Made by a program: the position numbers and the translations under genes | Part shown: positions 1-64,000 of the stretch, piece after piece | Numbering within the stretch: position 1 is the first letter of the stretch | Layout: each line of letters begins with the position of its first letter | NCBI GenBank assembly: GCA_904393835.1 | Contig: CAJFNC010000006.1 | Span: forward strand, 25,622-89,621 | From: an uncultured Ruminococcus sp. | Lineage (GTDB): Bacteria > Bacillota > Clostridia > Oscillospirales > Acutalibacteraceae | Length of the DNA: 64,000 nucleotides | Direction: 5' to 3' | Notes under the pieces: model-generated | Told to the model about the DNA's origin: nothing | Databases searched by the model: none | Seen by the model: the letters and a program-made list of their open reading frames with translations, nothing else

Positions 1-2
1 AA

Positions 3-146
3 GTTGACGGTCATGTCAGCTGGGATCTTTGCCGTAAAATGAGAAGTTGCGGAGCGGATATTTTTGTTGCAGGCTCTTCGTCGGTATATTCTAAGGGTAT
101 TGATTTGGATCAAGCGGTAAAAAAGATGAAGGAGCTAATTAAATAA
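3..146 (+). CDS. rpe: C-terminal end of ribulose-phosphate 3-epimerase-like protein (truncated by window start)
   Basis: Manual translation VDGHVSWDLCRKMRSCGADIFVAGSSSVY...ELIK*; resembles the C-terminal GADxFVAGSS motif of Rpe. Confidence 0.6.
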   Translation, partial: VDGHVSWDLCRKMRSCGADIFVAGSSSVYSKGIDLDQAVKKMKELIK

Positions 147-162
147 TTACGAGGTGTAAACT

Positions 163-1938
163 TTGGAGTACAATATAGGGATAAAAAAACTTATTATCAG
201 AGACAGAAAAATGACCATTACAATTATGGGTCAACTCAAAGATAAAGCAATCAATTCTCACTTTTTATCAAAACCTAAAATAGTACTGCATTTTATAAAT
301 GAAAAGGAGGACAGACGCATTCCGTTTGTCCTTTCTAATGTTACATGTGTTGACGGTAAATGTTTCTTTTCAGGAAAATATACATATCGTTTGGATCTTC
401 TTTTCTGGAAAACCAGAAAAGATTTGTTGCCGTTTGATATGTACCTTAATTTTTCGTTTGCAGATTATTATGAGGAAAAAATTAAGATTGACCTAACTCC
501 GGAAGAATTTGAAACAGACGAAAAATGTTTTGCTTTTTCCAATAATGTAAACAACTATCATTTTGTACCGAATAAGTTAAAAATCAATCATACAGCAGCA
601 GGCAGATTTATTGTAAAGTTTTTAAACTTCTGGCTTAAATTTGCTCAGTTTATTTTTGCAATAGCAATGCTTCCTCTCTTTGTGTTTGACGGTATTTTAC
701 GACTTACAGAAATAAAGCGTATGCCGGCAAAATTTAATGACGATAATCCGATTAAAAGATATTGTGCTTTTGTATTCTGGAGATTCTCTCAGGTATCTAC
801 CAATAAAATTGCTATTTGGACCGCTAAACGTTTTGTGTTTAAAAAATGTTATACGTTCTATAAACTCTTTTACAAGGTAGATAAAAATAAAATTAGTTTC
901 ATTTCACTTCGTCGTAATGATATCTCAGGTAACTTTGCTTTTGTTTACTCTAAAATTAAACATGATAAAAATTTAAAGCTTAACTTTATCCTCAATGAGC
1001 ATACCATTGCCAAAATGTCATTTAAGGAGATACGAAACTTTACAAAGGCATGCGCAACAAGTAAAATAGTGATTCTCGACGAATTTACACCGCAGATACA
1101 CTATATTGATTTGCGTCCGCAGACAAAACTTATTCAGTTATGGCATGCTTGCGGCGCATTTAAAACTTTCGGATTTACACGTCTTTCAAAGCCAAAAGGC
1201 TCTCCGCAGACTACCAGAAATCACCGAAGCTACGATTACGTGACTGTAAGTTCTGAATACTGCAAAAAATGTCACTCAGAGGGATTCGGTATTGCGACCG
1301 ATAATGTTGTCGCAACAGGTATTCCCAGAACCGACGTTTTCTTTGATGAACGATACAAACAGGCGGCAAGAAATAAATTCTATGAAGCCCATCCGAATTT
1401 TAAGGGTAAAAAAATCATTTTGTTTGCTCCTACGTTCCGCGGGATGGTAAAAGAAACAGCATACTATCCGACAGAAATGTTTGACTTAAACGAAGTATGC
1501 AAAAAGCTGCCTAATGATTATGCTATAATAGTGAAGCACCATCCGTTTGTTAAAGACATTCAGTCTATCTCTAAAGAGTATGAAGACAGAGTAATAGATT
1601 TGTCGCAAGACACTGAATTAAATGATTTGCTCTTTGTTACCGATGTAATTATTACAGACTATTCATCACTCGTATTTGAAGCTTCACTACTTGATATTCC
1701 AATGGTGTTTTATGTATTCGACCTTGAAAAATATATCCGTGAACGTGATTTCTACTTTGATTTCAAGCTTTACGCACCGGGTAAGATTGTGTATTCTCAA
1801 GAACAGCTAATCAACGCAATTATAGACGGCTATTTCAGCACCGAAAGAATAAAACCGTTTGCGGATATGTTCTTTGACTACCGTGACGGCAAGTCAACGG
1901 ACAGGGTAGTAAAACTTATTTACGATAATTTGAAATAA
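163..1938 (+). CDS. CDP-glycerol:glycerophosphate glycerophosphotransferase family protein (TagB/TagF-like)
   Basis: ORF with TTG start; motifs QLWHACGAFKTFGFTR, VTGIPRTDVFF-type, LLFVTDVIITDYSSLVFEASLLDIPMVFYVFD. Confidence 0.85.
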   Translation: MEYNIGIKKLIIRDRKMTITIMGQLKDKAINSHFLSKPKIVLHFINEKEDRRIPFVLSNVTCVDGKCFFSGKYTYRLDLLFWKTRKDLLPFDMYLNFSFADYYEEKIKIDLTPEEFETDEKCFAFSNNVNNYHFVPNKLKINHTAAGRFIVKFLNFWLKFAQFIFAIAMLPLFVFDGILRLTEIKRMPAKFNDDNPIKRYCAFVFWRFSQVSTNKIAIWTAKRFVFKKCYTFYKLFYKVDKNKISFISLRRNDISGNFAFVYSKIKHDKNLKLNFILNEHTIAKMSFKEIRNFTKACATSKIVILDEFTPQIHYIDLRPQTKLIQLWHACGAFKTFGFTRLSKPKGSPQTTRNHRSYDYVTVSSEYCKKCHSEGFGIATDNVVATGIPRTDVFFDERYKQAARNKFYEAHPNFKGKKIILFAPTFRGMVKETAYYPTEMFDLNEVCKKLPNDYAIIVKHHPFVKDIQSISKEYEDRVIDLSQDTELNDLLFVTDVIITDYSSLVFEASLLDIPMVFYVFDLEKYIRERDFYFDFKLYAPGKIVYSQEQLINAIIDGYFSTERIKPFADMFFDYRDGKSTDRVVKLIYDNLK

Positions 1939-1942
1939 ATAC

Positions 1943-1971
1943 TTGACAAACAACATAACTTGTGGTATTCT
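1943..1971 (+). promoter_or_regulatory. Sigma-70/A-type promoter for infC operon: TTGACA-N17-TATTCT
   Basis: Read directly: TTGACA 1943-1948, 17-nt spacer, TATTCT 1966-1971, in the gap before the infC leader. Confidence 0.65.
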
Positions 1972-1974
1972 ATA

Positions 1975-2115
1975 TAGGAAAATAAAGCAAAGCAGAAATG
2001 CTTTCACCTGTGGGGTGTCGTCTGCACGGGTCAATACCTTAACTGTTTATGCGGTATAGTTATGTATTGAAGTGCGGACGGAATGTGTTTCTGTCCGCAT
2101 TATTTATTATTATGG
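1975..2115 (+). promoter_or_regulatory. infC-rpmI-rplT 5' leader with terminator-like hairpin (L20-leader-type candidate)
   Basis: Stem TGCGGAC (2073-2079)/GTCCGCA (2093-2099) followed by T-rich TTATTTATTATTAT; upstream TCAATAC...GTATTGA pairing; location upstream of infC. Confidence 0.6.
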
Positions 2116-2137
2116 AGTACTTTGGAGGTGCTTAACC

Positions 2138-2659
2138 ATCAGCAAGAAAGATAATATTCAGATTAACGAAGAAATCCGCGACAAAGAGCTCAGAGTAATC
2201 AGCTCAGACGGTCAACAACTCGGTATTATGTCAGCAAAGGATGCCTTGAATTTAGCAGAGCAGAAAAACCTTGACTTGGTCAAAATAGCTCCCAAAAGCA
2301 ATCCGCCCGTATGTAAAATTATGGATTACGGTAAATACCGTTTTGAACAGGCTAAAAGAGAAAAGGAAGCAAGAAAAAATCAACGCGTAATTGATATCAA
2401 GGAAGTAAGACTTTCTCTCAATATTGATACTCACGATTTTAATACAAAGCTTAACAACGCTCTTAAATTTATCAAACATGGCGACAAAGTAAAGGTTTCA
2501 ATCCGTTTCAGAGGTCGTGAAATGGGACATCCCGAAATCGGTCTTGACACAATGAAACGTTTTGCAGACGCTTGCAGTGAAGTTGCCGTAATTGAAAAGC
2601 CTGCTAAACTTGAGGGTCGTAGTATGCTTATGTTTCTTGCGCCAAAGTCCAATAAGTAA
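2138..2659 (+). CDS. infC: Translation initiation factor IF-3 (ATC start)
   Basis: ISKKDNIQINEEIRDKELRVISSDGQQLGIMS...; GGAGGTG SD at 2124-2130, 7 nt before ATC 2138; the supplied ORF start at 2072 lies in the leader hairpin. Confidence 0.93.
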   Translation: MSKKDNIQINEEIRDKELRVISSDGQQLGIMSAKDALNLAEQKNLDLVKIAPKSNPPVCKIMDYGKYRFEQAKREKEARKNQRVIDIKEVRLSLNIDTHDFNTKLNNALKFIKHGDKVKVSIRFRGREMGHPEIGLDTMKRFADACSEVAVIEKPAKLEGRSMLMFLAPKSNK

Positions 2660-2679
2660 TTAAAGGGAGGATTTTTAAT

Positions 2680-2877
2680 ATGCCTAAAATTAAAACACAT
2701 AGCGGTGCTAAAAAACGTTTTAAACTTTCTAAAAACGGAAAAGTTATCCGTGCTCACGCAAATAAAAGTCACATCTTGAATAAAAAGACAAGAAAGCGTA
2801 AAAGAGGTTTGCGCCAGACAGCAGTTACTGACAAGACAAATACTGCTCAGATCAAGCGTTTAGTTCCTTACAAATAA
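2680..2877 (+). CDS. rpmI: 50S ribosomal protein L35
   Basis: MPKIKTHSGAKKRFKLSKNGKVIRAHANKSHIL. Confidence 0.97.
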   Translation: MPKIKTHSGAKKRFKLSKNGKVIRAHANKSHILNKKTRKRKRGLRQTAVTDKTNTAQIKRLVPYK

Positions 2878-2928
2878 TTACGACTTTTCGCTTAACCTAT
2901 TAAATCTACTAATCGGAGGTAACATATA

Positions 2929-3279
2929 ATGGCACGTGTAAAGGGTGCGATGATGACTCGCAAAAGAAGAAAAAAGACATTAAAGCTTGCCAAGGGCTAC
3001 TGGGGTGCAAAATCAAGACACTTTAAAATGGCTAAACAGGCCGTAATGAAGTCAGGCAACTATGCTTATATCGGCCGTAAGCAGAGAAAGAGAGATTTCC
3101 GTCGTCTTTGGATTACTCGTATTTCTGCTGCCTGCAAAGCTAACGGTATGAACTATTCTACATTTATGAACGGTCTTAAAAAGGCCGGCATTACACTTAA
3201 TCGTAAAATGCTCTCTGAAATCGCAATTTCAGATCCTGCAGCTTTCACATCACTTGTAGAAAAGGCTAAGAATGCTTAA
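2929..3279 (+). CDS. rplT: 50S ribosomal protein L20
   Basis: [58 protein letters not shown]. Confidence 0.98.
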
Positions 3280-3291
3280 TTTATCTTAATT

Positions 3292-3331
3292 GTAATTGCG
3301 TTTGGTTTTGCCAAGCGCAATTACTTATTTT
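3292..3331 (+). terminator. Intrinsic terminator after rplT
   Basis: GTAATTGCG-TTTGG-TTTTG-CCAAG-CGCAATTAC then TTATTTTA. Confidence 0.75.
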
Positions 3332-3344
3332 AGGGAGAATAACT

Positions 3345-4127
3345 ATGTTTGTTCTTAAAAGTAAAGATAATGCCGTTGTTAAAAGCACCGTAAAGCTCAA
3401 AAAAAGCGCCAGAGCCCGCCGAGAGAGCGGGTTATTTATTGCGGAAGGTGTACGGGTTTGCTATGATGCTGTTTTGAGCAACGCGAATGTTGTAAAATTT
3501 TTTTCGACAGAAAATGCTATGGAAAAGCATCGTGAAATTTTTGATAAAATTTCTGAAGTTGCCGATAAAACTATACTTGTCACTCCCGCAGTTTTTGCTC
3601 AAATCAGTGATACTCAGTCGCCGCAAGGCTTTCTTTGTGTTATAAAAACACTTGACAAAATTAGTCAGTTTGATACAATTAAAAATAGCGGAAAATTTCT
3701 TGCGCTCGAAAATGTGCAAGATCCTAATAATTTGGGCACTGTTTTACGTTCCGCGGAGGCTTTTGCTATAAGCGGAATTATTATGTCTAAGGATTGCTGC
3801 GATATTTACAATCCAAAGGTTGTCCGCGGCAGTATGGGAGCCGTGTTCAGACTTCCGTTTCTTATTTGCGATACAATAAAGGATTTCCTATATGCAAATC
3901 CGCAAATTACTTCTTTTGCGGCTGTTGTTGACAGTAATGCTGAAAAAATTACCGATGTTCAATTTGTCGCTCCGTGTGTTGTGGTTATCGGAAACGAGGG
4001 AAACGGCCTTTTGCAGACTACAGTTGACAGTTGCAGCCAAAAAATTACAATACCTATGACAGGAAAGGCTGAATCACTCAACGCCTCTGTAGCTGCATCA
4101 ATTATTATTTGGGAAATGATAAAATGA
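3345..4127 (+). CDS. TrmH/SpoU-family RNA 2'-O-methyltransferase
   Basis: ALENVQDPNNLGTVLRSAEAF, VVIGNEGNGL, ITIPMTGKAESLNASVAASI motifs. Confidence 0.9.
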   Translation: MFVLKSKDNAVVKSTVKLKKSARARRESGLFIAEGVRVCYDAVLSNANVVKFFSTENAMEKHREIFDKISEVADKTILVTPAVFAQISDTQSPQGFLCVIKTLDKISQFDTIKNSGKFLALENVQDPNNLGTVLRSAEAFAISGIIMSKDCCDIYNPKVVRGSMGAVFRLPFLICDTIKDFLYANPQITSFAAVVDSNAEKITDVQFVAPCVVVIGNEGNGLLQTTVDSCSQKITIPMTGKAESLNASVAASIIIWEMIK

Positions 4128-5368
4128 TTTCTGATAATGCAAAATATTGGATATGGATAGTATCCGCTTTAGGCTATGATAATATTAAAGTAAAGCGACT
4201 TTACGAACTCTACACCGATATTTCCGAGTTTTACGAAGGCGGAGAGCGTGAATGGCGCTTTTGCGGCATTTTATCTCAACGTGAGCTTGAAAAATTGTCC
4301 GAAACAAGTATAGATAATTCTCAAAACGTAATTGACAGATGCAAACAGCTCAATTATTCAATTATCTGCATTGATGACACCTTATTTCCCAATTGTTTAA
4401 GGAATATTGAGGATTCGCCTGCACTCATATACGTAAACGGTCATCTTCCTAATCTTGACAACCGATTGACTATCGGTGTTGTAGGTACACGCCGTGCTAC
4501 CAAGTACGGACTTGAAAATTCCTACAAAATAGCCTACGCGTTGGCAAAATACGGAGTTACCATAATCAGCGGAGGAGCGCTGGGCGTTGATTGTGCATCT
4601 CACCGTGGTGCGCTTGCCTGCGACGGTGTTACCGTTTGCGTAAGAGGCTGCGGTATAAACTGCGACTATTTAAGGGATAATATGCAGATGAGAAACAGCA
4701 TTACAAAACGCGGTGCGGTTATATCAGAATACCCGCCCGATGAAACACCGAGAAATTACTATTTTCCGCAGAGAAACAGAATAATTTCTGCATTGTCAGA
4801 CGGCTTGCTGGTGATTGAAGCAGGTGCAAAAAGCGGTTCGCTTATAACGGCAAACCTGGCTTTGGAACAGGGCAAAGAGGTTTTTGCTTTGCTCGGTAAC
4901 AACAGTCCTCAAAACGAGGGTTCTAACAATCGCATAAAAGAGGGAACGGCAATACCGATAACCGATTTTATGGATATATTAAATCATTTTGATAATTTAT
5001 ACGCCACCAACGGCGATGTTGATTTTGATGAAATTTCATTTGAAGACATAGAAGCCATACCTGTTAAAGGTAAAGTGATGTTCGCTAAAACAAATGACAA
5101 TGATACAAAAAAGGTAAAAGTAAGAAAAGTAAAATTTGAAACGGTAAAACCTGAATCAAAACCCGTTCACAAAGAAAATTTAAATTTGAATACTACTGCT
5201 CAAATGGTTTATCAATACATAACCAATGAGCCTGTTCATATAGATAAAATATCAGCAGATTTACAGATTCCCGTATATAAAGTATTAACAGCACTCACAG
5301 AGCTGGAAATGAAACAGCTCATACAGGCACATCAGGGAAGATTATATACATTAAAAAACGGAGGTTAA
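4124..5368 (+). CDS. dprA: DNA-processing protein DprA
   Basis: VGTRRATKYG...SGGALGVDCASHRGAL...FPQRNRIISALSDGLLVIEAGAKSGSLITA; ATG overlaps upstream TGA; C-terminal winged-helix-like region. Confidence 0.93.
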   Translation: MISDNAKYWIWIVSALGYDNIKVKRLYELYTDISEFYEGGEREWRFCGILSQRELEKLSETSIDNSQNVIDRCKQLNYSIICIDDTLFPNCLRNIEDSPALIYVNGHLPNLDNRLTIGVVGTRRATKYGLENSYKIAYALAKYGVTIISGGALGVDCASHRGALACDGVTVCVRGCGINCDYLRDNMQMRNSITKRGAVISEYPPDETPRNYYFPQRNRIISALSDGLLVIEAGAKSGSLITANLALEQGKEVFALLGNNSPQNEGSNNRIKEGTAIPITDFMDILNHFDNLYATNGDVDFDEISFEDIEAIPVKGKVMFAKTNDNDTKKVKVRKVKFETVKPESKPVHKENLNLNTTAQMVYQYITNEPVHIDKISADLQIPVYKVLTALTELEMKQLIQAHQGRLYTLKNGG

Positions 5369-5370
5369 TA

Positions 5371-7461
5371 ATGTCAGATTTGGTAATAGTGGAGTCTCCG
5401 GCAAAAGCTAAGACAATCAAAAAATATTTGGGCAGCAACTATGAGGTTGTTGCGTCAATGGGTCATGTTCGCGACCTGCCTAAAGCACGTTTAAGCGTGG
5501 ATATAAAAAATCATTTCGCTCCTAAGTACGAAATAATTAAAGGTAAAGAAAAACTCGTAAAAGAACTGAAAACACTCGCAAGTGAAAGCGAAAATATATA
5601 TCTTGCAACCGACCCTGATAGGGAGGGAGAGGCAATTTCATGGCATTTGGCTTACATTCTCGGCTTGCCTGAGGATTACAACAAGCGTGTGGAATTTACC
5701 GAAATCACAAAAAACGGTGTAAAAAACGGAATGGATCATCCTCGTTTAATCAATACAAATCTTGTAAATGCACAACAGGCAAGAAGAATCCTCGACCGTC
5801 TTGTAGGTTACAAACTCAGTCCGTTTGTTTCTCAAAAAATCCGTCGAGGACTTTCTGCGGGGCGTGTTCAGTCTGTTGCGCTCAGAATTATAGTTGACAG
5901 AGAGGAACAGATTAGGAAATTTAAGCCCGAAGAATATTGGTCAATTGACGCTAAATTTATTCCCAAAGGCAGCAGAAAAGCGTTTGCAGCCTCGCTTTAC
6001 GCAGACGCTAACGGTAAAATTAAAATTGAGAACGCGCAACAGGCAGATAAAATTGAATCTGATTTGCAGGGCGCTGAATATATGATCACGAAAGTAAAGC
6101 ACGGCACACGTAAAAAATCTCCTGCGCCGCCGTTTATTACTTCTACTTTACAGCAGGAAGCCTCAAGAAAGCTCGGCTTTCAGTCCAGGAGAACAATGAA
6201 GGTTGCTCAGGAACTTTACGAAGGCGTTGAAATTGAAGGAATGGGCGCAACAGGTCTTATTACCTATATGAGAACCGACTCTCTGAGAATTTCGGAAGTT
6301 GCAATTGCGGAAGTAACCGGATATATCGACAAAAAGTTCGGCAGTGAGTATCTGCCTGCAAAACCTCGTCACTTCAAGTCAAGGAACAACGCTCAAGACG
6401 GTCACGAGGCAATAAGACCGTCAATGCCGTCGCTTGAGCCCGATTCAATCAAAAGCAGCCTTACGTCGGACCAGTATAAGCTGTATAAGCTCATCTGGAA
6501 TCGATTTACAGCATCACAGATGGCTGATTGTATTCAGAAAACCACTCAGGCAGACATCGAGGCTAACGGTTATATTTTCAAAGCGTCGGGTTATTATGTT
6601 GAATTTCCGGGCTTTACAACTCTATATGTTGAGGGTAAGGACGAGGCTGAAGAAAAATCTTCTCAGCTTCCTCCTCTTGAAAAAAATATGCCTGTTCGCT
6701 GTAAAGAATTAAAAAAGAATCAGCACTTTACTCAGCCGCCTGCAAGATACACGGAAGCATCTTTAATCAAGGCGTTAGAGGAATACGGAATAGGTCGTCC
6801 GTCAACATACGCGGCTACGATTACAACAATTACAAGCCGTGAATACGTAAAGCGTGAGGCTAAGAGCTTGGTGCCGACAGAACTCGGCGAAGTTCTGACC
6901 AAGCTGATGAAAGAGCGATTTCCCAAAATAGTAAATGTAAAGTTTACGGCACAAATGGAGGAGTCTCTCGATAAGGTAGAAAACGGCGAAGAAGAGTGGG
7001 TTAAAGTTCTTGACGACTTCTATGAAGATTTTGATAAAACACTCAAAAAGGCAAAAACCGAGATGGAGGGCGTCAAACTCAAGCTCAAAGAAGATGAAAC
7101 CGATATCATCTGCGAAAAATGCGGAAGAAAAATGGTCGTAAAAGTTGGCAGATACGGTAAATTCATCGCTTGCCCGGGTTATCCCGAGTGCAAAAATATA
7201 AAAAAGTATGTTGAAAAAACAGGCGTAACCTGCCCAAAATGCGGAGGCGACGTAATTGTCAAGCACACCAAGACAAAGCGTGTTTTTTACGGCTGTTCAA
7301 ATTACCCCGAATGTGACTTTGTAAGTTGGAATGAACCGACAAATGAAAGATGTCCGCAGTGCGGTGAAATTCTTTATAAGAAAAAGGGTAAAAAACCTGT
7401 GTTATTCTGTGCAAAGGAAGGCTGTGGCTTTACAAAAACTGTAGCCGCAGATGAAAAATGA
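5371..7461 (+). CDS. topA: DNA topoisomerase I
   Basis: MSDLVIVESPAKAKTIKKYLGSNYEVVASMGHVRDLP...; C-terminal C4 zinc ribbons. Confidence 0.98.
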   Translation: MSDLVIVESPAKAKTIKKYLGSNYEVVASMGHVRDLPKARLSVDIKNHFAPKYEIIKGKEKLVKELKTLASESENIYLATDPDREGEAISWHLAYILGLPEDYNKRVEFTEITKNGVKNGMDHPRLINTNLVNAQQARRILDRLVGYKLSPFVSQKIRRGLSAGRVQSVALRIIVDREEQIRKFKPEEYWSIDAKFIPKGSRKAFAASLYADANGKIKIENAQQADKIESDLQGAEYMITKVKHGTRKKSPAPPFITSTLQQEASRKLGFQSRRTMKVAQELYEGVEIEGMGATGLITYMRTDSLRISEVAIAEVTGYIDKKFGSEYLPAKPRHFKSRNNAQDGHEAIRPSMPSLEPDSIKSSLTSDQYKLYKLIWNRFTASQMADCIQKTTQADIEANGYIFKASGYYVEFPGFTTLYVEGKDEAEEKSSQLPPLEKNMPVRCKELKKNQHFTQPPARYTEASLIKALEEYGIGRPSTYAATITTITSREYVKREAKSLVPTELGEVLTKLMKERFPKIVNVKFTAQMEESLDKVENGEEEWVKVLDDFYEDFDKTLKKAKTEMEGVKLKLKEDETDIICEKCGRKMVVKVGRYGKFIACPGYPECKNIKKYVEKTGVTCPKCGGDVIVKHTKTKRVFYGCSNYPECDFVSWNEPTNERCPQCGEILYKKKGKKPVLFCAKEGCGFTKTVAADEK

Positions 7462-8777
7462 TATATATAAACGTAATCGGCGGCGGACTTGCAGGTTGTG
7501 AGGCGGCAATGCAGATCGCATCGCGCGGAATAAATGTCCGTTTGTACGAAATGAAACCGAATAAAAAAACACCTGCTCACTCAACGAATAAATTAGGAGA
7601 ACTTGTGTGCTCAAATTCTCTCAAAGCCATGCGGGTAGAAAGTGCGGCGGGTTTGCTCAAAGAGGAAATGCGCCGATTGAACTCATTCCTCATCAAATGC
7701 GCCGGACAGTGCAGAGTACCGGCAGGCGGTGCTCTGGCTGTTGACCGTGAAATTTTTTCAGACTTGATTACAAAAGGAGTCATGGATAATCCGCTGATTG
7801 AAGTAATCAGCGAAGAAATCGCTGAAATTCCGAATGATGCGGTTACGGTTATTGCTACAGGTCCGCTAACCGCTGATGCGCTTGCTCAAAAAATTAAAGA
7901 GCTTACTGGCAATACGCTTTCATTTTTTGACGCGGCGGCTCCGATAGTCACTGCTGAAAGTATTGATATGGAATACGCCTTTTTTGCTTCTCGTTATGAT
8001 AAGGGCGACGGTGACGATTATATTAATTGTCCGATGAATAAGACTGAGTATGAGACGTTTTATAACGAGCTTATAAGCGCCGAACGTGCTCCGCTTCACG
8101 ACTTTGATGTTCAAAACCCAAAGGTTTACGAGGGGTGTATGCCTATCGAGGTAATGGCGCAGCGCGGTGAAAATACAATTCGTTTTGGCCCTATGAAGCC
8201 GGTAGGCTTGATTAATCCAAAAACAGGTCACAGACCATGGGCGGTTCTTCAATTGCGCAAAGAAAACGCAGCCGGAACAATGTACAATCTTGTAGGTTTT
8301 CAGACAAATCTTAAATTTCCTGAACAAAAGAGAGTATTTTCTCTTATACCTGCGTTGCATAATGCGGATTTTGTCCGCTACGGTGTAATGCATAGAAATA
8401 CTTTCATTTGCTCCCCAAAGTGCCTTAATGCAGATTTTTCTTTCAGAGAAAATAAAAATCTGTTTTTTGCAGGACAGCTCACAGGAGTTGAGGGGTATAT
8501 GGAATCTGCCGCTTCGGGTCTTATTGCAGGAATTAACGCTGCAAATACAGTACTTGGCAAAAATAAGATTGTATTGCCGAAAGAAACAATGATTGGCGCT
8601 CTTGCCGGATATATTTCCGATGAAACTGTAAGCAATTTTCAACCAATGGGTGCTAATTTCGGAATTTTGCCGGAACTTGTTGACAGACCGCGTGATAAAA
8701 AGGAAAGAGGCGCAGCATATGCAAAGCGCGCATTAGAGGCTTTAGACAGGTATATACAACATGAATTAGAGGTATGA
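7458..8777 (+). CDS. trmFO: Methylenetetrahydrofolate--tRNA-(uracil-5-)-methyltransferase TrmFO
   Basis: INVIGGGLAGCEAAMQIASRGINVRLYEMKP...HSTNKLGELVCSNSLK; overlaps topA stop. Confidence 0.97.
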   Translation: MIYINVIGGGLAGCEAAMQIASRGINVRLYEMKPNKKTPAHSTNKLGELVCSNSLKAMRVESAAGLLKEEMRRLNSFLIKCAGQCRVPAGGALAVDREIFSDLITKGVMDNPLIEVISEEIAEIPNDAVTVIATGPLTADALAQKIKELTGNTLSFFDAAAPIVTAESIDMEYAFFASRYDKGDGDDYINCPMNKTEYETFYNELISAERAPLHDFDVQNPKVYEGCMPIEVMAQRGENTIRFGPMKPVGLINPKTGHRPWAVLQLRKENAAGTMYNLVGFQTNLKFPEQKRVFSLIPALHNADFVRYGVMHRNTFICSPKCLNADFSFRENKNLFFAGQLTGVEGYMESAASGLIAGINAANTVLGKNKIVLPKETMIGALAGYISDETVSNFQPMGANFGILPELVDRPRDKKERGAAYAKRALEALDRYIQHELEV

Positions 8778-8780
8778 TAT

Positions 8781-9761
8781 ATGAAAATTATTGTGGACGC
8801 TTTTGGCGGCGACAACGCACCGCTCGAAATAATCAAGGGTTGTGCTTTGGCTGTTGAAGAATTTGGCATAGAAATTATTTTGACGGGTAAAGAAAGTACA
8901 ATTAAGCAGGTTGCGGATAGCAGTAATATTTCATTAAAGAATATTGAAATTTACGACTGCCCTCAAGTAATTACAATGGATGATTCAGCCGAATCTGTGC
9001 TCAAAGAAAAAAAGGACAGCTCAATGGCTGTTGGATTTCAGTTGCTTAATGACGGAAAAGGCGACGCTTTTATCAGCGCAGGTAACAGCGGCGCTCTTTG
9101 TGTAGGTGCTACTCTTGCAGTGAAGCGAATAAAAGGTATTAAGCGTCCTGCATTTGCACCGGTTATGCCATCGGAATCCGGTTTCTTTATGCTTATGGAC
9201 GGTGGGGCAAATGTCGATTGCCGTCCCGAAATGCTTTGTCAATTTGCGCTTATGGGCTCAATTTATATGGAAAAGGTAATGGGTGTAAAAAATCCTAGAA
9301 TCGGTCTTGCAAACGTAGGAACCGAAGAACATAAAGGAAATGAACTTTACCGCACAACCCACGAACTGCTTTTAAAAAGCAATATTAATTTTATCGGTAA
9401 CGTTGAGGGCAGAGATATCCCCAAAGGTGTATGCGATGTTGTAGTTTGCGACGGCTTTACCGGAAATCTTATTTTAAAGACCTACGAGGGTGTTGCCATT
9501 ACTCTAATGAAGCAGATGAAAAAAATGTTTACCTCAAGTCTAAAGGGCAAAATGGCAGCAGCTCTTGTTATGAAGAACCTCAAATTTATGAAAACTCATT
9601 TTAATTATAATACATACGGCGGAGCGCCTATTCTCGGAGCGTCAAAGCCGGTATTCAAAGCACACGGAGATTCAAAGGCTGCCACGCTTAGAAACGCAAT
9701 TAAGCTTTCTATGGACTACATAAAGGCAAATGCGATTCAGGAAATTACATCATCACTTTAA
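8781..9761 (+). CDS. plsX: Phosphate acyltransferase PlsX
   Basis: MKIIVDAFGGDNAPLEIIKGC...GDAFISAGNSGALCVGA. Confidence 0.97.
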   Translation: MKIIVDAFGGDNAPLEIIKGCALAVEEFGIEIILTGKESTIKQVADSSNISLKNIEIYDCPQVITMDDSAESVLKEKKDSSMAVGFQLLNDGKGDAFISAGNSGALCVGATLAVKRIKGIKRPAFAPVMPSESGFFMLMDGGANVDCRPEMLCQFALMGSIYMEKVMGVKNPRIGLANVGTEEHKGNELYRTTHELLLKSNINFIGNVEGRDIPKGVCDVVVCDGFTGNLILKTYEGVAITLMKQMKKMFTSSLKGKMAAALVMKNLKFMKTHFNYNTYGGAPILGASKPVFKAHGDSKAATLRNAIKLSMDYIKANAIQEITSSL

Positions 9762-9776
9762 TTTGGAGTGTTAAAA

Positions 9777-10454
9777 ATGGAAGATTTACAGAAAAAAATC
9801 GGTTATCGCTTTAAAAATAAAAATTTGCTTACCGAGGCGTTGACACATTCTTCATATGCAAACGAACACAAGGCAAAGCATATAAAATATAACGAACGTC
9901 TTGAATTTTTGGGTGACGCCGTTTTGTCAATTGTTGTATCAGATTATATTTTCAAAAATTGCCCGGAGCTTCCGGAAGGCGAATTGACAAAGTTGAGAGC
10001 TTCACTTGTTTGCGAAAAATCACTGTTTGAGTTTGCCAAAAAAATCAATCTCGGTCAATACTTAATTCTAAGCAAGGGTGAAAAGAACAACGGCGGCGCC
10101 AATCGTCCGTCAATTGTATCAGATGCTTTTGAAGCGTTAATTGCGGCCATTTATATTGACGGAGGAATTGAACCTGCGTCAAAACACATACTCAATTTTG
10201 TAATACCCGCAATAAAAAATGCAACAAATAAAAAAATTCGCGATTATAAAACTACATTGCAGGAAATCATACAGAAAAATCCCGGAGAACAGCTTGAGTA
10301 TGTTCTCGTAAAAGAAAGCGGTCCGGATCACAATAAACATTTTGTGGTAGAAGTTCATCTTAACAGCAATGTAATCGGTAAGGGCGGCGGTAAAAGTAAA
10401 AAAGAGGCCGAACAGCAAGCCGCGCGTGAAGCTCTGGAGTTGATGGGATATTAA
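9777..10454 (+). CDS. rnc: Ribonuclease III
   Basis: RLEFLGDAVLSIVVSDYIF; C-terminal dsRBD; ATG at 9777 preferred over GTG at 9768. Confidence 0.96.
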   Translation: MEDLQKKIGYRFKNKNLLTEALTHSSYANEHKAKHIKYNERLEFLGDAVLSIVVSDYIFKNCPELPEGELTKLRASLVCEKSLFEFAKKINLGQYLILSKGEKNNGGANRPSIVSDAFEALIAAIYIDGGIEPASKHILNFVIPAIKNATNKKIRDYKTTLQEIIQKNPGEQLEYVLVKESGPDHNKHFVVEVHLNSNVIGKGGGKSKKEAEQQAAREALELMGY

Positions 10455-11442
10455 ACGTCACGCCAATATTTCCATATTTATTCCTCACAACGGTTGCCCT
10501 CATCAATGCAGCTTTTGTAATCAGAAAAATATAACTGGACAGGCATATCAGCCTACACCTAATGATGTTAAGAGAATATTGTCCGATGCCGTAAAAAACG
10601 GGAATGTAAATCCGAAAGATACCGAAATAGCTTTTTTCGGAGGAAGTTTTACTGCAATTGACAGGGATTATATGTTGTCATTGCTGATTGCGGCAAAACC
10701 TTTCACTGAAATTTTCAGCGGTATAAGAATTTCAACCCGTCCGGATTATATCGACAATGAGATTTTAAATATTTTAAAAAGCTTCAACGTAACCGCTGTT
10801 GAACTGGGGGCACAGTCAATGGACGATACGGTTTTGACGGCTAATGAAAGAGGTCACAGCTCAAAAGATGTAATTGAAGCTTCAAAATTGATAAAATCAT
10901 ACGGCTTTAACCTCGGCTTGCAAATGATGACGGGACTATATAAATCTACAGTTCCAAAGGATATTTATACAGCGAAGAAATTTATTGAGATTAGTCCGAG
11001 TACAGTGCGGATATATCCGACTGTGATTATGAAAGATACACCGCTTGCAACTCTTTATCAAAACGGTAAATTCATTCCTTATACGTTGGAACAATCGGTT
11101 GATTTGTGCGCAGAGCTCATTTCAATGTTTGAGAATGCCGGTATAAATATCATTCGTTTGGGTTTGCATTATTCTGACAGTTTAAAAGACAACAGCCTCG
11201 GAAATAACTATCATCCTGCGTTTAAGGAGTTGTGTGAAAATAAGATTTTTTATAACGAATTTTTGCAGACGGTAAAAAATATAAACAAACAAAGTCCTTT
11301 TACCGTTTTTATTAACGAAAAATCATTGTCAAAATTTTTGGGTCAAAAAAAATCCAACATAAATAAATTTGAAAAATACGGATATAAATTTGATATTAAA
11401 TTTGATAACACACTCGGCAAATATAATCTTTATATAAAATAG
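10450..11442 (+). CDS. Radical SAM protein (Elp3-like family), probable ATT start
   Basis: Frame extends upstream of the listed ORF (10579): IKRHANISIFIPHNGCPHQCSFCNQKNITG..., giving CxxxCxxC; in-frame stop TGA at 10441. Confidence 0.85.
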   Translation: MKRHANISIFIPHNGCPHQCSFCNQKNITGQAYQPTPNDVKRILSDAVKNGNVNPKDTEIAFFGGSFTAIDRDYMLSLLIAAKPFTEIFSGIRISTRPDYIDNEILNILKSFNVTAVELGAQSMDDTVLTANERGHSSKDVIEASKLIKSYGFNLGLQMMTGLYKSTVPKDIYTAKKFIEISPSTVRIYPTVIMKDTPLATLYQNGKFIPYTLEQSVDLCAELISMFENAGINIIRLGLHYSDSLKDNSLGNNYHPAFKELCENKIFYNEFLQTVKNINKQSPFTVFINEKSLSKFLGQKKSNINKFEKYGYKFDIKFDNTLGKYNLYIK

Positions 11443-11452
11443 GGGTTTTTGA

Positions 11453-14400
11453 ATGCGATTAAAATCATTGGTAGTACAGGGATTTAAAACATTTCCCGAC
11501 AGAACAAAGCTTTCATTTGAACAGGGAATCACCTCGGTAGTAGGTCCCAACGGTTCAGGAAAAAGCAACATAAGCGATGCAATTAGGTGGGTGCTCGGCG
11601 AGCAGTCGCCTAAAAGTCTGCGCTGTTCAAAAATGGAAGATGTTGTATTCAACGGTACTGACACGCGCAAAAAACTCGGATATGCCGAGGTCACTCTGAA
11701 CATAGATAATAAAGACAGAACGCTCAACTTTGACGGTGACGAAATAGCTATAACAAGAAGATATTACCGCAGCGGTGAAAGTGAATATCTCATAAATAAA
11801 GCGGCTGTAAGGCTCAAAGATATTAATGAGTTGTTTATGGATACCGGCCTTGGTCGCGACGGCTACTCAATGATTGGTCAGGGTAAAATAGACAGCATTG
11901 TTTCTTCAAAAGGAGAGGATCGTCGTGAAATTTTTGAAGAAGCGGCAGGTATTTCACGCTACAGATACAGAAAAATTGAAGCTGAGAGAAAACTGAAAAA
12001 CACCGAGGATAATCTCCTCAGACTCAGAGATATCGTAACAGAGCTTGAAGAACGTGTTGAGCCGTTGAGAAAACAGTCCGAAAAAGCTCAAAAATTTTTA
12101 GAGTATGCAGAAGAAAAAAAGGGACTTGAAATAGCATTATGGCTGCTTACTCTTGATAAATCACAGGACAGCATAAAAGAGCAGGAAGAAAAAATCTCAA
12201 TCTCAAAAACTCAGTATGATGATGCAGAAACAGCACTTGAACAAATTCAGTCTGAAAGCGAATCTCTCTACGATAAAAATGGTCAGCTTGCGTCAGAAAT
12301 TGAAGCTGTAAGAGCAAAAATAGCAGAAGCCGAATCAAAAATTGCTGTGGCAAACTCTCAAATTTATGTTGCGCAAAATGATATTCTTCACAATAATGAT
12401 AATATCGAAAGACTCAAAAATGAAATTGTTCAGGCAGATAAAAATACAGAAGATTTATTAAAAGATATAGAGCAAAAGCAGGCAAGAGTTAAGATACTTG
12501 ATGCAGAGATTATCGAAAAACAAAAGCAGTATGCCAAGATTTCGGAACAGCTCAATGAAATTAACCTTAATTCCAGCCGTAGCGGAGATACGCTGCAAAA
12601 GCTCAGCGCTAATCTGGCAGCACTGACTTCTCAGAGCGCTGATTTAAAAGTCGTTACAATGACTTCTCAGAGTACGATCAATGAACTTAATTCGCGTGTT
12701 GTTTCCATTAAAGAAACAAAACTTAATAAAGAACAGCAGCTCTCCGAGCTCAATGAAATTTTGCTCCAATATGACGCGGATATAAAAACAGCTCAGGACG
12801 AAATAAACTCATTGCAAAATTCTGTAAGCGGTCTTGAGATTAAACTATCATCAAAAGCAAAGAAAAAAGAAGAATTAAAAATACAAAGCGACTCTTTAAT
12901 ACTTGATGTTAAGGAGCATATAAGAAAAATTAATTTTCTTGAAAATCTTGAAAGAAATCTTGAGGGATTTTCAAAGAGTGTAAAGATAATTGTTAACGCT
13001 GCAAAAAGCGGAAAAATCAGAGGTATTTGCGGTCCTGTATCTCGTGTAATCAGCGTACCCGGTGAATACGGAGTTGCAATTGAAACTGCGCTTGGAGCAG
13101 CTATGCAGAACATTGTTGTAAATACCGATGAAGACGCAAAGCAGGCAATACGTTATCTTAAATCGACTGACGGAGGACGTGCAACGTTTTTGCCGCTCAA
13201 CACAATTAAAAGCAGAGTTTTAAAGGAAAACAACATTGATGACTGCTATGGATTTGTGGGAATTGCAAGCGAGTTGTGTTCTTGTGAAGACAAATACGAA
13301 AATGTGCTTTCGTCATTGCTCGGTAAAATTGTAGTTGCTGAGGACCTGAACAGTGCGACTGCGATTGCTAAAAAATATTCATATCGCTTTAAAATAGTGA
13401 CGCTCGACGGCCAGGTTATTAATGCGGGAGGTTCATTTACGGGCGGTTCGTTAAATCGCAATACAGGATTATTGAGCCGTGCTTCGGAAATTGAGGATCT
13501 TAAAAAGCAGACCGAGAACTTAAAGAAAAAATCAGAGAGAGCTCAAAGAGCTTCTCAGCAACTTTCCTCGGAATATTCTGCTATTGAAGCACAATTGCTC
13601 GGCACAAGAGCGGATATTTCAAATGGTCAGCAAAATCTTGTAAGATTACAGGCTGAGAAAAAGGCTTGTGAAACTGAAATTACAAATGCTCAAGCGTTTT
13701 GCGACAATTCAAATTCTGAACTTGAGGAATGCACAAAGCGTATCGCTGCACTAAAAGCCGAAAGCGAACAGGCTCAGAAAAAATTCGACAAACTCAATGC
13801 CGAAATTGAAAAGGCTGAGCAGGAGTCAGAGAAAATTTCTGGCAGTAGAACAGAACTTGTTGAAAAACGGGAAGAATTTACTTCAAAGCTTCAAAATATC
13901 AGACTTGAGATTGTAACGTCGCAAAAAGATGTAGATGCTCTAAATTCTGAAATTGTTTTCGCTCGTAACAGCGGAAACGACAACGACGGCAAAAAAGCTG
14001 AACTTAACAATAAAATTTCTGAGTTTGAGCAACTTATTAATAATTCTAACAATGAAATATCACGATATCAGAATGAAATCGCTTCTCTTAAAAAACTTGA
14101 AGAATCATATAATGATGAAATAGAAATGATAAACAAAAAGCGTGAAGAAATAGAAAAACGCAGCGTTGAACTGAGAAATCTCGAACGTGATAAGACAAGC
14201 GAGCGTGAAACTTCAGGCAGAGAGCTTGCTCGTCTTGAGGAGCGAAAAATCAATCTGCAAAAGCAATATGACGATATAATTTCGAAATTGTGGGAGGAAT
14301 ATGAGCTTACCAGGCGTGAAGCTCAGGAAATCGCAATTACCATTGACGAACCTGCAAGCGCCAACAAGCGTCTTAATCAGCTCAAGCAGAGTATAAAAGC

Positions 14401-15028
14401 ACTTGGAAACGTAAATGTTTCTGCTATTGAAGAATACAAAGAGGTTTCTGAGCGTTACGAGTTTATGAGCACACAGGTAAACGACGTCGAGAAATCCAAG
14501 CGTGAAATCGAAAAGCTTATTACCGATCTTACCAAACAGATGAAAGAAGTATTTGTAGAAAGTTTTGAACAAATTAATAAAAACTTTACTTATACATTCA
14601 AGGAACTTTTTGGCGGCGGTACTGCTTCACTTTCTCTTTCCGATCCCGAAAATATACTTACGAGCGGTATTGACATACTCGTTCATCCGCCCGGAAAAAT
14701 TGTTGTTCACCTCGACGCTTTATCGGGCGGCGAAAAAGCGCTTGTTGCAATTGCGCTGTATTTTGCTATAATGAAAGTAAGACCTGCGCCGTTCTGTGTA
14801 ATGGACGAGATAGAGGCTGCGCTTGATGATGTCAACGTTTACAGGTTTGCAGGTTATCTGCGCAGACTTACAGATCATACTCAGTTTATTTTGATTACCC
14901 ACAGAAGAGGTACAATGGAAGAAGCAGATGTGCTTTATGGTGTAACTATGCAGGACGAAGGCGTTTCAAAGCTCCTTGAACTCCGTTCAACAGAGGTTGC
15001 CGAAAAGCTCGGAATTGAAACTAAATAA
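11453..15028 (+). CDS. smc: Chromosome segregation protein SMC
   Basis: Walker A VGPNGSGKSNISDAIRWVLGEQSPKSLR; coiled coils; hinge; LSGGEKALVAIAL signature. Confidence 0.98.
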   Translation: MRLKSLVVQGFKTFPDRTKLSFEQGITSVVGPNGSGKSNISDAIRWVLGEQSPKSLRCSKMEDVVFNGTDTRKKLGYAEVTLNIDNKDRTLNFDGDEIAITRRYYRSGESEYLINKAAVRLKDINELFMDTGLGRDGYSMIGQGKIDSIVSSKGEDRREIFEEAAGISRYRYRKIEAERKLKNTEDNLLRLRDIVTELEERVEPLRKQSEKAQKFLEYAEEKKGLEIALWLLTLDKSQDSIKEQEEKISISKTQYDDAETALEQIQSESESLYDKNGQLASEIEAVRAKIAEAESKIAVANSQIYVAQNDILHNNDNIERLKNEIVQADKNTEDLLKDIEQKQARVKILDAEIIEKQKQYAKISEQLNEINLNSSRSGDTLQKLSANLAALTSQSADLKVVTMTSQSTINELNSRVVSIKETKLNKEQQLSELNEILLQYDADIKTAQDEINSLQNSVSGLEIKLSSKAKKKEELKIQSDSLILDVKEHIRKINFLENLERNLEGFSKSVKIIVNAAKSGKIRGICGPVSRVISVPGEYGVAIETALGAAMQNIVVNTDEDAKQAIRYLKSTDGGRATFLPLNTIKSRVLKENNIDDCYGFVGIASELCSCEDKYENVLSSLLGKIVVAEDLNSATAIAKKYSYRFKIVTLDGQVINAGGSFTGGSLNRNTGLLSRASEIEDLKKQTENLKKKSERAQRASQQLSSEYSAIEAQLLGTRADISNGQQNLVRLQAEKKACETEITNAQAFCDNSNSELEECTKRIAALKAESEQAQKKFDKLNAEIEKAEQESEKISGSRTELVEKREEFTSKLQNIRLEIVTSQKDVDALNSEIVFARNSGNDNDGKKAELNNKISEFEQLINNSNNEISRYQNEIASLKKLEESYNDEIEMINKKREEIEKRSVELRNLERDKTSERETSGRELARLEERKINLQKQYDDIISKLWEEYELTRREAQEIAITIDEPASANKRLNQLKQSIKALGNVNVSAIEEYKEVSERYEFMSTQVNDVEKSKREIEKLITDLTKQMKEVFVESFEQINKNFTYTFKELFGGGTASLSLSDPENILTSGIDILVHPPGKIVVHLDALSGGEKALVAIALYFAIMKVRPAPFCVMDEIEAALDDVNVYRFAGYLRRLTDHTQFILITHRRGTMEEADVLYGVTMQDEGVSKLLELRSTEVAEKLGIETK

Positions 15029-15043
15029 GAAGGATGTATTAAT

Positions 15044-15958
15044 ATGGGTTTATTCAGTAAAATCAAAGAGGGCTTAAAAAAGACTCGTAATGCCGTTGCA
15101 GGGCAAATTGACGCAATGCTTAAATCCTTCACCAAAATTGACGAGGAACTCTTTGAAGAACTAGAAGAATTGCTTGTTATGGGTGATGTCGGTGTAAAAA
15201 CTGCGGAGAAAATTTGCAGTGAGCTCAGAACCAGAGTAAAAAAAGAAGGGATCACAGACCCGTCTAAAATCAATCTTTTACTTCAGGAAATAATTTCCGA
15301 TATGCTCAAGGGCGGAGAAGAACTGGATATATCAACTACTCCGTCAATTATACTTGTAATCGGTGTAAACGGCGTAGGAAAAACTACTACTATCGGAAAA
15401 CTTGCAAATAATTTAAGAAAACAGGGAAAAACTGTTTTGCTTGCAGCGGCCGATACATTCAGAGCGGCGGCAATTGAGCAGCTTGAAATCTGGGCACAGC
15501 GAAGCGGCTGCGATATTGTAAAGCAAAAAGAGGGCAGCGACCCTGCGGCAGTTATTTTCGACGCGATTGCTGCCGCAAAAGCAAGAAATGTTGATGTAAT
15601 TATTTGTGACACCGCCGGACGCTTGCACAATAAAAAGCATCTTATGGACGAGCTTGCAAAAATCAACAGAGTAATCGACAGAGAATTGCCCGATGCCGCA
15701 AAGGAAAAATTACTTGTGCTTGACGCTACAACAGGTCAGAACGCGGTTAATCAAGCTGAGCAGTTCAGAGAAGCAACCGGGATTACGGGTATAGTTCTTA
15801 CAAAACTTGACGGCACCGCAAAAGGCGGCGTCGTACTCGCAATAAAAGACGGCTTAGGTATCCCAATAAAATATATAGGTGTCGGCGAACAAATCGACGA
15901 CTTACAGCCGTTTGATTCAGACCAGTTTGCAAAGGCATTGTTTTCGGAAACGGAGTAA
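15044..15958 (+). CDS. ftsY: Signal recognition particle receptor FtsY
   Basis: GVNGVGKTTTIGKLA...DTFRAAAIEQL...DTAGRLHNKKHLMDEL. Confidence 0.97.
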   Translation: MGLFSKIKEGLKKTRNAVAGQIDAMLKSFTKIDEELFEELEELLVMGDVGVKTAEKICSELRTRVKKEGITDPSKINLLLQEIISDMLKGGEELDISTTPSIILVIGVNGVGKTTTIGKLANNLRKQGKTVLLAAADTFRAAAIEQLEIWAQRSGCDIVKQKEGSDPAAVIFDAIAAAKARNVDVIICDTAGRLHNKKHLMDELAKINRVIDRELPDAAKEKLLVLDATTGQNAVNQAEQFREATGITGIVLTKLDGTAKGGVVLAIKDGLGIPIKYIGVGEQIDDLQPFDSDQFAKALFSETE

Positions 15959-15960
15959 TT

Positions 15961-16560
15961 ATGAAATTTATAATAGCTACAAATAACGCAAAAAAGCTCG
16001 GTGAGTTAAAAAGAATTTTAAACCCGCTCGGAATAGATGCCGTAACGGCAAAAGAAGTTGGCGTAGAGCTTGATAACGTTGACGAAATTGGTACTACGTT
16101 TGCAGAAAACGCATATTTAAAAGCAGAAGCTGCTTTTAAAAAAACAGGACTTGCGGCAGTTGCTGATGATTCGGGACTTTGCGTGGATGCCTTAAACGGA
16201 CGCCCGGGAGTTTACTCGGCACGATACGGCGGTGAAAATGCCACAGATAAAGATAAGAACAATAAACTGCTCAAGGAACTTGCAGATGTTCCTAAGGATA
16301 AGAGAACAGCTCATTTTACCTGCTCAATATGCTGCATTTTGCCGAATGGCAAAAAAATTACGGCTGAGGGTATTTGCGAAGGTTCAATAGCCTTTGCACC
16401 GCACGGAAACGGCGGTTTTGGTTATGACCCGATTTTTATGTATAACAACAAAAGCTATGCAGATTTGACTGCTGAAGAAAAGGATGCCGTAAGCCACAGA
16501 GGCAAGGCTCTGCGTATGCTTCAAAGTAAACTTGAGCAGTATTTTAACAATAATCAGTGA
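15961..16560 (+). CDS. rdgB: XTP/dITP diphosphatase
   Basis: FIIATNNAKKLGELKRIL...VADDSGLCVDALNGRPGVYSARYGG. Confidence 0.96.
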   Translation: MKFIIATNNAKKLGELKRILNPLGIDAVTAKEVGVELDNVDEIGTTFAENAYLKAEAAFKKTGLAAVADDSGLCVDALNGRPGVYSARYGGENATDKDKNNKLLKELADVPKDKRTAHFTCSICCILPNGKKITAEGICEGSIAFAPHGNGGFGYDPIFMYNNKSYADLTAEEKDAVSHRGKALRMLQSKLEQYFNNNQ

Positions 16561-16574
16561 GAGGAATATTTTAT

Positions 16575-16880
16575 ATGCTTACAAGTAAACAGCGTGCATA
16601 TTTAAGAGGGCTTTCAACAAAGCTTGAAACGATTCTTATAATAGGCAAAGGTGAAATCAACGATAACATAATCAGACAGGCTGATACGGCACTTACCGCT
16701 CGTGAACTTATTAAGGGCAGAGTTCTTGAAACAAGTGCTTTATCCGTTAGAGAATCGGCAGAAAAAATTGCCGAAGAGTGCAATGCTGACCTTGTAACCG
16801 TTATAGGTTCAAAATTCGTTCTCTATCGTCAAAATCCGGATGATCCCAAAATCGTTTTACCTAAGACTAAGAATAAATGA
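16575..16880 (+). CDS. yhbY: YhbY-family (CRM domain) RNA-binding protein
   Basis: MLTSKQRAYLRGLSTKLETILIIGKGEINDN... Confidence 0.9.
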   Translation: MLTSKQRAYLRGLSTKLETILIIGKGEINDNIIRQADTALTARELIKGRVLETSALSVRESAEKIAEECNADLVTVIGSKFVLYRQNPDDPKIVLPKTKNK

Positions 16881-17500
16881 GCAGAATAGGAATTTTAGGC
16901 GGCACTTTTAACCCTATACACAGCGGTCACATAAAACTGGGCAATTATGCTCAAAAAGAATTATCACTTGATAAAGTATTTCTGATTCCCACATATACAC
17001 CGCCTCACAAAAGCAGCGAACACCTTATAAGTGAATCTCATAGGCTCAATATGTGTAAAATTGCAAGTGAAAAATACAGTTTTTACGAAGTGAACGATAT
17101 TGAAATAAAGCTTAGGGGTAAAAGCTATACGTATAAAACACTTGAACTGCTTAATAAGCAGTATCCGGACGATGAACTCTTCCTCATTATGGGAGCAGAT
17201 ATGTTCTTAACGCTTGACAGGTGGAAAAATCCCGATATTATTTTTGAATACGCGTCAATTATTGCGGCTCCGAGGAATGAGAGTAATTTTTCGCAAATGA
17301 AAATGTTTTACGACAAAGTTTTAAGAAAATTCGGTGCCGAATGTCACATTCTTCAAAATCCTGTTGAGCAGGTTTCATCAACCTTTATACGCAAAAATAT
17401 TAAAAATTCCGATTTGGTATCGCATTTGCTTGATGCAGATGTTTATAAATATATTATCGCCAATAATTTATACTGCGGAAGTGATTCTAATGACAATTGA
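16877..17500 (+). CDS. nadD: Nicotinate-nucleotide adenylyltransferase
   Basis: RIGILGGTFNPIHSGHIKLG...FLIPTYTPPHK. Confidence 0.96.
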   Translation: MSRIGILGGTFNPIHSGHIKLGNYAQKELSLDKVFLIPTYTPPHKSSEHLISESHRLNMCKIASEKYSFYEVNDIEIKLRGKSYTYKTLELLNKQYPDDELFLIMGADMFLTLDRWKNPDIIFEYASIIAAPRNESNFSQMKMFYDKVLRKFGAECHILQNPVEQVSSTFIRKNIKNSDLVSHLLDADVYKYIIANNLYCGSDSNDN

Positions 17501-18059
17501 AGATTATAAAAAAATAATACGTCCGTTTATGGGAGAACACCGTTATACTCACAGTGTAAATGTCGCAAAAGAAGCTGTCAGATTGGCACAAAAATACGGT
17601 GCTGACGTTAAAAAGGCGGAAACGGCAGGCATTTTGCATGATATAACCAAAGAATTTTCCCCTGAAGAACAGTTGCAAATTATGCATGACGGTGGTATAA
17701 TTTTAGACGATATTCAGCAAAAAGCGCCCAAGCTGTGGCATTCACTAAGCGGAAGCGTTTACATAAAGTCGAAGCTTAACATAAATGACGATGATATAAT
17801 TAATGCAGTCAGGTATCACACAACAGGACGCGCAAATATGTCATTGCTTGAGAAAATTATTTTTGTTGCCGACTTTACGTCTGCCGAGCGTTCATACGAC
17901 GGTGTAAAAACAATGAGAAAACTTGCCGATAAAAGCATTGAAAAAGCAATGCTTTTCGGCTTTAAATTTACATTTTGCGATTTGTCATCACGTGAGCTTG
18001 CGATTCATCCCGATGAAATTGCCTGCTACAATCAAATTGTTTTAAGTAATTCCAAATGA
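17490..18059 (+). CDS. yqeK: YqeK-family HD-domain nucleotide hydrolase
   Basis: MTIEDYKKIIRPFMGEHRYTHSVNVAKEAVRLA...GILHDITKEF; between nadD and rsfS. Confidence 0.9.
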   Translation: MTIEDYKKIIRPFMGEHRYTHSVNVAKEAVRLAQKYGADVKKAETAGILHDITKEFSPEEQLQIMHDGGIILDDIQQKAPKLWHSLSGSVYIKSKLNINDDDIINAVRYHTTGRANMSLLEKIIFVADFTSAERSYDGVKTMRKLADKSIEKAMLFGFKFTFCDLSSRELAIHPDEIACYNQIVLSNSK

Positions 18060-18066
18060 AAGGAAA

Positions 18067-18429
18067 ATGCAAATGAATTCATATGATGAGGCTATAATGG
18101 CTGTAAAGGCGTTAGACAGTAAAAAAGGTCTTGATATTCAGCTTATAGAAATAAAAGATATTTCCGTGCTTGCGGATTATATGGTAATCGCAACAGGTAC
18201 AAGCTCAACTCACGTTAAAGCTCTTGCAGATGAGGTCGAATATCAGCTTGATAATCAGGGCGTATCCGTAAGTCACATTGAGGGATACCGTTCAAACGGT
18301 TGGATACTTCTCGACTACGTCGATGTGCTTGTCAATGTTTTTTCGGATGAGTCAAGAGAATTTTACGACTTAGACAGACTATGGCAAGACGGTAAGATTA
18401 TAGATATTTCAGATGTAATCAAACAGTAA
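18067..18429 (+). CDS. rsfS: Ribosomal silencing factor RsfS
   Basis: YMVIATGTSSTHVKALADEV...EGYRSNGWILLDYVDVLVNVF. Confidence 0.95.
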   Translation: MQMNSYDEAIMAVKALDSKKGLDIQLIEIKDISVLADYMVIATGTSSTHVKALADEVEYQLDNQGVSVSHIEGYRSNGWILLDYVDVLVNVFSDESREFYDLDRLWQDGKIIDISDVIKQ

Positions 18430-18450
18430 TCATATTGGGGGGCATTTCCG

Positions 18451-20862
18451 TTGAAATACGATCATAAATCAGTTGAACAAAAGTGGCAGAAAATTTGGGA
18501 AGACCGAGGAGTTTTCCATGCCACTGAGGACAAAACTAAAAAGAAATTTTACGCATTAATTGAATTCCCTTATCCGTCCGGTCAGGGACTGCACGTAGGT
18601 CATCCGCGCCCATATACCGCGCTTGATACAGTTGCAAGAAAACGCAGACTTCAGGGATACAATGTGCTTTACCCAATCGGCTGGGATGCTTTTGGCTTAC
18701 CTACCGAAAACTACGCTATTAAAAATCACATTCATCCAGAAATCGTAACAAAAAATAATATTGCAAGATTTAAAAAACAGATTCAGTCACTCGGTATTTC
18801 TTTTGACTGGAGCAGAGAAATCAACACAACAGATCCAAAATACTATAAGTGGACGCAGTGGATTTTTATTCAGCTCTTTAAGCACGGTCTTGCTTATAAA
18901 AAAGAAATGAACGTTAACTGGTGTACGTCTTGTAAATGTGTGCTTGCAAACGAAGAAGTTGTAAACGGTGTGTGTGAGCGCTGCGGCAGTGAAGTTATCC
19001 ATAAGGTAAAATCGCAATGGATGCTCAAAATTACCGAATATGCCGACAGACTTATAAACGACCTTGACCTTGTTGACTATCCCGAAAGAGTAAAGACTCA
19101 GCAGAAAAACTGGATTGGCAGAAGCACCGGCGCTGAGGTTGATTTTTCAACCACCACAGGCGATACATTGACTATCTACACAACAAGAGCCGACACTCTC
19201 TACGGCACTACATATATGGTAATTTCACCGGAACACCCTCTTATAAACAAATGGTCGTCAATTATTAAAAATATGGATGCCGTAAAAGAATATCAGGCAG
19301 CAGCGGCCCGCAAATCTGACTTTGAAAGAACAGAGGTTGCAAAGGAAAAAACAGGTGTAATGCTTGACGGCGTTAAAGCAATCAATCCCGTTAACAATAA
19401 GGAAATTCCGATTTTTATTTCGGACTATGTGCTTGTCTCTTACGGTACAGGAGCCATTATGGCCGTTCCTGCGCATGACACGCGTGACTGGGAATTTGCA
19501 AAAAAATTCAATCTTCCGATTGTTGAAGTTGTCAAGGGCGGCAACGTTGAGGAAGAGGCATTCACAAATTGCAGCACCGGAGTTATGGTTAATTCGGGAA
19601 TGCTCGACGGTCTTACGGTTGACGAGGCAAAAAAGAAGATTATCGACTGGCTTTCAAAAGAGGGAAAAGGTCGTCCAAAGGTTAACTACAAGCTTCGTGA
19701 CTGGGTGTTCTCACGTCAGCGTTACTGGGGTGAGCCGATTCCTATAGTTCATTGTGAAAAGTGCGGATATGTTCCGATTGACGAAAGCGAACTTCCGCTT
19801 AAGCTTCCTATGGTAGAGTCGTACGAGCCAACCGATAACGGCGAATCTCCGCTTGCAAAAATGACCGATTGGATTGAAACTACCTGTCCTCACTGCGGCG
19901 GCAAAGCTTACCGTGAAACAGACACTATGCCTCAGTGGGCAGGTTCTTCATGGTACTATCTCAGATATATGGATCCTCACAACGACAAGGCTCTTGCCTC
20001 TAAAGAAGCTTTGGAATACTGGTCTCCCGTTGACTGGTATAACGGAGGTATGGAGCATACAACACTCCACTTGCTTTACAGCCGTTTCTGGCATAAATTT
20101 CTCTATGACATAGGAGTTGTTCCTACTGTTGAGCCGTACGCAAAGCGAACCTCACACGGTATGATTCTCGGTGAGAACGGCGAAAAAATGAGTAAATCAA
20201 GGGGAAACGTTGTCAATCCCGATGATATTGTAAATGAGTACGGCGCAGATACTATGCGTTTGTATGAAATGTTCATCGGTGACTTTGAAAAAGCGGCTCC
20301 TTGGAGTCAGGCAAGTATCAGAGGATGCCGCAGATTTGTAGAACGCTACTGGAATTTGCAGAATATCTTAATTGACGGTGACAAAATTCGCTCTGAGCTT
20401 GAAGGCCCGTTTAATAAGGCAATTAAAAAGGTCGGCGAGGATATTGAAAACATTAAGTTCAACACTGCAATTGCTACTCTTATGGCTCTTATAAACGATA
20501 TTTCTAACGTTAAGTCAATCAACAGGGAAGAGCTTAGAATTTTTTCAATTCTTCTTAATCCGTTTGCGCCCCATGTGACGGAAGAAGTTTACGAGCAATG
20601 TAACCTCGGTGAGGGCATTCTTGCTCAAGCTCAATGGCCTGAGTATGACGAGTCAAAATGCATTGATGAAACGGTAGAAATCGTTGTACAGGTAAACGGT
20701 AAAATTAAGGCAAAGCTTAATATTCCTACTGATGCACAAAAAGAAGAAATTCTCAATCTTGCTAAGTCTGATGAAAATGTCAAAAAGGCAATTGAAGGAA
20801 TGAATATAGTTAAAGAGATAGTTGTTCCCAAAAAGCTTGTAAATCTTGTTGTTAAGCCATAA
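18451..20862 (+). CDS. leuS: Leucyl-tRNA synthetase
   Basis: [21 protein letters not shown]...[21 protein letters not shown]. Confidence 0.98.
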
Positions 20863-20915
20863 TATTTTATATTATCTTAAATAAATAAAAAATTTCCTAA
20901 AATTCTACTTTTCTA

Positions 20916-20944
20916 TTGACATTATTATAAATATAATGTATAAT
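20916..20944 (+). promoter_or_regulatory. Consensus housekeeping promoter TTGACA-N17-TATAAT upstream of rpsU
   Basis: TTGACA 20916-20921, TATAAT 20939-20944, 17-nt spacer. Confidence 0.85.
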
Positions 20945-21001
20945 AATTTTTGCAATATTTGCAAATTACCCATGCTGTATGGCAGATGGGAGGGAAGATA
21001 G

Positions 21002-21178
21002 ATGGCAGAGATTAGACTTAAAGAGAATGAATCACTTGAAAGTGCATTGAGAAGATTCAAGAAGCAGTGTGCCAGAGCTGGCGTTATTGCTGAGGTTCGC
21101 AAGAGAGAAGCTTACGAAAAGCCCTCTGTAAAGCGTAAAAAGAAATCCGAAGCAGCTCGCAAACGCAAATACAGGTAA
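21002..21178 (+). CDS. rpsU: 30S ribosomal protein S21 (58 aa, absent from supplied ORF list)
   Basis: [58 protein letters not shown]. Confidence 0.97.
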
Positions 21179-21188
21179 CTAAAAATGG

Positions 21189-21215
21189 GCGGACAGATTA
21201 TTCTGTCCGCTTTTT
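21189..21215 (+). terminator. Intrinsic terminator after rpsU
   Basis: GCGGACAG-ATTATT-CTGTCCGC-TTTTT. Confidence 0.9.
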
Positions 21216-21255
21216 GTCTTATTTATTAAATAATAAATAAAGAGTAGGTGATAAT

Positions 21256-21690
21256 ATGAAAAAAATTCTTGTATTACTCGGTCCAAACCTCAATATGGTT
21301 GGTGTAAGAGAAAAGGGAATATACGGAGAGGAATCAGCTGACAGCATTGAAATCCAGATTATGAATTTTGCAAATGAATGCGGCTTCAACGCCGATGTGT
21401 TCCAGTCAAATCATGAGGGCGACCTTATTGACAGAATACATGCGGCAAAAGACGTTTACGACGGAGTTGTAATTAATGCCGGCGCTCTCACACATTACAG
21501 CTATGCTTTGCGTGATGCGATTGCGTGTATAAAAATTCCGTTTGTCGAAGTACATATGTCCAATATCCACGCAAGGGAAGAGTTCCGCCATACTTCTGTA
21601 ATTGCACCTGTTTGCGCAGGTCAGATTGCCGGTTTTGGTAAAAACAGCTACTATCTTGCAATTTTAGCTCTTAAGGACTTGATGAAATGA
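21256..21690 (+). CDS. aroQ: 3-dehydroquinate dehydratase, type II
   Basis: ILVLLGPNLNMVGVREKGIYG...VINAGALTHYSYALRDAI...EVHMSNIHAREEFR. Confidence 0.97.
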   Translation: MKKILVLLGPNLNMVGVREKGIYGEESADSIEIQIMNFANECGFNADVFQSNHEGDLIDRIHAAKDVYDGVVINAGALTHYSYALRDAIACIKIPFVEVHMSNIHAREEFRHTSVIAPVCAGQIAGFGKNSYYLAILALKDLMK

Positions 21691-22778
21691 GCAGTAATGT
21701 TTATATTGAAAGAACAGATAAATTAAGAAATATTTTATCCTGCGCAAAGGAAGCAGCGCTTATTACAAATGAAGTGAACATAGGATATCTCTGTGGATTT
21801 TTTCACAGTGAGGGAGCTTTTTTACTGACTTCTGATGATGCGTATTTACTGGTTGATTTTCGTTATATCGAAGCAGCGCAGAATAAGGCACACGGATGTA
21901 AGATTATATGCTTTAAAAATTTTATTAAAGATATTTCCGCTGTTTTATCGGATAATAAGATTGAAACCGTATTTGTTGAGTCTGCTTACATTACCGCAGC
22001 TGATTATGACAGATATAAAACACAACTGAGAAGAATCGGCGTGGATTGCGTGTGTTCAAATAAACTTGATGCGTTTATTCTCAATATGAGGATAATTAAA
22101 GATGAGAGTGAGTATCAAAAGATATTGTCGGCTCAAAAAATCACGGAAAAATCATATCTTGAAGTTTTAAATGATGTAAAACCGGGTGTGACCGAAAAGC
22201 AAATTGCGGCAAAGCTTGAATATCTTATGAAATTGAACGGTGCCGAAGACGTTTCGTTTTCTCTTATCACAATAACAGGACATAAAACTTCACTTCCGCA
22301 CGGAGTTCCTACATATGACTGCGTAAAAGCAGGAGATTTCTTTACGTTTGATATAGGTGCGGTTTATGATGGTTACCACAGCGACACCACGCGCACTGTA
22401 GCAGTAAAAAGCGCAAGCTGTGAGATGAAAGAAATATACGACATTGTTTTAAAAGCTCAGCTCAATGCTCTTGAGCACATTAGAGAGGGTGTAACCTGCA
22501 AAAGCGTTGATGACGCTGCCAGAAGCATTATAAGCGACGCAGGCTACGGCGAATATTTCGGACATTCCACGGGCCATGGGGTGGGGCTCGATATTCACGA
22601 GGCTCCAAACGTCTCTTACAGAAACAATACCGTATTAAAAGAAGGTATGGTTATCACCGACGAACCCGGTATATATTTACCGTCAAAATTCGGCGTGAGA
22701 ATTGAGGATATGGTTTATGTTACAAAAAACGGATACAAAAACTTTGTAACTTTGCCAAAAGAGCTTATTATTGTTTAA
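21687..22778 (+). CDS. Xaa-Pro aminopeptidase (M24 family)
   Basis: FTFDIGAVYDGYHSDTTRTV...GHSTGHGVGLDIHEAPNVS...ITDEPGIYLP. Confidence 0.92.
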   Translation: MSSNVYIERTDKLRNILSCAKEAALITNEVNIGYLCGFFHSEGAFLLTSDDAYLLVDFRYIEAAQNKAHGCKIICFKNFIKDISAVLSDNKIETVFVESAYITAADYDRYKTQLRRIGVDCVCSNKLDAFILNMRIIKDESEYQKILSAQKITEKSYLEVLNDVKPGVTEKQIAAKLEYLMKLNGAEDVSFSLITITGHKTSLPHGVPTYDCVKAGDFFTFDIGAVYDGYHSDTTRTVAVKSASCEMKEIYDIVLKAQLNALEHIREGVTCKSVDDAARSIISDAGYGEYFGHSTGHGVGLDIHEAPNVSYRNNTVLKEGMVITDEPGIYLPSKFGVRIEDMVYVTKNGYKNFVTLPKELIIV

Positions 22779-22783
22779 AACTA

Positions 22784-22812
22784 TTGCTTTTTTATAAGTT
22801 TTTATGTATAAT
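22784..22812 (+). promoter_or_regulatory. Promoter TTGCTT-N17-TATAAT upstream of efp
   Basis: Read directly in the pepP-efp gap. Confidence 0.6.
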
Positions 22813-22876
22813 ATATTTTGAGTTATTACGGTACAGCAAATTTACCGTATAATGTTAATTTTAGGAGGTATTACTA

Positions 22877-23434
22877 ATGATATCAGCAGGTGATTTCAGG
22901 AACGGCGTTACATTTGAAATGGATGGACAGGTTGTTTCAATCATTGAATTCCAGCATGTAAAGCCCGGTAAAGGTGCTGCATTTGTAAGAACAAAAATCA
23001 GAAACGTAATTACAGGTGCGGTTGTTGAAAAAACCTTTAACCCCAACGATAAATATCCTACAGCTTTCATTGACAGAAAGGATATGGAGTACAGCTATTC
23101 AGACGGTGATCTTTACTACTTTATGGATACAGAAACATGGGAGCAGATTCCGATTAACAAGAGTGTTCTCGGTGACAACTTTAAGTTTGTAAAAGAGAAT
23201 ATGGTTTGCAAAGTTCTTTCATACAAGGGCAATGTATTTGGCGTAGAGCCGCCGAATTTTGTTGAACTTGAAGTTACAAAGACAGATCCCGGCTTCAAGG
23301 GTGATACAGCTACAAACGCTACAAAGCCTGCTACACTCGAAACAGGAGCAGAAATCAAAGTGCCTCTCTTTATTAATGAGGGTGATGTTATCCAGATTGA
23401 TACAAGAACAGGCGAATATATGGGCAGAGCTTAA
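22877..23434 (+). CDS. efp: Elongation factor P
   Basis: [40 protein letters not shown]. Confidence 0.97.
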
Positions 23435-23452
23435 TTCTATAGGAGAATTATT

Positions 23453-23938
23453 ATGAACTTAACAGAAAAAATTTCTTATATTAAGGGTCTTGCAGAGGGT
23501 CTTTCACTTGATGAAGGCAAGCCTGAAACTAAAGTTATCAATGCTATAATCGAATTGCTTGATGATATGGCTTATTCGGTAAGCGATATGGAAGATCTTT
23601 ACGATGATCTCAGCGCTCAGGTTGACGAGATTGACCAGGATCTTGCCGATGTTGAATCTGACGTTTATGACGATGAATGTGAATGTTGTGATGAAGATGA
23701 TTGTGACTGCTGTGTCGATGATGAGGACAATCCTTTTTATGAAGTGACTTGCAGCGCTTGCGGTCAGAAAATTAACGTGTCAGAGGATGTTCTGCTTGAA
23801 GGCGAAATTGAATGTCCGAACTGCGGCGAACTTCTTGAGTTTGACTTTTCAGATCTCTTTGATGAAGACGGTCACTGTGCAGGCGGTTGTTCTTGCGATA
23901 ACTGCACCGACGCAGATGATGCTGAAGACGTTGAATAA
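23453..23938 (+). CDS. Acidic Cys-rich protein with zinc-ribbon-like pair (CD1247 N-terminal-domain-like)
   Basis: MNLTEKISYIKGLAEGLSLDEGKPETKVINAIIELLDDMA...; ECECCDEDDCDCC; CSACGQK...CPNCGEL; CAGGCSCDNC. Confidence 0.7.
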   Translation: MNLTEKISYIKGLAEGLSLDEGKPETKVINAIIELLDDMAYSVSDMEDLYDDLSAQVDEIDQDLADVESDVYDDECECCDEDDCDCCVDDEDNPFYEVTCSACGQKINVSEDVLLEGEIECPNCGELLEFDFSDLFDEDGHCAGGCSCDNCTDADDAEDVE

Positions 23939-23955
23939 GTAATTTAACATTTTTG

Positions 23956-23992
23956 CACCCCTTTGTATAGAATATACGAGGGGTGTTTTTTT
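23956..23992 (+). terminator. Terminator-like hairpin overlapping the yunB SD/start region
   Basis: CACCCCTT-TGTATAGAATATAC-GAGGGGTG followed by TTTTTTT. Confidence 0.75.
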
Positions 23993-24650
23993 GCTGTACT
24001 ATAAACGCCGTGTAAGAAAAATTTCCAAAGTTAAAAAAATAATTATTTCAATAATTGTCTTTGTGGTTCTTCTCGTTGTGTTTTGTGAAATACATTTATC
24101 TGATTTTCGTCCGGAATATATAAGAACGCAGGCGGAAATTCTTTCAACAAATTCAGTCAGCGACGCCGTCAACGCAACACTTAATAAACTCGGTTACAAT
24201 TACAATGATATCTCAAAGCTTTCATATGACAGTCAAGGTAATGTAAAATCAATTCAAACCGACTCAATAAAAATTAATAAGATAAAATCAAGCGTTACAA
24301 AGGCTGTACAGAAAGAAATTGCGAAGGTGTACGACAACGAAATTAAAATACCGTTCGGCGCTTTTACAAATATAACAGTTCTGTCAAATGTCGGACCCTG
24401 CATACCGATGAACTTTACCTTAACAGGAAGCTTTTCCGCAGAAATAGTAAGTACATTTGAAGCGGCGGGAATGAATCAAACAATACATCATATACGCCTT
24501 ATGTTGACTTCAAAAATTATGACCACATCACTTGATTATTCCGGAAAAATTACGTTTACAACCGATTTTGAAATTGCGCAGTCAGTAATAGTAGGCAATA
24601 TTCCTACAACATACGGCGGCTTATATTCAGTAGCAAATTCGCAAAATTGA
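23991..24650 (+). CDS. yunB: Sporulation protein YunB-like
   Basis: N-terminal TM; IRTQAEILSTNSVSDAVNATL...KIPFGAFTNITVLSNVGPCIPMNFTLTGS; TTG start. Confidence 0.85.
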   Translation: MLYYKRRVRKISKVKKIIISIIVFVVLLVVFCEIHLSDFRPEYIRTQAEILSTNSVSDAVNATLNKLGYNYNDISKLSYDSQGNVKSIQTDSIKINKIKSSVTKAVQKEIAKVYDNEIKIPFGAFTNITVLSNVGPCIPMNFTLTGSFSAEIVSTFEAAGMNQTIHHIRLMLTSKIMTTSLDYSGKITFTTDFEIAQSVIVGNIPTTYGGLYSVANSQN

Positions 24651-24733
24651 AAACAATGTGAAAATCATTGAAAATTGTAACCTTTTGTGTTATAATGATA
24701 CAGCTAGTATAAAATGGGTTAGGAGGCGTTAGT

Positions 24734-26158
24734 TTGTCCGAGATTGCTAATAATATTAACGTTTTATCGGAAAAGCAATCAGAGTATATGCAACTTATTG
24801 CGGAAATTATGGAGATTCGCAAACGAGGCGAAAAACCGTTGGCATATATCAGAACATACGGTTGTCAGCAAAATGTGGCTGACAGTGAAAAAATTAAAGG
24901 CATGCTTGCACAGTCGGGCTTTGATTTTACCGATAAACCTGACGACGCAGATTTTATTTTGTATAATACGTGTGCTGTACGTGAACACGCCGAGGACAGA
25001 GTCTTCGGAAATGTAGGTGCTCTTAAAAATATAAAGAGAAAACATCCGCAAATACTAATTGCACTTTGCGGCTGCATGATGGAGCAGGAACATATTGCAA
25101 ACAAAATCTACAAGAGCTTCCCTTTTGTCGGTCTTGTTTTCGGTACGCATTCGCTTCATCATTTTCCCGAACTTATGTATAATTCACTTGTAAACGGCAA
25201 GCGTATATTTGAACGCGGTAATGATGATAATATGCTTTACGAAGGTTTTCCGGTAAAGCGCGACGGAATTTTTAAGGGTTGGCTGCCGATTATGTACGGT
25301 TGTAACAATTTTTGTACTTACTGTATTGTGCCGTATGTAAGGGGCAGAGAACGCAGCAGAAGACCCGACATAATTTTGCAGGAAGCAAAGCAGATGGTTC
25401 AGTCCGGATACAAGGACATAACACTTCTCGGTCAAAATGTTAACTCATACGGCAAAAAACTCGATGAGAATGTAAATTTTTCCGAGCTTCTCAGGCGAAT
25501 TGATGCAATCGACGGAGATTATTGGCTCAGGTTTATGACTTCACACCCGCGTGACTGTTCAAAAGAGCTTATTGACACCATCGCAGACGGTACTCATATC
25601 AGCAAACATCTTCATTTGCCGTTTCAAAGTGGTTCTGACAGAATTTTAAAGGCTATGAATCGCCACTATGACCGTAAAAAATATCTTGAAATCGTAAATT
25701 ATGCCAAGGAAAAAATTGACGGTGTTTCGCTGACAAGTGATATTATTGTCGGTTTTCCAGGAGAAACATACGAGGATTTCAAAGAGACTTTATCATTGAT
25801 CAGAGAAGTAGAATTTACTTCTTTGTTTACGTTTATCTATTCACCGAGGGTAGGTACGCCGGCGGCAGAAATGGACGATCCGATTCCCGCAGAGGAAAAA
25901 TCAAAATGGTTCAGGGAATTGTTGGATGTTCAGGAAGAGATAGCGGCAAAACGCTGCGCCTCTATGGTAGGAACTACTGAAAAGGTGTTAATTGAAGGAA
26001 AAACAGGAAAGAATGATGAATTAAACGGACGTACAAGCGGAAATATAATTGTAGAGCTTAAAGCGCCCGAAGAAATGATCGGCACTTTCCAAAATGTAAA
26101 AATAACAAACGCCCGTAACTGGATTTTAAAGGGTGAACTTGAAAATAACGGAGGTTAA
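24734..26158 (+). CDS. miaB: tRNA-2-methylthio-N6-dimethylallyladenosine synthase MiaB
   Basis: IRTYGCQQNVADSEKIKGML...YGCNNFCTYCIVPYVRGRERSR; TTG start with AGGAGG SD. Confidence 0.96.
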   Translation: MSEIANNINVLSEKQSEYMQLIAEIMEIRKRGEKPLAYIRTYGCQQNVADSEKIKGMLAQSGFDFTDKPDDADFILYNTCAVREHAEDRVFGNVGALKNIKRKHPQILIALCGCMMEQEHIANKIYKSFPFVGLVFGTHSLHHFPELMYNSLVNGKRIFERGNDDNMLYEGFPVKRDGIFKGWLPIMYGCNNFCTYCIVPYVRGRERSRRPDIILQEAKQMVQSGYKDITLLGQNVNSYGKKLDENVNFSELLRRIDAIDGDYWLRFMTSHPRDCSKELIDTIADGTHISKHLHLPFQSGSDRILKAMNRHYDRKKYLEIVNYAKEKIDGVSLTSDIIVGFPGETYEDFKETLSLIREVEFTSLFTFIYSPRVGTPAAEMDDPIPAEEKSKWFRELLDVQEEIAAKRCASMVGTTEKVLIEGKTGKNDELNGRTSGNIIVELKAPEEMIGTFQNVKITNARNWILKGELENNGG

Positions 26159-26163
26159 TTAAA

Positions 26164-26571
26164 ATGGATATTATAGAAAAGGCAAGAGAGCTCGGCAGAG
26201 CTATTCAGGCAGAGGAAAGCTACGTAAAGCTTCAGGAAGTACAGACAAAAGCCGACGCTGATACAGAGCTTCAGCAGCTTATCGGAGAATTTAATCTCAA
26301 GAGAATGTCTATAAATAATGAAGCTTCAAAAACTGACAGAGATCAGGACAAGCTCTCCCAACTCAATACTGAGATGCGAGAAGTTTATTCAAAAATAATG
26401 TCAAACGAAAATATGATTGCTTATAATGAGGCTAAGGAAGCTTTTGATATGATTGCAAACAGAGTACTTGCAATTGTTCAACAGTGCTCTGAGGGTGCAG
26501 ACCCTGCAACAGCTGATTATTCACAGTCATCTTGTTCAGGCAGCTGCGACAGCTGCGGCGGTTGCCATTGA
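26164..26571 (+). CDS. ylbF: YlbF/YmcA-family protein with Cys-rich C-terminus
   Basis: MDIIEKARELGRAIQAEESYVKLQEVQTKADADTELQQLIGEFN...; tail SSCSGSCDSCGGCH. Confidence 0.8.
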   Translation: MDIIEKARELGRAIQAEESYVKLQEVQTKADADTELQQLIGEFNLKRMSINNEASKTDRDQDKLSQLNTEMREVYSKIMSNENMIAYNEAKEAFDMIANRVLAIVQQCSEGADPATADYSQSSCSGSCDSCGGCH

Positions 26572-26607
26572 TTAATAGATTGACTAAAATTTAAGGAGTG
26601 TGAGAAT

Positions 26608-29199
26608 ATGGCGGAGTTATCTCCAATGATGAAGCAGTATTTCAAAATTAAAGAAGAAAACAAAGACAGTATTTTGTTTTTCCGTCTTGGAGATTTCTAT
26701 GAGATGTTCTATGATGACGCAAAAATTGCATCATCTGAACTTGAGCTCACACTTACGGGGCGTGACTGCGGTCAGGATGAACGTGCACCTATGTGCGGTG
26801 TACCGTTTCACAGCTGCGAAAGTTACATAGCGCGTCTTGTGGCTAAAGGCTATAAGGTCGCAATTTGCGAACAAACCGAGGATCCTGCAAAGGCTAAGGG
26901 ACTTGTAAAACGTGAAATTATCCGTGTAATTACTCCCGGTACCGTTATGGAATCGAGTATGCTAGATGAAAGCAAAAACAATTACATTTGTTGTATGTAT
27001 GCAGACAACAAAGTTATCGGATTGTGCTTTTGTGATATTTCTACAGGGGAATTATACGCGACTGAGATAAGCGGAAAAGATTATTTTAACGTTCTGACAA
27101 GTCAGCTTGCAAGTTATAATCCCAGAGAAATTTTGCTCGGCGGTGACATTGTAAAAATTACAGAACTTCCCAAATTCATTAAATCAAAACTTTCAGCAGG
27201 CGTTGAAATGCTTGAGGATCCGAAGTTTGAGCTTGAAAGCTGTTCCGAAACAGTTCAGGAGCAGTTTAAGGACGAATACAACAGCGTAAAGGACAAGCCT
27301 CAGCTTGTGTCTTCAATCGGCGCTCTTATTTCATATCTTAAGGATACTCAAAAAAGCGGGCTTGAAAGAATTAATCATATTGAACTATTTCAGGAAAGCC
27401 AGTATATGCGTCTTGATTTCAATTCCCAACGAAATCTTGAACTTACTCAGACAATGCTTACCAAAGAAAAAAGAGGGTCGCTGCTTTGGGTGCTTGACAA
27501 AACAAAAACAGCTATGGGCAAACGTCTGATGCGTTCATGGCTTGAACATCCGCTGATGAATATTTCTAAAATCAACAACAGGCAGAGCGCTGTTGAAGAG
27601 CTTGTAAACTATAATGTGCTGAGAATGGAAGTTACCGATAATATAACCGGTATTTTCGATATAGAGCGACTTATGACAAAGGTTGTGTACGGCTCAGCTA
27701 ATGCAAGAGATTTACGTTCGCTCTGCGCTGCAATAGAAAACCTGCCGCAGATTTCAAACCTTATTTCCGACTGCAAGTCAAAATACCTTAAGAGTATTTA
27801 TTCTCGTATAGATACGCTTGATGACATTTATGCGCTTATTGATAATTCAATTGTGGAAGACCCGCCTTTTACGGTGCGTGAAGGCGGAATGATTAAGCAA
27901 GGATTTAATGAAGAGCTTGATTCTGTTACCAACGATATGAACAATTCTAAAGAAATTCTCGCTCAGATTGAAGCCGACCAGCGTGAAAAAACGGGTATTC
28001 CAAAATTAAAAATCGGATATAACAGGGTTTTCGGCTATTATATTGAAGTTTCAAATTCATATAAATCAATGGTACCTGAAACATACATAAGAAAACAGAC
28101 GCTTACAAATTGTGAACGTTACATTACTCAGGATTTAAAAGACGTTGAAAGCCGCATTCTCGGTGCTAAAGATCGTGCGGTTGCTATGGAATTTACTATA
28201 TTTGATACAGTTCGCCAAAAAATTGCAGATAACCTTGAAAGAATCCAAACTACCGCGAAAGCAATTGCAGCGCTCGATGTTATAAATTCACTTGCAAACG
28301 TCGCTTCAGATAATCGCTACGTTAGACCCGAAGTAAATCTATCTTCGGTAATCCGAATAAAGGAATCACGCCATCCTGTAGTTGAAGCACTGTTAAAAGA
28401 TGCACCGTTTGTTCCTAACGATGTTTTTCTCGACAGTAATTCCGAACGTGTTGCAATTATAACAGGTCCTAATATGGCAGGTAAGTCAACATATATGCGT
28501 CAGATAGCTCTTATTGTGCTTATGGCGCAAATGGGTAGTTTTGTACCGGCAACCTCAGCTGAAATCGGCGTTGTTGACAGCATATTCACCCGTGTCGGCG
28601 CATCTGACGATTTGGCATCAGGGCAATCTACATTTATGGTTGAGATGAGCGAAGTTGCCAATATTGTAAAGAATGCCACTAATAAAAGTCTATTAATACT
28701 TGATGAAATCGGCAGGGGTACATCAACATTTGACGGAATGAGTATTGCAAGGGCAGTGCTTGAGTATTGTGCCGATAAAAAGAAGCTGGGCGCAAAGACG
28801 CTGTTTGCTACACACTACCACGAACTTACGGTTATGGAGCAGCTTTTGGACGGCGTAAAAAATTACAGTATTGCCGTAAAAAAACGCGGTGATGATATAA
28901 CTTTTTTAAGAAGAATTATTCCGGGCGGAGCAGACGACAGCTATGGTATAGAGGTTGCGAAACTGGCCGGTGTTCCTCAGTCAATCATAAAACGTGCCAA
29001 AGAAATACTTGCGGAGCTTGAAAGCGGAAAATCCGATACAGTGGTTGTTGAAAAGGTGAATTCAAATGACGATATGCAAATGTCTCTTTTATCGTCAACT
29101 CAAAGTCCTGTAATAGATAAACTAAAAGAAGCTGATTTGAATACATTAACTCCGATTGAAGCAATGAATTTGCTATATGAATTAAAAAGTATGATTTAA
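26608..29199 (+). CDS. mutS: DNA mismatch repair protein MutS
   Basis: SPMMKQYFKIKEENKDSILFFRLGDFYEMFYDDA...TGPNMAGKSTYMRQ. Confidence 0.98.
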   Translation: MAELSPMMKQYFKIKEENKDSILFFRLGDFYEMFYDDAKIASSELELTLTGRDCGQDERAPMCGVPFHSCESYIARLVAKGYKVAICEQTEDPAKAKGLVKREIIRVITPGTVMESSMLDESKNNYICCMYADNKVIGLCFCDISTGELYATEISGKDYFNVLTSQLASYNPREILLGGDIVKITELPKFIKSKLSAGVEMLEDPKFELESCSETVQEQFKDEYNSVKDKPQLVSSIGALISYLKDTQKSGLERINHIELFQESQYMRLDFNSQRNLELTQTMLTKEKRGSLLWVLDKTKTAMGKRLMRSWLEHPLMNISKINNRQSAVEELVNYNVLRMEVTDNITGIFDIERLMTKVVYGSANARDLRSLCAAIENLPQISNLISDCKSKYLKSIYSRIDTLDDIYALIDNSIVEDPPFTVREGGMIKQGFNEELDSVTNDMNNSKEILAQIEADQREKTGIPKLKIGYNRVFGYYIEVSNSYKSMVPETYIRKQTLTNCERYITQDLKDVESRILGAKDRAVAMEFTIFDTVRQKIADNLERIQTTAKAIAALDVINSLANVASDNRYVRPEVNLSSVIRIKESRHPVVEALLKDAPFVPNDVFLDSNSERVAIITGPNMAGKSTYMRQIALIVLMAQMGSFVPATSAEIGVVDSIFTRVGASDDLASGQSTFMVEMSEVANIVKNATNKSLLILDEIGRGTSTFDGMSIARAVLEYCADKKKLGAKTLFATHYHELTVMEQLLDGVKNYSIAVKKRGDDITFLRRIIPGGADDSYGIEVAKLAGVPQSIIKRAKEILAELESGKSDTVVVEKVNSNDDMQMSLLSSTQSPVIDKLKEADLNTLTPIEAMNLLYELKSMI

Positions 29200-29229
29200 A
29201 ATATTTTTGTATTGAAAGGCGGTGACATA

Positions 29230-31380
29230 ATGGGTGTTATTAACGTTCTTGACAAACACGTGGCGGAGCTTATTGCAGCCGGTGAAGTAGTAGAAAGACC
29301 TGCTTCTGTAATAAAAGAACTTGTAGAAAATTCAATTGATGCAGGGGCAAAAAATATTACGGTAGAAATTAAGAACGGCGGCACTACATTTATGCGTGTC
29401 ACTGACGACGGCTGCGGAATACAGAGAGACGATATTAAAGTTGCTTTTTTGCGCCATGCAACAAGTAAAGTCAAGCTCGAAAGCGACCTTGATTCAATCT
29501 CAACTCTCGGATTCCGCGGCGAGGCTCTTGCTTCAATATGTGCAGTCTCAAAATTACAGCTGTTAACAAGAAATAAAAATGATGAAGTGGGTACTTCATA
29601 CGAAATTGACGGCGGAGAAGAAATAAGTTTATCTGATGCCGGTTGTCCGGTAGGAACAACCTTTGTAATCAGGGACTTATTCTATAATATACCCGCACGC
29701 GCAAAATTTTTAAAAAAGGATGTATCCGAGGGCAATGCGGTGTCAAATATAGTCGATAAAACGGCTCTTTCTCATCCTGAAATCGCTTTTACATACATAC
29801 GTGACGGCAAACAAATTTTAAAAACATTTGGTGACGGAAAATTACTTTCCGCTATATATTCTGTACTTGGTAAAGATTTTGCTCGTACGCTTATACCCGT
29901 CGATTATGCGTTAAATGCAGTACACGTTTACGGTTATGTATCCAAACCCGTTGGAGCACGTCCGAATAGAAATATGCAGAATTTTTTTATAAACGGTCGT
30001 TATGTAAAAACGCGCACGGCAATGGTTGCCCTTGAAGAGGCTTTTAAAGGTTCAATTATGGTCGGAAAATTCCCGACGTGTGTATTAAATATTGATTTGC
30101 CGTTTGAAATGATTGACGTAAATGTTCATCCCGCAAAAATAGAAGTTCGTTTTATAAATGAACGTCCGGTATTTGATGCAGTTTATCACGGGGTAAAGTC
30201 GTCTCTTTTAAAATACGACGACAGAAAGACGGCTGCAATACCTAAACAAAATCCAATTCTTGACGCAAAACGCTTCAATCCTTTTAAGAACGCAACGGCA
30301 GTACTGAAAAAAGTTGACGAAGATAAGAAGCAGAAACAAAAAGTAAATTCAAAAGCGTTACAAAACAATGATTTTAATCCGTTTGATAGCATCGATTTTT
30401 CTACATCAAAACCGGATACTCAGGTGAAAAAGCCGCAAAGCATTGATAATTTAAGTGTTTCAGACAATTTTGGCAATTCTTTTAATATTTACTCAAAGCA
30501 GGCAATCAGCAATGCTAAAAAGCAGGAAAATATTGACAAGCAAAGAAAAACTGAAATTATAAAAAATAATTCCTATATAGAAAATAGTACCGTTAAAAAT
30601 TCTTATTCAAAAACTGAATTTGATAAAACGGAAAAATCATCTGATACTGCAGATGTAGATTTTTCTGTTTCTGTAAAAAACATTTCAGATAATTCCGACA
30701 AAATAAACATTGTTGATAACAATAATTCTGTTAATGAAAATACAAATGTGCATCGGGATTCTGAGAGTGCTTTAAAGAGTCCTGTTATTTCAATGGAAAA
30801 TAACGGTGATGAGTATATTAAATTTGTCGGCGAAATTTTCAAGACATATATTATTGCCGAAAAGAATAACAAGGAAATTTTGCTGATTGATAAACATGCA
30901 GCGCATGAGCGTATGATATATGAAAAACTAAAGGCCGAAAAAGCCGGCGCTTCTGCCCAGATACTTTTGCAGCCGGTGATAATTACTTTAGGTAAATCTG
31001 AGTACGATGCAGCTGTTAATAACCTTAATATGTTTAAAGAGTGTTCATTTGAGGTTGAGGATTTCGGCAATTCTACGGTAATTGTCCGCAGTGCTCCGCA
31101 ATATATTGATTTTTCCGATATAAGTGACTGTATAACTGAAATGGCGAATTATATCGCGATGGGGAAAACAGATATTTATACCGAAAAAATGGATTGGTTT
31201 TATCATAACGTTGCTTGCCGAGCCGCTATCAAAGCGGGTAACACAAGCACGCCGCAGGAGCTTATAGATATTGTAAATAAACTTGAAAACGATAAGACCT
31301 TAAAATATTGTCCGCACGGACGACCTATTTGTATAGTTATGACTAAAAACGAGATAGAAAAGCAATTCGGCAGGGTGTGA
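29230..31380 (+). CDS. mutL: DNA mismatch repair protein MutL
   Basis: VINVLDKHVAELIAAGEVVERPASVIKELVENSIDAGA; ORF start refined to ATG 29230. Confidence 0.97.
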   Translation: MGVINVLDKHVAELIAAGEVVERPASVIKELVENSIDAGAKNITVEIKNGGTTFMRVTDDGCGIQRDDIKVAFLRHATSKVKLESDLDSISTLGFRGEALASICAVSKLQLLTRNKNDEVGTSYEIDGGEEISLSDAGCPVGTTFVIRDLFYNIPARAKFLKKDVSEGNAVSNIVDKTALSHPEIAFTYIRDGKQILKTFGDGKLLSAIYSVLGKDFARTLIPVDYALNAVHVYGYVSKPVGARPNRNMQNFFINGRYVKTRTAMVALEEAFKGSIMVGKFPTCVLNIDLPFEMIDVNVHPAKIEVRFINERPVFDAVYHGVKSSLLKYDDRKTAAIPKQNPILDAKRFNPFKNATAVLKKVDEDKKQKQKVNSKALQNNDFNPFDSIDFSTSKPDTQVKKPQSIDNLSVSDNFGNSFNIYSKQAISNAKKQENIDKQRKTEIIKNNSYIENSTVKNSYSKTEFDKTEKSSDTADVDFSVSVKNISDNSDKINIVDNNNSVNENTNVHRDSESALKSPVISMENNGDEYIKFVGEIFKTYIIAEKNNKEILLIDKHAAHERMIYEKLKAEKAGASAQILLQPVIITLGKSEYDAAVNNLNMFKECSFEVEDFGNSTVIVRSAPQYIDFSDISDCITEMANYIAMGKTDIYTEKMDWFYHNVACRAAIKAGNTSTPQELIDIVNKLENDKTLKYCPHGRPICIVMTKNEIEKQFGRV

Positions 31381-31384
31381 TATA

Positions 31385-32335
31385 ATGGACAACTTAATAA
31401 AAATAGTTGCCGTTGTAGGACCTACTGCATCGGGTAAGACAAAACTTTCGGTTGAGCTTGCCAAGAATTATAATGGGGAAATTATTTCTGCCGATTCTAT
31501 GCAAATATACAAGGGTATGGATATTGCGACTGCAAAGCCGAGCAATGATGAAAAATGCGGCATACGACATCACCTTATGGATTTTTTGTTGCCGAGCGAA
31601 TCGTATTCTGTAGCTTGTTTTGTTGAAGATGCAAAAAAGTGCGTTGCAGACATTGTTTCTCGAAACAAACTTCCCATAATTGCGGGCGGCACAGGCTTAT
31701 ATGTTGATTCTTTCCTTAATAACGTTAATTTCAGCGACGAAAAACGTGATGATGTTTTGACACAGAAGTTATGGAAAATTTATGATGATAAAGGAATAGA
31801 TACACTTTTGGAAATGCTTGACGGCATTGATAAAACTACTGCCGAAAAACTTGCACCGCAAAAAAATCCAAAACGGATTATCAGGGCGATTGAATTTTAC
31901 AAAACTACGGGAAAGCCGATTTCTCAGCAGGTCAGTGAATCAACACGTGTAAAAAGTCCTTATCGAGCAGTAAAAATAGGTCTGAATTTTAGCGATCGAC
32001 AAAAATTATATGACAGAATAAATTTGCGAGTTGATAAAATGATGGATGACGGACTGCTTGATGAAGCAAAAGAGGTATTATTAAGCGACTTAAGCGCAAC
32101 TTCTGTAAAAGCAATAGGATACAAAGAACTTGCTCCGTATATTATGGGAAAAAGGTCACTTGATGAATGTGTTGAAAAGCTTAAGCAGGAAACGCGCAGA
32201 TACGCAAAGCGGCAAATTACTTGGTTTAAAAGAGACAAAGATATAAACTGGCTATACGTTGATGAATATGATTCGTTTGAAGAATTATACAAGGACGCTT
32301 GCCAAATTATTGAAAAGGAAAATATAGATGGATAA
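31385..32335 (+). CDS. miaA: tRNA dimethylallyltransferase MiaA
   Basis: VVGPTASGKTKLSVELAKNYNGEIISADSMQIYKGMDIATAKPS. Confidence 0.98.
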   Translation: MDNLIKIVAVVGPTASGKTKLSVELAKNYNGEIISADSMQIYKGMDIATAKPSNDEKCGIRHHLMDFLLPSESYSVACFVEDAKKCVADIVSRNKLPIIAGGTGLYVDSFLNNVNFSDEKRDDVLTQKLWKIYDDKGIDTLLEMLDGIDKTTAEKLAPQKNPKRIIRAIEFYKTTGKPISQQVSESTRVKSPYRAVKIGLNFSDRQKLYDRINLRVDKMMDDGLLDEAKEVLLSDLSATSVKAIGYKELAPYIMGKRSLDECVEKLKQETRRYAKRQITWFKRDKDINWLYVDEYDSFEELYKDACQIIEKENIDG

Positions 32336-33608
32336 ATTACTTTTTAAAAGAATTGTAGTGGGAATTCTTACTGTACTTGCGGTTGTATATGTTGCGTATC
32401 TGCTCATAAGCGCGAATTTTGATATGTATTCAACGGAGGACGCCGTAGAAACAACTATTTCCGATAAAATATATTCAAATGCGTTTATTATACGTGATGA
32501 AAGTATTATTGAGAACAACACTTCAGGCGTGTTATCATATACTCGCGATAACGGCGAGGCTGTTGCCGTCGACAGTGTTGTAGCTAAAATCTACCAAAAT
32601 GAAAGCGACGCATTGGCTCAGACAACAGCAGATGTTCTTGAAGAAAACAAAAATGCTCTTGAGGAACTTCAAAAAAACAATACAGAAACAATGGGCATTG
32701 ATGCTATAAATAACGACATTCAAAATAATTTGCTGAGTTATTTGAGCAACATTAATAACGGCAATATCACAAAGGCGTTTTCATATTCATCTGATCTGTT
32801 GTCGGCAATTAATCAAAGGCAGCTTTATACAGGAAAATTGACTAACTTTAATTCAGAAATTGCTAATCTCAATTCTGAGATTACAAACCTTAGGCAAAAT
32901 TCGGGTGAAAGCATCGGAGAAATTAAGACAACTAAATCAGGATATTTTTCCGAAAACTGCGACGGATATGAAAATGCAATCAAATTTTCTGATATTGGCA
33001 AAATGGAATTAAATGATTTAAATAACATAAAACAGTCGAATGTCAGCAGCAATGCGGCCGGTAAAATAATATCAAATAAAGATTGGTATGTCGCTTGTCA
33101 GGTTTCGGCAGATGAAGCAAAGCAACTTTCTTTGTGGAGCGATGATGTAACTCTGCTTTTTTCCGATGCTACTAAGGAATCCATAACGGCTTCAATTTAC
33201 AGAATCGCTCAGGAAACTAATGATTCCGATGCGCTGTTAATTTTAAAATGCAATGATATGAGTTCTGAGCTTATCGAGGCAAGAAAGGAGCCGATTGAAA
33301 TCGGGCTCGGCACATACACCGGACTAAGGGTGAGCAAGCGTGCTATTCATGACGATTATGTAACAAAGACGGTAACGGATGAAAATAACAATACGCATGA
33401 GGCTAAAGAGAAAGTACAGGGTGTTTATGTTTTATATGGCAGCGAAGTACAGTTTAAGCAAATTTCAATATTGTATGCCGATGACGATTATGTAATTTGC
33501 GATCCTGCTCCGGATTCTGATGAGCTTTTTAACGGTGAAACTATTTCGCTGTATGACCAAATTATTATTAAAGGAGATGACTTATATGACGGCAAGGTCA
33601 TTAAGTGA
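32328..33608 (+). CDS. Membrane-anchored HlyD/biotinyl-lipoyl-like protein in division cluster
   Basis: N-terminal TM LLFKRIVVGILTVLAVVYVAYLLI; GVLSYTRDNGEAVAVDSVVAKIY lipoyl-like hairpin; central coiled-coil-like region. Confidence 0.6.
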   Translation: MDKLLFKRIVVGILTVLAVVYVAYLLISANFDMYSTEDAVETTISDKIYSNAFIIRDESIIENNTSGVLSYTRDNGEAVAVDSVVAKIYQNESDALAQTTADVLEENKNALEELQKNNTETMGIDAINNDIQNNLLSYLSNINNGNITKAFSYSSDLLSAINQRQLYTGKLTNFNSEIANLNSEITNLRQNSGESIGEIKTTKSGYFSENCDGYENAIKFSDIGKMELNDLNNIKQSNVSSNAAGKIISNKDWYVACQVSADEAKQLSLWSDDVTLLFSDATKESITASIYRIAQETNDSDALLILKCNDMSSELIEARKEPIEIGLGTYTGLRVSKRAIHDDYVTKTVTDENNNTHEAKEKVQGVYVLYGSEVQFKQISILYADDDYVICDPAPDSDELFNGETISLYDQIIIKGDDLYDGKVIK

Positions 33609-34299
33609 TGTTGAATATAATTACAAATATATCGATGAAAAAATTGCTCAGGCGGCTCAAAAGGTAGGTAAGAACCGTGATGATATTACATTTTTGGCAG
33701 CCACAAAAACGGTAGAACCGGAAGTAATCAATTATGCAATTTCGCTTGGACTTGATCACATAGGTGAAAATAAAGTCCAAGAGCTTCTTTCAAAATATGA
33801 TAAATACGATTTAGAGCACTGTTCTTTGCAATTTATAGGTCATTTGCAGACGAATAAGGTAAGACAAATCGTTGACAAAGTTGATTTAATTCAGTCGGTT
33901 GACTCTGTTAAGCTCGCAACAGAAATTGCAAAGCAATCTTTAAAGCATAACAAGACAACAGATATTCTTGTTGAAGTTAATATAGGCAGAGAAAAGAATA
34001 AATCCGGTGTTTATCCTGAAAATCTAGAAGATTTGCTCTGTCAAATTGCCGAAATTGAAGGAATTTCTGTAAAAGGACTTATGGCAATACCCCCGATTTG
34101 TGATAATAAACATAAAATTTCAAAATATTTTCATAATATGCATAATATATTTATTGACATATCGCAAAAAAAATTAGATAATATAAATATGACTATACTT
34201 TCAATGGGTATGTCTGCTGATTACTATGAAGCAATTCTCGAAGGCGCCAATATGGTTAGAATTGGCTCATCTTTATTCGGCGCCAGAGATTATACTTAA
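33586..34299 (+). CDS. ylmE: YggS/YlmE-family PLP-binding protein
   Basis: FLAATKTVEPEVINYAISLGLDHIGENKVQEL...HFIGHLQTNK-type motif; SMGMSADYYEAI. Confidence 0.95.
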   Translation: MTARSLSDVEYNYKYIDEKIAQAAQKVGKNRDDITFLAATKTVEPEVINYAISLGLDHIGENKVQELLSKYDKYDLEHCSLQFIGHLQTNKVRQIVDKVDLIQSVDSVKLATEIAKQSLKHNKTTDILVEVNIGREKNKSGVYPENLEDLLCQIAEIEGISVKGLMAIPPICDNKHKISKYFHNMHNIFIDISQKKLDNINMTILSMGMSADYYEAILEGANMVRIGSSLFGARDYT

Positions 34300-34317
34300 A
34301 TTTAGGAGGAAATATAA

Positions 34318-34782
34318 ATGGCTGGAATAGTTGACAAGTTTAAGCGTATGTGGGATGCTCCCGAGGATGAGTATGAATACGATGAGTATGGATACGCTGA
34401 TGAAAACGACGATGACTACGAGGAAGAGCAACCTGTTAAAGAAAGAGAACGTGATCGTGATCTCGGCGCAAGAAACAAGGTTGTAAACATTAATGCTACC
34501 GCAAGACTTCAGGTTGCAATTTTCAAGCCCGAACGTTTCGGCGAAGAAACTCGTAACATTGCCGATGAACTTATGAAAACTCACACGGTAGTTTTGAATC
34601 TTGAAGATACAAATAAAGATATGGCAAGAAGAATCCTCGACTTCCTAAGCGGTGTCACTTATGCTAAAAGAGGTAAAATAAAAAAGGTTGCTTCTAATAC
34701 ATATATTATTATTCCGAGTAATGTTGATTTAACAGGCGATGATCTTCTGGATGAGTTAGAGAACAGCGGTGTATATTTCTGA
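34318..34782 (+). CDS. sepF: Cell division protein SepF
   Basis: MAGIVDKFKRMWDAPEDEYEYDEYG...RRILDFLSGVTYAKRGKIKKVASNTYIIIPSNVDLTGD. Confidence 0.95.
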   Translation: MAGIVDKFKRMWDAPEDEYEYDEYGYADENDDDYEEEQPVKERERDRDLGARNKVVNINATARLQVAIFKPERFGEETRNIADELMKTHTVVLNLEDTNKDMARRILDFLSGVTYAKRGKIKKVASNTYIIIPSNVDLTGDDLLDELENSGVYF

Positions 34783-35521
34783 TAAGGATCACCTTTTTTA
34801 TTCAAAATTGGAAGACGGCATATCGCTTTGTTATACACGGCAAAAACCTTATTTCTTTTCTCTTATGAGCGAACGCAGACAAGCGATGGCTAGAGATTTT
34901 CTTGAAAATCAGTACTTTTCAAGCTATTCATTTTGGGGAGGATACAACTTAGCGGAAAGAAAATTGTTGGGTCTATTTTTTGACGATACTTTTAACAATG
35001 AAATGTTTCCTGTTTCAGCATTGGAGTTCAAATACAGAAAGTGTGACGAGCTTAGTCATCGTGATTTTCTGGGCGCTCTTATGTCATTGGGAATTGAAAG
35101 AGAAACAGTAGGAGATATACTTGTTGATAACGGCCGCACAGTTGTATTTTTAAAGTCAGAAATAAAAAACTATGTCGTTTCTCAAATATTTAAAATCGGC
35201 AATATCGGCGTTACTATATCAGATGCAAATATTCTGAAATTGCCGGCAGGAAATAAAACCGAAGAACTAAGCTTTATCGTGTCTTCAATGAGAATTGATA
35301 ATATTGTTGCCGCAATTTGTTCTTTGTCAAGAGAAAAAACCAAAGCATTAATATTGTCAGGCAATGTCAGTGTGAATTTTTTGGAAAATAAAAATGTCAG
35401 TTTCAATCTTAGAAGTGGTGATAAGATTGTAATACGAGGCAAAGGCAAATATATTTTAAATAATATTTTAGGTACTACTAAAAAGGGTCGTATAAAAATT
35501 TCAGTTGTTCATTTTAGATAA
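34769..35521 (+). CDS. ylmH: YlmH-family RNA-binding protein (S4 domain)
   Basis: Position between sepF and divIVA; SVNFLENKNVSFNLRSGDKIVIRGKGKYIL S4-like motif. Confidence 0.88.
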   Translation: MYISDKDHLFYSKLEDGISLCYTRQKPYFFSLMSERRQAMARDFLENQYFSSYSFWGGYNLAERKLLGLFFDDTFNNEMFPVSALEFKYRKCDELSHRDFLGALMSLGIERETVGDILVDNGRTVVFLKSEIKNYVVSQIFKIGNIGVTISDANILKLPAGNKTEELSFIVSSMRIDNIVAAICSLSREKTKALILSGNVSVNFLENKNVSFNLRSGDKIVIRGKGKYILNNILGTTKKGRIKISVVHFR

Positions 35522-35532
35522 GGAGTGTAATT

Positions 35533-36261
35533 ATGCTAACAATAGACGAAATAAAAAATATAAGTTTTAGAAAAGGCACACTTATGGACGGTTATAAGGT
35601 TGAAGATGTTAACGCCTTTTTGGAGGAAGTAATTGCTTCTTTTGAACAGTTAAAAAAGGAGAAAACCAACCTTGTTCATAAAATTGATGTTCTTGCTACC
35701 AGAGTTGAGCAGTACAGATCTGATGAAGAAACTGTAAGAAACGCTCTTCTTGCTTCACAAAAAGTTGCCGATGCCTGCATTAAAGAGGCAAAAGAAAAGG
35801 CAGCAAAAATTGTAAGAGAGGCAGAAACCAAAGCACAAACACTCCTTGTTGAAGCCAACAAAATGACAGCTGTGGAAAAAGAAAATTATCTTCAGCTTCA
35901 AAAGGATGCAGTTGATTTAAGAGCAGAGCTTATTGAACTATATAAAAAACATATTCAAGCCATTGATGATCTTCCTACCGCTGATGATGTTGAAAAATCT
36001 CAGAGCGAATTAGATGAAAAGTATCCTACCGAAGCCACAGATAAAGAAGAGCCTAAAACTGATAACAGTATATTACCGGATACAAGTGCAGAAGTATCCG
36101 ATGAGGCTGTAAATGAAGCTTTAAAAGTTGCTCGAAATGAAGCAGCACAGAGTGAAAAATCTGTTGATACCGTCACACAAACAACAGAAAGACCTGTAAA
36201 AAAATCAAGTAAATTTTCACACCTTAAATTTGGTGAGAACTATGACGTTTCTGCTGACTGA
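35533..36261 (+). CDS. divIVA: DivIVA-domain protein
   Basis: MLTIDEIKNISFRKGTLMDGYKVEDVNAFLEEVIASFEQLKKE. Confidence 0.92.
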   Translation: MLTIDEIKNISFRKGTLMDGYKVEDVNAFLEEVIASFEQLKKEKTNLVHKIDVLATRVEQYRSDEETVRNALLASQKVADACIKEAKEKAAKIVREAETKAQTLLVEANKMTAVEKENYLQLQKDAVDLRAELIELYKKHIQAIDDLPTADDVEKSQSELDEKYPTEATDKEEPKTDNSILPDTSAEVSDEAVNEALKVARNEAAQSEKSVDTVTQTTERPVKKSSKFSHLKFGENYDVSAD

Positions 36262-36296
36262 CAGCAAATCTTTATATAATGGAGAGAGTACATAAA

Positions 36297-39062
36297 ATGT
36301 CCCAAGATTATAACTCAACACTTAATCTTCCGAAAACCGACTTCCCAATGCGTGCAGGGCTTCCGAAAAGTGAACCTGTGATGCTTGAAAAATGGGAAAA
36401 AGAAAATATCTATAATGAGCTTATGAAGCTCAACGAGGGTAAACCCTTGTTTGTTCTTCACGACGGACCTCCTTATGCCAACGGCAACATTCATCTTGGT
36501 ACAGCGCTTAATAAAATTCTTAAGGATTTTATTGTCAGATATAAAAATATGGCTGGCTTTAAAGCTCCGTTTGTTCCGGGATGGGATACCCACGGTTTGC
36601 CTACTGAGCTTAAAGCAAGAAAAAAAGCCGGCGTAGGCAGTTCTGCCGACATTTCTCCGCTTGAACTCAGAAAAATGTGCGAAGAATTTGTTAACGAATA
36701 CATTGATGATCAGCGCAACCAGTTTAAGAGACTCGGTGTAATCGGCGAGTGGGATAATCCGTATATTACTCTCACTCATGATTTTGAAGAAGAGCAGATT
36801 AAAATTTTTGCCGAAATGGCTTGCAAAGGCTATATTTATAAAGGCTTAAAGCCTGTTTACTGGTGCCCCGAATGTAAAACTGCTCTTGCAGAAGCTGAAA
36901 TTGAGTACGCAGAAGATCCGTGTCACTCAATTTATGTGAAATTCAATGTAACAGATGACCTCGGCAAATTCTCAGCTATGGGCATTGATCCTAAAAAAGT
37001 TTACTTTGTTATTTGGACTACAACTACCTGGACACTGCCGGGTAACGTTGCAATCTGCGTTGGTCCTTCATTTGATTATGCTATAATCAAGAGCGGCGAT
37101 GAGTATTATGTTATGGCTGAAGAGCTTTACAAAGATGCTATGGAAGCCGCTGAAATTACCGATTATGAAGTTGTCGGTACAATTAAGGGCAGTGAACTTG
37201 AATATATGAAAACAGCTCATCCGTTTATGGACAGAGAATCATTGGTTATCGTTGGTGATCACGTAACTCTCGAAAGCGGTACAGGTTGTGTTCATACAGC
37301 TCCGGGTCATGGTGTAGAAGACTATGATGTATGCCGCAATTATCCCGAAATTCCGATTATTGTGCCCGTTGACGAAAACGGTGTGCTTACCGAAGAAGCA
37401 GGCATGTTTGCGGGACTTAAGACTGAGGATGCAAATAAACCTATTGCCGAACATCTTGAAAAAATCGGTGCTTTATTTGCGCTTAAAAAGATTATCCACC
37501 AGTATCCGCATTGCTGGAGATGTAAACATCCTGTTCTTTTCCGTGCGACAGATCAGTGGTTCTGCTCGGTAGATGATTTTAAAGATGATGCCGTAAAAGC
37601 TATTGACGAAGTTGAATGGATTCCCGGATGGGGTAAAGACAGAATAACATCAATGGTACGTGAAAGAAAAGACTGGTGTATTTCTCGACAGAGAAAATGG
37701 GGTGTACCGATTCCGATTTTCTATTGTGAAGACTGCGGTGAACCGCTTATTGATAAGGAAGCAATGCTTGCAGTTGCAGAATTATTTGGCAAAGAGGGTT
37801 CTAACGCGTGGTTTACATATGAAGCATCAGAAATTCTTCCCTCCGGCACCAAATGTAAAAAATGTGGCTGCACATCATTTACAAAAGAAAAAGATATTAT
37901 GGATGTATGGTTTGACAGCGGTTCATCTCACGCCGCTGTTCTCAAGAAACGTCCTTACCTCAAATGGCCCGCTGACTTGTATCTTGAAGGCGCCGATCAG
38001 TACAGAGGATGGTTCCAGTCATCACTGCTCACTTCTGTTGCTACTATGGGCTCAGCTCCTTATAAAGCTGTTCTTACACACGGCTGGGTAGTTGACGGCA
38101 AGGGAAGAGTTATGCATAAATCACTCGGGAACGGTATTGAGCCGGAAGAAGTTATCAATCAGTATGGCGCTGATGTGTTAAGGCTCTGGGTTGCTTCCTC
38201 AGACTATCATGCCGATATCAGAATTTCCAAAGATATTTTAAAACAGCTTTCTGAGTCTTACAGAAAAATCAGAAATACAGCAAGATATATTCTCGGCAAT
38301 ATTTCTGACTTTAATCCCGATACCGATATGGTTTCATATGACAAATTGCTTCCTATTGACAAATGGGCAATTGTTAAGCTCAATAGCCTTATTCATAAGG
38401 TAAAAGATGCTTATGAAAATTATGACTTCCATATTGTTTACCACAGCATTCATAATTTCTGCGTAGTTGATATGTCAAACTTCTACCTTGACGTTCTCAA
38501 GGACAGACTTTATACGGAAAAAGCAGACAGCGAATCAAGAAGAGCTGCTCAGACGGCTATATATGTAATTCTTAATGTTATGACAAGAATGATTGCTCCA
38601 ATTCTTGCTTACACATCTGACGAAATCTGGCAGTATATGCCTCACTCATCTGCAGATAACGCAAAACATGTGCTCTTTAACGAAATGCCTGAAAAGATTG
38701 AATTAAAGGTTGAAGACGGCTTTATGGAATTCTGGGATGAGATTCATGAATTGAGAGATGATGTCAAAAAGTCGCTTGAAACATTTATCAAAGACAAAAC
38801 AATCAAGAGTTCGCTTGAATCTAAGGTTGTTCTTTCTGCCGGCGGCTCTAAATTAGATTTTCTCAAAAAGGCTGAAAATGAGCTTGCTGCGGTATTTATA
38901 GTTTCTGAAGTTGAAGTTAAAGACAACAGTGGTGAGCTTGAAATTGAAATTCAAAAGGCTGAAGGCGAGAAATGCGAAAGATGTTGGGTTATCAGCAAAA
39001 CTGTCGGTCAGAACCCGGAACATCCTACAATTTGCTCACGCTGCTGTGAAAATTTAAAATAA
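36297..39062 (+). CDS. ileS: Isoleucyl-tRNA synthetase
   Basis: LHDGPPYANGNIHLGTALNKILKDFIVRYKNMAG...; C-terminal CERCW...CSRC zinc site. Confidence 0.98.
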   Translation: MSQDYNSTLNLPKTDFPMRAGLPKSEPVMLEKWEKENIYNELMKLNEGKPLFVLHDGPPYANGNIHLGTALNKILKDFIVRYKNMAGFKAPFVPGWDTHGLPTELKARKKAGVGSSADISPLELRKMCEEFVNEYIDDQRNQFKRLGVIGEWDNPYITLTHDFEEEQIKIFAEMACKGYIYKGLKPVYWCPECKTALAEAEIEYAEDPCHSIYVKFNVTDDLGKFSAMGIDPKKVYFVIWTTTTWTLPGNVAICVGPSFDYAIIKSGDEYYVMAEELYKDAMEAAEITDYEVVGTIKGSELEYMKTAHPFMDRESLVIVGDHVTLESGTGCVHTAPGHGVEDYDVCRNYPEIPIIVPVDENGVLTEEAGMFAGLKTEDANKPIAEHLEKIGALFALKKIIHQYPHCWRCKHPVLFRATDQWFCSVDDFKDDAVKAIDEVEWIPGWGKDRITSMVRERKDWCISRQRKWGVPIPIFYCEDCGEPLIDKEAMLAVAELFGKEGSNAWFTYEASEILPSGTKCKKCGCTSFTKEKDIMDVWFDSGSSHAAVLKKRPYLKWPADLYLEGADQYRGWFQSSLLTSVATMGSAPYKAVLTHGWVVDGKGRVMHKSLGNGIEPEEVINQYGADVLRLWVASSDYHADIRISKDILKQLSESYRKIRNTARYILGNISDFNPDTDMVSYDKLLPIDKWAIVKLNSLIHKVKDAYENYDFHIVYHSIHNFCVVDMSNFYLDVLKDRLYTEKADSESRRAAQTAIYVILNVMTRMIAPILAYTSDEIWQYMPHSSADNAKHVLFNEMPEKIELKVEDGFMEFWDEIHELRDDVKKSLETFIKDKTIKSSLESKVVLSAGGSKLDFLKKAENELAAVFIVSEVEVKDNSGELEIEIQKAEGEKCERCWVISKTVGQNPEHPTICSRCCENLK

Positions 39063-39070
39063 TTTGATAT

Positions 39071-39103
39071 TATAAATCGGTGTGTTATCCACACCGATTT
39101 ATA
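39071..39103 (+). repeat. 14-bp perfect inverted repeat (stem-loop) between ileS and lspA
   Basis: TATAAATCGGTGTG-TTATC-CACACCGATTTATA. Confidence 0.8.
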
Positions 39104-39120
39104 TCTGTTCGGAGGTTTTT

Positions 39121-39612
39121 ATGCCAATTATAGCATTGATTATCGGAATAGCAATTGCGGCTGTTGACCAAATAATCAAATATTTTATATCCATATATTT
39201 GCAGCCTGTCGGTTCAATTACGGTTATTGATAACCTTTTAAACCTCACATATGTGGAAAACAGGGGAGTTGCCTTTGGTATGTTTTCTGATATGCGTTGG
39301 ATTTTTGTTGCAGTTACAGTGATACTTATTATAGCTGTAGTTGCGGTTATGTTTGTTAAAAGGCCTAAAAGCAAGATGTTCTACTTGTCTGTTGCGCTGA
39401 TTGTAGGTGGTGGAATAGGCAATTTGATTGACAGAATTTTTTATGGGTACGTAATCGACTATTTAAGCCTTTCGTTCTTTCCTCCCGTGTGTAATTTTGC
39501 CGATTATTGCATTACTATAGGTACAATTCTTCTGATTATTTATCTCTTCTTTTTCACTGATATTCTTTCAAGCGATAAAAACAAGAAAAAGAAAGAGAAT
39601 GTTGAACTATGA
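39121..39612 (+). CDS. lspA: Lipoprotein signal peptidase
   Basis: VDQIIKYFI...TYVENRGVAFGMF...GGGIGNLIDRIFYGYVIDYL. Confidence 0.95.
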   Translation: MPIIALIIGIAIAAVDQIIKYFISIYLQPVGSITVIDNLLNLTYVENRGVAFGMFSDMRWIFVAVTVILIIAVVAVMFVKRPKSKMFYLSVALIVGGGIGNLIDRIFYGYVIDYLSLSFFPPVCNFADYCITIGTILLIIYLFFFTDILSSDKNKKKKENVEL

Positions 39613-40526
39613 AAGAATATAAACTAGTTTGTACTGAATCAATGCGTGTTGATAAATATGTTGCCGGATCAGGCGAAATTAACCTATCACGCAGTGCTGC
39701 AGCATTGTTAATTGACGAAGGGAAAGTTACAGTCAACGGAAAAACAGTAAACAAAAAATACAAACTTTCAATAAACGACGTAATTGATATTTGTATTCCA
39801 GACCCCGTGCCATATGAAGCAAAGGCAGAAAATATTCCGCTCGACATTGTGTATGAAGATGATGATTTGCTTGTTGTAAACAAGCCAAAGGGGATGGTGG
39901 TTCATCCTGCTGCCGGCAACTATAACGGCACGCTTGTTAACGCTTTGCTCTATCATTGCGGTGACAGCCTATCCGGAATTAACGGAGTTTTACGGCCGGG
40001 AATAGTTCACCGGATTGATAAGGACACAAGCGGACTTTTAATCGTAGCAAAAAACGATTTTGCTCACACTCATTTGGCGGAACAAATTAAAAATCATTCT
40101 TTTACCAGAGAATATCAAGCAATAGCAGTAGGCAATATAAAGGATGAAAACGGTACTGTTGACGCCCCGATCGGCAGAAATCCCAATGACCGCAAAAAAA
40201 TGTGCGTTACGTCAAAGAACAGCAAAAACGCAGTCACACACTATTCTGTTATTGCAAGATATAAGGGTTATACCCATATAAAATGTGTGCTTGAAACAGG
40301 CAGAACACACCAAATCAGGGTGCATATGGCATATATAGGACATCCAATATCAGGTGATAAGGTCTATGGCTTAAAAAGTGAGAAAGTCGATTTTGAAGGT
40401 CAATGCCTTCATGCAGGGAAAATAGGCTTTATTCATCCTGCAACAAATGAGTATCTTGAGTTTAATGCTGACTTACCTGCTTATTTTAAAAAATATCTTC
40501 AAAAACTCAGTAATATTTCAAATTAG
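39609..40526 (+). CDS. rluD: RluA/RluD-family pseudouridine synthase
   Basis: S4 N-terminus; LLVVNKPKGMVVHPA; PGIVHRIDKDTSGLLIVAKN. Confidence 0.95.
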   Translation: MKEYKLVCTESMRVDKYVAGSGEINLSRSAAALLIDEGKVTVNGKTVNKKYKLSINDVIDICIPDPVPYEAKAENIPLDIVYEDDDLLVVNKPKGMVVHPAAGNYNGTLVNALLYHCGDSLSGINGVLRPGIVHRIDKDTSGLLIVAKNDFAHTHLAEQIKNHSFTREYQAIAVGNIKDENGTVDAPIGRNPNDRKKMCVTSKNSKNAVTHYSVIARYKGYTHIKCVLETGRTHQIRVHMAYIGHPISGDKVYGLKSEKVDFEGQCLHAGKIGFIHPATNEYLEFNADLPAYFKKYLQKLSNISN

Positions 40527-40562
40527 TAATACAATAAAATTTTATATTTTTCCAAAAAAGAC

Positions 40563-40591
40563 TTGCATTATTAATTATAATATGTTATTAT
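40563..40591 (+). promoter_or_regulatory. Promoter TTGCAT-N17-TATTAT upstream of rplS
   Basis: Read directly. Confidence 0.6.
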
Positions 40592-40599
40592 ATATAGGC

Positions 40600-40682
40600 A
40601 TTTGATACCGTCGTACTCTCGACGCGATCAAATAACGGCAAAGCCGTCATTTTGAAGCTGATAGTCCGCTGCCATATGGTAT
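40600..40682 (+). promoter_or_regulatory. Structured rplS 5' leader (L19-leader candidate)
   Basis: TTTGAT/ATCAAA with inner GTCG/CGAC; ACGGC-AAA-GCCGT; closing ATACC/GGTAT; directly upstream of rplS. Confidence 0.6.
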
Positions 40683-40710
40683 GAATATCGGGAAAAATAG
40701 GAGGATTATT

Positions 40711-41058
40711 ATGGACGCATTAAAAGCAATTGCAGCTGACTCAGTAAAAGAGACTACTCCTGAGTTCAGCGTGGGTGATACTGTAAAAGTATCAGTAAAC
40801 ATTCGTGAAGGCGAAAGAGAAAGAATTCAGATGTTCGAAGGTACAGTTATTGCTAAAAAAGGTAGCGGCGTAGCTGAGACTTTTACTGTAAGACGTGTAG
40901 CTTACGGTGTTGGTGTTGAAAGAGTATTCCCTCTCCATTCACCCAACGTTAAGGACATCCAGGTTGTTCGTTACGGTAAAGTTCGCAGAAGTAAGCTCTA
41001 CTATCTCCGTGACAGAGTTGGTAAGGCTGCTAAAGTTAAGGAACAGATTCGTAAGTAA
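40711..41058 (+). CDS. rplS: 50S ribosomal protein L19
   Basis: [60 protein letters not shown]. Confidence 0.98.
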
Positions 41059-41074
41059 TTTTTTAATCAGTCCA

Positions 41075-41102
41075 AAAAGGGAACTTCTTAAGTTCCCTTT
41101 TT
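41075..41102 (+). terminator. Intrinsic terminator after rplS
   Basis: AAAAGGGAACTT-CTT-AAGTTCCCTTTTTT. Confidence 0.9.
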
Positions 41103-41119
41103 TACTATTATCTTAGCAG

Positions 41120-41797
41120 GTGAATAAATTGAGCGATAAAAATACTCTACTGGATGATAACGAAATGAATATAAGCGGAACGGATATTGCGGAAGAAAGT
41201 TCTGAAGATTCAGACGTTATCACTCACGATGACAATGGGATCATTAAATTTGAGGCGCAAAATTCAGAGGGTGGAGTAGCAGGATTTTACGACTGGATAC
41301 GGTGCTTGATTTTTGCAATTTCCGTAGTTGTAATTTGTTTGACTTTTGTTTTCCGTTTGGTTGACGTTGAGGGACCTTCAATGGATAATACCCTTGCTTC
41401 TAAGGACAAGGTAATTGTTACGAACTTTGCATATACTCCCAAAGACAACGATATTGTTGTAATATCACATGGTGCAGAATATTCAAAGCCGATTATTAAG
41501 AGAATAATTGCTACAGAGGGACAGTCAGTTAAACTTGATTACGAAAACGACAGAATAATCGTTGACGGAGTTGTTATTGATGAGCCTTATATCGAAGGTA
41601 CAACCTTCAGCGGTAAATACGGCGATAATGAAATTCCGGATGTAATTCCCGAAGGCAAAGTTTTTGTTTTGGGTGATAACAGAAGAGTTTCACTTGACAG
41701 CAGATATCAGGAAATCGGTTTGATTGACGAAGAGAATATTATCGGTAAAGCTCAATTTGTTGTATTTCCGTTCAGCGAGTTCGGTTATCTCTATTAA
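41120..41797 (+). CDS. lepB: Signal peptidase I
   Basis: VDVEGPSMDNTLASKDKVIV...KRIIATEGQSVKL...VFVLGDNRRVSLDSR; TTG at 41129 is an alternative start. Confidence 0.93.
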   Translation: MNKLSDKNTLLDDNEMNISGTDIAEESSEDSDVITHDDNGIIKFEAQNSEGGVAGFYDWIRCLIFAISVVVICLTFVFRLVDVEGPSMDNTLASKDKVIVTNFAYTPKDNDIVVISHGAEYSKPIIKRIIATEGQSVKLDYENDRIIVDGVVIDEPYIEGTTFSGKYGDNEIPDVIPEGKVFVLGDNRRVSLDSRYQEIGLIDEENIIGKAQFVVFPFSEFGYLY

Positions 41798-41813
41798 GAT
41801 TATGTATTGTATT

Positions 41814-41856
41814 AAGCTTGTTTCTGTTTTATATATAGAAACAAGCTTATTTTTTA
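41814..41856 (+). terminator. Intrinsic terminator after lepB
   Basis: AAGCTTGTTTCT...AGAAACAAGCTT-ATTTTTT. Confidence 0.88.
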
Positions 41857-41882
41857 AATAGTAAGTAGTAAGGGGTGTATTT

Positions 41883-42755
41883 ATGAGTGAAATGCAAAAC
41901 ATTCAATGGTTTCCGGGACATATGACCAAAACGAAGCGTCAAATTCAGGCGAGCCTTAAGCTTGTTGACGCTGTTGCCGAAATCATTGACGCACGAATAC
42001 CTGTAAGCAGCAGGAATCCTGATTTATCTAAACTTATTCAAAACAAACCCCGTGTAATTTTAATGAATAAGTGCGATATGGCAAATAAAACTGCAACTAA
42101 AATGTGGATTGATTATTTTGACAAGCAAGGAATAACAGCAATAGCAGTTGATTGCAAAAGCGGACGCGGCTTAAATAAATTTACACCTGCTGTTACAAAA
42201 GTGATGAGCAAGCGTATTGAACAGTTAAAATCCAAGGGTATGGTAAATCCGACAATAAGAATTATGATTGTCGGTATTCCTAACGTCGGAAAATCATCTT
42301 TTATCAATAAGGTAGCAAAACACAACAGAGCAAAAGTAGAAGACAGACCGGGCGTTACAAGAGGTAATCAGTGGTACACCATTGCAAAAAATCTTGAAAT
42401 GCTTGACACTCCGGGTGTTCTTTGGCCTAAATTTGATGATCGTCTTGTCGGTGAACGACTTGCAATTACCGGTGCTGTAAAAGATCAGATTCTTGACATA
42501 GAATTGTTGGCGGTAAGACTGCTTGATTTTCTGAAAAAATTAAAGCCCGAAGATTTTATCGCTCGTTTTAAGCTTGAAGATATTGATATTGACAATTATG
42601 ATTCATTTGATTTATTATATCTTGTCGGCAAAAAAAGAGGTATGCTTGTGTCCGGAGGGGAAGTTAATACAGAAAGAGCGGCAATAATGCTTCTTGATGA
42701 ATTCAGAGCGGCAAAACTCGGCCGTATCACGATGGAAATGCCTTATGGAGGATAA
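41883..42755 (+). CDS. rbgA: Ribosome biogenesis GTPase YlqF/RbgA (circularly permuted GTPase)
   Basis: IQWFPGHMTKTKRQIQASLKLVDAVAEIIDARIPVSSRNP...GIPNVGKSSFIN...DTPGVLWPKF. Confidence 0.96.
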   Translation: MSEMQNIQWFPGHMTKTKRQIQASLKLVDAVAEIIDARIPVSSRNPDLSKLIQNKPRVILMNKCDMANKTATKMWIDYFDKQGITAIAVDCKSGRGLNKFTPAVTKVMSKRIEQLKSKGMVNPTIRIMIVGIPNVGKSSFINKVAKHNRAKVEDRPGVTRGNQWYTIAKNLEMLDTPGVLWPKFDDRLVGERLAITGAVKDQILDIELLAVRLLDFLKKLKPEDFIARFKLEDIDIDNYDSFDLLYLVGKKRGMLVSGGEVNTERAAIMLLDEFRAAKLGRITMEMPYGG

Positions 42756-42756
42756 T

Positions 42757-43377
42757 ATGGAATGGCTTGAATATGAAAACGAAGCATATGCTAAGGGATA
42801 TAGTGCTGTTTGCGGAGTTGACGAAGCAGGAAGAGGACCACTTGCAGGTCCTGTGTGTGCGGCTGCGGTTATTTTGCCGCAAAATACAGTTATTGATGGT
42901 GTAAATGATTCTAAAAAGCTAAGTGAAAAAAAGCGTGAGGCTCTTTTTGATGTTATAAAATCTAAAGCCATTTCATATTGTGTATCGTATGCGAGCGTTG
43001 AAGAAATTGAAAGTATGAATATTCTTAACGCAACAATGCTTGCAATGCAAAGAGCAGTTGCGGGACTTGATGTCAAAGCAGATTACGCCATGATTGACGG
43101 CAACAAAGTGCTTGATTTAAATATTGACTGCGAAAGCATAGTTAAGGGTGATGCTAAGTCAATGTCAATAGCTTGTGCATCAATTCTTGCAAAGGTATCA
43201 AGAGACAGACTTTTATATGAATATGCCGAAAAATATCCAGAATATCATTTTGAAAAACATAAAGGTTACGGCACGGCGTTGCATAGGGAAATGCTTCAAA
43301 AATACGGGCCGTGTCCTATACACAGAATCAGCTTTTTAGGTAAGATAATAAAAAATGAAACTGACACCGCAACGTAA
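42757..43377 (+). CDS. rnhB: Ribonuclease HII
   Basis: VCGVDEAGRGPLAGPVCAAAVILP; ORF start refined to ATG 42757. Confidence 0.97.
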   Translation: MEWLEYENEAYAKGYSAVCGVDEAGRGPLAGPVCAAAVILPQNTVIDGVNDSKKLSEKKREALFDVIKSKAISYCVSYASVEEIESMNILNATMLAMQRAVAGLDVKADYAMIDGNKVLDLNIDCESIVKGDAKSMSIACASILAKVSRDRLLYEYAEKYPEYHFEKHKGYGTALHREMLQKYGPCPIHRISFLGKIIKNETDTAT

Positions 43378-43747
43378 AAAAGGAAATATAGGAGAGGAAT
43401 ACGCAGCCAAATATTTAAAAAAACAAGGATATAAAATCCTTGGAAGGAATTATTTAAAGCCGTACGGAGAAATAGACATAATTGCAAGCTATAGAGAATA
43501 TATTGTCTTTGTTGAAGTAAAAACACGGCATGAAAATTCAGTAATAGCAGGAACACAGGCTGTAAACAGAATAAAACAACAGCGTATAATAAAGGCGGCA
43601 TCGTCATTTTACAGCGAAAACAAACTGGATTGCAATTGCAGGTTTGATGTTTGTGAGGTAATTATTGATGCTGAAAAACTAAAGCCGATAAAATGTATCC
43701 ATATTAAAAATGCTTTTATGCAGGAGGGTGACTATGCACCTCTTTGA
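43355..43747 (+). CDS. yraN: UPF0102/YraN-family endonuclease-like protein
   Basis: GNIGEEYAAKYLKKQGYKILGRNYLKPYGEIDIIASYREYIVFVEVKTR. Confidence 0.93.
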   Translation: MKLTPQRKKGNIGEEYAAKYLKKQGYKILGRNYLKPYGEIDIIASYREYIVFVEVKTRHENSVIAGTQAVNRIKQQRIIKAASSFYSENKLDCNCRFDVCEVIIDAEKLKPIKCIHIKNAFMQEGDYAPL

Positions 43748-44675
43748 TTTACATTGTGACACGCTCTATAAAGCGGTTAATGGCAAAAGTTCCTTAAATT
43801 GCTCCGAGTATGACGTACAAATAAACCCATATGATATATTTAAAACAAAATTACAGTGTTATGCTGTTTGGCTTTCTGATGAATTAAGCGGAGAGGATGC
43901 CGAAAAAGTTTTTTTTAAGGCTGCAAAGCTTATAAAATCAGAGTGTGCACGTTTAAATATTCCTTTAATATTTCCTGGTGAAAAAATTAAAGAAAGTTTT
44001 TATAATAATACTTATTCGGCATTTTTCACAGTCGAAAACGCCCTTGCGTTAAACGGAAAGCTTGAGAATGTAGAAAAATTTTCTCAGTTTGGAGTCAGAA
44101 TGATGACACTTACTTGGAATGCCGAAAATCAGATAGGCGGCGGAGCCGATGACGAAGCGAACAGCGGACTGACAAAGTTCGGCAAAGACGTAATCAGGGA
44201 AATGGAACGCTGCAATATGGTTGTTGATATCTCTCACGCGTGCGATAAACTGTTTTACGATGTAGCACAATTTGCAAAAAAGCCTTTTGTTGCATCTCAT
44301 TCTAATTCAAGAACTATTACGAATCACAGACGTAACTTGACTGATGAACAGTTTAAATTAATTGTTAAAAATAAAGGTCTTGTCGGTTTAAATTTCTGCA
44401 AATATTTTTTGAATAATGATTCGGACAAAGCCTCAATTGATGATATCTTACGGCATACGGAACATTTTTTATCTTTAGGCGGAGAAGACGTACTTTGCTT
44501 TGGAAGCGATTTTGACGGTTGTGATTTACCGAATGATATTTCTTCTAACGAAAATATGTGTCAAATTTACGAGAAATTTTTGCGAAGTAACGTCAAAGAG
44601 AGCATAATCCGAAAGATTTTTTACGAAAATGCAGTTAATTTCTTCGAAAACTTTGACAATCTGCGAATTATGTAG
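43734..44675 (+). CDS. Membrane dipeptidase (peptidase M19 family)
   Basis: MHLFDLHCDTLYKA...LTWNAENQIGGGADDEANSGLTKFGKDVIREMERCNMVVDISHA...SHSNSRTITNHRRNLTD. Confidence 0.93.
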   Translation: MHLFDLHCDTLYKAVNGKSSLNCSEYDVQINPYDIFKTKLQCYAVWLSDELSGEDAEKVFFKAAKLIKSECARLNIPLIFPGEKIKESFYNNTYSAFFTVENALALNGKLENVEKFSQFGVRMMTLTWNAENQIGGGADDEANSGLTKFGKDVIREMERCNMVVDISHACDKLFYDVAQFAKKPFVASHSNSRTITNHRRNLTDEQFKLIVKNKGLVGLNFCKYFLNNDSDKASIDDILRHTEHFLSLGGEDVLCFGSDFDGCDLPNDISSNENMCQIYEKFLRSNVKESIIRKIFYENAVNFFENFDNLRIM

Positions 44676-44717
44676 TAAAATATTTGATGTTTAAAGCTAA
44701 TTGAAAGGAAGATTTCA

Positions 44718-46226
44718 ATGTTATACAACAGCACACAAAATGCTGCTGAGGTTGTATCAGCTGCACAGGCGATTGCTCAGGGCATATCAAAAGACGGAGG
44801 ATTGTTCGTACCTCAGGATTTTCCTAAGTACGACACAGAAACTTTAAAGGCGCTTCTTAAAACAGATTATAAGGGAAGAGCTAAAAAAATCTTTTCAGAT
44901 TTTCTTACGGATTTTACCGAAGATGAAATCAATGAATGTGTGGAAAAAGCATACACATCTTCAAAATTCGGTTCGGAAAATCCTGCTCCGCTAAACTTTT
45001 GTAAACTCGACAATAAAACTCTCAATATTTTGGAGCTTTGGCATGGCCCTACTTGTGCTTTTAAAGATATGGCGCTTCAGATTTTACCGCATTTGCTCAC
45101 AAAGTCGTTAAAGAAAACCTATGATGGTAAAGACGCTGTTATCCTTGTGGCTACATCAGGTGACACAGGTAAAGCTGCTCTTGAAGGCTTCAAAGATGTT
45201 GACCATACAAAAATTATTGTTTTTTACCCTGTTGACGGTGTAAGTCCTATGCAAAAGCAACAGATGAACACTCAGGAAGGCAGCAATGTTAAGGTTTGTG
45301 CTATCAAAGGCAATTTTGACGATGCTCAGACAGGTGTTAAAAAGATATTTACGACTCCGTCAATCGCAGAGAAGCTTGCTGAAAATAATATGTTGTTTTC
45401 TTCCGCAAACTCAATTAACTGGGGCAGACTTCTTCCTCAAATCGTTTACTACGTATCAGCATATTGTGATATGGTAAACGAGGGTAAAATTAAGTTTGGA
45501 GATAAAATCAACGTTGTTGTTCCCACGGGTAACTTCGGTAATATTCTTGCTTCATATTATGCAAGCATTATGGGACTTCCGATTAATAAATTTATCTGCG
45601 CTTCAAACTCAAATAATGTTTTGACTGATTTCATCAGGACAGGCATTTATGATAAGAACAGACATTTCTATACAACAATTTCTCCGTCAATGGATATTCT
45701 CGTATCAAGTAACCTTGAGCGTTTGCTCTATATGCTCAGCGGAAACGACGATAAAACAACAAAGATTTGGATGGATTCACTCAAATCTGAGGGCAAATAC
45801 GAGGTCAGTGACAAAGTTAAGTCGGTAATCAAGGAAAAATTCTACGGCGGATACTGTGACGATGTCAATACCAAGGCTACTATTCACAAAATTTTTGAGC
45901 AGGATAAATATCTCTGCGACACTCACACTGCGGTTGCAGTTAATGTATATACTCAGTATGTTGATGAAACAGGCGACACTACTCCGACTGTTATTGCATC
46001 AACGGCAAGTCCTTATAAATTCTCAAAATCCGTGTTGCAGGCAGTTGCTCCCGATTGTGATCTTCCGGATAACGAATTTGATATGGTTGATAAGCTCCAC
46101 GAGCTTACAGGTATGGCAGTACCTGTGCCTCTTGCAAATCTTAAAAACAAAAAAGTTCGTTTCTCTGATGTTACCGAAGTTGACAAAATGCCTAATTATG
46201 TGCTAAGTGCACTCGGTATTGAGTAA
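44718..46226 (+). CDS. thrC: Threonine synthase
   Basis: LELWHGPTCAFKDMALQILPHLL...VATSGDTGKAALEGF. Confidence 0.95.
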   Translation: MLYNSTQNAAEVVSAAQAIAQGISKDGGLFVPQDFPKYDTETLKALLKTDYKGRAKKIFSDFLTDFTEDEINECVEKAYTSSKFGSENPAPLNFCKLDNKTLNILELWHGPTCAFKDMALQILPHLLTKSLKKTYDGKDAVILVATSGDTGKAALEGFKDVDHTKIIVFYPVDGVSPMQKQQMNTQEGSNVKVCAIKGNFDDAQTGVKKIFTTPSIAEKLAENNMLFSSANSINWGRLLPQIVYYVSAYCDMVNEGKIKFGDKINVVVPTGNFGNILASYYASIMGLPINKFICASNSNNVLTDFIRTGIYDKNRHFYTTISPSMDILVSSNLERLLYMLSGNDDKTTKIWMDSLKSEGKYEVSDKVKSVIKEKFYGGYCDDVNTKATIHKIFEQDKYLCDTHTAVAVNVYTQYVDETGDTTPTVIASTASPYKFSKSVLQAVAPDCDLPDNEFDMVDKLHELTGMAVPVPLANLKNKKVRFSDVTEVDKMPNYVLSALGIE

Positions 46227-46915
46227 TGTCTTTGTTTGTTATAGGTGATCTTCATCTTTCGTTAGGTGAAGATAAGCCTATGGATATATTTTCGGGATGG
46301 CAGGACTATGTTCAGCGCCTTGAAAAAAATTGGAAAAGAATCGTGACCGATAATGATACAGTCGTAATTGCAGGTGATATTTCCTGGGCAATGAAACTTG
46401 AACAGACTTATACGGATTTCAAGTTCATTGAAGATTTACCCGGTAAAAAGATATTTTTAAAGGGTAACCATGATTATTGGTGGGGAACTAAAAATAAAAT
46501 TGACAATTTCCTGTCGGCAAATTCGCTTGACACCATTTCTATATTATTTAATAATTCCTATGTGTGCGGTGAATACGCTGTTTGCGGCACAAGAGGCTGG
46601 TTCCTTGAAAATGACAAGCCCGAGGATATTAAGGTTTTAAATCGTGAGGTCGGACGCCTTATAACGTCAATAGAAAGCGCTCTTAAAACAGGAAAAGAAC
46701 CGGTTGTATTTTTACATTATCCTCCTGTTTACGGAGGGAACGAATGTAAAGAAATTATGGATGTATTGCGTAAATATTCCATAAAAAAGTGTTACTACGG
46801 CCATATTCACGGAACTCAAAATATGCGCTATGCAACAGAGGGCGAATACGACGGAATCAAATTTACTCTTGTTTCTTGTGACAGGGTATCATTTACACCG
46901 ATTTTAGTCAGATAA
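46226..46915 (+). CDS. Metallophosphoesterase
   Basis: VIGDLHLSLGEDKPMD...VIAGDISWAMKLEQ...LKGNHDYWW...YYGHIHG. Confidence 0.93.
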   Translation: MSLFVIGDLHLSLGEDKPMDIFSGWQDYVQRLEKNWKRIVTDNDTVVIAGDISWAMKLEQTYTDFKFIEDLPGKKIFLKGNHDYWWGTKNKIDNFLSANSLDTISILFNNSYVCGEYAVCGTRGWFLENDKPEDIKVLNREVGRLITSIESALKTGKEPVVFLHYPPVYGGNECKEIMDVLRKYSIKKCYYGHIHGTQNMRYATEGEYDGIKFTLVSCDRVSFTPILVR

Positions 46916-46932
46916 TTTATGTAATTTATATA

Positions 46933-46961
46933 TTGGCAAAACAATTGTTTTGTGGTATAAT
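46933..46961 (+). promoter_or_regulatory. tig promoter TTGGCA-N17-TATAAT with a 16-bp palindrome in the spacer
   Basis: CAAAACAATTGTTTTG at 46937-46952 is a perfect palindrome between -35 and -10. Confidence 0.7.
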
Positions 46962-47002
46962 TAGACGATAATTAAAACAGTTTATAATTGGAGGATAATA
47001 CA

Positions 47003-48283
47003 ATGGCATTAAAGGAAAGTACAAAAAAAGAACAGGCTAATTCATATGAGCTTGTTGTAAGCGTTGACGCAGATACATTTGAAAAGGCAATAAATGCTGT
47101 CTACAAGAAGCAGGTTAAAAACATTTCAATACAGGGCTTTAGAAAAGGTAAGGCTCCCCGTAAGGTAATTGAAAAGATGTACGGCTCAGAAGTTTTCTAC
47201 GAAGATGCTATGCAGGATTGCTATCCAGATGCACTTTATGACGCTGCAAAAGAAGCAGACGTTAAAATTGTAAAGGTTGAGACTTTGGAAGCTGTTGAAG
47301 CAGGAAAAGACGGCTTTACATTTAAGGCAAACATCATTGTTGAACCGACAATGGACATCAATGACTACCTCGGCGTTGAAGTTACAAAAAAGTCAACAGA
47401 TGTTACTGATGAACTCGTTGACGAAGAGATTCAGAAGGTTAGAGAGCGTAACGCAAGAATCATCACTGTTGACGACAGAGCAGCTCAGGACGGTGATATT
47501 GCAGTAATTGACTTTGAGGGCTTTGTTGACGGCGAAGCATTTGACGGCGGCAAGGCTGAAAACTACAACCTCAAGCTCGGTTCAAACAGTTTTATTCCGG
47601 GATTTGAAGAGCAGATTATCGGTCACAACACAGACGAAGAGTTCAGCATCAATGTTAAATTCCCTGATGATTATCAAGCTGAAGAGCTTAAGGGCAAGGA
47701 CGCGGAATTCAAAATTAAACTTCATGAGATTAAAACAAATGAACTTCCTGAAGTTGATGATGACTTTGTAAAGGATGTTTCTGACAAAGATACACTTGAT
47801 GAGTACAAGGCCGAACTTAAGGAGACAATTGCAAAACGTCTTGAAGATGAAGCTGAAAAGGATATCGACGATCAGATTGCTAACAAACTTATGGAACTCC
47901 TTGAGGGTGAAATTCCGGAGGCAATGTACGAGAACCAGACAAACGATATGGTAAGAGATTTCGATATGCGTTTGCGTTCACAGGGTCTTGACATCAACAC
48001 ATATATGCAGTATATGGGTACTGATATCGAAGGTCTCAAGAAAATGTACAGAGACGAAGCTGAGAAGAGAGTTAAACTCAGACTTGCTCTTGAAACAATT
48101 GCTAAAAAAGAAAACATAGAGGTAACAGACGAAGACCTTGAAAATGAATATAAAAAGCTTGCAGAAGCTTATCAGATGGATGTTGACAAGGTTAAGGCTG
48201 CTATTCCCGTTGAGTCTCTTTCAGAGGATATCAAGGTTGAAAAGGCTTTGAAACTTGTTAAGGATAAAGCTAATATTAAATAA
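47003..48283 (+). CDS. tig: Trigger factor
   Basis: SVDADTFEKAINAVYKKQVKNISIQGFRKGKAPRKVIEKMYG. Confidence 0.97.
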   Translation: MALKESTKKEQANSYELVVSVDADTFEKAINAVYKKQVKNISIQGFRKGKAPRKVIEKMYGSEVFYEDAMQDCYPDALYDAAKEADVKIVKVETLEAVEAGKDGFTFKANIIVEPTMDINDYLGVEVTKKSTDVTDELVDEEIQKVRERNARIITVDDRAAQDGDIAVIDFEGFVDGEAFDGGKAENYNLKLGSNSFIPGFEEQIIGHNTDEEFSINVKFPDDYQAEELKGKDAEFKIKLHEIKTNELPEVDDDFVKDVSDKDTLDEYKAELKETIAKRLEDEAEKDIDDQIANKLMELLEGEIPEAMYENQTNDMVRDFDMRLRSQGLDINTYMQYMGTDIEGLKKMYRDEAEKRVKLRLALETIAKKENIEVTDEDLENEYKKLAEAYQMDVDKVKAAIPVESLSEDIKVEKALKLVKDKANIK

Positions 48284-48342
48284 TTTGAATATATCTTGAA
48301 ATTTTGCTAATTATAATTAATATTTTGAAAGGTTATGATTAA

Positions 48343-48924
48343 ATGGCTTTAGTACCGTATGTAGTTGAACAAACCAGCAGAGGTGAACGTTCATATGATA
48401 TTTATTCGCGTTTGCTCAATGACAGAATTATTATGCTTACTGATGAGGTAAACAGTGCAAGCGCAAGCGTTGTTGTAGCGCAGCTTCTTTATCTTGAAAG
48501 TCAGGATCCTACAAAAGATATCAGTCTTTACATTAACAGCCCCGGCGGAAGTGTAACTGACGGATTTGCAATTTTTGATACAATGAACTACATCAAGTGT
48601 GATGTTTCAACAATTTGTATGGGAATGGCAGCAAGTATGGGTGCGTTTCTCCTTGCAGCCGGTACAAAGGGTAAAAGACTTGCTCTTCCTAACAGTGATA
48701 TTATGATTCACCAGCCTTCAGGCGGTGCTCAGGGTCAGGCAACAGATATGGAAATCCATACAAAACATATTCTTGATATGAAACAAAGACTTAATCAGAT
48801 TCTTGCTGATAATACAGGTCAACCCATTGACGTTATCGCAAGAGATACAAACCGTGATAACTTTATGACTGCTCAGCAGGCATTGGAATACGGTTTGATT
48901 GATAAGGTAATTGAAAAAAGATAA
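48343..48924 (+). CDS. clpP: ATP-dependent Clp protease proteolytic subunit
   Basis: [32 protein letters not shown]...[13 protein letters not shown]...MIHQPSGG. Confidence 0.98.
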
Positions 48925-48952
48925 TTAATTTTAGATAGGTGAGGATTGGCTG

Positions 48953-50290
48953 ATGGCTAACAAGAACAACGAAACAGAAATTTATTGTTCATTCTGCGGT
49001 AAGCCGCAAGACATGGTTGGACGTTTGATTGCGGGCAACGGTGTATATATTTGTGACAAATGCGTTGAGCTTTGTATGAATATTCTTGAACAATCAAATG
49101 AGATTGAACATGAGCATGACGGTTATCAGCAAGATCAGTCCTCGACTATCCCTGCCGAACCACCGATTTTACTCAAGCCTAAGGAAATTAAGGCAATTCT
49201 CGACGAATATGTAATCGGACAGGATCAAGCTAAAATTACATTGAGCGTTGCTGTTTATAATCATTACAAAAGAGCATTTGCCCATGATGAAAGTGTTGAT
49301 TTTTCTAAGAGCAATGTTTTACTTTTGGGACCTACCGGCGTCGGAAAAACCCTTCTTGCTCAAACACTTGCCAAGGCTCTTGACGTACCGTTTGCAATCG
49401 CTGACGCTACTACCTTGACTGAAGCCGGTTATGTGGGCGAGGATGTTGAAAATATTCTTTTGAAGCTTATTCAAGCTGCTGATTTTGATATTGCAAAGGC
49501 AGAACGCGGAATTATTTATATTGACGAGATTGACAAGATTGCAAGAAAATCAGAGAATCCGTCAATAACACGGGATGTAAGCGGTGAAGGTGTTCAACAG
49601 GCTTTATTAAAGATTGTTGAGGGTACTGTTGCAAACGTTCCTCCGCAGGGGGGAAGAAAACATCCTCAGCAGGAATTTTTGCAGATTGACACAAAAAATA
49701 TTTTGTTTATTTGCGGCGGTGCTTTTGACGGGCTTGAAAAAATAGTTGAAAAACGTAAGGGATCTTCGGTAATTGGTTTTGAATCATTGATTAAATCAAA
49801 AGCTGAACTAAACGAAACTGATTGGATGAAAGAAGTTACGGCTCACGATCTTGTCAAATATGGAATTATTCCAGAGCTTATAGGTCGATTGCCTGTAATT
49901 ACAGCACTCAGCGGTCTTGATACCGATGCGCTTGTTCAGATTTTGACCGTTCCCAAAAATTCCATTGTTCAGCAGTACAAGCGTTTATTTGAACTTGATA
50001 ATGTTGAACTTACTTTTGAGGACGATGCGCTTAAAGCAATCGCTGAAAAGGCGCAGGAACAACATACAGGCGCAAGAGGACTCAGAGGTATTATGGAGGG
50101 AATTCTCACCGATTTAATGTTTGAAACTCCTTCGGACAGCACCATTGAGCGAATCATTATTACAAAAGATGTGGTTGTCGACGGGGCTCAGCCTCAAATA
50201 ATCCGCAGAAAAGAAAGCTTGTCGCTTCCTGCTAACAGTACTACAAAGAAAGATGCAATGAAGCGTCAAAAGCGCAACACAGCGTCTTGA
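48953..50290 (+). CDS. clpX: ATP-dependent Clp protease ATPase subunit ClpX
   Basis: [49 protein letters not shown]. Confidence 0.98.
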
Positions 50291-50301
50291 TATAAGAATC
50301 T

Positions 50302-50341
50302 AAAGCTGTATTGCATATCTTTACAATACAGCTTTATTTTT
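50302..50341 (+). terminator. Intrinsic terminator after clpX
   Basis: AAAGCTGTATTG-CATATCTTTA-CAATACAGCTTT then ATTTTTATT. Confidence 0.85.
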
Positions 50342-50360
50342 ATTATGAAAGGAATTGTTT

Positions 50361-52772
50361 ATGAATTTTGACAACAACACCAATTTAACTGTCCCCGTTT
50401 TACCATTGCGCGGACTGGTTGTTTTTCCTAAAACTTTAATACATTTTGATGTTGGCAGAAAGAAAAGCATTACAGCTATAAATAAGGCAATGAAATCTAA
50501 TCAGTATATTTTTCTTGCTGCTCAACGCAACCCGGCTGATAGCGAGCCGACTTTGCTCGATTTATATACGGTCGGCGTAATTGCAAAAGTTGTTCAGGTT
50601 TTAAAGCAGCCTGAAAATGTCACGCGCATTGTCATTGAAGGGCAATGCCGCGCAAAAATTATTTCTCCCGTTTTTGACGAAAAATGTCTAATGGCAGAAA
50701 TTCAGACGATTACTGATGAAAAATTGCCGCTCACAGCTTATGATAATGCTCTTATGCGAACAGTTAAAAACGAGTTTGAAAAATATATTGAAATTTCACC
50801 TAAAATGCCGCCTGATATAATATTTAAGGTGGCTTTGTGCGAATCTCCCGGCGAACTTGCTGATTTTATTACATCTAACCTCATTCTTGATTACCAAACA
50901 AAGCAGTCTATATTAGAAATTATTCCTGAGTCGCTTCGACTTAAAGAAGTGCTTGATGTACTCGTAAATGAAAATAATATTTTAACAATTGAAGAGGAAA
51001 TTTCCAATAAAGCGAAACTGCGTATTGATCAAAATCAACGTGAATACTTTTTGCGTGAGCAAAAGCGGGTGATTGAAGAAGAGCTGGGTGAGGATGATAA
51101 TCCTTCAAGAGAAGCTGATATTTATGCCGATAAAATTAAAGAGCTTCATCTTGATGAAAAAGCAGAAGAAACACTTCTTAAAGAGTGTAATAAGCTTATG
51201 AAAATGTCTTATGGCAGTCAGGAAGCGTCTGTAATTCGTACATATCTTGATACAGTTATTGATTTGCCGTGGAATACGTCTACAAAAGATAAAATTGTAA
51301 TTTCAAAGCTAAGAAAAGAGCTTGATAAAACCCACTTCGGCTTGCAGAAGGTTAAAGACAGAATTATAGAACAGCTTGCCGTGAAAAAGCTCAGCGAAAA
51401 GCAAAAAGGCCAGATTATCTGTCTTGCAGGTCCTCCCGGTGTCGGTAAAACCTCAATTGCACAGTCAATAGCTCAAGCCATCGGCAGAATAAACCAGCGT
51501 ATAGCTCTTGGCGGCGTTAAAGATGAGGCGGAAATTCGAGGTCACAGAAGAACGTACATCGGCTCCATGCCCGGCAGAATTATGTCGGCTATTCAGAGTG
51601 CCGGTACCAACAATCCGATACTTATTCTCGATGAAGTGGACAAGCTTTCAAATGACTATAAAGGCGACCCGACTTCTGCTTTGCTTGAAGTCCTTGATAT
51701 TGAACAAAACAATAAGTTTGTTGACCACTATATTGACATTCCGTTTGATTTATCCAATGTAATGTTTATTACAACAGCAAACGATATTTCAACAATTCCC
51801 GCACCGCTCAGGGACAGAATGGAAATAATAGAAATAAGCAGTTACACACGAGAAGAAAAGTTTAATATTGCTAAAAAACACCTCATTCCGAAGCAGCTTG
51901 AGCTTTGCGGTTTTAACTCTCACGATGTTAAATTTACTCAAAAAGCAATATACTCTCTTATTGACTATTATACACGTGAATCAGGAGTCAGAACACTTGA
52001 AAGAGAAATTGCGTCTATACTCAGAAAATGTGCTGTTAAAAGACTTGAGGAGAAAACACAACTTTTCAAAATAGACGATAAAGAAGTCGAAAAACTTCTA
52101 GGCCATAAGAAATACTTATCTGACAGTGCTTCAAAAAGGGATGAAATAGGAATTGTTAACGGTCTTGCATGGACGTCGGTTGGCGGTGAGCTGCTCCCGA
52201 TTGAAGTTGCGGTAATGGACGGAAGCGGCAAAATTGAACTTACCGGTTCGCTCGGTGACGTTATGCAGGAGTCCGCTAAGACCGCAATTACGTGCATACG
52301 CAGCCATGCTGCAGCACTTGGCGTTGATTCTGATTTTTATAAGACAAAAGATATTCATCTCCATGCTCCTGAAGGAGCTGTTCCAAAGGACGGACCGTCT
52401 GCAGGTATAACAATGGCCACGGCAATTTATTCTGCGCTGTCAGGAAAGCCCGTAAAGCACAATATTGCCATGACCGGTGAAATTACCCTAAGAGGTAAGG
52501 TTTTGCCAATAGGCGGTCTTAAAGAGAAAAGTATGGCAGCTTACAAGTACGGAATTAGCACTGTTATTATTCCTAAGGATAATGTTGCTGACCTTGAAGA
52601 CGTTGATGATGCCGTAAAACAAAAAGTGACATTTGTTCCCGTTGAGAGTTTCAGCGAAGTTATACCTGCTGCTGTTGTCAAAAGCGCGAAAATTGCCGAA
52701 AAAGACTGGGATAACTCAATAATTCCTATGAGCTGCAAAGGTAATTCGGATATATCAACTGTAAGGCACTAA
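50361..52772 (+). CDS. lon: ATP-dependent protease Lon
   Basis: VPVLPLRGLVVFPKTLIHFDVGR...GPPGVGKTSIAQSIAQA...PKDGPSAGITMATAI. Confidence 0.98.
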   Translation: MNFDNNTNLTVPVLPLRGLVVFPKTLIHFDVGRKKSITAINKAMKSNQYIFLAAQRNPADSEPTLLDLYTVGVIAKVVQVLKQPENVTRIVIEGQCRAKIISPVFDEKCLMAEIQTITDEKLPLTAYDNALMRTVKNEFEKYIEISPKMPPDIIFKVALCESPGELADFITSNLILDYQTKQSILEIIPESLRLKEVLDVLVNENNILTIEEEISNKAKLRIDQNQREYFLREQKRVIEEELGEDDNPSREADIYADKIKELHLDEKAEETLLKECNKLMKMSYGSQEASVIRTYLDTVIDLPWNTSTKDKIVISKLRKELDKTHFGLQKVKDRIIEQLAVKKLSEKQKGQIICLAGPPGVGKTSIAQSIAQAIGRINQRIALGGVKDEAEIRGHRRTYIGSMPGRIMSAIQSAGTNNPILILDEVDKLSNDYKGDPTSALLEVLDIEQNNKFVDHYIDIPFDLSNVMFITTANDISTIPAPLRDRMEIIEISSYTREEKFNIAKKHLIPKQLELCGFNSHDVKFTQKAIYSLIDYYTRESGVRTLEREIASILRKCAVKRLEEKTQLFKIDDKEVEKLLGHKKYLSDSASKRDEIGIVNGLAWTSVGGELLPIEVAVMDGSGKIELTGSLGDVMQESAKTAITCIRSHAAALGVDSDFYKTKDIHLHAPEGAVPKDGPSAGITMATAIYSALSGKPVKHNIAMTGEITLRGKVLPIGGLKEKSMAAYKYGISTVIIPKDNVADLEDVDDAVKQKVTFVPVESFSEVIPAAVVKSAKIAEKDWDNSIIPMSCKGNSDISTVRH

Positions 52773-52784
52773 AGGGGGGTAAAA

Positions 52785-53390
52785 ATGAATTTTAACGAAG
52801 TTAAATTTGAGTTTGCGTCCGGTGCTCCTGAACAGCTTCCAAAATCAGATGTGCCGGAAATAGTATTTTCCGGACATTCCAATGTAGGAAAATCGTCACT
52901 GATTAATAAACTTGTTCAGCGCAAAGCTTTGGCAAGGGTAAGTTCTCAGCCCGGAAAAACGGCTACTATTAATTTTTACAGATTAAAAGAATTCAGAATG
53001 GTTGATTTACCAGGATACGGATATGCCAAAGTATCAAAAAAAGAAAAAGAACGTTGGGCTAAGCTTGTTGAAGGCTATTTTGCTCAGGACAGAAAACGTG
53101 CACTTGTAATTCAAATTCTTGATTTACGTCATCCGCCTACGGATGATGATCTTCATATGGTGGATTTTTTGTATAGAGGCGGCTTTAATTTTGCCGTTGT
53201 TCTTACAAAAAGCGACAAACTTAAAAAAACTCAATTTGAAAAACAAATGGAGTATTACAAAGATATATTCAGCGAGATAAGCCACATTAAGTTGATACCG
53301 TTCTCGGCAGTAAACGGAAACGGAAATGAAGATGTAAGAAATCTTATCAGAGAAGCTGTTACAGATTTTAATAATAGGGAGGAACAATAA
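52785..53390 (+). CDS. engB: Ribosome biogenesis GTP-binding protein YsxC/EngB
   Basis: PEIVFSGHSNVGKSSLINKLVQRKALARVSSQPGKTATINFY. Confidence 0.97.
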   Translation: MNFNEVKFEFASGAPEQLPKSDVPEIVFSGHSNVGKSSLINKLVQRKALARVSSQPGKTATINFYRLKEFRMVDLPGYGYAKVSKKEKERWAKLVEGYFAQDRKRALVIQILDLRHPPTDDDLHMVDFLYRGGFNFAVVLTKSDKLKKTQFEKQMEYYKDIFSEISHIKLIPFSAVNGNGNEDVRNLIREAVTDFNNREEQ

Positions 53391-54689
53391 ATGTTTGTTA
53401 ATGATTGCCTTAACATAAATGAGAAAGGACATCTTACAATTGGCGGTTGTGATACAGTAGAGCTTGCTAAGGAATATGGCACTCCTCTTTATGTTCTTGA
53501 CGAAACAACCATCAGAAATACTTGCCGCGCCTATGTAAATTCTTTTAAAAAATTCTACAACGGTAACGGTATGCCGCTTTATGCAAGCAAGGCTCTGTCA
53601 TGTAAAGAACTTTGCAGAATTGCAAACGAAGAAAACCTTGGACTTGATGTAGTTTCGGGCGGTGAAATTTATACGGCTGTACAGGCCGGTTTTCCTATGG
53701 AGAAAGTTCATTTTCACGGCAACAATAAAACTGCTGACGAAATTAGATTTGCAATTAAATCTAAGGTAGGTAAGTTTGTTGTTGACAATCTTTATGAGCT
53801 TGAACTCCTTGATGAAATTGCGGGAGAAGAGGGCATAACAGCAAATATTTCTTTTAGAATTAAACCCGGCGTAGATGCCCATACACATAACTTTATCAGA
53901 ACAGGTCAAATTGACTCAAAATTTGGTTTTGCTCTTGAAACAGGTGAAGCATTTAATGCCGTTAAAAAAACTATTAAATTAAAGAATGTAAATATCAAAG
54001 AACTGCATTGCCATATCGGTTCTCAGATTTTTGACATTGAGCCGTTTGTTACCGCCGCTGAAATTATGATTGATTTCATAGCTAAAATTAAGAACGAACT
54101 TGGAATTAATATTCCTGAGCTTAATCTCGGCGGTGGCTTTGGCATCATGTACACTGAAAAGGATGAACCTGTACCTTATGAGAATTATATGGAAAAGGTT
54201 TCTGTTGCCGTAAAAGAGAAATGCTCGCAATATGGTATTGATGTTCCGTTTATTTATATTGAACCGGGTCGTTCAATTGTCGGCGAAGCTGGCATAACGC
54301 TCTACACCGTCGGTAGCAAAAAGGAGATTCCGAATATCAGAACTTATGTGTCAGTTGACGGAGGTATGACTGATAATATAAGATACGCTCTGTATCAGTC
54401 TGATTATACTGTTCTTAATGCAAGCAAAGCTAATCAAGAGCCAAATGATATAGTAACCGTTGCGGGTAAGTGCTGCGAGAGCGGTGACCTTATACAGGAA
54501 AATACAAAAGTTGCAGATCCTCAGGCGGGCGATATTCTTGCTGTATTATCAACAGGTGCGTATAATTACTCAATGGCTTCTAACTATAACAGAATTCCCA
54601 GACCGGCTATGGTAATGGTAAAAGACGGTCAGCCAATAGTAATTATAAAACGTGAAAGTTATGAAGATCTTGTAAGAAATGATGTTTAA
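53391..54689 (+). CDS. lysA: Diaminopimelate decarboxylase
   Basis: YGTPLYVLDETTIRNTCRAY...YASKALSCKELCRIANEENLGLDVVSGGEIYTA. Confidence 0.97.
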   Translation: MFVNDCLNINEKGHLTIGGCDTVELAKEYGTPLYVLDETTIRNTCRAYVNSFKKFYNGNGMPLYASKALSCKELCRIANEENLGLDVVSGGEIYTAVQAGFPMEKVHFHGNNKTADEIRFAIKSKVGKFVVDNLYELELLDEIAGEEGITANISFRIKPGVDAHTHNFIRTGQIDSKFGFALETGEAFNAVKKTIKLKNVNIKELHCHIGSQIFDIEPFVTAAEIMIDFIAKIKNELGINIPELNLGGGFGIMYTEKDEPVPYENYMEKVSVAVKEKCSQYGIDVPFIYIEPGRSIVGEAGITLYTVGSKKEIPNIRTYVSVDGGMTDNIRYALYQSDYTVLNASKANQEPNDIVTVAGKCCESGDLIQENTKVADPQAGDILAVLSTGAYNYSMASNYNRIPRPAMVMVKDGQPIVIIKRESYEDLVRNDV

Positions 54690-54704
54690 TTTCTGATTGT
54701 GCCG

Positions 54705-54736
54705 AGCAGTAGACCAAATTGGTTTACTGCTTTTTG
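54705..54736 (+). terminator. Intrinsic terminator after lysA
   Basis: GCAGTAGACC-AAATT-GGTTTACTGC-TTTTT. Confidence 0.85.
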
Positions 54737-54848
54737 GCTATATGTCAATATTCGGAGTAAACCGGAATAAACTGAACTGTTTTGACGCAGGAAAAGTAGA
54801 AAATATATGAATCTTTACGGTACATAGTAAAAAGGAATGATGAACCTG

Positions 54849-55219
54849 ATGTATAATCCTCAATTAGAGACTTTTATTTGTGTGGTAGAGGTCAGTAGCT
54901 TTAACAAGGCGGCAGAGCGTTTGTATATATCACCTCCGGCAGTAATTAAACAAATCTTAATTTGAAACTTTTTATTCGAACCCACCGAGGCTTGCAATTG
55001 ACTAAAGCAGGGCGCTCTCTTTATCAAGATGCAAAATACATTATCCAATACTGCAAAGATTCTGTGACGCGAGCACGAAATTCGATGCAAGAGAGTGACA
55101 GCCTGATCCACATCGGCACATCACCAATGACGCCTGCACAGGTATTGGTAGATCTATGGTCAACGCTCCAGCGATACTTCCCGAATATTAAGTTCCGACT
55201 TGTTCCTTTTGACAACACC
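54849..55219 (+). pseudogene. LysR-family transcriptional regulator remnant (frameshifted, C-terminally truncated)
   Basis: MYNPQLETFICVVEVSSFNKAAERLYISPPAVIKQI then out-of-frame NLKLFIRTHRGLQLTKAGRSLYQDAKYIIQYCKDS...KFRLVPFDNT. Confidence 0.8.
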
Positions 55220-55730
55220 CGCGGAAGATATGATCGTTGTTTCCGCGCAACTTACAGATTGGGGCGAAACATCAGCCGGACAGGCAATTGAACTGACAGA
55301 ATATTTTATCGCAAATTTTTCTGTTAATGAAAGCCGCATCTATGCGGCAGGTTATTCCGCCGGCGTAGAAACCATGTCCCGGGCTGTTTCTATGCGACCC
55401 GACTTATACGCCGCTTATCTCCATGGCGCTTCCCAGTGGGATGGCGAATTTGATTCTATTGCAGAAAATGGTGTGGCTGTTTACATTTTTATGGCGGAAG
55501 ATGATGAATATTACGGTTCCCAAAAGGCTCGCGATGCTTACGATGAATTGTATGACGCCTATTTAAATGTTGGCCGGAGTGAGAATGAGATTAACCAAGT
55601 TTTGCAGATCCTGACACCAAATGCAGCCTGGTTTGCAGAACGTGGTGTAACAGAAAATTACCACGGTGGAGGCAATGTGGTATTTGAGGAGACTTCAATT
55701 TTGAACTGGATTATTTCCCACAGCAAATAA
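55217..55730 (+). pseudogene. C-terminal fragment of alpha/beta-hydrolase (esterase-like), 5' end missing
   Basis: VVSAQLTDWGE...IYAAGYSAGVETMSR (GxSxG), later Asp and His candidates, but no N-terminal core strands; adjoins LysR remnant. Confidence 0.7.
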
Positions 55731-55811
55731 TGAGTATGATTGTGAAAGCGTTATTTGTTAAAAATGATACTCTTATATGATAATTTTATAACTTTTACAG
55801 TTAATTTTCTC

Positions 55812-55848
55812 AAGCACTGCTTTATTAATTGAGCAGTGCTTTTTTATT
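55812..55848. terminator. Hairpin terminator between hydrolase remnant and XRE gene (convergent)
   Basis: AAGCACTGCT-TTATTAATTG-AGCAGTGCTT-TTTTATTTT. Confidence 0.8.
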
Positions 55849-55882
55849 TTAAAATTAATCAGCAGGAAGACAATGGGGAAGG

Positions 55883-56098
55883 TTATGACTTTTTAATAAT
55901 TTTATCAATTCCCAATACATAATCACTTGAAACATTGTACAGGCAACATAGCGCAATCAGATGACGTATTGGCAATTCACGTTTACCGTTTTCGTATTTA
56001 CTGTATTGTTCTTGACGTGTGTGTAAAATATAAGCAATTTGTTCCTGTGTATATCCGTGTTCAATTCTTAATTTTTTTAATTTTTTGCAGTAATCCAT
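55883..56098 (-). CDS. XRE-family helix-turn-helix transcriptional regulator (71 aa)
   Basis: MDYCKKLKKLRIEHGYTQEQIAYILHTRQEQYSKYENGKRELPIRHLIALCCLYNVSSDYVLG; SD AAGGTGG upstream of ATG at 56098. Confidence 0.9.
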   Translation of the reverse strand: MDYCKKLKKLRIEHGYTQEQIAYILHTRQEQYSKYENGKRELPIRHLIALCCLYNVSSDYVLGIDKIIKKS

Positions 56099-56131
56099 AA
56101 CAACCCACCTTGTATTACAAATAGTATTATT

Positions 56132-56158
56132 GACATTATTATAACATGTTAATATGTC
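56132..56158 (-). promoter_or_regulatory. Nested palindrome overlapping XRE promoter -10 (candidate autoregulatory operator)
   Basis: GACAT-N5-TAACATGTTA-N2-ATGTC; minus-strand TATAAT at 56138-56143. Confidence 0.5.
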
Positions 56159-56384
56159 CAATTGCAACTAAAATATATGTTGAAGTATATGTGGATAAAT
56201 AAATCATGAATTATACAAAATACTTTAAGCTGCGTTTTGCGTTTTTCTTTATTTATATGTATATTTAAATAAATCATATTAAAATATGACAACCAAATAT
56301 TAAATACATCCATATATGATTAGCACTTGTGCACAATAGAGATATTGAGATATTGTGCATAATTAGAAAAATATTCCTATGATA

Positions 56385-56413
56385 TTGAAAATAATGCCAC
56401 AATATGATATTAT
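56385..56413 (+). promoter_or_regulatory. Putative gdhA promoter TTGAAA-N17-TATTAT
   Basis: Read directly; 95 bp upstream of gdhA ATG. Confidence 0.6.
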
Positions 56414-56445
56414 ATATACATCGGCAAAGAAGGCGATTTGTTTAA

Positions 56446-56468
56446 CAGCACAAGTGCGCCTTGTGCTG
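56446..56468 (+). repeat. 9-bp perfect stem-loop in gdhA 5'UTR
   Basis: CAGCACAAG-TGCGC-CTTGTGCTG. Confidence 0.8.
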
Positions 56469-56495
56469 ATATTTTATGTGAATTAAAATTAATAG

Positions 56496-57839
<1,344 letters not shown>

Positions 57840-57881
57840 TTCCATAATTTAAATATCATTTGTCCCATATATTGATATAAT

Positions 57882-57922
57882 TAAGACCGTTGTCGGATAT
57901 GCGCCGGCAACGGTCTTTTTGA
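57882..57922. terminator. Intrinsic terminator between convergent gdhA and rodA/ftsW-like gene
   Basis: AAGACCGTTGTCGG-ATATGCG-CCGGCAACGGTCTT-TTTG. Confidence 0.85.
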
Positions 57923-57965
57923 ATTTAAAGTTGTAATTTCAATTATCTTAATGGTGAATGATGTT

Positions 57966-59135
57966 TTATATTTTTATTCTGCTCAAGCTTCCTCGTCTGA
58001 CGCTTGCTTTATCCATATCATCCAAATTGTGATTCATTACGCTTTGCACAAGCCCCAACATCAATAAAGTACTTAAGGCCGAAGTTCCGCCCGCACTAAA
58101 AAGTGGTAACGTAATACCTATTACAGGAAAAAATCCCAGTACCATTCCAATATTAATTATGGTTTGTGATGTAATTACCGAAAAAACACCACAGCAAATA
58201 TATTTTCCTTGAATATCGGTGCATTTTTGTGCATCTAAAATTATCTTGATTGCTATCCCAAAAAGTAAAGCTAGCAGTAGAACGCAACCTACAAATCCCA
58301 GTTCTTCGCCTGCAACAGTAAAAATAAAGTCATTTTCTTGTTCGGGAACAATTCCGTATTCAACCCTTGAACCGTTATACAGTCCGCTTCCGAACAACTC
58401 TCCGCTTGAAATAGATACCTTTCCCTGATATTGCTGCCAACCATAGTTTGTCATTGCGTTTCCGTCAATATCGAACAGAGCAAGTATTCTGTTTCTGTGT
58501 TCGTCATTCATAAAGAAATTCCAGATAATCGGTATGCCCGCCATTAATCCTATTCCGAGTGCGACAAAATATCTGAGCTGTACGCCGGCTGTAAAAGACA
58601 TTATCAGGAATATAAACCCGAATATTAAAACTGTGCCATCGTCGCCTTGCAGGTGGATTATAGCCATTGGTATTACCGCGTGTGCAACAAGAGTAATAAC
58701 TCCGATAAACGAGTGAAGCATATCCTTTTCATTCAAAAAAGACAGGTGTTTTGTAAATGTAATTATAAAACATATTTTAATAAATTCAGAAGGCTGAATT
58801 GTGTATCCGCCCGGTAATCTAAGCCATGCCGTATCGTCAGTGCCGGTAACTTGCATACCGAATGCAAATACAAGTCCTGCCAAAATTATTGCAATTGCCG
58901 CTGCAAAATACCATTTTCTAATTAAAAAACGATAGTCAGTGACAGAAATAATTACAGCAAACACAAGTCCTGCGCTTACTGCGATAACTTGTGTTTTTAT
59001 ATAGCTGTAATTTCCGGCACGCTGCATACTGGATATTAATAAAAAACTGTATACTATAGTAATTACAGTCAAAATCCAGAGAATAATATCGCTGCGTTTA
59101 AAATAGTCAGCGACAGAATGTAAAAAACTGTTCAA
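57966..59135 (-). CDS. FtsW/RodA/SpoVE-family peptidoglycan polymerase
   Basis: Polytopic; TAWLRLPGGYTIQPSEFIKI; LLFGSGLYNGSRVEYGIVPEQENDFIFTVAGEELGFVG; FPVIGITLPLFSAGGTSAL. Confidence 0.93.
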   Translation of the reverse strand: MNSFLHSVADYFKRSDIILWILTVITIVYSFLLISSMQRAGNYSYIKTQVIAVSAGLVFAVIISVTDYRFLIRKWYFAAAIAIILAGLVFAFGMQVTGTDDTAWLRLPGGYTIQPSEFIKICFIITFTKHLSFLNEKDMLHSFIGVITLVAHAVIPMAIIHLQGDDGTVLIFGFIFLIMSFTAGVQLRYFVALGIGLMAGIPIIWNFFMNDEHRNRILALFDIDGNAMTNYGWQQYQGKVSISSGELFGSGLYNGSRVEYGIVPEQENDFIFTVAGEELGFVGCVLLLALLFGIAIKIILDAQKCTDIQGKYICCGVFSVITSQTIINIGMVLGFFPVIGITLPLFSAGGTSALSTLLMLGLVQSVMNHNLDDMDKASVRRGSLSRIKI

Positions 59136-59274
59136 ATTATACGCCTCACAATATTTTATATACTTTATTATATTAAATTAACTTCCATATATCAAGTATT
59201 TTTTCAAATTAGAATAATACAATATGGTGTATTTGTTATAATAATAAATAATACACTTTGGAGGTGTCGTTAAA

Positions 59275-60942
59275 ATGTTATCAGATATTGAAATTGCTCA
59301 GCAAGCTAAATTATTGCCTATCAAGGAAGTTGCTTCTCAGTTGGGAATTACAGAGGATGAGCTTGAATTTTATGGCAAATATAAAGCAAAACTTACTGAT
59401 GAGCTTGCAAATAGAGTCAGCGGTAACTCAGACGGCAAACTTGTGCTTGTAACCGCTATTAATCCAACCCCGGCAGGTGAGGGTAAAACAACCACAACAG
59501 CAGGTTTGGGACAGGCTATGGCAAAAATAGGCAAAAAAGCAGTTATTGCTTTGAGGGAGCCATCGCTTGGTCCTGTTTTCGGCATTAAAGGCGGAGCAGC
59601 AGGCGGCGGTTATGCTCAGGTTCTTCCTATGGAGGACATAAACCTTCATTTTACCGGTGATATGCATGCAATTACAGCGGCAAATAACCTTTGTTGCGCA
59701 ATGCTTGATAACCATATGCAGCAGGGAAATGAACTTATGATCGACCCGAGACGTATTCTTATAAAACGTTGTCTTGATATGAACGACAGAGCGTTAAGAA
59801 ATATTGTAATAGGACTTGGCGGCAAGGTTAACGGAATCCCCAGGGAAGACCATTTTATTATAACAGTTGCCTCTGAAGTAATGGCTATTCTTTGCCTTGC
59901 TGATGATATTGAAGATTTAAAAGCAAGGCTCGGCAGAATTCTCGTTGCCTATAACTACAACGGTGATCCTGTTTACGCAAAAGATATTAAAGCAGACGGC
60001 GCAATGACTGCTTTGCTTAAAGACGCAATTAAACCTAACCTTGTTCAAACACTTGAGGGAACTCCCGCAATTATGCACGGCGGACCGTTTGCAAATATCG
60101 CACACGGCTGTAACAGCGTAAGAGCGACAAAACTTGCTTTAAAACTTGCCGACTATTGTATTACTGAAGCCGGTTTCGGATCTGACTTGGGTGCTGAGAA
60201 ATTTCTTGATATTAAGTGCAGATATGCAGGACTGAAACCTTCTGCTGTTGTAATAGTGGCGACTTGTCGTGCACTTAAATATAACGGCGGCGTCTCTAAA
60301 TCAGAGGTTTCAACACCTAACCTTGAAGCGCTCAAAAAAGGAATAGTTAATCTCGGCGTTCATATTGATAATATGAGAAAGTACAATGTTCCTGTAATCG
60401 TTGCGATTAACCAATTCGGTACAGATAGTGACGATGAGCTTGAGTACATTGAAAACTACTGCAAGGGTAAGGGTGCGGATTTTGCCTTATCAAATGTATT
60501 TGCAAAAGGCGGCAAAGGTGGTATTGAACTGGCAAATAAAGTAGTTGAGGCATGTGAAAAGCCATCAGATTTTGCTCCGATATATTCGCTTGATTTAACT
60601 ATTAAGGAGAAAATAGAAAAAATTGCAACAACAATTTACGGTGCAGACAAAGTTAATTATACAACAGCTGCAGAAAAAGCAATTAAAGAAATCGAATCGC
60701 TCGGCGGCGATAAACTACCTGTTTGTGTAGCAAAAACACAGTATTCTCTTTCCGATAATCCTGCTTTACTCGGTGCACCCAAAAATTTTGATATTACTGT
60801 TAAAAACGCAACGCTTTCTAACGGTGCCGGGTTTGTAGTTGTTTATACCGGCGATATTATGACAATGCCGGGACTTCCGAAGGTTCCTGCAGCACATAAT
60901 ATTGATGTTGACAAAGACGGAAAGATTGTTGGTTTGTTCTGA
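59275..60942 (+). CDS. fhs: Formate--tetrahydrofolate ligase
   Basis: [59 protein letters not shown]. Confidence 0.98.
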
Positions 60943-61370
60943 TGACAGTTGTAGTATCAAAGAGTGCAAATGATACTGAAAAATTGGGCGCCCAAATTGC
61001 TTCAAAACTTAAAGGCAACGAAGTGATTGCATTGTTTGGCGGACTTGGTATGGGAAAAACTGCTTTTACACGTGGGCTTTCTTGCGCTTTGGGTGTTGAT
61101 GAAAATACAATTTCAAGCCCGACATTTGCACTTGTCAATGAATATGTCGGAAAATTTAATATATATCATTTTGATATGTATCGCGTTACTACGTGGGATG
61201 ATCTTTACACAACAGGATTTTTTGATTATATCGGAAACGGTGTAATCGTAATTGAATGGAGTGAAAATATTGAAGGAGCGATTCCGGATGATGCTGTCAG
61301 AATACATATATCAAAGGGTGAGACCGACAACGAAAGAGTTTTTGAAATAGAGGGTGTTGATTTAAGTTGA
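60942..61370 (+). CDS. tsaE: tRNA t6A biosynthesis ATPase TsaE
   Basis: IALFGGLGMGKTAFTRGLSCALG...SPTFALVNEY...HFDMYR. Confidence 0.95.
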   Translation: MTVVVSKSANDTEKLGAQIASKLKGNEVIALFGGLGMGKTAFTRGLSCALGVDENTISSPTFALVNEYVGKFNIYHFDMYRVTTWDDLYTTGFFDYIGNGVIVIEWSENIEGAIPDDAVRIHISKGETDNERVFEIEGVDLS

Positions 61371-62068
61371 AAATACTTTCAATAGATACTTCGGCAATAG
61401 CCGCTTCGGTCGCAATCGCTGAAGAAGACAAAATTATCGGAGAGTTTTTTATAAACACTTCTCTTACTCACAGCCAGACGCTAATGCCTATGGTCGAACA
61501 GTTATGCAAAAATGTTTCATTATCTTTAGATAATATTGATGCAATTGCAGTAAATGCCGGACCGGGTTCGTTTACAGGGGTCAGAATAGGTGTTGCGGCT
61601 GTAAAAGGGTTGGCTTTTGCAAATAACATAAAATGTATTTCTGTTTCAACTCTTGAAAGCTTGGCTTACAACTTGTCAGGTAATGAGTGTATTGCCTGCG
61701 CAGTTATGGATGCGAGATGTTCACAGGTTTATAATGCGCTTTTCAAAATTAGCGCGAAAGGTATTAGTAGGATATGTGATGACAGAGCTTTGTCAATTAC
61801 AGATCTTGAAAAAGAATTAAAAAAATATAATGATGAGATTATTCTTGTCGGCGATGGAGCAGATATAACATTTAATATGCTTGACGGCAGGTTAAGCAAT
61901 GTGTGCGTTGCTCCTATAAATAACAAAATGCAAAGAGCTTCGTCCGTTGCAATGGTTGCATTTGAAAAAGCCGATAAGGGTGAATATATTTCTGCAGAGG
62001 AATTAATGCCTGTTTATCTCAGACTTCCTCAGGCACAGAGAGAACTTAATAAAAGAATGGGAGTATGA
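61367..62068 (+). CDS. tsaB: tRNA t6A biosynthesis protein TsaB
   Basis: ILSIDTSAIAASVAIAEED...NAGPGSFTGVRIGVAAVKGLAFA; TTG start overlapping tsaE stop. Confidence 0.95.
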   Translation: MKILSIDTSAIAASVAIAEEDKIIGEFFINTSLTHSQTLMPMVEQLCKNVSLSLDNIDAIAVNAGPGSFTGVRIGVAAVKGLAFANNIKCISVSTLESLAYNLSGNECIACAVMDARCSQVYNALFKISAKGISRICDDRALSITDLEKELKKYNDEIILVGDGADITFNMLDGRLSNVCVAPINNKMQRASSVAMVAFEKADKGEYISAEELMPVYLRLPQAQRELNKRMGV

Positions 62069-62071
62069 CTT

Positions 62072-62524
62072 ATGATTGCACTTGGATGTGACCATGGCGG
62101 ATATAATTTGATTTGCGCCATAAAAAAATATCTTGACAAAAAGGGAATAGAGTACAAGGATTTTGGTACATACAGTACCGAAAGCGTAGATTATCCTATC
62201 TATGCGTATAAGGTTGCAACAGCAGTTACAAGCGGAGAATGTCAGTGTGGTATTTTATGCTGCGGTACAGGCATAGGAATTTCTATTGCAGCCAACAAGG
62301 TTAAAGGTGTCCGTGCAGCCGTTGTAAACAATGAATTTGGTGCTGAAATGACCCGCAGACATAACCACGCCAATATTTTATGTATGGGCGGACGTGTGAC
62401 TACTGAGGAAGATGCCGTTAAATATACGGATATTTTCCTTAACACACCGGAAGAAGGCGGCAGACACGATAAGCGCCTTGAAATGATTACAGCTATTGAA
62501 AACGGTACGTTTGTTATGGAATAA
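62072..62524 (+). CDS. rpiB: Ribose 5-phosphate isomerase B
   Basis: IALGCDHGGYNLICAIKKYLDKKGIEYKDFGTYS...GILCCGTGIGISIAANKVKGVRAA. Confidence 0.97.
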   Translation: MIALGCDHGGYNLICAIKKYLDKKGIEYKDFGTYSTESVDYPIYAYKVATAVTSGECQCGILCCGTGIGISIAANKVKGVRAAVVNNEFGAEMTRRHNHANILCMGGRVTTEEDAVKYTDIFLNTPEEGGRHDKRLEMITAIENGTFVME

Positions 62525-62697
62525 ATGTACAATTTTATAACACTAATAGAGACAGCCTATAGAGGTTTGACAGATGGAAACAAATAGAACTAAATCTCCT
62601 ATACAAAACTGTGTAGAACCGGATTTGATTTTGTGAGTGTGAATAATAAAGAATACTTATTACACGATATGTTACTTGATATAAAGCTCCGGTATTA

Positions 62698-62814
62698 TGA
62701 AGTGAACCCAAAAGTTTAGACAAAATAATATTAAATTGATAGAGAATGAGTTTGGTATTGCACCGGGCTCATTCCCCTTTTGGCACCCCATAAAATTTTG
62801 TGTAAATAATAATC
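62698..62814 (-). mobile_element. IS3-family remnant: terminal repeat plus C-terminal transposase fragment
   Basis: TGAAGTGAACCCAAAAGTTTAGACAA end; minus-strand peptide DYYLHKILWGAKRGMSPVQYQTHSLSI* resembles IS3-type C-terminus. Confidence 0.5.
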
Positions 62815-62861
62815 CTTCAAGCAATAATAGAACAGCGGATTGCGGTGCAATCAGGCTTTCC

Positions 62862-62964
62862 GATTTGCCCCGTGTCAATCCTTCATTTCTGTCCGTGGAA
62901 TGTTATGCACGCCTTGCGTGAATAACATTTTGCGGACAGGAAATTCTATTCTCAGGGGCAAATC
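62862..62964. repeat. ~103-bp imperfect palindrome
   Basis: Outer arms GATTTGCCCC/GGGGCAAATC; inner CTGTCCG-TGG-AATGTTATGCACG/CGTGAATAACATT-TTG-CGGACAG around CCTTG. Confidence 0.85.
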
Positions 62965-63904
62965 AAGCGGAGATTCTATCCTCAAATATTATCGAAAGCT
63001 GGCTCAAAACTACGTCCCGGTTTCGACATCTTTGCGTCCAGCGTTCGACAATCTTTTGCGACGCTAAATACAACATTTTGCGCAGACTGTCATCGTTTGA
63101 AAACGACGGCTTGTTCTTTGTAATCTGTCTGAACTGACGGTTCAAGCCTTCAATAATATTTGTTGTATATATTATCTTCCTAACCTCAGGCGGATATGCG
63201 AAGAAGGTGGATAGAATATCCCAATTTTCTTCCCAACTCTTAACGCAGGATGGATAGGTTTTGCCCCAATTATCCTTGAACAAAATTAGGTTGTTCATAG
63301 CTTCTTCCTCGCTGATTGCCTGATAGACTTTTTTAAGGTCAACCATCAGCTCCTTGATGTGTTTGTAGCTTACAAACCTTGTGCTTGAACGTATCTGATG
63401 AATGATACAACGCTGAATTTGAGCCTTGGGAAAAGCGGCTTCAATAGCTTGTCTGAAGCCTGTCAGACCATCCACGCAGAACAGAAATACATCTTTAATT
63501 CCATGGGCTTTGAGTTCATTCAACACATTCAGCCAGAATTTACTGTTCTCATTTTCGCCAATCCATATACCAAGAATGTCTTTCTGACCGTCAAGATTTA
63601 TGCCAAGTACTACATATGCAGCCTTTGTGATATACTTATGATTTTCCTTGACCTTGTAATGAATTGCATCCATAAATACAAACGGATATATAGCCTCCAG
63701 AGGGCGATTCTGCCACGCAGTAACCTCGGGTAAAATCTTCTCGCTTATCTTACTGACAAGCTCAGGTGAGATTTCAACATCATAAAGATTTTTAATTTGT
63801 TCGGCAATATCACGCTGACTCATTCCGCAGGCGTAGAGCGAGAGTATTTTTTCCTCCATACCGTCAACATTGCGGTTATATTTCCCGATTATTTTAGGTT
63901 CTGG
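62963..63904 (-). pseudogene. IS256-family (Mutator-type) transposase, N-terminus missing
   Basis: EPKIIGKYNRNVDGMEEKILSLYACGMSQRDIAEQI...VFMDAIHYKV...FCVDGLTGFRQAIEAAFPKAQIQRCIIHQIRSSTRFVSYK...IIYTTNIIEGLNRQFR; homology stops at ~63904. Confidence 0.88.
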
Positions 63905-64000
63905 ATATATACTAAAAAAGTGGACAAGTATGATAAAATAGAAGACAAACAAAGGAGGCATAAAAATGTCAGGAAAGAAAAACAATAAATACAGCAGTGA
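63905..64000 (+). mobile_element. Left end of a second IS (IS3-like) interrupting the IS256 element; runs off window
   Basis: ATATATACTAAAAAAGTGGACAAG terminal-repeat-like sequence immediately after the IS256 homology breakpoint, followed by an SD and an ORF start. Confidence 0.5.
63966..64000 (+). CDS. 5' end of putative IS3-type OrfA (truncated by window end)
   Basis: GGAGG at ~63954 then ATG: MSGKKNNKYSS... Confidence 0.45.
   Translation, partial: MSGKKNNKYSS

Follow-up and report, generated by a model that had tools for sequence, protein, structure and literature searches.

TTGTGC words, missing YTGCA boxes and a structured leader at gdhA of an uncultured Ruminococcus sp.

The gdhA intergenic region and its TTGTGC words

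In the window, the whole 64,000-nucleotide stretch of DNA that was analysed, the gene for glutamate dehydrogenase (gdhA) is separated from a divergent helix-turn-helix gene by an intergenic region of 409 bp, which contains a promoter, several short repeats and a foldable leader:

55883-56098, minus strand: 71-aa helix-turn-helix gene (XRE/HTH_3), divergent from gdhA
56323-56332: GCACTTGTGC, exact reverse complement of 56448-56457
56327-56336: TTGTGCACAA, perfect but unconserved 10-bp palindrome at about -93 relative to the inferred start
56353-56362: TTGTGCATAA, a second, imperfect copy that lies 26 bp downstream of TTGTGCACAA, at about -67
56385-56413, plus strand: sigma-70-type promoter TTGAAA-N17-TATTAT
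56420-56470, plus strand: 5'-terminal leader hairpin, 51 nt, minimum-energy fold (-21.5 kcal/mol, z about -4)
56446-56468, plus strand: compact hairpin CAGCACAAG-TGCGC-CTTGTGCTG, 23 nt, -12.3 kcal/mol
56508-57839, plus strand: gdhA, glutamate dehydrogenase, 443 aa (PF00208, PF02812)

The XRE-type gene adjoins gdhA divergently in nearly all close relatives, as full or partial matches, and is a candidate local regulator. The length of the intergenic region is roughly 395-410 bp in several relatives, and its promoter zone has diverged more from theirs (best 0.72) than the zone on the XRE side (best 0.84). Beyond the XRE gene, a strong intrinsic terminator with an 11 bp stem and a U run (55812-55841) lies downstream of the ORF at 55200-55730. 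The gdhA hexamers are 17 bp apart, within the 16-18 bp spacing of sigma-70 promoters, and score 10/12; the transcription start at 56420, about seven bases past TATTAT, was inferred from the -10 box only.

An earlier note on this DNA had reported TTGTGC words on both sides of this promoter, and direct reading of the sequence located every motif that it named. Specifically, the promoter is present at 56385-56413, the five words or their complements begin at 56327, 56331, 56353, 56448 and 56461, and GCACTTGTGC is the exact inverted repeat of GCACAAGTGC at 56448-56457. Chance was evaluated with 2000 dinucleotide shuffles of the 409-bp region, for a motif chosen post hoc: five TTGTGC copies were reached in 0/2000 shuffles, and any 6-mer with at least three G/C at five copies per 146 bp in 1/2000. 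Exact inverted repeats of 10 bp arose in 849/2000 shuffles when any composition was allowed and in 6/2000 when five or more G/C were required, so that the length of the inverted repeat is by itself unremarkable and only its G+C content is unusual. In addition, the words at 56327 and 56331 form a single palindrome, those at 56448 and 56461 are both arms of one leader hairpin, and 56353 stands alone; the five words therefore represent about three independent events. This reduced number, together with the divergence of the promoter zone and the absence of the motif elsewhere, is consistent with chance combined with local inverted duplication, by which hairpin, palindrome and stray copy would have arisen in a fast-changing AT-rich region. 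We regard this as somewhat unlikely, given that a comparable cluster of any kind appeared in a single shuffle of the 2000.

To place the words in a wider context, gdhA was located in 145 of 161 genus genomes, and 118 genus loci were read upstream in the proper orientation; close relatives were defined as 29 gdhA orthologues with 88-95% protein identity, one genome per species. TTGTGC or GCACAA is found in 4/29 close relatives, once each (three in the leader, one upstream of the promoter), leaving 28/29 with no TTGTGC upstream of the promoter. Across the 118 upstream regions, which are phylogenetically related and do not provide independent counts, TTGTGC is absent from 97, occurs once in 19 and twice in one, and reaches five copies in the window alone. 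Within the window's own genome, pattern searches revealed no TTGTGCAYAA or TTGTGC doublet before any other nitrogen gene. As a genome-wide operator, TTGTGCACAA was rejected, with TTGTGCAYAA elsewhere in the genome mostly intragenic and never at nitrogen genes; TTGTGC doublets were likewise rejected as the mark of a regulon, their 21 matches in the genome being mostly intragenic and gdhA the sole nitrogen gene among those read. The proposal of the earlier note that these words bind a nitrogen or carbon regulator thus fails the check which that note had itself set for the DNA motif, the words being missing upstream of the promoter in 28/29 close relatives; they are missing at other nitrogen genes as well. 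Because nearly all sister species lack TTGTGC and have another conserved repeat in its place, the words at gdhA probably reflect, as far as the sequences indicate, a local change.

YTGCA boxes at nitrogen genes of the genus

In most relatives, the repeat found at the same gdhA region consists of YTGCA boxes in direct orientation, spaced by 12-13, 21-23 or 32-33 bp. Such in-phase pairs are present in 25/29 close relatives and, counted over related loci, at 78/118 genus gdhA loci, and there is none in the window. The pairs upstream of gdhA concentrate at these spacings (12-13 bp, n=25; 21-23 bp, n=56; 32-33 bp, n=8), with 14 pairs in total at all remaining spacings within 6 to 40 bp and about 0.35 per spacing in shuffles. 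Spacings of one, two and three helical turns fit a protein bound side by side on one face of the DNA, and the fact that groups differ in spacing (13, 22 or 23 bp) argues for several independent arrangements. In most close relatives one of the boxes forms the -35 hexamer, a position that reads TTGCAA in relatives versus TTGAAA in the window. One group of loci (L154-L164) possesses an extra box past the transcription start, at a fixed 61 bp from the -35 box, such that sites do flank the promoter there, albeit with a sequence other than TTGTGC. For sister species, the earlier note was thus right to picture repeated regulator sites at the gdhA promoter; their sequence is not TTGTGC but YTGCA, in helical phase, and glnA and amtB share them.

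The boxes extend beyond gdhA. Type III glnA has 11 YTGCA pairs in 12 loci, all at 21-22 bp, and the pattern TTGCARGAA-N12..14-YTGCA gave 52 matches in 11 genomes versus 4 for a reversed control. For glnA, gdhA, amtB and gltB the surroundings of the matches were read or their coordinates compared: the pattern stands ahead of glnA and of gdhA in several genomes, two species have it at amtB, and one genome has it in the gap that separates gltB from a divergent gene; some further matches have no obvious link to nitrogen. Occurrence of the same arrangement at glnA (across the genus, window genome included) and at amtB (two species) makes it look like a nitrogen operator of the genus, one that appears to be undescribed: a targeted, narrow literature search returned no published nitrogen regulator with a YTGCA-type site, and nothing relevant for a TTGCAA box at glnA.

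Several individual sites were also recorded. At amtB in the two species (L312:1192, L313:1703), a TTGCAAGAAAATTAA...AAACTTGCAA site lies about 320-340 bp upstream, and a second YTGCA pair, 21 bp apart, is near the promoter. In another two species (L314, L315), TTGCAGGAA...CCTGCA is situated between phosphate-binding-protein-like and TrpB-like genes. At glmS of L321 (G156:C107), a YTGCA site is combined with a terminator-like leader hairpin, which suggests that glutamine-using enzymes may belong to the YTGCA regulon.

The window genome retains the YTGCA arrangement at glnA (L252) and lacks it at gdhA, where no YTGCA occurs upstream of the promoter and a single one is found at -5 from the start codon. 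The in-phase pair is also missing at L147 and L155, and a variant ATGCA box is kept at L148 and L149. As the intergenic length is unchanged, the boxes appear to have been lost by substitution in place. It might be supposed that the TTGTGCA copies derive from YTGCA boxes by divergence and are still recognised by the YTGCA regulator; both motifs share a TGCA core, and MAFFT aligns TTGTGCATAA with the TTTGCAAGAA box of relatives. Yet the distance to the -35 element differs, the copies lying 30 and 56 bp upstream of it versus 13 or 23, and 73-74, in relatives, and their mutual spacing of 26 bp is out of phase, all of which renders this supposition highly unlikely. A second possibility is that TTGTGCACAA and TTGTGCATAA form a true operator for a regulator private to this lineage, which took over gdhA once the YTGCA boxes were lost. 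Clustering beyond chance, a perfect palindrome, positions (about -93 and -67) that are frequent for activators, and the complete loss of in-phase boxes in the window species are all compatible with such an operator. However, it would have no second target among the nitrogen genes of its own genome, and 26 bp places the two sites on opposite faces of the helix, unlike the 12-13/21-23/32-33 bp rule of the genus; we therefore consider it unlikely.

The gdhA leader and hexaloop attenuators

The leader hairpin proposed in the earlier note exists as the compact structure at -12.3 kcal/mol, which a consensus scan called terminator-like, although the best fold is the longer hairpin of 56420-56470 at -21.5 kcal/mol. 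The two share a 3' arm, and the compact form requires the 5' arm to be out of the way. The suggestion of an RNA switch is partly supported: folding of the leader is significant (z about -4), though the best fold is a different one, and Rfam 15 gave no match above the gathering score for the window or for any of 11 related loci. Structure in this region is common: the 5' region of 29/43 leaders tested, the window's included, has a z below -2 relative to shuffles, with varying sequence and register. Weaker hairpins occur at the equivalent place in G170, G160, G129 and G030. Covariation of the compact hairpin was considered among the five closest species, too few sequences for a count; the hairpins predicted there at the equivalent place differ in register.

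The leaders of L154, L156 and L159-L164 contain two blocks just past the start, GTTGTTGAAAGAAA and CTCYTGCAAA, that are nearly invariant while the bases between them vary. A conserved RNA was rejected for the L154-L164 leader, the best alignable group, for which RNAalifold finds no consensus pairs despite the kept blocks, and this makes conservation at the DNA level more likely. The YTGCAAA box is located 33 bases past the -10 box in this group as well as in differently folded leaders such as L206 and L207. A literature search on gdhA leaders yielded nothing relevant.

Hexaloop hairpins characterize other leaders of the genus. Each of 12/12 glnA leaders has a short hairpin with the hexaloop AARGGY or AAUGGC (A1, G4), and hexaloop plus 3' arm serve as the 5' strand of an intrinsic terminator stem. 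This overlap is seen in 12/12 glnA and 19/118 gdhA leaders and in 0/1180 shuffles. Proteins combining a response regulator with an ANTAR domain are encoded in 27/40 genus genomes; the window genome has one (G000:C2:78052-78213, PF03861 plus a receiver domain), in a gene cluster of glnA, amtB-PII, ANTAR and carAB. By inspection and folding, its amtB leader fits the hexaloop-terminator design, and the type III glnA and amtB-PII have single hexaloops, AAGGGT and AATGGT, over strong terminators (L248, G000:C2:72000-88000, IG 495-1239 and 3334-3449); a dual hexaloop was found neither at its gdhA locus nor across its glnA-amtB-ANTAR region. Hexaloop-terminator leaders with AAAGGC or AATGGC in the loop also precede several genes for glutamine synthetase and glutamate synthase elsewhere (L249, G012:C15; L250, G010:C75), in one instance as a tandem pair, and gdhA shares its clusters there with ANTAR genes. 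The window gdhA leader was rejected as an ANTAR target, since neither a strict nor a relaxed scan detected a hexaloop with an overlapping terminator; to sketch its AAAGAA as a hexaloop by eye, a G.G mismatch has to be accepted.

These features bear on a further alternative, attenuation, in which the 56420-56470 hairpin and the AUUUUAUG following it would stop transcription, and the compact 56446-56468 hairpin would form when a protein or ligand holds the 5' arm. The two mutually exclusive folds with a common 3' arm suit this arrangement, and genus glnA and 19/118 gdhA leaders are clear attenuators with hexaloop antiterminators. Nevertheless, the U tract is weak, the window leader fails the hexaloop-plus-terminator scan, relaxed version included, Rfam offers no match and the compact hairpin is weaker by 9 kcal/mol. 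We hold attenuation to be possible, though doubtful.

Interpretation and known systems

With moderate confidence, we favour an ordinary sigma-70 promoter followed by a structured 5' leader, at a gdhA that in the window species has lost the genus-wide YTGCA nitrogen operator. The YTGCA boxes would be bound by a putative nitrogen-responsive protein, and the window gdhA would escape it. Through 5' protection or mild attenuation, the leader hairpin may act on the transcript itself, and the upstream TTGTGCACAA/TTGTGCATAA pair would be lineage-specific, serving some local factor as a site or having no function. Two observations weigh against this reading, namely that TTGTGC clustering is improbable by chance and that loss of in-phase boxes is not unique to the window. 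A more ambitious account is decidedly unlikely in our estimate: gdhA would have been rewired in the window species, the TTGTGCA palindrome pair and a coupled leader hairpin taking over from the lost YTGCA boxes, with the YTGCA regulator acting genus-wide on gdhA, glnA and amtB atop one-hairpin ANTAR-type attenuators at glnA.

Taken alone, the TTGTGC cluster would be a small regulatory peculiarity at the level of one species. Comparing it with relatives, however, points to an apparent nitrogen operator of a clostridial genus, with a clear helical-phase signature and no counterpart in the targeted literature search, and to the window gdhA as a natural case of one target gene leaving a regulon. 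It also makes the regulator findable, with glnA, gdhA and amtB fragments as bait and the window gdhA fragment as a natural negative control.

Stem-loops at the 5' terminus occur on bacterial mRNAs, and the window gdhA resembles these in having a stable predicted hairpin that begins at the inferred first nucleotide. Tandem transcription-factor operators in helical phase are known at nitrogen genes, for example those of NtrC and of the GlnR/TnrA type. Like these, the genus boxes are repeated at whole-turn spacing upstream of glnA, gdhA and amtB; they differ in being YTGCA direct repeats, and the window gdhA lacks any such pair. The published ANTAR leader element has two hexaloop hairpins (PMC3369931), whereas a single one is found in the genus, and nothing in the window gdhA leader fits the element. 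In other respects, the leaders of glnA, amtB and some gdhA genes of the genus are like those of the EutV, NasR and AmiR type (PMC3369931), with a hexaloop that carries A1 and G4 and overlaps a terminator.
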